The notes beneath the pieces were generated by a model, which saw nothing but the letters and a program-made list of their open reading frames with translations, did no database searches and had not been told where the DNA came from. Below, piece by piece: positions 1-47,568 of a stretch of 47,568 nucleotides of DNA (the first letter of the stretch is position 1; each line of letters begins with the position of its first letter). Position numbers and translations under genes: made by a program. This DNA comes from an uncultured Mycolicibacterium sp. (lineage in GTDB: Bacteria > Actinomycetota > Actinomycetes > Mycobacteriales > Mycobacteriaceae), in the NCBI GenBank assembly GCA_945957405.1, contig CAMFLL010000008.1, positions 1-47,568 on the forward strand, read 5' to 3'.

Positions 1-474
1 GTCTATGGCGGCTCTGATCTCTGGAATCCGGCTGGTGACGCCCGTTGACGTCTCGTTGTGAACCACCATGACCGCCCGGATTTTGCGGTCTGAATCCTGG
101 GCCAGGACGTCGGCCAAAGCTTCTGGTGAAGCTCCATGACGCCAATCTCCAGGAATGAAGCGCACTTCGAGACCGAGTCGTCTTGCCATTTCGCGCCAGA
201 GAGTCGAGAAATGGCCGGTCTCGAAGCAGACCACCTCGTCGCCGGGGCTCAGCGTGTTGACGAGTGCCGCCTCCCACGCCCCGGTGCCTGACGAGGGAAA
301 GATCACCACCGGACCCGATGTACCGAACACGGGTCCAAGACCCGCAAGCACCCGCTTGGTCAGTTCGGCAAATTCGGGTCCGCGGTGATCGATGGTCGGT
401 TGGTCGATGGCCCGTAAGACCTCGTCTGGGACGTTTGTAGGTCCGGGGATCTGAAGAAAGTGTCGTCCGCTCAC
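1..474 (-). CDS. Class-V PLP aminotransferase, serine/alanine-glyoxylate aminotransferase type (partial, C-terminus beyond window edge)
   Basis: Manual reverse-strand translation from GTG at 474: VSGRHFLQIPGPTNVPDEVLRAIDQPTIDHRGPEFAELTKRVL...FPSSGTGAWEAALVNTLSPGDEVVCFETGHFSTLW...VMVVHNETSTGVTSRIPEIRAAID. The 'PGPTNVP', 'HRGPEF' and 'VHNETSTG' motifs are typical of SgaA/AGXT-type enzymes. Not in the supplied ORF list because it has no stop in the window. Confidence 0.88.
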   Translation of the reverse strand, partial: MSGRHFLQIPGPTNVPDEVLRAIDQPTIDHRGPEFAELTKRVLAGLGPVFGTSGPVVIFPSSGTGAWEAALVNTLSPGDEVVCFETGHFSTLWREMARRLGLEVRFIPGDWRHGASPEALADVLAQDSDRKIRAVMVVHNETSTGVTSRIPEIRAAID

Positions 475-530
475 GGTTGTGTCGCTGGCCTTTACGTCGT
501 AACTCGCCAAGTACCAATGGCCGGAAAATC

Positions 531-559
531 AGATTATGTTCTGCAATGCGGAATGTCAA
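531..559 (-). promoter_or_regulatory. Sigma70/SigA-like promoter for the aminotransferase: TTGACA (559-554) N17 TAATCT (536-531)
   Basis: Reverse strand reads AATTGACATTCCGCATTGCAGAACATAATCTG; near-consensus hexamers with 17-bp spacer about 57 bp upstream of the GTG start. Confidence 0.55.
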
Positions 560-565
560 TTCCGA
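537..565 (-). promoter_or_regulatory. Candidate IclR operator TCGGAATTGACATTCCGCATTGCAGAACA overlapping the promoter
   Basis: Perfect inverted repeat CGGAAT-N4-ATTCCG (549-564) overlapping the -35; same motif recurs at 11696-11724 in the same orientation relative to the downstream gene. Confidence 0.6.
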
Positions 566-673
566 ATTTAACCCAGTTTGGGGGCGCGATCGGTCTACTG
601 ATTGCCCTCTGCGGCAAGGCTCAGAAGCCCTGCGAGGATGGCGTGGCGTGATGGACGACGGCAGAACTGTGCG

Positions 674-1462
674 TCAGTTCAGCCGTCCGGAAGCCTGGCC
701 GAAGTTCGCGGTCAGCTGGGTCGCCGCATGTCGAAGCTTCGGGATTGCGGCATCGATGACATCCTCGGTCATCCTGCCAGCGGGACCTGATATTGAAACC
801 GCGCCGAGAACGGTCGAGTCAGGAATCGCGACTGCTACGCAGCGGACGCCGACCTCCTGCTCCTCTTCGTCCGTCGCGTATCCACGTCGTCGGACCGCCC
901 TGAGTTCGCGCTTCAGCGTCGGCAGTGATGTGATGGTGTTCTGCGTCTGTGACGCCATGGCGCTTGGCGCGAACATGACATCGATAGTGTCGTCAGGCAA
1001 CTCGGCCAGTATCGCCTTTCCGACCGCGGTGGCATGAGCGGCGGCACGTCGTCCGGTTTCGGTGAACATCCGCATTGAGTGCCGGCCGGGTGCTTGGGCG
1101 ACGTAAACCACCTCATGACCCTCCAAGACGGCAAAATTCGCGCTTTCCTCGACTTCGTCCACTAGCTGGCGCAATACAGGCCCAGCCCAGAGTCCCAAAA
1201 CGGAAGTTGCACTGCTGCCGAGCGCGGACAGCTTGGGCCCCAGTACGTACTGACGAGAGGAAACCTGACGTGCGTAGCCAAGGTCGACGATGGTGCGCAT
1301 CAATCGGTGGACAGTGGGCGGTGCCATTCCGGAGAGTCTGCCGAGTTCGGTAACCCCCATGACGCCATTGGCTTCGGACATAAGCTCGAGTAGGGCAAAG
1401 GCGCGGACAACCGACTGCACGCGGTCTCGGGAGCGGTCGTCGTCTGCCAAGGTCATCTCCAT
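674..1462 (-). CDS. IclR-family transcriptional regulator
   Basis: N-terminal wHTH (SVVRAFALLELMSEANGVMGVTELGRLSGMAPPTVHRLMRTIVDLGYARQ) plus IclR effector domain (TGRRAAAHATAVGKAILAELPDD...RGYATDEEEQEVGVRCVAVAI). Start placed at internal ATG; ORF is open to 1576. Confidence 0.92.
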   Translation of the reverse strand: MEMTLADDDRSRDRVQSVVRAFALLELMSEANGVMGVTELGRLSGMAPPTVHRLMRTIVDLGYARQVSSRQYVLGPKLSALGSSATSVLGLWAGPVLRQLVDEVEESANFAVLEGHEVVYVAQAPGRHSMRMFTETGRRAAAHATAVGKAILAELPDDTIDVMFAPSAMASQTQNTITSLPTLKRELRAVRRRGYATDEEEQEVGVRCVAVAIPDSTVLGAVSISGPAGRMTEDVIDAAIPKLRHAATQLTANFGQASGRLN

Positions 1463-1791
1463 CCATCGATGACGGAACGTGCCAAGCGCATATTCCGTGA
1501 TGTGGAAGTCTACCGTCGCTAGAGCGGCAGGAGATATCGACCGCGGAGTGTCGGTAACGGCGGGGGAACTGATCAATCTGGGTGAGCTATGCGCAATCGT
1601 GCGCTGTGAAATGCCGATACTCCGGCGCAGTTTGGGCGCAGATATTGGTTCGGGGATCGGCGGTACTCGTGGTTACCTGGCCGGGGCCGACGGGAACGCT
1701 AAGGCAAGCCATGGCTGATCGCGTCGCGACCATTTCGGATTGTGCGAATGTCGAAGCCCACAGCTCTGAGGGCTTCGACAGACCTTCGACA

Positions 1792-2793
1792 TCACACCGG
1801 CTTGGTTGGCGCCTCGACTCCGACTGCGTGTGGTCGAGGCGACCGATGACCGACCACACGACTGGCGATTGGTGCCAGCTCCGCCAGTAGGTCGGTGGTC
1901 AACTGCAGTTCGAGGGCTTTCAGATTGCCTAAGAGGTGTGATACCCGGCGAGTGCCAGGTATCGGCACCACATCAGATCCTTGTGACAACACCCACGCCA
2001 GCGCCACCTGCCCAGGGCCGACGCCGAGCTGTGCCGCAATTCGTGAAACTTCCTGCACCAATTGACTATTCGCGTCGAATGCCTCCGCGACGTACCGCGG
2101 ATGGTTCTTCAAGCGTTCGGGTACGTCAGTGGGACGCCCAAACGTGCCGGTGAGCAACCCGCGTCCCAGCGGTGAATACGGCACGATGCCTATTCCCAGC
2201 TCACGCGCGACGGGGAGTACCTCTACCTCGATATCGCGACTGAACAGCGACCACTCCGTCTGGATTGCAACGATCGGACTTACAGCGTGTGCCCTGCGGA
2301 TGGTCCGTGGTCCCGCTTCGGATAGCCCCAGGTATCTCACTTTGCCGGCCTGGACCAGCTCCGCCATCGCACCTACGGTGTCCTCGATTGGTACTTCGGG
2401 ATCGACGCGGTGGAGGTAGTACAGGTCGATGGTTTCGACCCCAAGCCGTTCTAACGAGGCGTTTGCGGCACTATGCACATACTCAGGTCGGCCGTTGAAT
2501 TCCGCCTCACCCGGTGCACGTCCTAGGTTGTTGCCGAACTTCGTTGCCAGCACCACCTCCTCGCGATGCCTGCGGACAAAAGTCCCGACTACTTGCTCAC
2601 TGTTGTACGGTCCGTAGCTGTCGGCTGTATCGAAAAGCGTGACACCGGCGTCGAATGCCGCCTCTAGAACATCATTCGCTTCGGTGGGATCGTCGACGTC
2701 GGTGGCAAACCGTATGCCCATGCAACCAAGACCGACGGCCGATACCACCGGCCCCTCGTCGCCCAGCTTTCGGGTGGGCATCGCAATGCTCAT
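1792..2793 (-). CDS. Aldo/keto reductase
   Basis: AKR motifs: LGLGCMG-like, GVTLFDTADSYGP, DLYYLHRVDPEVPIEDTVGAMAELVQAGKVRYLGLSE, IPGTRRVSHLLGN. Confidence 0.92.
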   Translation of the reverse strand: MSIAMPTRKLGDEGPVVSAVGLGCMGIRFATDVDDPTEANDVLEAAFDAGVTLFDTADSYGPYNSEQVVGTFVRRHREEVVLATKFGNNLGRAPGEAEFNGRPEYVHSAANASLERLGVETIDLYYLHRVDPEVPIEDTVGAMAELVQAGKVRYLGLSEAGPRTIRRAHAVSPIVAIQTEWSLFSRDIEVEVLPVARELGIGIVPYSPLGRGLLTGTFGRPTDVPERLKNHPRYVAEAFDANSQLVQEVSRIAAQLGVGPGQVALAWVLSQGSDVVPIPGTRRVSHLLGNLKALELQLTTDLLAELAPIASRVVGHRSPRPHAVGVEAPTKPV

Positions 2794-2873
2794 GTGTACC
2801 TCTCTTCACTTCTCAACCTCGTTGGTTTGCCGTCGAAGTCGGCAACCGCACGGCTCGTGGTCAGAACGGCCCG

Positions 2874-2902
2874 TTGACAGCTCGGGGTATCAAGACTATA
2901 TC
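2874..2902 (+). promoter_or_regulatory. SigA-like promoter for malate synthase: TTGACA (2874-2879) N17 TATATC (2897-2902)
   Basis: Hexamer match with 17-bp spacing, about 56 bp upstream of ATG 2958. Confidence 0.45.
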
Positions 2903-2917
2903 TGAAGATTCCGCTCA

Positions 2918-2945
2918 TCGAAATATAGTTCCGTCATACGGAATA
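2918..2945 (+). promoter_or_regulatory. Candidate IclR operator variant (TCGAAATATAGTTCCGTCATACGGAATA)
   Basis: Contains TTCCGTC-A-TACGGAA near-perfect palindrome and a degenerate CGGAAT-N4-ATTCCG, in the AKR/malate synthase divergent intergenic region. Confidence 0.4.
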
Positions 2946-2957
2946 CGAAGGGTTGAT

Positions 2958-4544
2958 ATGCCTGAATCCGCCGCTGCCATACAGGTGACCGCCCCGATGC
3001 TCCCGCGATTCGACGAGATTCTCACGCCGTGCGCTATGCAATTGATGTCGGTACTGCACAAAGCGTTTGGAGCACGGCGTCACGAATTGCTCGCCGCTCG
3101 CCGACAGCGTGTAGTCGCGATAACTGAGGGTGCAACCCTCGGATTTCTGCCCGAGACCGCCGCGATCCGCGACGATCCGACTTGGCGTGTTGCCGAGCCC
3201 GCCGCTGGACTGATCGACCGACGCGCCGAGATCACCGGGCCGACGGATCGCAAAATGACCATCAACGCTCTGAATTCGGGCGCGCGGGTATGGCTGGCTG
3301 ATCATGAGGATGCCAACACACCGTTGTGGGAAAACGTCATTGGCGGTCAGTTGAATCTGCTCGATGCCATCAACCGCAACATCGATTTCACCAATGAATT
3401 TGGGAAAAGCTATGCGCTACGGCCGGACCCGGAGCTTGCCACCATCGTCATGCGTCCCCGCGGCTGGCACCTTCCGGAAAAGCACATGCTGCTCGACGGT
3501 GAACCCACCTCCGGTAGCTTGGTCGACTTCGCGCTCTACATGGCAAACTGTGGCCAGCTGCAAATCGACCGTGGCCTCGGGCCCTACTTCTATCTGCCGA
3601 AGCTTGAATCCTATCTCGAAGCACGACTCTGGAACGACGTATTTATTCTGACCCAGGACTTTCTAGGCATACCGCAAGGCACCGTTCGTGCCACCGTGCT
3701 CATCGAAACGTACCCTGCCGCTTTCGAAATGGAGGAGATCCTCTACGAGTTGCGGGATCACTCCGCTGGGCTCAACGCCGGTCGGTGGGACTATATGTTC
3801 AGCGCCATCAAAATGTTTCGAACCCGGGGTAAGGAATTTCTTCTGCCAGACCGTAATTCCGTAACAATGACTGTGCCATTCATGCGGGCCTACACCGAGC
3901 TGCTGGTTCGCACCTGCCACAAGCGTGGCGCGCACGCGATCGGCGGCATGGCGGCGTTCATTCCCAGCAAGGACCCCGAGATCAACATGCAGGCTTATAG
4001 CAAAGTGCGATCCGATAAGAGTCGCGAAGCCGCGGACGGCTTCGACGGCTCGTGGGTGGCCCACCCGGCGATGGTCGACCTTTGTACTCAGGCGTTCGAC
4101 GAGGTGCTTGGCGAACGGCCAAATCAACTCGACCGACTTCACGATGACGTGCATGTGACGGCCGAAGAGCTGCTCGACATTGCCGCAACCCCCGGGACCG
4201 TGACCGAGGCGGGCCTGCGCAACAACATCAGTGTGGCCATCCAATATTTAGCCTCCTGGTTGCGCGGCGTCGGCGCGGTTGGCATCTTCAACATGATGGA
4301 AGATGCTGCAACCGCTGAGATTTCACGATCTCAGATCTGGCAGTGGCTACACAATGACGTTGTCTTGGACACCGGTGAGAACGTGACCAAGGCGCTGGTC
4401 GAGCGGCTGGTCGACGAAGAGATTGCTGCTCTCGGAGGGTCGCCGGATCACTACGACGAGGCCAAGTCGACATTCTTGGAGGTCGCCGTCGCCGACGATT
4501 TTGCCGACTTCCTCACTTTGCCCGCCTATGCACGGATGGCGTGA
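2958..4544 (+). CDS. aceB: Malate synthase A
   Basis: TGPTDRKMTINALNSGARVWLADHEDANTPLWENVIGGQLNL, MRPRGWHLPEKH, ATVLIETYPAAFEMEEILYELRDHSAGLNAGRWDYMFSAIK, VPFMRAYTELLVRTCHKRGAHAIGGMAAFIPSKD. ORF track start at 2655 is too early; ATG 2958 fits. Confidence 0.95.
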   Translation: MPESAAAIQVTAPMLPRFDEILTPCAMQLMSVLHKAFGARRHELLAARRQRVVAITEGATLGFLPETAAIRDDPTWRVAEPAAGLIDRRAEITGPTDRKMTINALNSGARVWLADHEDANTPLWENVIGGQLNLLDAINRNIDFTNEFGKSYALRPDPELATIVMRPRGWHLPEKHMLLDGEPTSGSLVDFALYMANCGQLQIDRGLGPYFYLPKLESYLEARLWNDVFILTQDFLGIPQGTVRATVLIETYPAAFEMEEILYELRDHSAGLNAGRWDYMFSAIKMFRTRGKEFLLPDRNSVTMTVPFMRAYTELLVRTCHKRGAHAIGGMAAFIPSKDPEINMQAYSKVRSDKSREAADGFDGSWVAHPAMVDLCTQAFDEVLGERPNQLDRLHDDVHVTAEELLDIAATPGTVTEAGLRNNISVAIQYLASWLRGVGAVGIFNMMEDAATAEISRSQIWQWLHNDVVLDTGENVTKALVERLVDEEIAALGGSPDHYDEAKSTFLEVAVADDFADFLTLPAYARMA

Positions 4545-4700
4545 CGTTGTCGTCTCACGTCAACTCACGACTTTCGCGAGATAGACCGCAGCCCATGAGA
4601 TTGCGAGGTCGTATCGCTGACTCAGCGATTCACCGTCTGCTGCGTCGGCTGATCTGACGAAGGTGGATACTCGAGTACTCTCGCAACCAGCGGTGGTGCG

Positions 4701-5960
4701 ATGACTGGCGACTGTGCAGCCCGTACCGGTCCCCGGACGGCGTTACGGCTCATCATCGACCCGGCCTTCGGTGCGTTGTTCTGGGGCAAATTCATGTCTT
4801 CGTCGGGGACGTGGATGCACGGCATCGTCGCCGCGGTGGTGATCTATCAGCTCACCGCGTCGGCGTTGATGGTGGGACTCGTCGGAGTAGCGCAGTTCGG
4901 GCCGCAGATCGCATTGAGTCCGCTCAGTGGTCGGTGGGCCGATCAAGGTAACCCTATCCGGCAGATGCTTGTCGGCAGGTTGATGTGCGCAATAGGCTCA
5001 GTTTCGGCGGCGGTGTCAGTCTCACTGTCACAAGGGATGTCGGGAGCGGTCACAGCCCTTTCAGTGCTAGTGGGAACGGTTCTGGTCGGAATAGGCTTCG
5101 TGATCGGCGGTCCGGCTATGCAGTCGGTGGTTCCGAAGTTGCTGAGGGCGGGTGAGCTGGCAACCGCCATGACGCTCAACACCATACCTTTGACGGTCGC
5201 TCGGGTCTTCGGACCGGCCACCGGCGCGTTTCTGTTGTCTCAGCTCGGCGCCACTCCGGCCTTCGCCATCAGCGGTTGTGGCCATCTGGTGTTTGCGATT
5301 CTGCTTGTGGTCGTGAACTTTCCACCTTTGAAGAACGAACCGCGCCCCGGTGTCGATTACCGGGTGCGCGCTGCACTGCGTTATGTGTGGAAGGATCGGA
5401 CGCTACTGTTGCTGCTGGTGGCTATCGGAGTGGTTGGATTCGGTTCAGATCCGTCCATCACACTCGCGCCCTCGGTCGCCGCGGAACTCGGTGGCCGCAC
5501 TGAATCAGTCGGCCTATTGTCCGCCGCGTTCGGTACTGGTGCGGCGCTCGGCCTTGCGGTTCTCGGAATCTTGCGGTCCCGATTGTCCTCGGCACTTACG
5601 TCGTCAATGGCGTTGTGGCTGTTGGCGATCGGCCTGGCGCTGGTAGGCGTCGGTCATTGGCTTGCCCTGGCTATGAGTGGGTTTGCCTTGGCCGGATGTG
5701 GTTTCTCGTGGGGATTGACAGGACTGAGCACACTGGTACAAAGCCGTGTCCCCGACGAGCTGAGAGGACGGATCATGGCGCTGTGGTCGGTGGGTTTTGC
5801 CGGCGCAAGACCCGTCGCGGGCGCGATCCTTGGCAGTACTGCCGATTTGGTCTCGCTTCGGGCCGCTTTTCTCCTCGCGGTGACACTCACGGCTATGACG
5901 GCGCTGTTGTGTCGGCCGGGTGTGTTGTCGCGACCGGGACCGGTTCCGCTCATCCGGTGA
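4701..5960 (+). CDS. MFS transporter (MFS_3/enterobactin-exporter-like)
   Basis: About 12 hydrophobic helices; FGALFWGKFMSSSGTWMHGIVAAVVIYQLTASALMVGLVG and VPDELRGRIMALWSVGFAGARPVAGAI motifs. Confidence 0.88.
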   Translation: MTGDCAARTGPRTALRLIIDPAFGALFWGKFMSSSGTWMHGIVAAVVIYQLTASALMVGLVGVAQFGPQIALSPLSGRWADQGNPIRQMLVGRLMCAIGSVSAAVSVSLSQGMSGAVTALSVLVGTVLVGIGFVIGGPAMQSVVPKLLRAGELATAMTLNTIPLTVARVFGPATGAFLLSQLGATPAFAISGCGHLVFAILLVVVNFPPLKNEPRPGVDYRVRAALRYVWKDRTLLLLLVAIGVVGFGSDPSITLAPSVAAELGGRTESVGLLSAAFGTGAALGLAVLGILRSRLSSALTSSMALWLLAIGLALVGVGHWLALAMSGFALAGCGFSWGLTGLSTLVQSRVPDELRGRIMALWSVGFAGARPVAGAILGSTADLVSLRAAFLLAVTLTAMTALLCRPGVLSRPGPVPLIR

Positions 5961-6018
5961 CAACCGATGCGCTCGCTGACGAGCGGGTCGATCTCGATCG
6001 CGACGTTGCAGTTCGTAT

Positions 6019-6822
6019 TCAGCTCATCGTGACGGATACCGTGCCGAAACCCGAGTAGGAGGCCTGCACCGTGATGGGCCCGCTTGCGTCGATCGGAGTC
6101 ACCCAGGAGCCGGTGAGCACAAACTGACCCGGCTCCAGGGAGAGTTCTTGCGTGGCGAGCGTTCTCACCAGCCAGCCCAGGAGCTCGTACGGTTGGTCGT
6201 TGCTGGGTCCTCCGGGCATCGGCCTGTCCACCCACGTCGGTTCACCGTCCAGCTCGACCGTAAGCCGGGTGGAGCTGAGGTCGATCGTGTTGGGTGGTAT
6301 CGCGTCGGACAGCGTGATTACGGCACCGGCCGCCGCCCCGTTGTCGGCGATCAGATCACCCACTGTGCTTGCCGCGGCACCGTAGCGGGAGTCGGCAATT
6401 TCGAATGCGGGAACTACGCCGGCGACCGCGCGGCGGACTTCCTCCGTGGACACATCCGCGCCGCCGAGGTGGCTGCCGATCAGCAGCCCGCATTCGGGCT
6501 CGATCTTGGGATCGACGAATGCTGACCTCGACAGTGTTGCTCCACTTGCTGATACATCGTCGGCGTAGATGCGGCCGAACACTGGCTGCGCATAGCCCAT
6601 GGCCTGCTGCGCAGATTCGGCGACCAATCCGATCTTGTAACCGACGACCCGGTCCGGCCCCAGCAATGCGGTGCTATGGCGCGTGATTTGCAACGCTCTG
6701 ATGCTGTCGAGCTCCGCCACCTGAGCGCTCGGCGGCTCGGTGACAGTCGCCGTGCGCCATGCGCTCACCAGACGCTGCGCGATCTTCTGGTTCTCGGCGT
6801 CGTCACCGGTTGTGCTGCCCAT
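6019..6822 (-). CDS. 2-keto-4-pentenoate hydratase / FAH-superfamily (MhpD-like) protein
   Basis: VGYKIGLVAESAQQAMGYAQPVFGRIYADDV, KIEPECGLLIGSHL, GVVPAFEIADSRYG, PGQFVLTGSWVTPIDASGPITVQASYSGFGTVSV. Confidence 0.85.
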   Translation of the reverse strand: MGSTTGDDAENQKIAQRLVSAWRTATVTEPPSAQVAELDSIRALQITRHSTALLGPDRVVGYKIGLVAESAQQAMGYAQPVFGRIYADDVSASGATLSRSAFVDPKIEPECGLLIGSHLGGADVSTEEVRRAVAGVVPAFEIADSRYGAAASTVGDLIADNGAAAGAVITLSDAIPPNTIDLSSTRLTVELDGEPTWVDRPMPGGPSNDQPYELLGWLVRTLATQELSLEPGQFVLTGSWVTPIDASGPITVQASYSGFGTVSVTMS

Positions 6823-6948
6823 AACATAGGCCCTTTCTCATCATCGCACTGCATGGATATAGCGTTTCGGACGGACATCGACACTCATTCGCAGACAACA
6901 GCGGTGAGGGTGTCCGTCGAGTGAAGGGGTGTCGTGTAGGCGTGTCGC

Positions 6949-8403
6949 CTACCAGCTCACCGCAACGTATTTGGCCTCACAGAATTCGCGCATACCGTGG
7001 TGGCTGCCCTCGCGACCGAGCCCACTGGCTTTGACGCCACCGAATGGTGCGGCAGGCTCTGAAACCAATCCACGATTGATGCCTACCATCCCGACTTCGA
7101 GTTGCTCGGATATCCGCAGTCCCCGGGCGAGGTCACCCGTCAACACGTAGGCGGCGAGGCCGACCTCGGTGTCGTTGGCCCTCTCGATGGCCTCTGCCTC
7201 TTCGCTGAATGGAAAAACAGCGGCGATCGGACCGAAGACTTCTTCCTTTGCGATGCGCGCCTCAGCGGTCACGCCGTCCAGGACTGTCGGCGTGTAGAAG
7301 TAGCCGGCATCTGAAGGTCGTCCCCCTCCGGTCACGAGGCTGGCCCCATGCTCCAGCGCGTCGGCAACCATGTCCTGAATTTTCATCAAGCTTGCCTCGT
7401 CGGCCACCGGCCCGCATTGAGTACCTGGATCGCGCGGCGGCCCGACGACAAGCGCGCTCATCCGTTGCGAAAGGCGTTGCACGAATGCGTCGCGGATACC
7501 GTCTTGCACATAAATCCTGTTCGCCGCCGTGCAGGCCTGGCCGCCGTTACGCATCTTGGCCAAGATGGTCGCTTCGACGGCGTCGTCGAGGTCGGCGTCG
7601 TCGAAAATGATCACTGGGGCGTTACCGCCCAATTCCATTGAGCAACTGATGACTTGGTCGCTGGCTTCGCGGAGCAAGATCCGGCCGACCGCCGTCGAGC
7701 CGGTGAAGGACAATTTGCGCACGCGTGGATCGTGCAGGAGCGCATCGACGACCTCGGCACTGCGTGAGGTCGGGACAACGTTGACGAGGCCGTCCGGGAC
7801 TCCCGCCTCGGCCATGAGCTCGGCGATCGCCAAGGCGGTCAGGGGAGTGGTGGGTGCGGGTTTGAGCACCACGCCGCACCCCGCGGCGAGTGCCGGGGCG
7901 ATCTTTCGAGTGGCCATGGCGGCCGGGAAGTTCCATGGAGTCACCAGGAGCGCGACTCCGATGGGCTCGTAGCGAACCAGGATCCGATGACCCGCGGCCG
8001 GCGACTCGTTGAGCTCTCCGTTATTGCGTACCGCCTCCTCGGCATACCACCGGAAGAACTCCGCGGCGTAGGCGATCTCACCGCGGGCATCCGACAGTGC
8101 CTTCCCGTTTTCGTCACAGATGAGGAGCGCCAGCTGATCGGAGCGCTCGACCATCAATTCGAAGCAGCGGTGCAGGATTTCGGCTCGCCGCCGTGGCGGG
8201 CAACCGCGCCAGTCACGCATGGCTTTCTCGGCGGCATCCACCGCGCGCACACCGTCTACAACGTCGGCGTCGGCCACCTCGGCGATTACCTGTGTGGTGG
8301 AAGGGTCGACGACGGGCATCAGCTGTCCATCTGTGCCAGGCTGCCAACGGCCGCCGATGAACAGTTCGAGCGGCGGCAACCAGTTCTGCGGTGTCGGCAT
8401 CAT
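6949..8403 (-). CDS. NAD(P)-dependent aldehyde dehydrogenase (succinate-semialdehyde dehydrogenase-like)
   Basis: ALDH motifs: VTPWNFPAAMATRKIAPALAAGC, FTGSTAVGR, SMELGGNAPVIIFDDADLD, MRNGGQACTAANRIYV, KEEVFGPIAAVFPF, PFGGVKASGLGREG. Confidence 0.95.
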   Translation of the reverse strand: MMPTPQNWLPPLELFIGGRWQPGTDGQLMPVVDPSTTQVIAEVADADVVDGVRAVDAAEKAMRDWRGCPPRRRAEILHRCFELMVERSDQLALLICDENGKALSDARGEIAYAAEFFRWYAEEAVRNNGELNESPAAGHRILVRYEPIGVALLVTPWNFPAAMATRKIAPALAAGCGVVLKPAPTTPLTALAIAELMAEAGVPDGLVNVVPTSRSAEVVDALLHDPRVRKLSFTGSTAVGRILLREASDQVISCSMELGGNAPVIIFDDADLDDAVEATILAKMRNGGQACTAANRIYVQDGIRDAFVQRLSQRMSALVVGPPRDPGTQCGPVADEASLMKIQDMVADALEHGASLVTGGGRPSDAGYFYTPTVLDGVTAEARIAKEEVFGPIAAVFPFSEEAEAIERANDTEVGLAAYVLTGDLARGLRISEQLEVGMVGINRGLVSEPAAPFGGVKASGLGREGSHHGMREFCEAKYVAVSW

Positions 8404-8428
8404 CCACACTTTCTCGAGGTTCGTCGCT

Positions 8429-9709
8429 TCAGTGGGCTTCACGCAGGGACTCACGGTCACCTTCGAGTGCGGCGTTCACAATGCGTGTGCAAGCCTCGGG
8501 GGTGAGTTCTCGCGGGTTGTTTTCGACGAGCCGGCTCGCCATCAAGGACAATTTCACGACCTCGGCGACGTCGCTGTGTTGCAGCCCCAGCTCCTGGAGC
8601 GACGTGGGAATCCCCGCGTCCGCCAGCAGGGTCGCCACGGCGTCGATGCCCAGGCGTGCGGTGTGCTCGGTGGCCGACACACCGCCGCCGCGACCGGTCT
8701 CCAGAGCGCCGAGCCTGGCTGCGATGTTGGTCATCTCCGCGATGCGGACGGGCAGATTGAACTCCATCACGTACGGGAGCAGGAGCCCGACGCCTACACC
8801 GTGCGAGGTGTGCGTCATGGCGCCCACCGGATATTGAATGGCGTGGGCTGCGGCGGTGCCCGCCGTACCAAGCGCGAGGCCGCCGTAGAGAGCGGCAACC
8901 GACATGTCTTCGCGAGCCGGTTGATGAGAGCCGTCCTGAACGGCTCGCAGCATGCTGCGGCCGATCAATTCGATGCCCTGCAGAGCGCACCGATCGGTGA
9001 GCGCACCGGCCCCCACAAACACCCGGTCCACCGACAGACCGGGTTCGACGCCGCGGCGAATTGCGGTGTAGCTCTCGACGCAGTGTGTCAGTGCGTCCGC
9101 GCCGGTGGCTGCGGTCAGACCGGCCGGGCACTCCGTGGTGAGCGTGGGGTCGACAATCGCGGTGTGCGGGATGAGATATGGACTGGAAATCCCTACCTTC
9201 ATCGGTCGTGAGGAGTCGGTCAGAACAGCGACGGGAGTCACTTCCGATCCGGTACCCGATGTCGTCGGTACCGCCACGAGAGGCACGATGGCGCCCGGCA
9301 CCCGGTTCTCCCCGTAGTAGTCGGCCGGCTTACCGCCGTGGGCCAGTAGCAGTGAGGTGACTTTGGCATGATCGATGCAGCTACCACCTCCGATGCCGAG
9401 GACCACGTCAGGCGCCGTCGACCGGGCTTCCTCAACGCAGGCCCGAATGCTTTCCGTCGGAAGTTCAGCCTGGACTTGGGTGAACGCGGTGACACGAAGA
9501 CCGCGGTCGCGCAGGCCGTCGCACAGTTCGGTGAAGATCCGCTCGCCCGCCATCCGAGTATCCGTGCACACCAGCACCGAGGAACCCAGATCACCTACCG
9601 CAGCCGGGATTCCGAGTCGCTCATGGGCACCCACCACCAATACTCGCGGTCCGCGGAGGACGCCCGAGAATCCCCGGATATCCGTCGTAGCCCCAGTTGC
9701 GGTGGTCAT
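8429..9709 (-). CDS. Iron-containing alcohol dehydrogenase
   Basis: GIGGGSCIDHAKVTSLL, VPTTSGTGSEVTPVAVLTD, DALTHCVESY, THTSHGVGVGLLLPYVMEFN. Confidence 0.92.
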   Translation of the reverse strand: MTTATGATTDIRGFSGVLRGPRVLVVGAHERLGIPAAVGDLGSSVLVCTDTRMAGERIFTELCDGLRDRGLRVTAFTQVQAELPTESIRACVEEARSTAPDVVLGIGGGSCIDHAKVTSLLLAHGGKPADYYGENRVPGAIVPLVAVPTTSGTGSEVTPVAVLTDSSRPMKVGISSPYLIPHTAIVDPTLTTECPAGLTAATGADALTHCVESYTAIRRGVEPGLSVDRVFVGAGALTDRCALQGIELIGRSMLRAVQDGSHQPAREDMSVAALYGGLALGTAGTAAAHAIQYPVGAMTHTSHGVGVGLLLPYVMEFNLPVRIAEMTNIAARLGALETGRGGGVSATEHTARLGIDAVATLLADAGIPTSLQELGLQHSDVAEVVKLSLMASRLVENNPRELTPEACTRIVNAALEGDRESLREAH

Positions 9710-10725
9710 CGCGTTGCCTCCTCGACCCCGCAGTCGAGCGGGTAGTTTGCCAGTTCATTGAGTTCGGTTAGCGTTCTCTCGGCGATTTCGAACCCATCGC
9801 GGTCAATCTGTTCTCGCCGGCGCGTCGAGCGGTCACCGGGCACGCTGACAGGGTGATCCGGATGCTGCGCCGGTGAGTCGCGGACTTCCTGCAGGTACTG
9901 GCTGACAACGTCGACAATGGCCGGGGCGCTCGTCATGCCGGCGTCGTCCAACTCCGGGCAGTCGATCACCACGAAAAGGTCACCTTTCGTGCTGTGGTGC
10001 TCGACGTCGAGTGTGCCCCTGACCGCTGTGCCCAGTGCTGTACCGGTCACCGTCGCGATGAGCACCTCGAGTGCCAGACCCAGCGCGTAGCCCTTCGGGC
10101 CGCCGAAGGGAGCGATCGACCCCTTCCTGGCGGCCGCCGCATCCGTCGTTGGCTCGCCCCTTTCGTCAAGGGCCCAGCCCTCGGGTATCGGCACCTGCCG
10201 ACGCGCATGGTCGACGACCTTGCCCATCGACACGACACCGGTAGACATGTCGATGACAAGCGGGTGCGGAGTGGCAGGGACGCCGATGGCAAGTGGATTA
10301 GTCCCCAGCATGGCCGCGCGCCCGCCCCACGGGTGGACGAGGGCTTCGCTGGTACAGGTGGCGATCACACACTGGCCGCGTAGAGCGATCCGCTCGGCAT
10401 AGGGCGCGAGCATGCCGAGATGGCTCGTCCGACGCAGGGCAGCTACGGCGATACCAGTCTGTCTTGCGCATTCGGATGCTGCCTCAAGGGCTCTGTTAGC
10501 GACGACGGGACCCAGACCATTGCAACCGTCTACGGACAAAAATGCCGAGCGGGGCCAGCGATGGCGTCCTGCTGTGGTGGGGTCGATGAGCCCGGCGCGG
10601 ATCCGGGAGATGAGCGTCGGAAGGCGCAAGAGACCGTGCGACGGATGGCCACCGAGCTCACCGAAAATTAGCAGGTCAGCCTGCGCCTGAGCGAATTCAG
10701 TTGGTGTTCCAGCGTTTTGCAACAC
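9706..10725 (-). CDS. Malate/(S)-lactate dehydrogenase-type (Ldh2 family) oxidoreductase; true 5' end uncertain
   Basis: GELGGHPSHGLLRLP, GLGPVVANRALEAASECARQTGIAVAALRRTSHLGMLAPYAERIA, AMLGTNPLAIGVPA, VIDMSTGVVSMGKV, GPKGYALGLALEVL. The only canonical in-frame start is GTG 10725, which truncates the N-terminal helix. Stop overlaps the Fe-ADH start (ATGA). Confidence 0.88.
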   Translation of the reverse strand: MLQNAGTPTEFAQAQADLLIFGELGGHPSHGLLRLPTLISRIRAGLIDPTTAGRHRWPRSAFLSVDGCNGLGPVVANRALEAASECARQTGIAVAALRRTSHLGMLAPYAERIALRGQCVIATCTSEALVHPWGGRAAMLGTNPLAIGVPATPHPLVIDMSTGVVSMGKVVDHARRQVPIPEGWALDERGEPTTDAAAARKGSIAPFGGPKGYALGLALEVLIATVTGTALGTAVRGTLDVEHHSTKGDLFVVIDCPELDDAGMTSAPAIVDVVSQYLQEVRDSPAQHPDHPVSVPGDRSTRRREQIDRDGFEIAERTLTELNELANYPLDCGVEEATR

Positions 10726-10754
10726 TCGGATCGCGAGTGCCCGCGCCTCTGCGA

Positions 10755-10766
10755 CTTGTATACGAG
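10755..10766. promoter_or_regulatory. Candidate GntR operator CTTGTATACGAG
   Basis: 12-bp palindrome with one mismatched pair (CTYGTATACRAG) between ldh2-like gene and divergent FadR-type GntR; followed by TATAAT at 10794-10799 on the + strand. Confidence 0.4.
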
Positions 10767-10845
10767 TGATGAGCCCTCCCGGATCAAATACGATATAATT
10801 GCCCAGTCTGATGCCCGATTCTGCTGTCTGTCAAGGGGACTCGAT

Positions 10846-11550
10846 ATGGAACTGCCGCCCGAACGCCGCACGGGGAAGGTGTCAGCAGCCGAAGCTGTGG
10901 TGTCACTCGCTGAGCTTCCGACAGCGGACGGCGTTTATCGCGAACTGCTCAGTCGCTTGGTCAACCGGACAATTGCACCCGGGGACAAGATCAGCATCGA
11001 CGGAACCAGCCGCGAATTGGGCGTGTCGCAGACCCCTATCCGCGAAGCGCTCGTGCGGCTCGCCTCGGAGCGTATGGTGACCCGCGTCCACTTATCCGGT
11101 TTCCGAGCCGCTCCGTTGCTGACCAGCGAAGAGTTCGAGAAACTCTTCGAGATGAGACTGCTCGTCGAACCATACCTCGCCGAACTTGCAGCCACCCGGC
11201 ACACAGTTGAACAGGCCGAACGGATGAATGAGCTGGTCGAACAAATGCGCCTGCTCGGAGCGAAGATAGGCCGCACCACCTACGGCGAGTTTGCCAGTGA
11301 GGACGCGTGGCTGCACGATCTCATCGCCGAGGCCGCGGACAGCCCGCCATTGCGAAACTCGCTGTTACAACTGCACGCGCACGTCCATGTGTTCCGCCTG
11401 CGCTATGACGCGCGCGTACCACTCGATGCCCTGGATGAGCATGACGACGTGCTCTCGGCGATCGTCGAACGCCGGCCGACCGCTGCATCTGGAGCTATGC
11501 GAGAGCATCTGCGGGCATCACGTGCGCGGTTGTCGAAGGCGTTTGACTGA
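10846..11550 (+). CDS. GntR-family regulator (FadR/FCD type)
   Basis: VYRELLSRLVNRTIAPGDKISIDGTSRELGVSQTPIREALVRLASERMV wHTH; FCD domain FEMRLLVEPYLAELAA...EDAWLHDLIAEAADSPPL...EHDDVLSAIVERRPTAASGAMREHL. Confidence 0.92.
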   Translation: MELPPERRTGKVSAAEAVVSLAELPTADGVYRELLSRLVNRTIAPGDKISIDGTSRELGVSQTPIREALVRLASERMVTRVHLSGFRAAPLLTSEEFEKLFEMRLLVEPYLAELAATRHTVEQAERMNELVEQMRLLGAKIGRTTYGEFASEDAWLHDLIAEAADSPPLRNSLLQLHAHVHVFRLRYDARVPLDALDEHDDVLSAIVERRPTAASGAMREHLRASRARLSKAFD

Positions 11551-11660
11551 GGACCGCTATCCGACTGTGCTCGGGTTCTAAGCGAATTATCTTCGCGTGC
11601 TGATGATTCCGGTCGCGTGTTGACGAGTGCCCGGAATCTTGAATCACGCCCTTGTGACTC

Positions 11661-11689
11661 TTGACACAACAAGAATGGAAGCGTTAGAT
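11661..11689 (+). promoter_or_regulatory. Possible promoter for tctC: TTGACA N17 TTAGAT
   Basis: TTGACA (11661-11666), 17-bp spacer, weak -10 TTAGAT (11684-11689); operator-like palindrome immediately downstream. Confidence 0.4.
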
Positions 11690-11695
11690 CCATTA

Positions 11696-11724
11696 TCGGA
11701 ATACAAATTCCGCATTGCGTAACA
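11696..11724 (+). promoter_or_regulatory. Candidate IclR operator TCGGAATACAAATTCCGCATTGCGTAACA
   Basis: CGGAAT-N4-ATTCCG perfect inverted repeat overlapping TTCCGCA-T-TGCGTAA; near-identical to 537-565 (reverse strand). Confidence 0.6.
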
Positions 11725-11789
11725 AGCTCGATAGCTGGGACCGCGACAGCGGTCCTGTTTCAGTCACAAGACGTGGAGAGGTCAAAGCA

Positions 11790-12818
11790 ATGAAGCTTTG
11801 CGGCAGGACCACAGGTCTACCGCGCGCCCGCTCGACTCGGATACTCGTGGCGGTCGCCTCAGTCGTTGCATTTGCGCTCGCCGCGTGCGCTCCGACTTCG
11901 ACCGGCGGGAATTCCGGGCAGGCTAGTGATGCAGCATGGGAGCCAACCCGACCGGTGACGTTTGTCGTAGCGACCGGTGTCGGCGGCGGAGGAGATCTGT
12001 TCGGCCGGGCAGCAGCCCAAGGCATCAGCACAGCGGACCCAAAGGCGAAGATCGCAGTCGAAAATCACACCGGCGGTGACGAAGTCGTCGGTGTCAGCTA
12101 CGCGCTGTCGCACAAAGACGATCCGTACTACATGTTCGTCGCCAACAGCTCACTATTGCTCCAGCCCTACAGCATCAAGCCGCCGCCGGACTATTCGTGG
12201 GAGAGCTTCACACCCGTGGCTGAACTGGCCGAAGACCAGCAGGTACTCGTGGTACCGGCGAACTCGCCGTACAACAGCCTCACAGATCTGCTCGACGCGG
12301 CGAAGAACCAGAAGCTGCGAATCGCCGTGACCTCTGCGACAGGCACCGACAACGCAGTGGCACGACTGCTGGAGAAGAACCAGAACGTCGAGTTCCAGCA
12401 TGTGATTCTCGAATCTGGGGCGTCCGGAGTAGCAGGTATGTTGGCCGGCAACGTCGACTTCTCGATCCTGAATCCGTCCGAGGCCAAAGGTCAGATCGAC
12501 GCCAAAACCCTACGGCCCCTGGCAGTCTTCTCCGATAAGCGGTACGACGCCGGCACCGGGCTGGAGAACATCCCGACCGCCAAGGAACAAGGTGTGGATG
12601 TGGTCTTCGTTCAATTTCGTGGTCTGATGGCGCCGGGCAAGATCACCGACCAGCAGCTCGCTTACTGGGCCAAGGTCTCCGAAGACTGGACCAAGACTCA
12701 GGACTACCAGGACTACATCAAGAACAACTCGCTGCAGCCAGCTTTCCGCACCGGTTCGGAATTCGCGGATCTGCTGAAGTCGCAGTCGGATACGTTCAAG
12801 GAGACGTTCAGTGACTGA
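11790..12818 (+). CDS. tctC: Tripartite tricarboxylate transporter substrate-binding lipoprotein (TctC/Bug family)
   Basis: Signal peptide with lipobox (FALAAC); RPVTFVVATGVGGGGDLFGRAAAQGI, AVTSATGTDNAVARLL, ESGASGVAGMLAGNVDFSI. Confidence 0.9.
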   Translation: MKLCGRTTGLPRARSTRILVAVASVVAFALAACAPTSTGGNSGQASDAAWEPTRPVTFVVATGVGGGGDLFGRAAAQGISTADPKAKIAVENHTGGDEVVGVSYALSHKDDPYYMFVANSSLLLQPYSIKPPPDYSWESFTPVAELAEDQQVLVVPANSPYNSLTDLLDAAKNQKLRIAVTSATGTDNAVARLLEKNQNVEFQHVILESGASGVAGMLAGNVDFSILNPSEAKGQIDAKTLRPLAVFSDKRYDAGTGLENIPTAKEQGVDVVFVQFRGLMAPGKITDQQLAYWAKVSEDWTKTQDYQDYIKNNSLQPAFRTGSEFADLLKSQSDTFKETFSD

Positions 12819-13410
12819 CCCGTCAGCCGATGCGTCGGCGGCCATCCGGGAACGCGAACCGCGTTTCCGGCGTGGCTTGCCGTCGGTTGTCACGGGCGAT
12901 CGAATCTTTGCCGTCGGGCTGCTGATCGTCGGTGTGATCGCCGTGGTGCAGGGGCTCGGCTACGGCTTCATCCGGCCCGACGGAATCATCGGACCTGGCT
13001 TCACGCCGATTGTCTTCGGAGTGATCTTATTGTTCTGCACGGTGATGGTTCTGCTGCGCTCGTTCCGTGATCCGGGCGAGAAGCCGGTCTCACTGATCGA
13101 GTCCCTGGCGGAGCAGACCATGCTTGAGGCCCAGGATGATGTGGCGCCAACCGACCGTGCTGGTAGCGAGCGGTCGGCGCTGTTAGTCGCCGTCGGTATC
13201 GGCATCGCGTTGTGGCTAGCAGGGTGGATCGGACTTATCCCCGCACTATCCGTCCTGGTCTTCGCGATCCTACGATGGATCGAGAAAGAGTCCTGGATCA
13301 AGTCGATCCTGATCTCGCTGCTTCTCGGCGTCGCGGCGTGGCTCATCTTCACTTACTTCCTGCAGGTGCCGTTGGATTTCGGCGTCATCAGCCTCTACTG
13401 GCACATCTGA
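12811..13410 (+). CDS. tctB: Tripartite tricarboxylate transporter TctB-family small membrane protein
   Basis: GTG start overlapping tctC stop; four hydrophobic segments, position between tctC and tctA. Confidence 0.85.
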   Translation: MTDPSADASAAIREREPRFRRGLPSVVTGDRIFAVGLLIVGVIAVVQGLGYGFIRPDGIIGPGFTPIVFGVILLFCTVMVLLRSFRDPGEKPVSLIESLAEQTMLEAQDDVAPTDRAGSERSALLVAVGIGIALWLAGWIGLIPALSVLVFAILRWIEKESWIKSILISLLLGVAAWLIFTYFLQVPLDFGVISLYWHI

Positions 13411-13465
13411 CGTGCCGAGCCGGCCACCGATTCGGCATCCATAACTAGAGATTTGGCGTTTCTAC

Positions 13466-15148
13466 ATGGAACTGTTGACCCATATCGCCACCGGTTTTGG
13501 CGACGCATTCACGCCGCTGAACCTCTTTTACTGTTTCCTCGGCGTCATCATGGGGACCCTGGTCGGCATCCTGCCGGGCCTAGGGCCGGCAACCGCGATC
13601 GCACTGCTGCTTCCGCTCACCCTCGGGCTGCAGCCGTTGCCCGCCCTGATCATGCTGGCCGGGATCTACTACGGCAGTATGCACGGCGGTATCATCACCG
13701 CGGTTCTAATTGCCACCCCGGGTGAATCCTCGGCAGTAGTCACGGTAATGGATGGCCACACACTAGCCCGAATGGGTAGGGCGGGGCCAGTTTTGGCGAT
13801 GAGCGCGCTGGCCAGCTTCTTAGCCGGCACGCTCACCATTCCGTTTGTGATGATATTCGTGCAGGTGCTCGGCACGATCAGCCTGCACTTCGGGCCGCCG
13901 GAGATCACGGTGATCATCCTGTTCGGCCTTGTCGGTGTCGCCGGGTTCGTCGGCAAGAATCGCTTCAAGGGTTACGCCATGGCAGCGGCCGGACTCCTGA
14001 TTGCCGCCGTTGGGCTAGATACCGGCACCGGCACACCGCGTTTCACGTTCGGTATCACCGATATGTATGGCGGGATCGATTTCCTCTACGCGGTGATCGG
14101 TCTCTTCGCGCTCGGCGAGGTCTTGCATTCGATCGGTGTCGGACAGCCCAATCCGATTCGGACCCGGCTGCGCGACATGGTGATCACGATGGACGACTGG
14201 CGGCATTCCCGGTTACCGATTCTGCGCGGGGGCTTCCTCGGCCTGTTCCTGGGTATGATGCCAGGCGCTGGGGCCACGGTCTCGTCTTTCTTGGCCTATG
14301 ACATGGAGCGAAGGATCAGCGCGCGCAAAGGCCGGGTGCTGGGTACCGGCATGATCGAAGGGGTTTGTGGGCCCCAAGCCGCTGACAATGCCGCGGTCAA
14401 CGGAGCGTTTGTACCGACGCTGTCTCTTGGTATTCCGGGTTCCGCGGCGACCGCAATCGTGCTCGGCGGCATGCTGTTACACGGCATTCAGCCGGGTCCG
14501 CTGCTGATGACCACAGAGCCTCGGCTGGTGTGGGGTCTGTTGGCGTCGTTCTACATCGGCAATCTGATGTTGGTGCTGATCAACGTGCCGCTGGCTCCGC
14601 TGTTCGCGTCGATTCTGCGCGTCAAGTACTCCTACATGTATCCGGCGATCATTGTGTTGTGTTTCATTGGGGCGTTTTCGGTCGACAACCACATGACCGG
14701 TGTGTGGCTGGCTTTCATCTTCGGAATCGTAGGTTGGTTCGCCGTCAAGTATGATTACCCTTTGGCGCCAATGATTCTCGGCGTGATCCTCGGTAGTCCT
14801 TTCGAACGTTCAATCGTTCAGAGTTCCGAGATCGGTCGCGGTAGCTTGACTGTCTATCTCCACCATCCGATCGCTATGGCGTTGCTTGCCGTCGTGGTGG
14901 CGATGGTGGTGCTCCCGACGGTGATCTCCCGACTACGACGCAGGGCAGGCAAGGCGCCGATCACCGAGCTGGTTGTCTCGCCGGATGTCGCTGCGGCGCA
15001 GTCATCGTCGATCGAGAACGAGGATGGGACCACCGAACCAAGCAAGTCTGGGGCACGTCTCCGCGGCACCGATTCGGAGCGGCCCGCCCCAACTGAGAAA
15101 GGAGATGACGCCCCGCTCACAACCAGGGGGCAGTTTGGGAAGAAATAG
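13466..15148 (+). CDS. tctA: Tripartite tricarboxylate transporter TctA-family permease
   Basis: GVIMGTLVGILPGLGPATAIALLLPLT, MHGGIITAVLIATPGESSAVVTVMDGHTLARMGRAGPVLAMSALASFLAGTL, GVCGPQAADNAAVNGAFVPTLSLGIPGSAATAIVLGGMLLHGIQPGP. Confidence 0.95.
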   Translation: MELLTHIATGFGDAFTPLNLFYCFLGVIMGTLVGILPGLGPATAIALLLPLTLGLQPLPALIMLAGIYYGSMHGGIITAVLIATPGESSAVVTVMDGHTLARMGRAGPVLAMSALASFLAGTLTIPFVMIFVQVLGTISLHFGPPEITVIILFGLVGVAGFVGKNRFKGYAMAAAGLLIAAVGLDTGTGTPRFTFGITDMYGGIDFLYAVIGLFALGEVLHSIGVGQPNPIRTRLRDMVITMDDWRHSRLPILRGGFLGLFLGMMPGAGATVSSFLAYDMERRISARKGRVLGTGMIEGVCGPQAADNAAVNGAFVPTLSLGIPGSAATAIVLGGMLLHGIQPGPLLMTTEPRLVWGLLASFYIGNLMLVLINVPLAPLFASILRVKYSYMYPAIIVLCFIGAFSVDNHMTGVWLAFIFGIVGWFAVKYDYPLAPMILGVILGSPFERSIVQSSEIGRGSLTVYLHHPIAMALLAVVVAMVVLPTVISRLRRRAGKAPITELVVSPDVAAAQSSSIENEDGTTEPSKSGARLRGTDSERPAPTEKGDDAPLTTRGQFGKK

Positions 15149-15214
15149 ACACGAGGACCCGCGGGAGGCCAGTCCAGCGGCCATTCAACACAGCGCAGAT
15201 ACAAGGAGAATGCT

Positions 15215-16384
15215 TTGAAGATCACCAAAATCGACACGCACATCGTGTCGGTACCACTGGCGAATCCCTGGGAGATGGGAATCGGGACCGCTTACCGGCG
15301 CGATGAGCTGCTCGTGCTGGTCCACACCGATGAAGGCCTGACCGGTCTCGGCTCGGCTTACCATGCTCATGCCGCGCAAGCAGTCAAAGGCATCATCGAC
15401 TACAAGGTGGCGCCGGTTGTCCTCGGCGAGGATCCACTTGCCATTCAGCAGATTTGGGAAAAGCTCTTCTACAGCACCGTCTACATCGGCTCCGCCGGGG
15501 TGCAGGCCCTGGCGGGCGTCGATATCGCGCTCTGGGACATTCTGGGCAAGGTCACCGGACAGCCGATCGCAACGTTGATCGGTGGCGGTGGCGTTGAGAA
15601 GATGGCGGCCTACGTCGGCTGCATGAGCATGGGCCACAAACCACTGCCCGACTTGCAAAAAGAGGCCCAGGGTTATGTTGCCGAGGGCTATAAGGCGATC
15701 AAGGTGCGCGGCGGCGCCGGCATCCGGACCGACCTGGAGGCGATGGCGGCCGTACGGGAAGCGGTCGGACCCGACATCGACCTGATGATCGACGTCAACG
15801 CCCGCTACAGCTGGGCCGAAGCCGTTGAGGTGTCAAAGAAGCTGCAGGCGCTCGACGCGTTCTGGCTGGAAGATCCGTTCGATTTCAGCATCCCCAACCA
15901 CCATGACGACGTGGGCAAGTTGCGCGGCTTCGGACTGACGCCCCTCGCATCTGGTGGGAACGTCTACAGCCGGTTCGACTACCGCAATCTGATCAGCAGC
16001 GGCGGCGTGGATTTCATCACGCCCGACGCGGTCAAGGCCGGTGGCATCTCCGAGTCCTTGAAGATTGCCACGTTGGCCAGCGCGTACGACGTCCAGGTGG
16101 CGTTGCACACGCTCAACGGACTGGGGCAGGTCGCCAACGTGCACTTGGCTGCGGGTATCCCGGCCCACGTACGTGGTTACGTCGAGTGGGATCCGACGTC
16201 GCCCAACGAAATGCGTGACCAGATGCTCAAGACGCCGATCAAGGTCGAGAACGGCGATCTGTACGTTCCGACCGGACCGGGCTTGGGCACTGAGCTCGAC
16301 ATGGACTTCGTCAAGGAGTACGAGCTCAAAGAAGGTGGCGTCGAGATCGCGGGCAAGCCGCGCGGGCGTCGCTGGAACAGCTGA
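15215..16384 (+). CDS. Enolase-superfamily (mandelate racemase/muconate lactonizing) protein
   Basis: TTG start preceded by AAGGAG; GVQALAGVDIALWDILGKVTGQPIATLIGG, YKAIKVRGGAGIRTDLEAMAAVREAVGPDIDLMIDVNARYSWAEA, FWLEDPF, TPDAVKAGGISESLKIA, ALHTLNGLGQVANVHLAAG. Confidence 0.92.
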   Translation: MKITKIDTHIVSVPLANPWEMGIGTAYRRDELLVLVHTDEGLTGLGSAYHAHAAQAVKGIIDYKVAPVVLGEDPLAIQQIWEKLFYSTVYIGSAGVQALAGVDIALWDILGKVTGQPIATLIGGGGVEKMAAYVGCMSMGHKPLPDLQKEAQGYVAEGYKAIKVRGGAGIRTDLEAMAAVREAVGPDIDLMIDVNARYSWAEAVEVSKKLQALDAFWLEDPFDFSIPNHHDDVGKLRGFGLTPLASGGNVYSRFDYRNLISSGGVDFITPDAVKAGGISESLKIATLASAYDVQVALHTLNGLGQVANVHLAAGIPAHVRGYVEWDPTSPNEMRDQMLKTPIKVENGDLYVPTGPGLGTELDMDFVKEYELKEGGVEIAGKPRGRRWNS

Positions 16385-16404
16385 TAGACCTCTTACGCGG
16401 TGTT

Positions 16405-16440
16405 CCGGTCCGGCATGCAGCCTCCTGCATGCCGGACCGG
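16405..16440. terminator. Perfect 16-bp stem hairpin CCGGTCCGGCATGCAG-cctc-CTGCATGCCGGACCGG, probable terminator
   Basis: 16/16 complementary arms with 4-nt loop, 21 bp after the stop codon of the last gene of the tct operon and facing a convergent gene; no U-tract. Confidence 0.8.
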
Positions 16441-16655
16441 CATCAGTTTGGGCTCGCTTGCCACTTGTGCTGACCGCTGTCGGAGAATGCGCTCAAACGA
16501 AGCCGTGCAGAGGTTTTCGAGCCGTACAGCAGCGGTCGAGTACGGGATGCTTGCTGGCAGAGGTCCGGCCGCGTCACTATGCTCGATTGGAGGCATTTTC
16601 AGCGGCAACTGTAGCGTGAGCGTGGCGTCGCAGATTGGAGGGGAGCGCCCGCGGA

Positions 16656-17081
16656 TCAGACCAGCTCGAACCGCGGAATCACGAAGTCTGCGTCAATGCG
16701 CTCGAACACGACTTGCACCGCGTCGCCCACCTTGGCATGTTTGCCGTCCTTCTCGACGACGTTGCTGAACATGCGGGGCCCCTCGTCGAGTTGGACGAGC
16801 ACCACGTTGTACGGCACCTCGGTGGCGAACGCCGGGTGATAGACCTGGTGAACGACGATGTAGGAATACACAGTTCCGCGGCCGCTGACGGTTTCCCACG
16901 CCCATTCCTCAGCCAGACACCGGGAACAGATCAGGCTCACGGGGTAGCGCAGGTGACTGCAACCAGAGCAGCGCTGCAACTCAAGCCGGCCCTCGGCGGC
17001 TGCCTCCCAGAACGGGCGGTTGAGGTCGTCGATCACGGGTCGCGGCCGAGCGGTCGGATCAGCGGCGAGTTGGTCGGTCAT
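16656..17081 (-). CDS. DUF35/OB-fold zinc-ribbon acyl-CoA-associated protein
   Basis: CSGCSHLRYPVSLICSRC rubredoxin-like zinc ribbon then OB-fold (GRGTVYSYIVVHQVYHPAFATEVPYNVVLVQLDEGPRMFSNV). Confidence 0.9.
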   Translation of the reverse strand: MTDQLAADPTARPRPVIDDLNRPFWEAAAEGRLELQRCSGCSHLRYPVSLICSRCLAEEWAWETVSGRGTVYSYIVVHQVYHPAFATEVPYNVVLVQLDEGPRMFSNVVEKDGKHAKVGDAVQVVFERIDADFVIPRFELV

Positions 17082-18235
17082 TACCGTTCCCCCTTGGTCA
17101 GCACCATTGCGTTAGAGCAATTGAGGCTCATGCCTCGCCCGGTCACGAGCGTCACCTCGGCGTCGGGAACCTGTCGATTGCCGCAGGCACCCCGGAGCTG
17201 ACGCACTCCTTCGACGATGTGCAGCCAGCCCTCCATATACGACTCCGACAGGTGTCCGCCGGCGGTGTTCACCGGGAGCTCCCCGCCGAGCTGGATGCGG
17301 CCGCCCTCGACGAACGCGCCTGCCTCGCCCTTGCCGCAGAAGCCGGCATGCTCCAGCCACAGCAGCACGCTGATCGTGAAGTTGTCGTAGAGTTGCGCAA
17401 CGTCTATATCCTTCGGGCCGAGACCCGCCATACCGAATGCCCTTGCCAGCGCGGTCTTCTGGTGCGGTACATACCACCAGTCCTCCTGTTCGAGCGTTTC
17501 GGCGGTGTAGGCCTGGCCCATTCCTGTGATAAGCACCGGTGGCTGCTTGGCGTCCCTGGCGCGTTCGGCCGACGACACGATGATGCAGACACCGCCGTCA
17601 GAGATCAGGCAGCAGTCGAGCAGGTGTAGCGGCTCGACGATCCAGCGGGAATTCTGGTGGTCCTCGATGGTGATCGGGGTGCGCATCACCGCGTCCGGGT
17701 TCATCGACGCGTGACGCCGGCAGGCGACGGCGACCTCACCGAGCTGCGCGCTCGTCGTCCCGAACAGCGCCATGTGCCGGCTGGCTGCGATCGCGGAATT
17801 CGCGGCGGCCCCCGTCATGCCCCAGATCGCCCAGGGGTCAACCCATCCGCTCGGGTCGGCGAAGCGAGACCGCTGGGTCTTGGCGGCGTCGCCGAAAATG
17901 CACGCCACGTTGGTGGCCATACCCGTCTCGACCGCCATCGCCGCCATCTGCACGAGTGCACCGGCGGTGCCGCCACCCATCGACATACTGCCCGTGAACG
18001 CGGGATTGATGCCCAGCGCCTCACCCACGCGCAGATAATTCAGCGGACCTTCGGGCGCGGTGGTGCCCGGGAACGTCAGCAGCCCGTCAATATCGTGCTT
18101 TTCCAGGCCCGAATCGTCGAGCGCTGCCTTGAATGCCTGAACCGCGAGTGACAGCTGGGTGCTGCCGGGTACGCGGCCCTGTGGGGTGGCGCCGACGCCG
18201 ATGATCGCGGTGCGATCTCGCATCGCTGTGGTCAT
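17081..18235 (-). CDS. Thiolase-superfamily (SCP2/Ltp-like) protein lacking the canonical nucleophilic Cys; candidate retro-aldolase
   Basis: TAIIGVGATPQGR, NPAFTGSMSMGGGTAGALVQMA (no Cys), DVAQLYDNFTISVLLWLEHAGFCGKGEAGAFV, PVNTAGGHLSESYMEGWLHIVEGVRQLRG; overlaps start of the DUF35 gene. Confidence 0.88.
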   Translation of the reverse strand: MTTAMRDRTAIIGVGATPQGRVPGSTQLSLAVQAFKAALDDSGLEKHDIDGLLTFPGTTAPEGPLNYLRVGEALGINPAFTGSMSMGGGTAGALVQMAAMAVETGMATNVACIFGDAAKTQRSRFADPSGWVDPWAIWGMTGAAANSAIAASRHMALFGTTSAQLGEVAVACRRHASMNPDAVMRTPITIEDHQNSRWIVEPLHLLDCCLISDGGVCIIVSSAERARDAKQPPVLITGMGQAYTAETLEQEDWWYVPHQKTALARAFGMAGLGPKDIDVAQLYDNFTISVLLWLEHAGFCGKGEAGAFVEGGRIQLGGELPVNTAGGHLSESYMEGWLHIVEGVRQLRGACGNRQVPDAEVTLVTGRGMSLNCSNAMVLTKGER

Positions 18236-18274
18236 GGTCTTGATCTCCTTTCTCGATCCATATGGCTTCGGGCG

Positions 18275-19045
18275 CTACCGGCCCATGAACTTGGGGGAGC
18301 GGCCGGCGGCGAACGCCTCCCGGCCCTCGCGCCGATCCTCGGTGTCGCGGATCAGCCCCCACGCGAGCCGCTCGGCCCGCAAACCTTCAGCGAGAGGAAC
18401 GTCAAGGGCGGTGCTGACAAGTTCGCGAACCGCGCGCACCGCCAGCGGACCGTTGGCCGTGATCTGCTCGGCGATATGTGCTGTTCGGTTCATTAGCGCG
18501 CCGCCGCTGGTGATCTCGGAGACAAGCCCGACCGTCAGCGCTCGACGCGCGTCGATGTGGTCGCCCGTGAGTGCCATGTAGGTGGCCAGACTGCGGCCGA
18601 CGGTCCGCGGCAGCAGCTGTGTACCGCCTCCGCCGGGAATGGTGGCGGTCCTTACCTCCGACAAGCCGAATTTGGCAGTTTCCGAGGCGATCCGGATATC
18701 GCAGGCGAGTGCGAGCTCAAGGCCACCGCCGATGGCGTAGCCGTTGATCGCGCAGATTGTCGGGGTGCGCACCGGGAAACCTTCCAGCAAGTAGTTGGAG
18801 TCGTATCCGAACTGGCCGACCGCTGCGGCCTCCAGCGGCGCGGTTTCCTTGAGGTCGGCGCCCGCGCTGAATGCCCGGTCACCGGCCCCGGTGAGCACGA
18901 TCGCACGGATTTCCGGGTTGCCGTCCAAATCGCACCAGGCAGTAATGAGTTGGCGGCGCATGGCCTGGGTTATGGCGTTGAGGGCCTCGGGGCGGTTGAG
19001 GGTGATGGTGGCAATGGCGCCGGATCGTTCGACGTCGACGGTCAT
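18275..19045 (-). CDS. Enoyl-CoA hydratase/isomerase
   Basis: ATITLNRPEALNAITQAMRRQL, AFSAGADLKETA, GYAIGGGLELALACDIRIASETAKFGLSEVRTATIPGGGGTQLLPRTVG; both hydratase Glu positions appear retained. Confidence 0.93.
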   Translation of the reverse strand: MTVDVERSGAIATITLNRPEALNAITQAMRRQLITAWCDLDGNPEIRAIVLTGAGDRAFSAGADLKETAPLEAAAVGQFGYDSNYLLEGFPVRTPTICAINGYAIGGGLELALACDIRIASETAKFGLSEVRTATIPGGGGTQLLPRTVGRSLATYMALTGDHIDARRALTVGLVSEITSGGALMNRTAHIAEQITANGPLAVRAVRELVSTALDVPLAEGLRAERLAWGLIRDTEDRREGREAFAAGRSPKFMGR

Positions 19046-19071
19046 GGTGGTGTCTCCCGGTAGGCGAGAAG

Positions 19072-21288
19072 TTACGACGAGAATGGGATCGGCAAGGGAG
19101 CGAGCGCACCGAGGACCTCATCGGTGTGCTCGCCGAGCGCGGGGGCCGATGCCCTGATTCGCGGCGGCGTACGGGACAGCTTGTAGGGCGCTAGGCGCAG
19201 CGGCGGGTCGTCAGGGCCGGCGCCCGGTGCCTGAGCGTAATAGCCGCGTGCCGCCAGATGCTCGTCGTCGAGAAGCTCGGGGGCCGTGTACACCAGCGCC
19301 GCCGGTACGCCGCGGTCGAGTAGTGTGGCGACCACGTCGTCGGCCGCCCGCTGCCGTACCCACGAGCCCAGTGCGGCGCGCAGGGCCACGTCCGAGATTG
19401 CATCGTCGGCCGGCGCCGGATCGGGCACGAGCTCCCAGAGGCTGGCGCGGTGCTCGGGGCCGGCGCTAACGGCGACCCACTGTTCGCCTGCTGCACGCAG
19501 GCAGTCGTTGACGGCGAAGCCGTCGCGGCTGTTGCCGACCGGACCCGGGATCGGGCCGCCGAGAGTGTATCCGAGTATCAGGTCGCTGATCGTGCCCGAC
19601 GTAAACTCGCGCTGGGATATCTCTAGGAACTGGCCCTGTCCGGCGCGTTCGCGGTGCAGGATGGCGGCGATGATGATCCCCGCCGCATAGATCGACACGA
19701 CCTGGTCCGGGTAGTTCACGTCGCGACCGCTCCATTGCGGCCGGCCACCGGCGTATCCGGTGACGCTGGCCAGACCCGACAGCCCCTCCAGCGTCGAACC
19801 GAAGGAACGGTAACCGGATTCGGGCCCGCCCGAACCCTGGCTGCTGATCGAGACGACGATGATGTCGGAGTTGACGGTCACCAGGTCGTCGTAGGCGATG
19901 CCTAGATTGTCGAGGACCCCGGTGCGGAAGTTGTCGATGACGACGTCGGCAGTCGCGGCGAGTTGCAGGAACTGGCGGCGTCCGTCGTCGGTCTTGAGGT
20001 CGATCGACACGCTGAGCTTGTTGCGGTGCAGCACATCAAAGGCGGGGTTGTGGGTGGCGTCGTCCCAGAACCGGAAAGGGTCGGGATACAGCGGGCTTTC
20101 GACCTTGACGACGCGGGCACCGAGGTCGGCGAGCATCTGGGTGGCGTTGCCGCCCGCGGTGACGGTGCCGAGATCGAGGACGGTGACACCCTCCAGCGCG
20201 CAGTCTGTCGCATCAGAAATCTTGTTTACCAACACTTTTGGTAGCTGTGCGACCGCGTGGCGCAATTCGGCACCGTTCTCAGTGATGGGCGCGGGCCCGT
20301 CTGCGGGCGCGAACGCGGTGGACCGCAACGGCACACCCGGATAAAGAACAGTCCCCAGCATCGGGTCGTTGAGCGTTGTCCAGAATCCCCGCGCCGCGTA
20401 CTGCGGTGAATCCATCAGGTCGGCGAAGTCCAGCACGCAGCCCTCCGGGGCGCCGGCCGCCTGGCTAAGATGGTAGAACTCGAGCTTCGAGTGACCTTCG
20501 AGCCAGCTTTCGATCAACCTGCCAAGCTCGACACTGTTCTCGCCCCGTCCCTTCGCGGTGGCGAAACGTTCCTCGTCGAGTTCGGCGATGTCGAACAGCG
20601 ACTTCAGTGCCGGCCACGTCTTCTCGGTGCACACCACCCCGGCGTAGCCGTCCTGCGCCCGCAGAATGAGCCACTGCGACTGCCCGGTGCTGCGTGTGGG
20701 CACAATTCCGGTCGCGCGGTAGAACGCTCCGCTCTTCCACTCGCAGTAGGCGACGGACTCGAACATGGAGACGTCGACGAGCTGGCCGGTGCCAGTGCGG
20801 TGCAGATGCCGAAGAGCGGCCAAACATCCGGTGAACGCGCTGACACCCAGCATGGTCTGCGCCTGCGAGCCGCCGAGCTGCAACGGCTGGCCATCCGGTT
20901 CGCCCACCATGTGTAGCAGGCCGCCCATCGCCTGCACTACCAGGTCGGACCACAATCGGTCGCGATAGGGGCCGTCCAGGCCGAAAGGGGTCAGCGCTAT
21001 CACCACTCGGGTGTCCTGTGCGCCGTCGTCCAGGAGTCTCGCCGCGGCGAGAGCCTCGGCGTCCCCGATCACGACGTCGGCCCGTGCGATCGCGTCCCGG
21101 GCTGCCACGCGGTCGTCAGGGCGAAACGCCCGCTTGCCGCGGTGGAAGGCGAGGTAGCTCAGAGAGCGTTGCGCGGGTGCGGATTCGAGTCGCCACACAT
21201 TGGCACCCAGCTGCGAGAGCAGCATCCCGGCGTATGCGGCAGCGACGGTGTCGCCGAGTTCCACAACCAGCGAACCGTCCAGCGGCAT
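19072..21288 (-). CDS. Tandem-domain CaiB/BaiF (family III) CoA-transferase
   Basis: Two CaiB domains in one 738-aa ORF: LVVELGDTVAAAYAGMLLSQLGANVWRLES...GTGQLVDVSMFESVAY and VTVLDLGTVTAGGNATQMLADLGARVVKVESPLYPDPFR...GQGQFLEISQREF. Confidence 0.9.
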   Translation of the reverse strand: MPLDGSLVVELGDTVAAAYAGMLLSQLGANVWRLESAPAQRSLSYLAFHRGKRAFRPDDRVAARDAIARADVVIGDAEALAAARLLDDGAQDTRVVIALTPFGLDGPYRDRLWSDLVVQAMGGLLHMVGEPDGQPLQLGGSQAQTMLGVSAFTGCLAALRHLHRTGTGQLVDVSMFESVAYCEWKSGAFYRATGIVPTRSTGQSQWLILRAQDGYAGVVCTEKTWPALKSLFDIAELDEERFATAKGRGENSVELGRLIESWLEGHSKLEFYHLSQAAGAPEGCVLDFADLMDSPQYAARGFWTTLNDPMLGTVLYPGVPLRSTAFAPADGPAPITENGAELRHAVAQLPKVLVNKISDATDCALEGVTVLDLGTVTAGGNATQMLADLGARVVKVESPLYPDPFRFWDDATHNPAFDVLHRNKLSVSIDLKTDDGRRQFLQLAATADVVIDNFRTGVLDNLGIAYDDLVTVNSDIIVVSISSQGSGGPESGYRSFGSTLEGLSGLASVTGYAGGRPQWSGRDVNYPDQVVSIYAAGIIIAAILHRERAGQGQFLEISQREFTSGTISDLILGYTLGGPIPGPVGNSRDGFAVNDCLRAAGEQWVAVSAGPEHRASLWELVPDPAPADDAISDVALRAALGSWVRQRAADDVVATLLDRGVPAALVYTAPELLDDEHLAARGYYAQAPGAGPDDPPLRLAPYKLSRTPPRIRASAPALGEHTDEVLGALAPLPIPFSS

Positions 21289-21293
21289 TGAGT

Positions 21294-22106
21294 TCACGGG
21301 GACAGCTCCCGGATACGCTGCAGGTTGGTCAGGCTGTGATCGGTGGTGCGCAGCAGCACGTCGTCGTATCCGAGGTCGGCAAGCCACCGCAGACGCCGCA
21401 TCGCCTCGGCGTGGTCACAGTTGAGGTGTAGGAAACCGTTCTCGGCATCGAACGGCCCGTCCTCAGCATCGAGGTCGACGTCGATGGTGGCCACGATCGC
21501 CCTCTGGCCGCCGAGGTTGCGGTACCGCTCGATCCCCTCAGCGAGCTTGCCGCCACGCCGTGCCGATGCCATCCACGCATGGAACTCCTTGGCTGCCCGA
21601 GGAATCCACGTACCGCTGTGCCAACTGCCGATGACGATCTTCGGACCGCCGAGCGTCGACTCCCAGGGGTGCAGGTTGACACCGTCCACAGTCTCACCGC
21701 GCCACAGCGCCTGCATCGTCGCCAGATTCGCGGATAGCGTTTCGAACCGGGTGGTGAAGTCGGCGCCGGCGGCGTCGAAATCCTCTTTCGTCGAGCCCGA
21801 ACCGACACCGAACAACAATCGGTCCCGCGCCAGCATGTGCAACGTCATCACACGCTGAGCGAGTACGGCCGGCGCGTGCAGGGGTACCTGCACGATGCAG
21901 GTACCGAGTTCGACCTTCCGGGTGACGGCGGCGGCGACGGCCAGCGCGGCCAGCGGATCCCACGTCGGCCGGCGGCGGCACACCACCTCGTACGCCCAGA
22001 TGCTGTCGAAGCCAGCCACTTCAATGTTGGCCGCACCTTGGGCGAGCTCGTCAGCCCCGCCCTCTTTACCACGGATCGGGTAGGGAACAACGGCGCCAAC
22101 TCTCAT
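21294..22106 (-). CDS. LLM-class (luciferase-like / F420- or flavin-dependent) oxidoreductase
   Basis: GAANIEVAGFDSIWAYEVV, WDPLAALAVAAAVTRKVELGTCIVQVPLHAPAVLAQRVMTLHMLARDRLLFGVGSGSTKEDFDAAG. Confidence 0.88.
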   Translation of the reverse strand: MRVGAVVPYPIRGKEGGADELAQGAANIEVAGFDSIWAYEVVCRRRPTWDPLAALAVAAAVTRKVELGTCIVQVPLHAPAVLAQRVMTLHMLARDRLLFGVGSGSTKEDFDAAGADFTTRFETLSANLATMQALWRGETVDGVNLHPWESTLGGPKIVIGSWHSGTWIPRAAKEFHAWMASARRGGKLAEGIERYRNLGGQRAIVATIDVDLDAEDGPFDAENGFLHLNCDHAEAMRRLRWLADLGYDDVLLRTTDHSLTNLQRIRELSP

Positions 22107-24031
22107 CGGAGCTCCTCATAGGTCGACTGTTGCTGGAAAGGCACGGCGCCGGGATTGTGGTTACCTTGCCCGGGGATAGAGGCCAGCAGCCTTTGCGTGT
22201 ACTCCTCGGTGGGGTGGGCGAAGACCTGCTCGACGGCGCCAGTCTCGACAAGCTCGCCACGGCTCATGACAGCCACCCGATGGGCGAGCTGACGCACGAC
22301 CGCCATGTCGTGTGAAATAAACAGGTACGACATGTGATATCGACCCTGCAGTTCCTCGAGCAATTTGAGGATCTGCGCCTGCACCGAGACGTCGAGCGCC
22401 GAGACGGGTTCGTCGCACAGCACTATCGACGGGTTCAGCGCGAGAGCCCTAGCGATGGCGACACGCTGCCTCTGACCGCCGGAGAGCGCATCGGGTCGGC
22501 GCCTGGCGTGCTTGACCTGCAGGCCCACATCCTCGAGGAGTTGGTGTAGTCGCCGCTCCTGCTCGGCACTTGTCAGGCCCAGCTTGTTGACCACCCACGG
22601 CTCGCGGATGGTCTGCCCCACCGTCATTCTCGGGTCGAGTGAGCTCCATGGATCCTGGAAGACCATCTGGATTCGAGGGCGTAGCTTGCGCATCTCGCGG
22701 TGTCCGTCGGCCCAGATGTCGCGTCCCTCGAACAGGACCTGACCCGACGTCGGTTGTAACAGGCCCGCGACCATGTTGGCGACAGTGGACTTTCCGCTGC
22801 CCGACTCACCAACGAGCGCAAGGGTTTCCCGTTGGTACAGGTCGAAGCTCACTCCGTCGACGGCGGTGACGATGCCCTTCCCGCGGCCGCTGCCCCGGAC
22901 GAACTCGCGGCGTAGTTCACGCACTGACAACAGCGGTTGCTCGGCCCGTCCGGATTCGACGCTCGGGCCACCCGGCATCACTGCTTCGCGCACGGCGGCA
23001 GTGCGCCGCGAATCGGGAACGGAGTTGAGGTGGCAGGCGTTGGCTCGCCCGTCGGCCGTATAGACCAGCGCAGGCGTAACCGTGCACTGTTCAAATGAGA
23101 ACTCACAACGCTCTTGGAACGGGCAGCCGAGTGGAAGGTTCATGGGGTCGGGCGGATTGCCCGGAATCGGTTCGAAGCCAGAGCGTTTCTCGCTTACCGA
23201 GGGCGCCGATGCGACCAGCGCCTTGGTGTAGGGATGACTCGGCGACGTCAACACCGAGACGGTGTCGCCGATTTCGACCAGTGAGCCGGCGTACATCACC
23301 GCAACCCGGTCGGCCACCTCGGCGGCGACGGACAGGTCGTGGCTGATCAGGATGATCGCCATCCCGGTGCGCCGCCTGATCGTGTCGAGCAACCGGAGAA
23401 TCTCGGCCTGCACGGTCACATCGAGCGCAGTGGTCGCCTCGTCGGCGATGAGCACGACTGGTTCCAGAGCGATCGCGAAACCGATCATCGCTCGCTGCCG
23501 CATGCCACCCGAGAGCTGGTGCGGGTAGTCGTCGATCAACAATTCGGGACGGGGGAGTCCGACCTTGCGCAATACCTCGATGCTGCGCTCCCTGGCGGCG
23601 CGGCGGTCGAGGCCGAGCTTCACGCGGAAGATCTCACCGAGCTGGAAGCCGATGGTCAACGCGGGATTGAGTGCCGCACCGGAATCCTGGAAGATCATGG
23701 CGATCTTGTCGCCCCGGAAGCGGTCGAGTTGCTGTCCGCGCAGTCCGGCGATGTCGATGCCCTCGAAGTCGATCCGCCCGGTGATGGCCGCCTCGGCGTT
23801 GATCGGGGGCAGCCGCACCAAGGCCTCGGCGGCGGTCGTCTTTCCCGACCCCGATTCGCCGATGATTGCCAGCACTTCGCCGCGGCGCAGGGCGAAGCTG
23901 ACGCCGTTGACGGCGTGCAGTAGCCCACGTTTGAGTGCGAGCCGCACATGCAGATCGGTGACTGACAGCACCGTGTCGGAGGCCGCGGAACCGTCGCCCG
24001 CCGGAGACGGCAGGGTGTCCGGCAGGTCCAT
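22103..24031 (-). CDS. Fused peptide-type ABC transporter ATPase (DppD-DppF-like, two nucleotide-binding domains)
   Basis: Two Walker A ([18 protein letters not shown]), two signature motifs ([24 protein letters not shown]), two Walker B, and the internal Cys-rich oligopeptide C-terminal segment (PLGCPFQERCEFSFEQC...ANAC). Confidence 0.95.
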   Translation of the reverse strand: MDLPDTLPSPAGDGSAASDTVLSVTDLHVRLALKRGLLHAVNGVSFALRRGEVLAIIGESGSGKTTAAEALVRLPPINAEAAITGRIDFEGIDIAGLRGQQLDRFRGDKIAMIFQDSGAALNPALTIGFQLGEIFRVKLGLDRRAARERSIEVLRKVGLPRPELLIDDYPHQLSGGMRQRAMIGFAIALEPVVLIADEATTALDVTVQAEILRLLDTIRRRTGMAIILISHDLSVAAEVADRVAVMYAGSLVEIGDTVSVLTSPSHPYTKALVASAPSVSEKRSGFEPIPGNPPDPMNLPLGCPFQERCEFSFEQCTVTPALVYTADGRANACHLNSVPDSRRTAAVREAVMPGGPSVESGRAEQPLLSVRELRREFVRGSGRGKGIVTAVDGVSFDLYQRETLALVGESGSGKSTVANMVAGLLQPTSGQVLFEGRDIWADGHREMRKLRPRIQMVFQDPWSSLDPRMTVGQTIREPWVVNKLGLTSAEQERRLHQLLEDVGLQVKHARRRPDALSGGQRQRVAIARALALNPSIVLCDEPVSALDVSVQAQILKLLEELQGRYHMSYLFISHDMAVVRQLAHRVAVMSRGELVETGAVEQVFAHPTEEYTQRLLASIPGQGNHNPGAVPFQQQSTYEELR

Positions 24032-24924
24032 CAACGTTCGCTCCCTGAGGTGACTTCCCGCGCCCAACTCGCCACCACATTGAGACAGAAGGTGGCCAGG
24101 AAGATCGCGATTCCCGGCGCGACGACCAGCCACGGGGCGCTCGAGAGATAGTCGCGTCCGCCGGCGATCATCTGGCCCCACGACGGCGTCTCCGGTGGCA
24201 CACCGAGGCCGAGAAAGCTCAGCGACGACTCGGCGAGGACCACCGCCGCGACCTCCAGTGCAGTCAAAACGGCAAGCGGCGAAACGATATTGGGTAGAAC
24301 GTGGCGAAACATGATCCGGAGGTCGCTGCAGCCGACCATACGTGCCGCTTTGACGAACGCGAGATCGCGATGGGTGAGCGCGATGGAGCGTGTGACGCGT
24401 ACGTAGTTGACCCAGCGCAACACCGACAGAACGATGATCAGGTTGAGGATGCCGCCACCCAGCACATAGGACAGGAAGATGTAGAGAACGAGGCTGGGGA
24501 AGCTGAGCACGGCGTCGACGACGCGCATGATGACCGTGTCGAATGCCCCGCCCTTGAAGCCGGCGATGAGGCCCAGCGGGATGCCGACGGCGCTCGAGAG
24601 CAGCGCGCCTGCCAGCCCGACACCAAGAGACAGCCGCGCACCGTAAATCAGTCGACTCAAGACGTCACGCCCGAGCGCGTCGGTCCCGAGGAGGTGGCGG
24701 CCGTCCTCCGTGACCGCGTTGAGGCCGAGGTTGGTGGCCCGCAGGTTCTGCGCGAGAGGGTCCATCGGGGCGAGGACGCCGGGCATGAGCGCGCAGAGGA
24801 TGAGTGCCAGCAAGACCGCGACTGCGAATCCGAGAAGGATGTTGCGTCGCCACGAGATGGTCCCGAGCAGTTGGCGGCCCGCCGAGACGACGCTGATGGC
24901 AGGCGGGGTGATGGCGACGCTCAT
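24031..24924 (-). CDS. Peptide-type ABC transporter permease (DppC-like)
   Basis: LGTDALGRDVLSRLIYGARLSLGVG, EAA loop FVKAARMVGCSDLRIMFRHVLPNIVSPL, SSLSFLGLGVPPETPSWGQMI; ATGA overlaps with neighbours. Confidence 0.94.
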   Translation of the reverse strand: MSVAITPPAISVVSAGRQLLGTISWRRNILLGFAVAVLLALILCALMPGVLAPMDPLAQNLRATNLGLNAVTEDGRHLLGTDALGRDVLSRLIYGARLSLGVGLAGALLSSAVGIPLGLIAGFKGGAFDTVIMRVVDAVLSFPSLVLYIFLSYVLGGGILNLIIVLSVLRWVNYVRVTRSIALTHRDLAFVKAARMVGCSDLRIMFRHVLPNIVSPLAVLTALEVAAVVLAESSLSFLGLGVPPETPSWGQMIAGGRDYLSSAPWLVVAPGIAIFLATFCLNVVASWAREVTSGSER

Positions 24925-25838
24925 GTGAGCCGGACCCTTCGGTCGATGAAGCCGTACATGATGTCGGTCGCCAGGTTGATCAGGACGATGAGGATGGCGA
25001 GCAGGAACACGCAGGCTTGAACCAGTGGCAGATCGCGATTGTGGATCGCCTGGATCAGCAATGCGCCCACTCCGGGCCACGCGAACACCGTTTCGACGAT
25101 CGCCACCGAACTGACTGCTTGGACCAGCTCAGCTCCGATGACGGTGACCACGGCCACGGCGATGTTCTTGAGGCCGTGCACCGCGACGACTCTTCGGCGC
25201 GTCAGCCCGCGCGCGATGGCCGCCCGCGCATACGGTTTGGCCATCTCCGTCTCCAGGCTGGTGGCCGTGAACTGGGCGATCCGGCCCATACCGCGCAACG
25301 CGACGACGACGGCCGGCAGGATCACCGCGTCCCAGGATTGCCGTCCCGAGGTCGGCAAGATGCCGAGCTGCACGGCGAACACCAGGATCAGGACCAGCCC
25401 GACCCAGAACTCGACGAGCGAGACGGTGGCGAACGAGAACGCCGAGATGATCCTGGTGATCGCGCGGCGCGGTGAGATCGCGGCCGCAAGGCCGAGCCCG
25501 ACGCCGACGACCACCGCAAGCACGATGGAGACCGCGCCGAGTTCGAGCGTCGCGCCTAGGCGCTCCGCTGCGATAGGCAGGGCCGGCTCCCGGAACCGCA
25601 GTGAGTCGCCGAAGTCGAAATGCAGGACTCCGCCGGCGAATCGGGCCATTTGGACGAGCAGCGGGTCGTCGAGTCCGAGCTGTTGCCGCAGTGCGTCGAG
25701 CTGCTCTTTTGTGGCATCCACCGGCGCCATCAAGGCGACCGGATCCCCGAGGTAGTAGACGATGACGAAGATCAATGCCATCAGCACGGCCAGTACAACG
25801 ATCGACTGAATCATGTTGCGGACAAGGAACTTCAACAT
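24921..25838 (-). CDS. Peptide-type ABC transporter permease (DppB-like)
   Basis: MLKFLVRNMIQSIVVLAVLMALIFVIVYYLGDPVALM, QLGLDDPLLVQMARF, ARAAIARGLTRRRVVAVHGLKNIAVAVVTVIGAELVQAVSSVAIVETVFAWPGVGALLIQAI. Confidence 0.94.
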   Translation of the reverse strand: MLKFLVRNMIQSIVVLAVLMALIFVIVYYLGDPVALMAPVDATKEQLDALRQQLGLDDPLLVQMARFAGGVLHFDFGDSLRFREPALPIAAERLGATLELGAVSIVLAVVVGVGLGLAAAISPRRAITRIISAFSFATVSLVEFWVGLVLILVFAVQLGILPTSGRQSWDAVILPAVVVALRGMGRIAQFTATSLETEMAKPYARAAIARGLTRRRVVAVHGLKNIAVAVVTVIGAELVQAVSSVAIVETVFAWPGVGALLIQAIHNRDLPLVQACVFLLAILIVLINLATDIMYGFIDRRVRLT

Positions 25839-25891
25839 CGTGGTGACTGTCCCCGCCAGAAGGTTCTGATGATCGATGCGGTCGGCATGGC

Positions 25892-27421
25892 TCAGTCGGT
25901 GGTGTGGATCTGGTCGACGACGATGGTGTAGTTGGCTCCGAGGTCCCACTTCATGTTTTCGGCGAGGCCGTGGGTTTGGCCCATGGCGGCGATTGGAATG
26001 GTGATGCCGTCCTCCTGCATGACCGCCAGGGCCTCCTGGTACAGCTTCTTGCGCGCGTCGAGATCGTTTGCCGCGAAAGCTTGTTTGACGATGTCGCTGT
26101 AGCGTTCGTCGCAGCCGCCCTGTTGGGTGCCTTCCTCACACATGTACGACTCCAGCACGCCCGACGCTGTGAAGGTGACGCTGTTGCGTACGGTCATGGT
26201 CAGGTCGTCCATCGCAGTGAACGAGGCCGGGTCGCGGCCGCCGTGTTCGCGGGCGCCGTTGACCTTCGTGCGCCAAGTCACCTCGTCGTCGAAGTTGGGG
26301 GTGACGTCGAAGCCGACATTGCGCAGCATTGCCGCGATGGCCTGATGGCTCTCCGCGGCCCGCGTCCAGCGGTCCGCCGCGCCGATCGAGATTTTGGTGC
26401 CGACGGCGTTGGCCTCCTGGAGGAGCTGCCGTGCCCGGTCGGGATCGAACTGCGCGTCTTTGAGATCCGGGTTGTAGCCAAACACCGCGGGGATGATCGG
26501 CTGACCGTTCGGCAGCTCGGCCTGGCCTTGATAGATGCCGTCGATGATCTCGTTCAGGTCGAGTGCATGGGTGACCGCTTCGCGCACCTTCGGATTGGCG
26601 AGTGGATAGCCGTCGAAGAACTTCACCCGCAACAGCAGCACCGACGAGCGCGCCGCGCTCACTTGATTGGGCACTTGGTCAGTGCTGGTGCCCGGCGGCA
26701 AATCTTGGGCGACGTCCACTTCGCCGGAGGCGAGCATGTTGATGCGGACGCTGGCCTCCGGGCGGAAGAACCAGGTGATCTCGTCGTATTCGCCCTTGGT
26801 GCCCCAGTAGTCGTCGTTGCGTGGGAACGTGAGCTGCTGGCCGCGCTGCCATTCGCCCCACTTGTACGGACCGGTACCGACCATCGAGTCGGCCAGGCTG
26901 CCGTCGGCCACACGTTCGGACGGCGCAATGATGGGGCGGGACAGGATGAACGGAAGCTCGGGATTCTGACCCTCGGTCAGTATCCGCACGGTGTGCGGGT
27001 CGATCGGCTCGGCGCCGGAGATACCCAGGGCTGCAGACTGTTTGGTTTCGACAGCCTTATTGAGCGATGCGGCGACGTCCTCGGAGTCGAAGTCGGTTCC
27101 GTCGTGGAACTTGACTCCTTCGCGTAGATGTACGACGAAGGAGTCCCCATCCATCTCCCATTTGGTTGCCAGCACGGGCACGACGGTGCCGTCGTTCTCG
27201 ATGCGCGTGAGGGTCTCATAGATGTTGTAGGCGATCACCTCGGCCGGCAGCTCCTCAGATGAGAGCATGTCGATCGAAGACGGCTCGCCGGCGACTGCGA
27301 CCCGCAGTCCGGGGCCTTCGCCGCCGGCGCTACTGCTGCCGTCGCGGGAACCGCACGACACAGCGGAAAAGGCGAGAACAGAACACAATACGCCGACGGC
27401 CAGGCGGGTGAGCTGCTTCAC
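25892..27421 (-). CDS. Peptide-type ABC transporter substrate-binding lipoprotein (SBP_bac_5)
   Basis: Lipobox (AVSC); IAYNIYETLTRIENDGTVVPVLATKWEMDGDSFVVHLREGVKFHDGTDFDSEDVAASL, GTGPYKWGEW, NPKVREAVTHALDLNEIIDGIYQGQA. Confidence 0.93.
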   Translation of the reverse strand: MKQLTRLAVGVLCSVLAFSAVSCGSRDGSSSAGGEGPGLRVAVAGEPSSIDMLSSEELPAEVIAYNIYETLTRIENDGTVVPVLATKWEMDGDSFVVHLREGVKFHDGTDFDSEDVAASLNKAVETKQSAALGISGAEPIDPHTVRILTEGQNPELPFILSRPIIAPSERVADGSLADSMVGTGPYKWGEWQRGQQLTFPRNDDYWGTKGEYDEITWFFRPEASVRINMLASGEVDVAQDLPPGTSTDQVPNQVSAARSSVLLLRVKFFDGYPLANPKVREAVTHALDLNEIIDGIYQGQAELPNGQPIIPAVFGYNPDLKDAQFDPDRARQLLQEANAVGTKISIGAADRWTRAAESHQAIAAMLRNVGFDVTPNFDDEVTWRTKVNGAREHGGRDPASFTAMDDLTMTVRNSVTFTASGVLESYMCEEGTQQGGCDERYSDIVKQAFAANDLDARKKLYQEALAVMQEDGITIPIAAMGQTHGLAENMKWDLGANYTIVVDQIHTTD

Positions 27422-27457
27422 AAGTGACCCTTCTTTGTGACCGAAATCTCGAGCACT

Positions 27458-27495
27458 TGGTCTGCTACCATACAAGCTGCTGTCTGACAGGACAA
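27458..27495 (-). promoter_or_regulatory. Promoter/operator of ABC-catabolic operon: TTGTCC (27495-27490) N17 TATGGT (27472-27467) with palindromes CTGTCAGACAG and TGGTAGCAGACCA
   Basis: CTGTC-T-GACAG (27480-27490) in the spacer and TGGT-N5-ACCA (27458-27470) over the -10; related half-sites upstream of the adjacent GntR gene (28336-28349). Confidence 0.55.
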
Positions 27496-27625
27496 GAGGC
27501 GCCGACAGGAAATCGTCCTCGGACAGCGATGTGCCTCACCGCGGCGTCATGAAGGCCAAATGTGTGCCATATAGGGCACTTTCGCCTGAATTGCCCGACA
27601 AGTCTGCCGGGAGCGTGTCGTGGAG

Positions 27626-28315
27626 TCAGTCCGCGGTGCGCTCGAGGGCGTCTATTGCGGCTCGGGCCGCAGCCCGTACGTGCGCCACGAGCAGAGCGGC
27701 GACCTCCTCGCCGTCATGACGCGCGATCGCCGCGACGATCTCGATCAGTTCCTCGGAGGATCGATGGCGCCGACTTGCGCTGGAGAGTGACAGACTTCGT
27801 AACAGAGTAATCCGCCGATGCAACATGCCGACCATGTGCTGCAGTTCAGGATTGCGGGCACCCCGGAACAACAGCTCATAGAACTCGGTTCCGACGGCCA
27901 GCTGGGCCGCCGCGTCATCGACTGCAGCCGTACCGCGCTCGGCGATCTCGCGTAGGCGGTCTATCTCGTCATCGGTCGCCCGCTCGACAAAACGGCGTCC
28001 TGCCAGCGCTTCGAGCGCCGCGCGGATGTCGTAGATGCGTTCGGCCTCCTCGACGCCTAAGCGGACAACGGTGCTACCACGCCCAGGGATCGAGACGATC
28101 AGGCCCTCGGTTTCGAGTTGGCGTAGCGCCTCGCGTACGGACGCCCTACTCGCCCCGGTGGCGTCGCAAAGCTCGCGCTCTACGAGGAGTTCTCCCGGCT
28201 GGAAACGCTGGGCGGTGATCGCTTCGCGAATCAGACCGGCTACTTGATCACGAACGAGAGAGACTCGCTGGACGGACCGGCCAGCGAAAGCGGTTTCCAG
28301 GTCGGACTGACCCAC
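27626..28315 (-). CDS. GntR-family regulator (FadR/FCD type)
   Basis: RDQVAGLIREAITAQRFQPGELLVERELCDATGASRASVREALRQLETEGLIVSIPGRGSTVV; FCD domain YDIRAALEALAGRRFVE...FYELLFRGARNPELQHMVGMLHRRI. GTG start at 28315 chosen. Confidence 0.92.
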   Translation of the reverse strand: MGQSDLETAFAGRSVQRVSLVRDQVAGLIREAITAQRFQPGELLVERELCDATGASRASVREALRQLETEGLIVSIPGRGSTVVRLGVEEAERIYDIRAALEALAGRRFVERATDDEIDRLREIAERGTAAVDDAAAQLAVGTEFYELLFRGARNPELQHMVGMLHRRITLLRSLSLSSASRRHRSSEELIEIVAAIARHDGEEVAALLVAHVRAAARAAIDALERTAD

Positions 28316-28335
28316 GGCACCCCTTCTGTCGTATG

Positions 28336-28349
28336 CTGGTCTGACAGCC
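28336..28349. promoter_or_regulatory. Candidate GntR autoregulatory site CTGGTCTGACAGCC
   Basis: Shares GTCTGACAG with 27482-27490; located about 21 bp upstream of the GntR start. Confidence 0.45.
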
Positions 28350-28848
28350 GAATAGCAGACATCATAGATGAGCCTACAGATGAACGGTGATTTGCGCATC
28401 CCAATAGGCGAAAGGATCGTTGCTGTTGCACACGTAGGGCCTCTACGCAAGCCTGTCCGTGCGCATGACATTGCTCGCCGATTACCGGGACGTATGCGAC
28501 GACTTCGCCCAGCGAGGTGATCGTTGGCTACCTGCAAGGCCGATTCGGTTTATCGCAGGGTATTTGCTGGCGCAGCTCCGTGTCTCAGGATGAAGAGTCG
28601 AGGGAGGCGAAAATGATTGCAACCGCGCTTCGGTAAGCCGCCCCACCAGAGTGTGGTCGCGTGCGCGTGCCGGGGCGATCTATGGGTGGCCGTCGGCCAC
28701 TGCCCACAATGATTCGAAAATTTGCTTGCTGGTATTTGGACCGGTGTCTGGGGCCGCGGGCCAGGTGCAAGCCGAACTGCACGCCGGCGGATGTCGTAGG
28801 ACCTGAGGCGATGCGCGTGTGGAGGAAACCGAACGAAAGGAGTCGCAA

Positions 28849-29571
28849 ATGCTCGAGGGGTACGTCGTTGCAACGACGGGTGCTAGTGCTGGAATCGGTC
28901 AGGCCACCGCGCGAGCACTCGCGCAACGCGGCGCCAAAGTCGTACTCGGCGCTCGGCGAACGGATCGGCTCGCCGAACTGGTGGACGAACTCGGGGCCGA
29001 CAACGCCTTGGCCGTCGAGATGGATGTGCGCAATCCGGCCGACGGTGAAAAGCTTGTCCGAGCCGCCGTTGACACGTTTGGCGCGATCAACGGGCTGATA
29101 GCAAATGCTGGGGTGGGCTATTACGGAAGCATTCTCGACCATTGTGACGAGCGGATCGTCGAGATGATCGATACCAACATCGCCGGGACGGTGTGGCCGA
29201 TCCGTGCCGCGGTGAAGAGGATGCTTCCGCAGCGGTCCGGCGACATAGTTATTGTGAGCTCCGTAGCGGGGACTACGGGCCGAGGCAATGAGGCGGTCTA
29301 CGCCGCGACGAAGCATGCCCAGATGGGCCTCGCGAACGGTCTCGACCGTGAGCTTTACATGAACGGCATCCGAGTCACCGCCATCTGCCCGGGCGGAGTA
29401 GCTACCGAGTTTGCGATGCAGCCAGGCGGCGGTCGTACCCACAGCTCGCCGGAACTAGCGGATATGCTCACTGCAACTGACGTCGCTGAGGCGATCGCGT
29501 TCACGCTGGAGCAGCCGCGAAGCGTCCGCAGCTTGATCTATAGGCTGCGCGGTGCCACCGAAGAAGAATAA
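28849..29571 (+). CDS. Short-chain dehydrogenase/reductase
   Basis: TTGASAGIGQATARALAQRGAKVVLGARR, NAGVGYYG, VIVSSVAGTTGRGNEAVYAATKHAQ (YxxxK), CPGGVATEF. Confidence 0.93.
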   Translation: MLEGYVVATTGASAGIGQATARALAQRGAKVVLGARRTDRLAELVDELGADNALAVEMDVRNPADGEKLVRAAVDTFGAINGLIANAGVGYYGSILDHCDERIVEMIDTNIAGTVWPIRAAVKRMLPQRSGDIVIVSSVAGTTGRGNEAVYAATKHAQMGLANGLDRELYMNGIRVTAICPGGVATEFAMQPGGGRTHSSPELADMLTATDVAEAIAFTLEQPRSVRSLIYRLRGATEEE

Positions 29572-29659
29572 TCCATTAAAGCAGTCGACCAACGGCGCTT
29601 CACAGTTCGCACAACCTCTTACGGGATTGCATTGCATCGCAAGCTGATCGCTTACGGGA

Positions 29660-31105
29660 TCATTGCTCGAGCCGCTGCACTACTTCGGCCAGTGCGTCGG
29701 GGTCGCCAACATTTCCGGGGAACACAATGAACGGAACTCCTGATGCGATCCCGCCCGTAGGCAGCCATGCCGAGACGATGCCAGGAAGCATCGAACCTTG
29801 CACCCAAGCACGTGATATCCCGAGCTTAGTGGCGACGTCTGATGAGGTGATTCCGCCCTTCGCAAGGATGTAACGAAGATCCGTTTGCTCGGCTGCGATT
29901 CGAGCGATTCTGCTGGTTGCTGCGCTCACGCCTCGCGCAATCTGGAGACTGTCCTCGCCATCTCTGCCACGTTGTAGCTGGCGGGTGGTTTGCAGGACAA
30001 CAGTTTCGGTGCGAAGAGACTGGACTACCTGCGCAGCGACGGTGTCTACATACTGGTCGCCACCGAACGTCAGCACATCCGACACGTCGAGTTCGATGAC
30101 CTTCAGACAAAGGCGCTCGTGCAGGATAGCGAGCTGTCGTGAAGTGACGGGTACATGCGAGCCTACGACGATCAAGCCGTTGCTCAATGAGGTTCGTCCG
30201 GCGAGCAATTCAGAGGGGATGATCGGCGGTGCGGCGGACTGGCCGAGGTAAGCGCGAACAAAGCTGGGGCCGACTCGACACACGAACTGACGTCCGCCCG
30301 CTTCGGTCACCCGAAGGGCCTGTATCAATACCCGAAGATCGTTATCGGTGACCGCATCGACGACGACGACTCCACCAAGCTGGATGCGGAGCAGTCGATC
30401 GGCGAGCATTGATGGGCCGCCGACGCGGATGTCGACTATGGTGAAGCGCTCGACGTGGTCGGCAGGCACTCGCCCAAGGGTCTTCTCCTCGACCCACTGC
30501 GCAAGGTTGGACTGGGCAAATCCAAAGGACTCGTCGAGGGCGAATTGACTGGCCCCAACTGGTATGTAACTGCTGTTTGGAATCCGGACCCAGTGGTCGG
30601 AGTTGACGGTGATTCGGCCGGCATCTATGTAGGCAGGAAGGACAATCACACCATCGGTGACTAGTCCGCGGGAGGCGAGGACCTCGGTGATCGTGTCCGT
30701 CTCCAGTGGAAAGTGTCCGCGCAGGGTCGAGTCCGACCTGCTTGCGAAGGTCAAGCGCACGCCGGCGTCAGCCGCTGCGTCGATGCAGCGCTCGGTGATC
30801 GTGCGGATCCTGTCCGCGGCGACGACTTCACTGAGACTTCGGGTATTGGTGAGCACGAAGAATCCAGTGGTGGGCCGCTCCAGCGCCCACCTTATGTCGT
30901 CAGGTTCCCAGGAGGTGAGCACGGGAACATCGGCGACCGCCTGTGTACCTGTCGGGTCATCATCCAAGACCACCAGACGTCGGTCAGGGTCGGCTAGCTT
31001 CGCCATTTCAACGACGGATACAGAGCGCTCTGCCGGCAAGCTGCCGATCAACGTATCGCGGTGCACCTCGATCTGAGGGTCGTGTCCCTCGGCTCTCGGT
31101 CCCAT
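29660..31105 (-). CDS. DUF1537 four-carbon acid sugar kinase (OtnK/DenK-like)
   Basis: RRLVVLDDDPTGTQAVADVPVLTSW, FFVLTNTRSLSE, FASRSDSTLRGHFPLETD, PAYIDAGRITVNSDHWV, RYILAKGGITSSDVATKLGISRAWVQGSMLPGIVSAWLPTG. Confidence 0.93.
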   Translation of the reverse strand: MGPRAEGHDPQIEVHRDTLIGSLPAERSVSVVEMAKLADPDRRLVVLDDDPTGTQAVADVPVLTSWEPDDIRWALERPTTGFFVLTNTRSLSEVVAADRIRTITERCIDAAADAGVRLTFASRSDSTLRGHFPLETDTITEVLASRGLVTDGVIVLPAYIDAGRITVNSDHWVRIPNSSYIPVGASQFALDESFGFAQSNLAQWVEEKTLGRVPADHVERFTIVDIRVGGPSMLADRLLRIQLGGVVVVDAVTDNDLRVLIQALRVTEAGGRQFVCRVGPSFVRAYLGQSAAPPIIPSELLAGRTSLSNGLIVVGSHVPVTSRQLAILHERLCLKVIELDVSDVLTFGGDQYVDTVAAQVVQSLRTETVVLQTTRQLQRGRDGEDSLQIARGVSAATSRIARIAAEQTDLRYILAKGGITSSDVATKLGISRAWVQGSMLPGIVSAWLPTGGIASGVPFIVFPGNVGDPDALAEVVQRLEQ

Positions 31106-31311
31106 GCCTATCAGCTGTCCCGGTACGTGGTCTTGATTGATCGGGTGGGGTGCACGGTTACCCTCTTCTCTTGTTAACCAGAACTTCCGACAGTTCGACG
31201 TGTCTGGTGAGTCGGCCGTTCAATAGGTCTCGCCTCACGATGTCCGCAACCGATCGACCAAGACCTGTGAGACAGTTGATCCTTTATAGCTTCTACCAGT
31301 CGGAGTGTGAA

Positions 31312-32091
31312 ATGCGCGAGATGCGTGGCCTCCCAGCATATCAGCGCATCGCGCTTGTCCTGGAGTCCAAGATTTCATGTCGGGAGTGGGAGCCCGGTCA
31401 GAAGATTCCCGCCGAAGCCGACCTGGCTGCCGAGTACGGAGTCAGTGTCATGACGGCGCGACAGGCCCTGAGCGTCCTTGCTTCGGATGGCTTGCTTGAG
31501 CGCCGACAAGGCCATGGCACCTTCGTCGCTTTGACTCCCGACCGACCACGCGCGCCCAAGACCGTCAACCTATCGGCGTCGATCTCCGAAGCTACGCACG
31601 AGACCCAAACTGTGCCGGCGCAACTGATCGACGCCGAACCAGTGCGAGGACCGAAGTGGGTTTTCGACGCGCTTGGCTTGAGCGATCAGGATGCCGTGAC
31701 CAGGGTTCGCCGCATCCGCGTGTCGCCTGAGGGGCCCCTGTCATACACGATCAGCTACATGTCGGAGTTGTTTGGGAGCAGCTTGACGGCCAAGGACCTG
31801 CGTGAAGACAGCCTCGTGGGCCGGCTAGAGAAAAGGCACCATCTGCACTTCCCGCGTGCGATACAAACCATACAGGCGACCGTGGCGGATCCTGAATCCG
31901 CGAAGGCACTCGAGGTGGCCATCGGCACACCGTTGATGCTTGTTGAGCGCTCGTATCAACTTGAGGCGGGGAAAGTCGGGTACATATCGGTCGCGCGATA
32001 TCCCAGCAATTTGTTCCACTTCCGTCTGTCACTGACCAGGGACAGTCCGAGCATTGAGGACTGGAGCGTTGCCGGTAGCACCACGCGCTGA
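31312..32091 (+). CDS. GntR-family regulator (HutC/UTRA type)
   Basis: PAYQRIALVLESKISCREWEPGQKIPAEADLAAEYGVSVMTARQALSVLASDGLLERRQGHGTFV; UTRA-like C-terminal domain with ALGLSDQDAVTRVRRIRVSPEGPLSYTISYMSELFG. Confidence 0.92.
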   Translation: MREMRGLPAYQRIALVLESKISCREWEPGQKIPAEADLAAEYGVSVMTARQALSVLASDGLLERRQGHGTFVALTPDRPRAPKTVNLSASISEATHETQTVPAQLIDAEPVRGPKWVFDALGLSDQDAVTRVRRIRVSPEGPLSYTISYMSELFGSSLTAKDLREDSLVGRLEKRHHLHFPRAIQTIQATVADPESAKALEVAIGTPLMLVERSYQLEAGKVGYISVARYPSNLFHFRLSLTRDSPSIEDWSVAGSTTR

Positions 32092-32403
32092 TTCGTCGTT
32101 CAAGACAGTGGCATCAGCATCCTCTTCATCGAAGAGTCCAGTGCTCCAGCTCATCAAACTCAGAGGAGACCGTCAGCGCGCAGTCTCCGTATAAGCGCAC
32201 ACCACCTCTCATCGCATCTACATCCCTCAGCTGTGGCCGCAGCCAACGCAAAGGGTGGAAAAGTAAACAATAGTAGTGAGTTTTCCTCCGCGCCAAGGTG
32301 TTCGATGCAGCTGCTGCGCCGTGCGCGGGCACGAGTCCTTTGACGTCCGAGCAACGTGTTTCGCCGAATCGTTGCCCGGTTGACCGGCGTAGAGTATCGT
32401 CAA

Positions 32404-32431
32404 ACATCTAGCTAACTAGAGGACTAGATGT
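32404..32431. repeat. ACATCTAGctaaCTAGaggaCTAGATGT: 8-bp perfect inverted repeat containing three CTAG at exact 8-bp period; candidate GntR operator
   Basis: Outer arms ACATCTAG/CTAGATGT are exact complements; CTAG at 32408, 32416, 32424. Confidence 0.6.
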
Positions 32432-32482
32432 CCTTTCGGCGAAGTGTTTGAAGCTGTCGGTGTCGAAGTATGAGGAGATGGC

Positions 32483-33460
32483 GTGGTCGGCTTGACTGTT
32501 GAGCAGCTCGAATCGTTCAACCAGCAGGGATTCGTCGTGGTTGACGATGTGGTAGATCCCGAGGCGGACCTCGATCCGATCGTGCGTGAGTACGAGGGAG
32601 TGCTAGACAGGCTTGCGGACGACCTGTTCAAGTCCGGCGTCATTTCGTCGCGTTACGAAGGATTGTCGCTGTCGGAGCGATTGACTCGGGTATATGCCGA
32701 AAGCGGGCGCTCGCATCAACAGTGGTTCGACCCGAGCTTGCCGCAGACAGGTATCAAGGTCGATACCCCGATGTGGACGGGCCCTGCAATGTTTCGTTTG
32801 TTTCGCAACGAAGGTCTGCTCGACCGGTTGGAATCGTTATTGGGGTCGGAGATCATGTCGAACCCGGTGCAGCACGTGCGAATCAAGCCACCAGAACACT
32901 TGATGCCCGCGGCGGTGAAGGTGGGCAAGGGTGGCGGTGGTGCCACTCCGTGGCATCAGGACAACGGTGTGGTTACCGAGGATGCTGACGAAACCCAAAT
33001 CGTCACTGTGTGGCTTCCGTTGTTCGACGCCACTGTCGAGATGGGCTGCTTGAAGGTGGTTCCTGGTAGCCATCGGAATGGGCTGCTCAGCCACTGCCCG
33101 TCGCCGGAGAACGGCCAGATCTCGGTGCCTGGCAAGCTTTTTCATCCTGAGGCCGGTGTGCCGATACCGATGCGACGTGGTTCGGCGATCTTCATGCATC
33201 GCTGCACCCTGCATGCGTCGTTGCCTAATGTCAGCGATCAGGTGCGGTGGAGTTTGGACCTGCGGTTCCAGCCTGTCGGCCAACCGACTGGGCGCAGCAT
33301 GTTTCCCGGCTTCGTGACCAGGAGCCGACTGAATCCCGATACTGAGTTGCAGGATCCGCAGGCGTGGACCGAGATGTGGCTGCGTACGCGCCGTGAGCTT
33401 GCGACGCAGGAGCAACCACGATTCAACCGGTGGGACTCCGATGCCCCGGTCTGCGCCTGA
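32483..33460 (+). CDS. Phytanoyl-CoA dioxygenase (PhyH) family Fe(II)/2-oxoglutarate oxygenase
   Basis: TPWHQDNGVV (HxD), GCLKVVPGSHRNGLLSH, PMRRGSAIFMHRCTLHASLPNVSDQVRWSLDLRFQP (distal His, Arg). GTG start. Confidence 0.93.
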   Translation: MVGLTVEQLESFNQQGFVVVDDVVDPEADLDPIVREYEGVLDRLADDLFKSGVISSRYEGLSLSERLTRVYAESGRSHQQWFDPSLPQTGIKVDTPMWTGPAMFRLFRNEGLLDRLESLLGSEIMSNPVQHVRIKPPEHLMPAAVKVGKGGGGATPWHQDNGVVTEDADETQIVTVWLPLFDATVEMGCLKVVPGSHRNGLLSHCPSPENGQISVPGKLFHPEAGVPIPMRRGSAIFMHRCTLHASLPNVSDQVRWSLDLRFQPVGQPTGRSMFPGFVTRSRLNPDTELQDPQAWTEMWLRTRRELATQEQPRFNRWDSDAPVCA

Positions 33461-33776
33461 TATCGCGGGCAGGTGGCTGACACCGAGATGTGGTGTGTCG
33501 GCATTACGAATCGTTGTGGACAGGCAGCGCGCATGCAGCCGCTGATGGGGACAACAGTCCTATTCGAGCGGATGCCGAGTGAGCGACTATCCGGAATGCA
33601 CTGGTATCAAGGCGCCGGCGCGCTCCGGCGGGCTAGAGATCGAAGAACGTACGAATACTTCATGGCCGTTCCTTGCAAACACCAGCGAGTCCGCTCTGTT
33701 GAATTCTGTCACCTCTCTCACCGAACTCGACACCTGGACGGCGGGCGAAGCGGTAGCGTGACGTCCAACCGGGCGA

Positions 33777-33788
33777 CTAGATATATAG
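33777..33788. promoter_or_regulatory. Candidate GntR operator CTAGATATATAG
   Basis: Imperfect palindrome sharing ACTAGAT with 32423-32429; about 70 bp upstream of the ABC substrate-binding gene. Confidence 0.35.
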
Positions 33789-33857
33789 CCGAAACCCCGT
33801 ATTGACAACCACATTCGAGCACGCGGAACCAGCCAGATAACCCCAGAGGGATCAACG

Positions 33858-35402
33858 ATGATCATATCGAATCGCGGACTGCGAGCTATTGCAACACTAT
33901 TGGGTGCGTTCGGCCTCGTAGTCGCATCAGTCACCGCGTGTAGTGACGATGACGGAAGCAGCACTGGTGCACAAGATTCGCTGGCATACGCCGTAGCGGC
34001 TCCGATCAAGAGTTTGGATGTCAACGCTCATCTGGACAACTCAGCGCAGATCCTGTTGGGCGGCAACGTGTTGGAGACGTTGACCAAAGTCTCCAAGGAC
34101 AGTGCCGGCAATGTCGTCTGGGTGCCCATGTTGGCCGAATCTTACGAGCGAATGGGTCCCAGCCAGTGGCGCTTTCATTTGCTCAAGGATGTCAAGTTCT
34201 CGAATGGCAAACCGATGACCGCTGATGACGTGGTGTACAGCGTCACCAAGCGGCTCAGCCCGGAGTCCGAACCCACCAGTGTGCTGTCCAACATCGACCA
34301 CGCAGTGAAAGTCGACGACAGCACTGTCGATATCTTTTCCAAGAAGCCGGACAACTTCGTCGACCGCGCGGTGTACTACATCTACATCCAGCCCGACGGG
34401 TGGGGGACTACCGGCGAAGACGCGAACACACAAGTGGTCGGAACGGGGCCCTACCAATTCGACTCGATGTCGCCCGCTGGCGATACTGCGCGGATCACTC
34501 GCTGGGACGGCTACCGAGGCGACAAGCCTGCGCTCAGCGAGATCGATATGCGCGCCATCCCCGAGGCGGGTTCACGGCTGGCAGCTCTGATGGCCAACGA
34601 GGTGCAGGTGTCTTTTCAACTGGATCCTGACCTGCTGACGAAAGCGCCGGCCAAGCTGACGATGCCGGGTGGCGAAGTGGTGATGGGGCGAATCGCGACG
34701 CAGAACCCCCCGTTCGACAACCCGAACGTGCGGAAAGCCCTGAACATGGCGATCGACCGTGACACTCTGATCAACAAGGTCCGCTCGGGATTTGCCGTCC
34801 CAGCCAAGGCGCAGTCGATCGTTCCGTCGGTTAGCGGCTACGACCCGAATCTGAGCGACTATCCCTATGACCCAGAGCAAGCAAAGAAACTGATTGCGGA
34901 TGCTGGCGCAACGGGACATCCGCTGAGCCTGATGTGCCTCTCGGACAAGTACGGGCCGGTTGGTCGGAACGAATGCCAGACCATGGGGCAGATGTTCACC
35001 GACGTCGGTTTCAACGTCTCGATCGACATGGAACCAGATGACAAGTGGATATCAAATGGTTTGTTGGCGCCTGGCAACAAACTCAAGATTCCCGATGTGT
35101 TCTGGGTTCCCACGTCGAGCACCAACGCCGGCGCCAATATGACTTCGTGGTACAGCTGCGACAGCACTCGCACGACATACTGTGACCCGGACTTGGAGAA
35201 GCAGATCGCTGACACGCAGGCCATCGAGGACATCGGCGCGCAAGCTACCGCGTGGCAGAAAGTCATGAGCTATGTCAAGGACAAAGCACCGATGGTGTGG
35301 CTTGATGTGCCGCAGAACGCTGTTGCCACAGCCGCTGACGTGAAGGGCGTCGTCTACCCAGTTCTTCAGGACATCTACTGGTCGGAATGGTCTAGGTCTT
35401 GA
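33858..35402 (+). CDS. Peptide-type ABC transporter substrate-binding lipoprotein (SBP_bac_5)
   Basis: Lipobox (VTAC); KSLDVNAHLDNSAQILLGGNVLETLTKVSKDSAGNVVWVPMLAESYERMGPSQWRFHLLKDVKFSNGKPMTADDVVYSV, GTGPYQFDS, NPNVRKALNMAIDRDTLINKV. Confidence 0.94.
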   Translation: MIISNRGLRAIATLLGAFGLVVASVTACSDDDGSSTGAQDSLAYAVAAPIKSLDVNAHLDNSAQILLGGNVLETLTKVSKDSAGNVVWVPMLAESYERMGPSQWRFHLLKDVKFSNGKPMTADDVVYSVTKRLSPESEPTSVLSNIDHAVKVDDSTVDIFSKKPDNFVDRAVYYIYIQPDGWGTTGEDANTQVVGTGPYQFDSMSPAGDTARITRWDGYRGDKPALSEIDMRAIPEAGSRLAALMANEVQVSFQLDPDLLTKAPAKLTMPGGEVVMGRIATQNPPFDNPNVRKALNMAIDRDTLINKVRSGFAVPAKAQSIVPSVSGYDPNLSDYPYDPEQAKKLIADAGATGHPLSLMCLSDKYGPVGRNECQTMGQMFTDVGFNVSIDMEPDDKWISNGLLAPGNKLKIPDVFWVPTSSTNAGANMTSWYSCDSTRTTYCDPDLEKQIADTQAIEDIGAQATAWQKVMSYVKDKAPMVWLDVPQNAVATAADVKGVVYPVLQDIYWSEWSRS

Positions 35403-35445
35403 CTCTTGGTCGCTCACCACAGACCGCGAGGAGGTGGTTCGTTCC

Positions 35446-36372
35446 ATGCTCGGCTACGTCCTGCGGCGATTGATCCACGGCATCATCGTCTTGGCAGTTG
35501 TCATGGTCATCGTGTTTGTCATCTTCCAGGTGCTGGGTGATCCGGTCCGCAAGATCTTGCCGACTAACGTGACGGACGAGCAGGTGGCGGCGTTTCGGCA
35601 GGCGAATGGGTTCAACGACCCGGTGTTGGAACGATTTCTCAGATTCGTCGGCGACGTGCTCTCGCTCAATTTCGGGCAGTCCTACACGCTGCACCGAGAC
35701 TCTTTCCCGGTCGTGATGTCTGCGCTGCCACACACTTTCGTGCTCGCTGGCTGCGCCTTCGTCGTCGGCCTGCTGATCGCCACCATCCTCGGTGCGATTG
35801 CCGCCCTGCGTCACGGGTCGGCCCTTGACCGCGGTATTGTCGCGTTCGGTACAGTGCTGGCTTCCGTACCGGAATTCTGGGTCGGATTGTTGCTCATCGT
35901 CTACGTCGCTGTCCGAACAGCGCATCTGCCGACCAGCGGCTACGGGATCAATGATCACCTGATACTGCCAGTCATTACTCTCGCCCTGGCGCCGATCGGC
36001 AGACTCACCTCCGTTATTCGCACAAGCATCCTTGACGTACTGCGTGAACAGCACGTCTTGGTGGCCACCGCACGAGGACTACCGCGGCACACGGTGCTCG
36101 GAGAGTATGTACTGCGTAACGCCTCGGTTCCCACTATCGCTATGGGCACCATGGAACTGACGCGCCTGCTGGTGGGCGGAGCCGTTGTCGTCGAAACAGT
36201 TTTCGCATGGCCAGGTATCGGCCGGCTATACGTCCAGGGGATGGCTGCCTTTGATCTTCCGCTCATCACCGCAACCGTGTTCATCGCCACGGTCATAGTT
36301 TTGGTGCTGAATTTAGGAGTGGACATCTTCTACACCTACGTCGATCCACGGGTGAGGTATGGCAATGGTTGA
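35446..36372 (+). CDS. Peptide-type ABC transporter permease (DppB-like)
   Basis: MLGYVLRRLIHGIIVLAVVMVIVFVIFQVLGDPV; EAA loop VATARGLPRHTVLGEYVLRNASVPTIAMG; ETVFAWPGIGRLYVQG. GAGGAGG upstream of ATG 35446. Confidence 0.94.
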   Translation: MLGYVLRRLIHGIIVLAVVMVIVFVIFQVLGDPVRKILPTNVTDEQVAAFRQANGFNDPVLERFLRFVGDVLSLNFGQSYTLHRDSFPVVMSALPHTFVLAGCAFVVGLLIATILGAIAALRHGSALDRGIVAFGTVLASVPEFWVGLLLIVYVAVRTAHLPTSGYGINDHLILPVITLALAPIGRLTSVIRTSILDVLREQHVLVATARGLPRHTVLGEYVLRNASVPTIAMGTMELTRLLVGGAVVVETVFAWPGIGRLYVQGMAAFDLPLITATVFIATVIVLVLNLGVDIFYTYVDPRVRYGNG

Positions 36373-37282
36373 TGTCAGTTTGGATCCAGAAGCTGTGGCG
36401 TTGCGGATTGACGCCGACCAGGTTCAAAGTAAGCGAACGTGGAAAAAGCTGTTAGCCAATCGTTCAGTGATGATCGGCGGCACAATCTTTGTGATCTTGT
36501 TGATGTACGCGGTGTTTGGACCGGTTGCCGCGGGCGGGCAGACTGTGATCACCCGCCTCGATCCGAGCCAGGCCTTCAGTCAGCCGGGGTTCTGGATGAG
36601 TGCTACCAAGTCGCACGCCTTCGGCACAGATCATCTTGGCCGCGACCTCTTCGGCCTGGCCGCGTTGGGCCTTCGAACCTCGATTCTCATCGGCGTGGGG
36701 GTGGTGATCCTCTCCGGCCTGCTCGGATGGCTTATCGGCGCCATTTCCGGCTATGTCGGAGGTTGGCTTGATGATGCGCTCGGCCGCGTCATGGATATCT
36801 TCAATGCCTTCCCAGGGATCCTGGTTGCGCTTGCCATCGTGACGGCGCTCGGTCCGAGCGTGCGCACCATGGTTGTCGTTCTGGTGCTGACAACCTGGGT
36901 GCTGTACGCACGCATCACCCGAGCCCAGGTGTTGTTGTTGCGCGGCAGCGCCTTCGTCGAGGCGGCCAAGATTTCAGGAACTCGATTTCCAAAGATCTTG
37001 ACCACCCACTTGGGTCTATCCACCTGGCCAATGTTGCTGTCACTGGCAATCATCGAGCTGCCGCATGTCATCCTCGTCGAGGCAACTCTGAGTTTCCTGG
37101 GTTTCGGAATTCAGCCTCCGAACACCTCGCTGGGTTTCATCATCTCCGACGAACGTGACTACATCACCATTGCGCCCTGGCCGATCACGTTCACTGGGTT
37201 GTTGCTGGCTCTGCTGTGTGTCTCGTTCGCGATGATCGGCATCGGAGTGCGGCGCGTCCTCGACCCATCGGAGTCGTCGTGA
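36359..37282 (+). CDS. Peptide-type ABC transporter permease (DppC-like)
   Basis: FGTDHLGRDLFGLAALGLRTSILIGVG; FVEAAKISGTRFPKILTTHLGLSTWPML; ATLSFLGFGIQPPNTSLGFII. Confidence 0.94.
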   Translation: MAMVDVSLDPEAVALRIDADQVQSKRTWKKLLANRSVMIGGTIFVILLMYAVFGPVAAGGQTVITRLDPSQAFSQPGFWMSATKSHAFGTDHLGRDLFGLAALGLRTSILIGVGVVILSGLLGWLIGAISGYVGGWLDDALGRVMDIFNAFPGILVALAIVTALGPSVRTMVVVLVLTTWVLYARITRAQVLLLRGSAFVEAAKISGTRFPKILTTHLGLSTWPMLLSLAIIELPHVILVEATLSFLGFGIQPPNTSLGFIISDERDYITIAPWPITFTGLLLALLCVSFAMIGIGVRRVLDPSESS

Positions 37283-38349
37283 CCGTTGATGATGTAGTAG
37301 CCACCGTGGCCCCGGACCGCAGCGCCGCCGAAGTTGTTTTGTCGGTTCGCAACTTGGTTACCGAGTTGAGCCTGCCCACCGGTCCGGCCAACGTCGTCGA
37401 TGACGTGAGTTTCGACCTGCACCGCGGCGAAATCTTAGGTCTGGTAGGCGAGTCGGGCTCGGGCAAGACGGCAACGATCAAGTCCATACTGCGCTTGATC
37501 AATCCACCCGAAGGACACATCGCGAGCGGCGAAGTCCTCTTCGAGGGCAACAACCTTGCCCGCGCCGATACCAAGCTCTTGCAGGGGGTCCGCGGAAACC
37601 GCATTGCCATGGTGTTTCAGGACGCCCTCACAGCGTTCAACCCGCTGCTGACAATCGGTCACCAGATCCGCGAGACGGTTCACGCGCATCACCCGGACTG
37701 GGCGAAGGACAAGTGCAAGCAGCGTGCTCTGGAAATCCTCGAGCAAGTGGGGGTGCCGTCACCCAAGGATCGGTACAAGCGCTACTCCAATGAGTACTCC
37801 GGCGGCATGCGTCAACGGGCGATGATCGCCCTCGCGCTGGCAAACGAGCCGACTGTAGTGCTCGCGGATGAACCAACTACGGCATTGGACGTGACCACCC
37901 AAGCCCAGGTCATCGACCTGCTGCTGCAGCTGCAGAACGACACCGGTGTAGCCATCATTTTCGTCACCCACGACTTGGGAATAGTCGCCGAGATAGCCGA
38001 CCGAGTCGCGGTGATGTACGCAGGCCGTATCGTCGAGTTAGGGACTGTCGAAGACATCTTCTATCGCCCGATGCACCCGTACACCAAAGGCTTGTTGGAC
38101 AGCATCCCGAGAATCACTGACGAAGAGGCCGCGCTTCGCTCGATCGAGGGCCAACCGCCCACAGTCGCGCGTCGGCCTCCGGGGTGTCCCTTCCATCCGC
38201 GGTGCGCTTTGGGCTCGAACAGCGACGAATGCCGAACTGCCATCCCCGTTTTGGAAGACAAGGGTGTCGACCATGCGCTGGTGGCATGCCATCTCGCCGA
38301 GGGCAAGGTCGACCTCCCGACCCCTGCACGCCGATCGGAATTGGAATGA
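37279..38349 (+). CDS. Peptide-type ABC transporter ATPase (DppD-like)
   Basis: [85 protein letters not shown] start overlapping upstream stop. Confidence 0.95.
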
Positions 38350-39380
38350 ATACGACCAACGCACCCGAACTCCTGCGGGTCGAGGGACTGGAGACGTGGT
38401 ATCCAATCCGATCGACGGCGTTGCGACGCACCGTGGGGCATGTTCGGGCAGTCGACGGTGTGTCTTTTACCATCCATGCCGGAGAGACACTCGGACTGGT
38501 AGGTGAATCCGGCTGCGGCAAGTCGACAACCGGTCGATCCATCATCAGGCTGACCGAACCGACCGGGGGTAAAGTCTTCTTCGACGGCGTCGACGTAGCG
38601 TCTATGAGTCACGGCGAGTTGCGCCAGGTGCGCCAGGACATGCAGTTCGTGTTCCAGGATCCGTTCTCGTCGCTGAACCCACGGCTGAAAATTCGCGACA
38701 TCATTGCCGAGCCGCTACGCAGCACTCCGAAAGCTAAGCGCCGCAACCGAGTCCAAGAATTGCTCGAATTGACTGGGCTGAATGCGGACTACTCTGATCG
38801 CTATCCGCATCAGCTCTCCGGCGGCCAGCGGCAGCGGGTCGGCATAGCCCGTGCATTGGCGTCGGATCCGAAATTGCTCATTCTCGACGAGCCGGTGTCC
38901 TCACTGGACGTTTCGATCCAGGCGCAGATCATCAACTTGCTGAAACGATTACAGGCCGAACTCGGGACGGCCTACCTATTCATTGCTCACGATCTGGCTG
39001 TCGTGCGCCATATTTCGCAACGCATTGCGGTGATGTATCTCGGAAAGATCGTGGAGCAAGGCGAGCGGTCAGATATCTTCTCGCACCCCACCCATCCCTA
39101 CACCCAGTCACTGCTGTCCTCGGTGCCGATCCCCGATCCCATGGAGGGGCGGGCCCGGCGACGAATTCTGCTGCAGGGCGAGCTTCCCAGTCCTTCGAAT
39201 ATCCCTAGCGGCTGCCGGTTCCGCACTCGCTGCTGGAAGGCCGACGAGATATGTGCGTCGGAGGTCCCCGAATTGATACCTCGCGATGTCCACAAGCAAT
39301 TGGTGGCGTGCCATCACCCGCAATCGTTCGAAGAGTGTAGCGACGACCCGCGGCTCACCGTCGGCTTGGCACGTCGCTGA
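38346..39380 (+). CDS. Peptide-type ABC transporter ATPase (DppF-like)
   Basis: [83 protein letters not shown] overlap with previous gene. Confidence 0.95.
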
Positions 39381-40336
39381 TGGGCCTGCGTGTCGTCGTC
39401 ACAGGGGCCGGTGGATTTCTCGGTAGTCGGCTCGCCGCATCGCTGCTCTCTGAGGCTCAGATGACGATATGCGGGCAGACCGCTCTCATCGAGGAACTGC
39501 GGCTGGTAGACCGCGTCGATCCGCCCGCGGCGCTGATTCCAGGCCCCCGGACTGTCACCGTGGTCGTCGACTTGTCCTCCGACACTGCGGATCTGTCGTT
39601 CGTCGACGGAGCTGATGTCATCTTCCATCTGGCCGCAGCGGTAAGTGCCGACTGCGAAGCGGATTTCGATCTCGGGATGCGCAGCAATCTGTCGGCGACG
39701 ATTCGGCTGCTGCAGCGGTGCCGGGCTGAGCCGGAGCCACCGCTTTTCGTATTCGCCAGCTCGGTGGCGGTCTTCGGTCCGGGACCCGTGGATGACGACA
39801 CGCTGCCAACGCCGCAGAGCAGCTATGGAACCCAGAAGCTCACCTGCGAGTATCTGATCGCGGACTGCACGCGTCGGAACTTCGTGCGCGGTCGATGTGT
39901 TCGTCTGATGACGGTCAGTGTCAGACCGGGCCGGCCCAACGGGGCGGCGTCGTCCTTTCTGAGTGGTGTTGTCAGAGAACCGCTTTCGGGATCGCCGGCC
40001 ACGGTCCCGGCGCGTCCCGATGACGAGGTTGCCATTGCATCACCCAGTCGCACCGTGGCGGGGCTGCTGCGCGCCGCGTCTGCCACCGACGAGGAATGGG
40101 GCGACCGACCGCTGAACCTACCATCACTGCGAATTACCGTGGGCGACATGGTTACTGAAGTGATTCGCCGATCACCGACGGCCGCACAGTTGATCACCTG
40201 GAGTGAGGATCCAGGTGTCCGGCGCATAGTGCAAAGCTGGCCGAGCCGCTTCGATATGTCGCGCGCGGCGGATCTGGGTCTGTTCCCTGATACGTCGTTT
40301 GCCGAGCTGGTCGACGAGTTCGTTCGCGATCGTTGA
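39380..40336 (+). CDS. NAD-dependent epimerase/dehydratase, D-erythronate dehydrogenase (DenD)-like
   Basis: VVVTGAGGFLGSRLAASLL; DVIFHLAAAVSADCEADFDLGMRSNLSATIRLLQRCR; FVFASSVAVFGPGPVDDDTLPTPQSSYGTQKLTCEYLIADCTRRNFVRGRCVRLMTVSVRPGRPNGAASSFLSGVVREPLSG. Start overlaps the DppF-like stop (TGATG). Confidence 0.85.
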   Translation: MGLRVVVTGAGGFLGSRLAASLLSEAQMTICGQTALIEELRLVDRVDPPAALIPGPRTVTVVVDLSSDTADLSFVDGADVIFHLAAAVSADCEADFDLGMRSNLSATIRLLQRCRAEPEPPLFVFASSVAVFGPGPVDDDTLPTPQSSYGTQKLTCEYLIADCTRRNFVRGRCVRLMTVSVRPGRPNGAASSFLSGVVREPLSGSPATVPARPDDEVAIASPSRTVAGLLRAASATDEEWGDRPLNLPSLRITVGDMVTEVIRRSPTAAQLITWSEDPGVRRIVQSWPSRFDMSRAADLGLFPDTSFAELVDEFVRDR

Positions 40337-40373
40337 GCAGCTGAGTCCTTCCGATGGTCGCGAGGGCTCCTGG

Positions 40374-40937
40374 TCAGGCCCTGCGCGCCACCGCAGCCCA
40401 GCCGTACTCGTTGGTCTTCACCTCGACGTCGGTGAAACCCGCCGCAATGAGGCGCTCCTGCAGCGACGCGGGATCGACGGGGTTGTAGGTGTCGCCGTCA
40501 TGCATGTCGGCCAGCTGGTCGCTGGCCAGGCTGTCGCTGGCCACCAGCGCGGCACCCGGCCGGAGCACCCGGGCGACCTCGCCGAACAGCCGGTCCTGCA
40601 ACTGCGTCGTCGGCACATGGTGCAGCATCGTGAAACATGCAGCACCGGTGAATGTTTCGTCGTCATACGACAGCGCGGTCGCATCCCCTTCGACGATGTG
40701 CACCGACGGTGTGTCGGCGAACCGTTCGCGCAGCAACGCGGCCAGCCCGGGATCGATCTCGACCGATGTCAATCGGCCGGGCCGGGTGCACAGCACATCG
40801 GTGGTGGCGCCGTACCCGGGCCCCACCTCGAGGACGTCGTCGCCGAGCTCGGCCTCACCGAGGGCCCACGGCAGGATGAAGTCGCGGATCGCCTGGCGCC
40901 ATTCGTCACTGCCGCAGCATTCGTGTGCCTCGTTCAT
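40374..40937 (-). CDS. Class I SAM-dependent methyltransferase
   Basis: DDVLEVGPGYGATTDVLCTRPGRLTSVEIDPGLAALLRERF, VEGDATALSYDDETFTGAACFTMLHHV, EVARVLRPGAALVASDS. Confidence 0.9.
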   Translation of the reverse strand: MNEAHECCGSDEWRQAIRDFILPWALGEAELGDDVLEVGPGYGATTDVLCTRPGRLTSVEIDPGLAALLRERFADTPSVHIVEGDATALSYDDETFTGAACFTMLHHVPTTQLQDRLFGEVARVLRPGAALVASDSLASDQLADMHDGDTYNPVDPASLQERLIAAGFTDVEVKTNEYGWAAVARRA

Positions 40938-41695
40938 CGCCCGGCCACCTGAGCGCGGCCGCGCTCGAACACCGAGGCGCGGCTCGCGGCGATATCGTGG
41001 CCGGTGGCCACGCGCATCCACTGTCGGGCCGAGTCGGCTTCGATCCACAGCCCCGCACTGGTCTGTTGGGCGTCGATCCGGTGGTAGGACTCCAGCAACG
41101 CGCGCACCGCCTTCTGGTTGTTGCCGACCATCGACGCGGCGACTGCCCGCGCCGCATCCAGCAGGTTGTCGTGGGGAACCACCTCGGTGACCAGACCGGC
41201 ACGCAACGCGTCGTCGGCGCTCAGATAATCGCCGGTCAGGCTCATCCGACGCGCCATCCCGACACCCACCTTCTGCGGCAATCGCACGCTGAGCCCCCAG
41301 GTTGGCAGGAGGCCGACCCGCGCATGGGTGTCGGCGAAGCGGGCGCGCTCCGAGGCGATCAGCACGTCGCAGTAGAGGGCGAGTTCGAGGCCGCCGGTGA
41401 CGGCCGCGCCGTTGATCGCACCGATGACCGGTTTCGACATCGCCGGCCAGTTGGGGGAGATGTCAGGCAGTTCGGTGGTGTTGCCGAGTTCCTTGAGGTC
41501 CAGGCCCGCGCAGAACACCGGATCGGCGCCGGTCACGATGACGACGTCCACGGCGTCGTCCGCCTCGGCGTTGGCCAGCGCGGTGTAGAACTTCCCGCGC
41601 AGTTCGGCCGACAACGCGTTACGCGCCTGCGGCCGGTTCAGCGTGAGGGTCCGGACGCGATCGGCGGTGTCGATCAGCAGAACGTCAGTGGTCAT
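40934..41695 (-). CDS. echA16: Enoyl-CoA hydratase/isomerase family, EchA16-like
   Basis: VRTLTLNRPQARNALSAELRGKFYTALANAEADDAVDVVIVTGADPVFCAGLDLKELG, GAAVTGGLELALYCDVLIASERARFADTHARVGLLPTWGLSVRLPQKVG; resembles M. tuberculosis EchA16 from memory. Confidence 0.85.
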   Translation of the reverse strand: MTTDVLLIDTADRVRTLTLNRPQARNALSAELRGKFYTALANAEADDAVDVVIVTGADPVFCAGLDLKELGNTTELPDISPNWPAMSKPVIGAINGAAVTGGLELALYCDVLIASERARFADTHARVGLLPTWGLSVRLPQKVGVGMARRMSLTGDYLSADDALRAGLVTEVVPHDNLLDAARAVAASMVGNNQKAVRALLESYHRIDAQQTSAGLWIEADSARQWMRVATGHDIAASRASVFERGRAQVAGR

Positions 41696-41742
41696 GGACG
41701 TCACGGTAGCCACTTGGCCTCCGGCGGCCTACATTGGCGCCC

Positions 41743-42015
41743 ATGTGTCGGAACATCACCGAACTCCGCGGCCTCGAACCACCGGCCACGCCCGTCGAGA
41801 TCGAGGCGGCGGCGCGACAGTATGTCCGCAAGGTCAGCGGTATCGCCCGCCCGTCCGAGGCCAATGTCGACGCCTTCGAGAGGGCCGTCGCCGAAGTCAC
41901 CGCCACCACCGCGGCGCTGCTGGCGTCATTGCCACCGCGGCGGCAGCCACCCAAGACCGTGCCACCGCTGCGGCGCCCGGAGGTGCAGGCGCGGATCGCG
42001 GCCCGCGCGACGTGA
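41743..42015 (+). CDS. DUF2277 family protein
   Basis: MCRNITELRGLEPPATPVEIEAAARQYVRKVSGIARPSEANVDAFERAV, characteristic MCRNI..L N-terminus. Confidence 0.85.
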   Translation: MCRNITELRGLEPPATPVEIEAAARQYVRKVSGIARPSEANVDAFERAVAEVTATTAALLASLPPRRQPPKTVPPLRRPEVQARIAARAT

Positions 42016-42563
42016 CCGACACCGCCGCACTCAAGGAATGGGGTGCCGCGGTGCACGCCCTGCTGGATGGTCGGCAGTGCGTGCTGCTGCGCAAGGGCGG
42101 CATCCACGAGAAGCGGTTCCGGGTGGCCGCCGAGGGCTTCCTGTTGTTCCCGACGGTCGCCCACAGTCACGCCGAGCGTGTGCGGGAAGAACACCGACAC
42201 CTGTTGCGGCCCGCCGTCCAGGACAGCACGCAGACCCACATCACCGTGCGGGCGTCCGCGAAAGTCGTTGCCGCAGTGGAGGTGACGCAGCCCGATCGGA
42301 TCGACGAGCTGGCGGATCTGCACATCTGGACTCACCTATCAGTCCGTGCCGACCGGCTGGATTTCCGCCCAAAGCACCGGCTGACAGTGTTGGTCGTGGC
42401 GGTGCGTCCACTCGTCGAGCCGGTCCGGCTGGAACGCCTGCCGCAGTACGCCGGATGTAAGAGCTGGGTGGAACTTCCGCTCACCCCGGCAACCGGCGCG
42501 CCCGTGCGCGATGCCGACATGCTGGCCGATGTCGCCGATCGGGTCCGGCGCTCAGTGTCCTGA
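42012..42563 (+). CDS. DUF1802 family protein
   Basis: ALKEWGAAVHALLDGRQCVLLRKGGIHEKRFRVAAEGFLLFPTVAHSHAERV; GTG start overlapping DUF2277 stop. Confidence 0.82.
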   Translation: MTDTAALKEWGAAVHALLDGRQCVLLRKGGIHEKRFRVAAEGFLLFPTVAHSHAERVREEHRHLLRPAVQDSTQTHITVRASAKVVAAVEVTQPDRIDELADLHIWTHLSVRADRLDFRPKHRLTVLVVAVRPLVEPVRLERLPQYAGCKSWVELPLTPATGAPVRDADMLADVADRVRRSVS

Positions 42564-44276
42564 GGGACGCTCATCGCCGACCGGCAGGATCAGCCGCGAC
42601 GCGCCGCCGTGGTGGACCACATGACCGGCGGGCACCATGCGATGCCCCGCCGACGGTCGCTCACCGGTGCCGAGATTGCGGGCATAGCGGGGATGCGAAC
42701 CTCCGGCGACCAGCAACCGGATCCGGTGGCCGGCGCGGAAGCGGTGCGCGATGTCATCGAGCGGGAGGCGGATCAGCTGGGTGCCCGCCTCGTGCACCAG
42801 CCTTCGATATCCGTCACTGACATTGCGGGAGCGGCCTTTTGCGTCGACCTCACTGATCCGCACGAAGACATCGACATACGGGTTGTCGGACTCGTGCGCG
42901 AGTTCCACCGTCGGCGCGCCGTACACGTAGAGGTCCGCGGGCAGCACCTCACCGGTGTAGCTGAGCACATCACCGCGCTCGGCCAGGGCGTCGTCGCGGC
43001 GGTAGCCGCTGTTGGGCGAGAGCAGTCGGCCACCCACGGTCGGGGTGGGGTCAGCCGGGTCGAAGGTGAACGACGATCGCGTCGCCGGGCCCGTCTCGGC
43101 CGCGGCGGACAGTCGTCCCGGCTCCAGATACAGCGTGTGGTCGGCGGTCGCCGGCGGCCAGTCCGGCAGGTCCAGCCAACCGTCACCGGGGCGCGGGGTC
43201 CCGGTGGTGAACACCCGCACCGGGCAGCGCGGCGCGGCGGATTGACCGGCGACGTGAGCGGCCAGCCAGGCCAGCGACTCGCGCAGCGCCAGGGGAGCCG
43301 CCCGGCCCGACACGTCGGAGTGGGTCCACGGGCCGATGGTCATCGCCACGTCCACGCCGCGCCGGCGCAGCCGGGTGTACTGGTCGACGGTCTGCTCGAG
43401 GAAGACGTCCTGCCAGCCGCCGATGAGCAGGACCGGCACCTCGGAGTGTTCGAGCGCACGGACGAACCGGTAGGGGTCCCAGAACTGATCCTCGACATCG
43501 TCGTGCTCGGTCCAGTCTTCCCACCATGCGGCGCCCTGACCGAGCAGCTTGCGGCCCCCGGCGCCCATCGGCACCGCTGTGGCCGCGCGGCGCACCTGCC
43601 GGCGCGAGCGTGCGAAGCGCACCAGTGAACGTAGCCGCCCGGGATCCTCCTGGTGGCTGACCAGGTAGCTCCATCCGAGAAAGTCGTTGACCGAGAAAGC
43701 GCCGGTACCCCAGGTGGTGGCGCTGAAGTCGTGCAGACCGACGATGATCACCGCGGCCGCCATGTCCGAGGGCGGGTCCTGCAGCAGTGCCCACTGCGTG
43801 GCGCCCAGGTAGGACGCGCCGATGGTGGCGAATGATCCGGTGTACCAAGGTTGTTCACGTAACCAGGCGATGGTGTCGGCGCCGTCGGCCGCTTCGTGGA
43901 CGGTGGGATTGAACGCACCGCCGGAGCCGTATGTGCCGCGCACGCTCTGCAGCAGCACGTGATAACCGCGGCGCGCGTAGACCGCCCCGTAGAGGTTCGA
44001 GAACGGCCATCGGCGGCCGTAGGGACCCCGGACCACCACGGTTCCAGCAGGGTTCTCGGTGTCGGGTACGTAATGGTCGGCGACGAGTTCGACACCGTCG
44101 CGCATGGGTACCCGTAGTCCCCGCTCGACATGGAATTCGGTGGTGGGCGGCGGGACGTGCGCGACGCGGCTGACGGCCAAGGCGGCCGCTCTGCCGGCGA
44201 ACGACTTCACGGATTCTCGGACGCCCTCCACGGGTCCGCCGGTGCGGCGGTCGGAGATCGCGGTCACCTTGGCCAC
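42552..44276 (-). CDS. CocE/NonD family hydrolase (X-Pro dipeptidyl-peptidase S15-like), Rv2800-like
   Basis: VPMRDGVELVADHYVPDTENPAGTVVVRGPYGR, GGAFNPTVHEAADGADTIAWLREQPWYTGSFATIGASYLGATQWALL (GxSYxG), SEVPVLLIGGWQDVFLEQTVDQY, IGPWTHSD. Confidence 0.92.
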   Translation of the reverse strand: MAKVTAISDRRTGGPVEGVRESVKSFAGRAAALAVSRVAHVPPPTTEFHVERGLRVPMRDGVELVADHYVPDTENPAGTVVVRGPYGRRWPFSNLYGAVYARRGYHVLLQSVRGTYGSGGAFNPTVHEAADGADTIAWLREQPWYTGSFATIGASYLGATQWALLQDPPSDMAAAVIIVGLHDFSATTWGTGAFSVNDFLGWSYLVSHQEDPGRLRSLVRFARSRRQVRRAATAVPMGAGGRKLLGQGAAWWEDWTEHDDVEDQFWDPYRFVRALEHSEVPVLLIGGWQDVFLEQTVDQYTRLRRRGVDVAMTIGPWTHSDVSGRAAPLALRESLAWLAAHVAGQSAAPRCPVRVFTTGTPRPGDGWLDLPDWPPATADHTLYLEPGRLSAAAETGPATRSSFTFDPADPTPTVGGRLLSPNSGYRRDDALAERGDVLSYTGEVLPADLYVYGAPTVELAHESDNPYVDVFVRISEVDAKGRSRNVSDGYRRLVHEAGTQLIRLPLDDIAHRFRAGHRIRLLVAGGSHPRYARNLGTGERPSAGHRMVPAGHVVHHGGASRLILPVGDERPSGH

Positions 44277-44309
44277 GTTACGCGGCGTGGTACCGGCGGG
44301 TTCCGGGCC

Positions 44310-44888
44310 TCAGTATTTGTAGTACGGCGCCAGTTGGTGAGCCCGCAACAGGTTCTCCTGCATGCAGTCGACATTGGGCTGGGAGTACACCGGTGAGTAG
44401 AACAACGACTGCTGGATCACGCCGTAGCTGGTCTTGAAGGTCACCATGCAGGTGATCCACCAGCGGTTGTTCCAGTCTGTCGGCTTCATGATCCAGTACT
44501 GCGCGGCGCGGTGACCGTCGATGTCGACGTCGACGGCGTCCGGCGGCAGTGAGTTCTCGTAGGTGCGCCACACGATCGGTTCGACGGCCATCTGATAGTT
44601 ACCGGCGTCATAGTGGCAGCGCAGGCCGTTCTCGGGTTCGGGTGGTGTGTAACCCAGTCCGATGCCGTTGATGACGTCGAGCGGGATCTCGCTGCACGGG
44701 TCGAACGGGCTGGGGTCGGTGGTGTTGAGCACCGGTGGCAGCGTCGACGACACCTCGCTCAGTGGGGCTCCGGTGGATCGCAGCGCCACCTGTCGGTCGG
44801 TGGCGGGCACCGGGGTCTGGTTCACACCGATCACTACCGCGGCCAACACCGCGGCCAGTGCGGCCATCAACCGCAATCTGGCGACCAT
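44310..44888 (-). CDS. Secreted/membrane-anchored DUF3558-like mycobacterial protein (Rv2799-like)
   Basis: N-terminal hydrophobic segment (LRLMAALAAVLAAVVIGV), DPCSEIPLDVINGIGLGYTPPEPENGLRCHYDAGNYQMAVE, paired cysteines. Confidence 0.75.
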   Translation of the reverse strand: MVARLRLMAALAAVLAAVVIGVNQTPVPATDRQVALRSTGAPLSEVSSTLPPVLNTTDPSPFDPCSEIPLDVINGIGLGYTPPEPENGLRCHYDAGNYQMAVEPIVWRTYENSLPPDAVDVDIDGHRAAQYWIMKPTDWNNRWWITCMVTFKTSYGVIQQSLFYSPVYSQPNVDCMQENLLRAHQLAPYYKY

Positions 44889-45018
44889 CACATCCCCTCG
44901 TTTGGTGACCGACCCTGCGGGGAGTGTACAAGGTGCAAACAAGAACATGTTCTAGTTCATGACTTCCATCGGGTCGGGCACCGAGCGGCTCACAAGGACT
45001 TCAGTAGGCTGGACCGTC

Positions 45019-45981
45019 GTGGTGACACATGACAGCGCTGCCAGATCGCGACCGACCCTCTGGGCGGTCAGTGACCTGCACACCGGACACACCGGCAACA
45101 AGCCGGTCACCGAGTCGCTGTACCCGTCATCGCCCGACGACTGGTTGATCGTCGCCGGCGATGTGGCAGAGCGCACCGATGAGATCAGGTGGGCCCTGGA
45201 CCTGCTGCGTAAGCGTTTCGCCAAGGTCATCTGGGTACCGGGGAATCACGAGTTGTGGACCACCGGTAAGGATCCGGTGCAGGTCTTCGGTCAGTCCCGG
45301 TACGACTACCTGGTCAACATGTGCGACGAGATGGGCATCGTGACCCCGGAGCACCCGTATCCGGTGTGGACCGAAGAAGGCGGACCGGCCACCATCGTGC
45401 CGATGTTCCTGCTGTACGACTACACATTTCTGCCCGCGGGCGCGGCCACCAAAGCCGAGGGTCTGGCAATCGCCAAGGACCGCAACGTCGTTGCCACCGA
45501 CGAATTCCTGATGTCCAGCGAACCGTATGCCACCAAAGATGCGTGGTGCCGAGATCGCCTGGTGCGCACCAAGAAACGGCTCGAGGACCTCGACTGGATG
45601 ATGCCGACGGTCCTGGTCAACCACTTTCCGATGGTGCGCGAACCGTGCGACGTGCTGTTCTATCCCGAGTTCTCGCTGTGGTGCGGTACCGCGGCGACCA
45701 AGGACTGGCACACCCGTTACAACGCCGTGTGCTCGGTGTACGGCCACCTGCACATCCCGCGCACCACGTGGTACGACGGTGTGCGCTTCGAGGAGGTGTC
45801 GGTCGGCTACCCGCGGGAGTGGCGGCGCCGCAAGCCGTACCGGTGGCTACGCCAGGTCCTGCCCGACCCGCATTACGCGCCCGGCTACCTCAATGACTTC
45901 GGCGGGCACTTCGTGATCACCCCGGAGATGCGCGAACAGTCGGAGAAGTTCCGCGAGCGGCTGCGCGGAAGGCGGTCATGA
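45019..45981 (+). CDS. Metallophosphoesterase (Rv2795c-like)
   Basis: LWAVSDLHTGHTGNKPVTESLYPSSPDDWLIVAGDVAERTDEIRWALDLLRKRFAKVIWVPGNHELWTTG; VYGHLHIPRTTW; adjacent to pptT. Confidence 0.93.
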   Translation: MVTHDSAARSRPTLWAVSDLHTGHTGNKPVTESLYPSSPDDWLIVAGDVAERTDEIRWALDLLRKRFAKVIWVPGNHELWTTGKDPVQVFGQSRYDYLVNMCDEMGIVTPEHPYPVWTEEGGPATIVPMFLLYDYTFLPAGAATKAEGLAIAKDRNVVATDEFLMSSEPYATKDAWCRDRLVRTKKRLEDLDWMMPTVLVNHFPMVREPCDVLFYPEFSLWCGTAATKDWHTRYNAVCSVYGHLHIPRTTWYDGVRFEEVSVGYPREWRRRKPYRWLRQVLPDPHYAPGYLNDFGGHFVITPEMREQSEKFRERLRGRRS

Positions 45982-46640
45982 GCGCGCTGCTGTCGGCTCT
46001 GCTGCCCGCCGAGGTGGCCTCGTCTGAGACGTACGCGGATCCGCCGGATCTGACACCGCTTCCCGAGGAAGAGCCGCTGATCGCGCGGTCGGTGGCCAAA
46101 CGCCGCAATGAGTTCGTCACCGTACGGTACTGCGCCCGGTTGGCGCTCGCCGATCTCGGCGTACCGCCCACGCCGATCCTCAAGGGCGACAAGGGGGAGC
46201 CGTGCTGGCCTGACGGCGTGGTCGGCAGCCTGACGCACTGTGACGGTTTCCGCGGTGCCGTCGTCGCTCGCAGCACGCAGGTGCGCTCGGTCGGTATCGA
46301 TGCCGAACCGCATGACACGCTGCCCAAGGGCGTGCTCGACGCGATCAGCCTGCCTGTCGAACGGCAGGAGCTGGCGGCGCTGCCAGGTGGGTTGCACTGG
46401 GACCGAATCCTGTTCTGCGCCAAGGAGGCCACCTACAAGGCGTGGTTCCCACTGACGCACCGGTGGCTCGGTTTCGAGGACGCCCACATCACGTTCGACG
46501 TCGACCGCGACAGCAGCACCGGCACGTTCACGTCGGAAATCCTGATCGACCCCGCGGCCGAGCACGGTCCGCCGCTGACGGTCCTGCGCGGGCGGTGGTC
46601 GGTGGCCCGTGGCCTGGCGCTGACGGCGATCGCGTTGTGA
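45978..46640 (+). CDS. pptT: 4'-phosphopantetheinyl transferase PptT
   Basis: [76 protein letters not shown]. Confidence 0.95.
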
Positions 46641-47557
46641 TGAGCCGCGCGCCTGCGGCCGGACTGGTGGTGGTCGACAAGCCCGGCGGGATGACCAGCC
46701 ACGACGTCGTCGGCCGGTGTAGGCGTTTCTTCGGCACCCGCAAGGTGGGGCACGCCGGCACCTTGGATCCGATGGCGACCGGGGTGCTGGTCGTCGGCAT
46801 CGAACGCGCGACCAAGATCCTCGGGCTGATCGCGGGCACGTCGAAGACGTACACCGCGACCATCCGGCTCGGTCAGTCGACGTCCACCGATGACGCCGAA
46901 GGTGAACCCCTGCAGACAGTTTCGGCCGCACATGTGACCGATGAGGAGATCATGGCCGCGGTGGCCGCCCTGCGTGGCGACATCGAGCAGATCCCGTCGG
47001 CGGTCAGCGCCATCAAGATCGGCGGCAAACGTGCCTATCAGCTGGCGCGCGAGGGCCAGGCCGTCGAACTGGCCGCGCGCCGGGTACGGATCGACCGTTT
47101 CGACGTCCTCGCGATGCGCCGCCACGGCGACCTGATCGATGTGGACGCCGAGGTGGACTGCTCGTCGGGCACCTATATCCGCGCGCTGGCGCGCGACATT
47201 GGCGCCGCATTGCAGGTGGGTGGTCATCTGACGGCGTTGCGCCGCACCCGGGTCGGCGATTTCGGTCTGGCGGAGGCACGCACGCTGGAGCAGCTCGGCG
47301 AGCGGGCCGAACTGAGCTATTCCCTCGATGACGCGTGCACGCTGGCGTTTCCGCGGCGTGAGCTCAGTCCCGACGAGACCGAGGCCACCAGTCATGGCCG
47401 TCCACTGGAGCCGGGCGGTATCGACGGTGTGTATGCCGCGGTCGCGCCCGACGGCCACGTGATGGCGCTGTTGGAGGATGAGGGCAGGCGGACGAAATCG
47501 GTGGTGGTGCTTCGCCCTGCGACGATGCGGGTGAGGGACGAACCCGAGGAGGAGTAG
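46640..47557 (+). CDS. truB: tRNA pseudouridine(55) synthase TruB
   Basis: [87 protein letters not shown]. Confidence 0.96.
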
Positions 47558-47568
47558 GGCGAATTCAG

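Follow-up and report, generated by a model that had tools for sequence, protein, structure and literature searches.

Predicted operators of an IclR-family regulator at four promoters of a glyoxylate-linked mycobacterial locus

The stretch of DNA analyzed here (47,568 nucleotides, termed the window) carries two near-identical 29-bp elements, one in front of a glyoxylate aminotransferase gene and one in front of a transporter gene cluster, which raises the question of which protein reads them and which genes it controls. A first-pass annotation had assigned both elements to the local IclR-family regulator as an operator bound by two dimers. This attribution is correct in the main, and the operator set is larger than described there. 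With good confidence we propose that the IclR protein encoded at 674-1462 (−) has operators at four promoters, where repression would be relieved by a 2-oxo acid, most likely glyoxylate.

Both 29-mers are present base for base, at 537-565 on the reverse strand and at 11696-11724 on the forward strand. They share 23 of 23 fixed positions and run in the same direction relative to their own downstream gene, as had been reported. The first lies 62 bp before the GTG at 474 (−) of a BhcA-related class-V glyoxylate aminotransferase, of which the N-terminal 158 amino acids are encoded at 1-474 (−), the gene being cut by the contig end. The second lies 65 bp before the ATG at 11790 of tctC, the first of the tripartite tricarboxylate transporter genes tctC-tctB-tctA (11790-15148, +). 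Scanning with the pattern TCGGAATnnnnATTCCGCATTGCnnAACA (23 fixed positions, up to three mismatches allowed) returned two matches in the window, with none expected from 100 shuffles, and two across the 7.8 Mb Mycobacterium genome, both of them in the window. The reversed control of this pattern gave no match in the 7.8 Mb genome, and the pattern itself was absent among 198 genomes of relatives. A search with the half-palindrome GGAATnnnnATTCCGCA yielded weak additional matches and nothing more. The letters of the 29-mer are specific to the host genome, and the code of boxes within it is common to relatives. A chance likeness of two intergenic stretches, for which the low copy number is all that speaks, is refuted statistically: none was expected in the window, no other copy exists in 7.8 Mb, and a weight matrix derived from other species predicts both 29-mers independently, which leaves this explanation with a practically negligible probability.

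The first-pass annotation read each copy as two overlapping palindromes. The two palindromes are instead two pairs with a common middle box, and the 29-mers appear best described as a row of three half-sites, CGGAAT-N4-ATTCCG-N5-CGGAAT, that alternate in direction and of which the third is degenerate. In the predicted aminotransferase operator these are CGGAAT (559-564), ATTCCG (549-554) and CAGAAC (538-543), and in the predicted tctCBA operator CGGAAT (11697-11702), ATTCCG (11707-11712) and CGTAAC (11718-11723); the third box carries two mismatches in six positions in each copy. The same arrangement surfaced before glyoxylate-carboligase-type operons when the inner palindrome was searched near IclR homologues of other mycobacteria. 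Since the three half-sites share the middle box and their centres lie ~10.5 bp apart, about one helical turn, the middle box cannot serve two full dimers at once; occupation by two dimers is not to be expected, and the two-dimer proposal is unsupported at three-box sites. In the published view, three-box sites are occupied through alternative dimerisation or involve an additional half-site, PcaU being an example (PMC8222616). With alternating half-sites of which one pair has the group 1 and the other the group 2 arrangement, with linkage to an iclR gene and with conservation beside IclR relatives, the predicted operator set is an IclR-family element of a kind already described.

The conservation was assessed in 80 relatives of the IclR protein with their surroundings (50-56% identical; Kribbella, Streptomyces, Nocardia, Actinomadura and others). 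Allowing one mismatch at most, the group 1 pair TTCCR-N5-YGGAA was counted at 97 sites in the 450 bp preceding iclR, distributed over 62 of the 80 loci, compared to 2.4 in shuffled sequence. Its density in these regions is 31-fold that of the remaining parts of the loci. Exact matches number 52 near iclR and 9 far from it. The relatives' loci contain 32 pairs of TTCCG-N5-CGGAA and 16 of CGGAA-N6-TTCCG, with mostly 0-4 for other gaps; an untrained count of N4 palindromes in these loci was weakly enriched, the signal appearing after the letters of the boxes and the two spacings had been specified. The motif is associated with the clade of the 674-1462 protein and also with glyoxylate genes. Several of these far exact sites precede malate synthase in two loci (L096, L121), hydroxypyruvate isomerase in a third (L113) and an aminotransferase orthologue in a fourth (L091, Nocardioidaceae), the latter showing in addition weaker N4/N5-spaced boxes ~48 bp before its start. 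Malate synthase is found in the neighborhoods of 30 of the relatives' loci, and glyoxylate carboligase, tartronate-semialdehyde reductase and hydroxypyruvate isomerase occur there as well.

A weight matrix was trained on the 450-bp regions upstream of the 80 relatives, with the window left out, and applied to the window only. Out of ~47,550 positions, the five best were 2929, 1493, 539, 11708 and 2909, with scores from 20.8 to 13.3 and the next-best position at 11.4. All five fall in four promoters, those of malate synthase (2929 and, in tandem, 2909), iclR, the aminotransferase and tctC, and the sites in the window are limited to these four. This selection, the element shared among the relatives' iclR genes and the site before iclR itself together lend good support to the assignment to the local IclR protein. 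The first-pass annotation had found the aminotransferase and tctC sites and missed the other two.

The malate synthase promoter carries a predicted four-box operator at 2908-2944 (+), composed of ATTCCG (2908-2913), CGAAAT (2919-2924), GTTCCG (2928-2933) and CGGAAT (2939-2944). It forms two tandem palindromes with centres 20 bp apart and would be the one operator of the set that suits a tetramer. It precedes the malate synthase A gene (2958-4544, +), whose ATG at 2958 was placed by its ribosome-binding site and family alignment. Upstream of iclR, the two-box palindrome TTCCGTGATGTGGAA (1493-1507, −) lies 30 bp before the start codon and represents a probable autoregulatory operator. An extra CGGAA half-site is found at 1473-1477, about one helical turn farther out than usual, and besides the palindrome a wider inverted repeat, ACGGAAC...TATTCCGT, spans 1473-1507. 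A probable terminator lies at 1749-1780, just past the 3' end of an aldo/keto reductase gene, in the form of a strong inverted repeat of 15 bp (93%) around a 2-nt loop. When three-box placements were counted, 16 of 18 matches were reached at three promoters only, those of the aminotransferase, of tctC and of malate synthase. The exact group 1 palindrome occurs seven times in the whole genome, around chance level, and the promoters of iclR and malate synthase account for two of these occurrences.

The 674-1462 gene encodes a regulator of 262 amino acids with the Pfam domains HTH_IclR (56.3 bits, cut-off 22) and IclR_C (138 bits, cut-off 24). Its best NCBIfam match is BhcR (NF045644) at 179.7 bits, below the cut-off of 350, followed by pcaR_pcaU. 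In E. coli IclR numbering the protein keeps the polar ligand residues D212, S239 and S241 and differs at two of five ligand residues, with G160 replaced by A and A161 by V (I in BhcR); like BhcR, it has lost the greater part of the pyruvate-holding hydrophobic patch of E. coli IclR. Sitting among the sites, with one of them before its own gene and a clade that carries the motif, it is the best candidate for the operator-binding protein. Glyoxylate would be the most likely inducer, because glyoxylate aminotransferase and malate synthase are among the predicted targets.

A second regulator in the window, left out of the first-pass annotation, is the GntR/FCD protein encoded at 10717-11550 (+). 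Only the motif separates its gene from tctC immediately downstream, so that this protein might bind the motif and control tctCBA together with the aminotransferase gene. The motif is however missing from the region separating the GntR gene from the Ldh2 gene, the expected place for an autoregulatory site, and it is of the known IclR three-box type that accompanies IclR relatives. A search of the 80 relative loci at 1e-15 gave no GntR homologue. The evidence counts against GntR as the binder, a reading that we consider very improbable; a GntR/FCD operator was not favoured in view of the fact that the motif does not stand before the GntR gene itself.

Elsewhere in the genome, an AllR-like paralogue is encoded on contig C436 (locus L044, 3195-3956, −), divergent from a neighboring gene that we take to be of the DUF6986 type. 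The paralogue is 53% identical to the 674-1462 protein and has a near-identical recognition helix. On the same contig, a three-box site, TCGGAAGTAAAACTCCGCAATGCGGAAACA, is found at 5425-5453 before a hydantoin/allantoin-racemase-like gene, and on contig C18 (C18:15176; ~1473-1515 in L156) three to four boxes directly precede a hydroxypyruvate isomerase gene, by its boxes a further predicted glyoxylate-pathway target in the same genome. A weak three-box site, CGGAATGGGTATTTCGCAGTGCGCCAT, was also seen on contig C54 (L061:1448-1474), ~145 bp before the start, as placed by alignment, of an aldehyde dehydrogenase-like gene. The near-identical recognition helix and the sites on C436 and C18 would fit a scenario in which the paralogue mainly or also binds the window sites, which would then belong to a glyoxylate/allantoin regulon spanning the genome and not to one confined to the locus. 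Against this stand the four window sites, clustered within 12 kb around the local iclR gene with one directly before it, as well as the usual control by IclR-family proteins of their own gene plus one or two adjacent operons (PMC8222616), and we regard such a scenario as quite unlikely, although the paralogue may cross-bind, which is likely enough to be taken seriously. Only as a tentative idea, and on balance rather unlikely, may both paralogues read one three-box code, with a glyoxylate-sensing IclR protein co-controlling the aminotransferase, malate synthase and a genus-rare transporter, and with alternative dimerisation on the middle box setting the response of each promoter.

The position of the operators relative to promoter elements bears on how the local IclR protein may act. 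The aminotransferase operator covers a promoter-like stretch, TTGACA (554-559)-N17-TAATCT (531-536), already pointed out in the first-pass annotation; the letters are there, while the second hexamer is weak, matching TATAAT at three of six positions. The tctC operator was said to follow immediately upon a TTGACA hexamer, which in fact lies 29 bp before the motif (11661-11666, followed by N17-TTAGAT). The malate synthase operator is downstream of TTGACA (2874-2879)-N17-TATATC (2897-2902). A consensus promoter scanner reported no promoter at these sites, that of the aminotransferase included, and the positions, assigned by eye, are only suggestive. Operators that overlap promoter elements or lie downstream of them point to a repressor-type placement, though the promoter calls are weak.

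In the model that we favor, direct binding, repression over activation and glyoxylate as the effector are all likely. The IclR protein would bind both three-box 29-mers as operators, and very probably also the four-box element at 2908-2944 and the two-box element at 1493-1507. Without inducer, it would occupy the promoter elements or the DNA just downstream of them and thereby block RNA polymerase. A small 2-oxo acid, in all likelihood glyoxylate, would on binding release it from the operators, upon which the glyoxylate aminotransferase, malate synthase, the TctCBA importer and the IclR regulator would be induced together. Action as a BhcR-like activator at these promoters would agree with BhcR as the best curated family and with the requirement of BhcR for bhc expression in Paracoccus. 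The operators nevertheless overlap or follow the (weakly called) promoter elements, whereas the putative BhcR site in Paracoccus lies upstream of the -35 element, so that an activator appears unlikely here, if still worth serious consideration.

Phylogenetic footprinting of the aminotransferase covered eight mycobacterial genomes with close relatives of the enzyme. Boxes are present at -71 of the gene in one of them (L162). The Nocardioidaceae orthologue in L091 has boxes as well, as described above. In L161 and L163 a different IclR protein (27% identity) is encoded next to the aminotransferase gene in divergent orientation, and the half-site is CGGCA/TGCCA in a similar three-box arrangement, reading CGGCA-N5-TGCCA-N5-CGGCA in L161; this operator appears to be a natural specificity variant. 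The aminotransferase loci L164-L170 have neither an adjacent IclR gene nor the motif. The change in half-site where the neighboring IclR protein changes suggests that operator and regulator vary together, based on few independent cases. Footprinting upheld the aminotransferase boxes in this way and did not extend to tctC: homologues of TctC in other genomes reach no more than 38% identity and do not carry the motif, leaving the tctC site without a footprint in the genomes searched.

Among ~395 other Mycobacterium genomes TctC has no close relative (best match 35% identical), and the transporter was for this reason probably acquired from outside. A mandelate racemase/muconate lactonizing (enolase superfamily) enzyme is encoded downstream of tctA (15215-16384, +), probably on the same transcript. 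The remainder of the aminotransferase gene was located on contig C409 (6247), followed by an enolase-superfamily dehydratase-like gene and then by infB-rbfA-nrnA-dinF-like housekeeping genes, an order that suggests the insertion of a metabolic island.

The observation of two similar sites has in this way led to the prediction of a local regulon that comprises four promoters. For most readers the assignment will be an ordinary, well-supported pairing of a regulator with its operators. In addition, the operator set points to a link between a tripartite transporter and glyoxylate assimilation, and its two-, three- and four-box sites for one regulator provide a natural test set for the occupancy of three-box operators.

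Three-box IclR motifs, combining one group 1 and one group 2 pair, emerged from a comparison of 1340 IclR-family proteins; the architecture was predicted in 32 orthologous groups and is known from experiments for PcaU, PobR and HmgR (PMC8222616). The window operators have the same alternating half-sites, one pair fitting GKTYCRYW3-4RYGRAMC except for one box mismatch per copy and the other having the group 2 arrangement, and they lie ~20-80 bp from the start codon, as do most sites in that comparison. They differ in the CGGAAT box, the degenerate third box and the four boxes, with one spacer shortened to 3, at malate synthase.

The bhc system of Paracoccus denitrificans, whose operon is activated by BhcR in vivo (PMC11323563), has in common with the window an IclR protein beside an aspartate-glyoxylate type aminotransferase, an intergenic palindromic site and part of the polar ligand residues. 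In contrast, the window regulator and aminotransferase score below the BhcR and BhcA cut-offs, the targets are malate synthase and TctCBA, and the operators are placed as for a repressor. BhcB and BhcC were not found above cut-off in the ~90% complete genome. A beta-hydroxyaspartate cycle cluster was rejected on these sub-cut-off scores and on the absence of BhcB and BhcC above cut-off. AllR and IclR of E. coli share with the window regulator the glyoxylate-linked targets, the GGAA/TTCC half-sites and a related effector domain, whereas their operators, TGGAAATNATTTCCA and KTTGGAAWAWTWTTCCAAC, are two-box palindromes rich in A/T.
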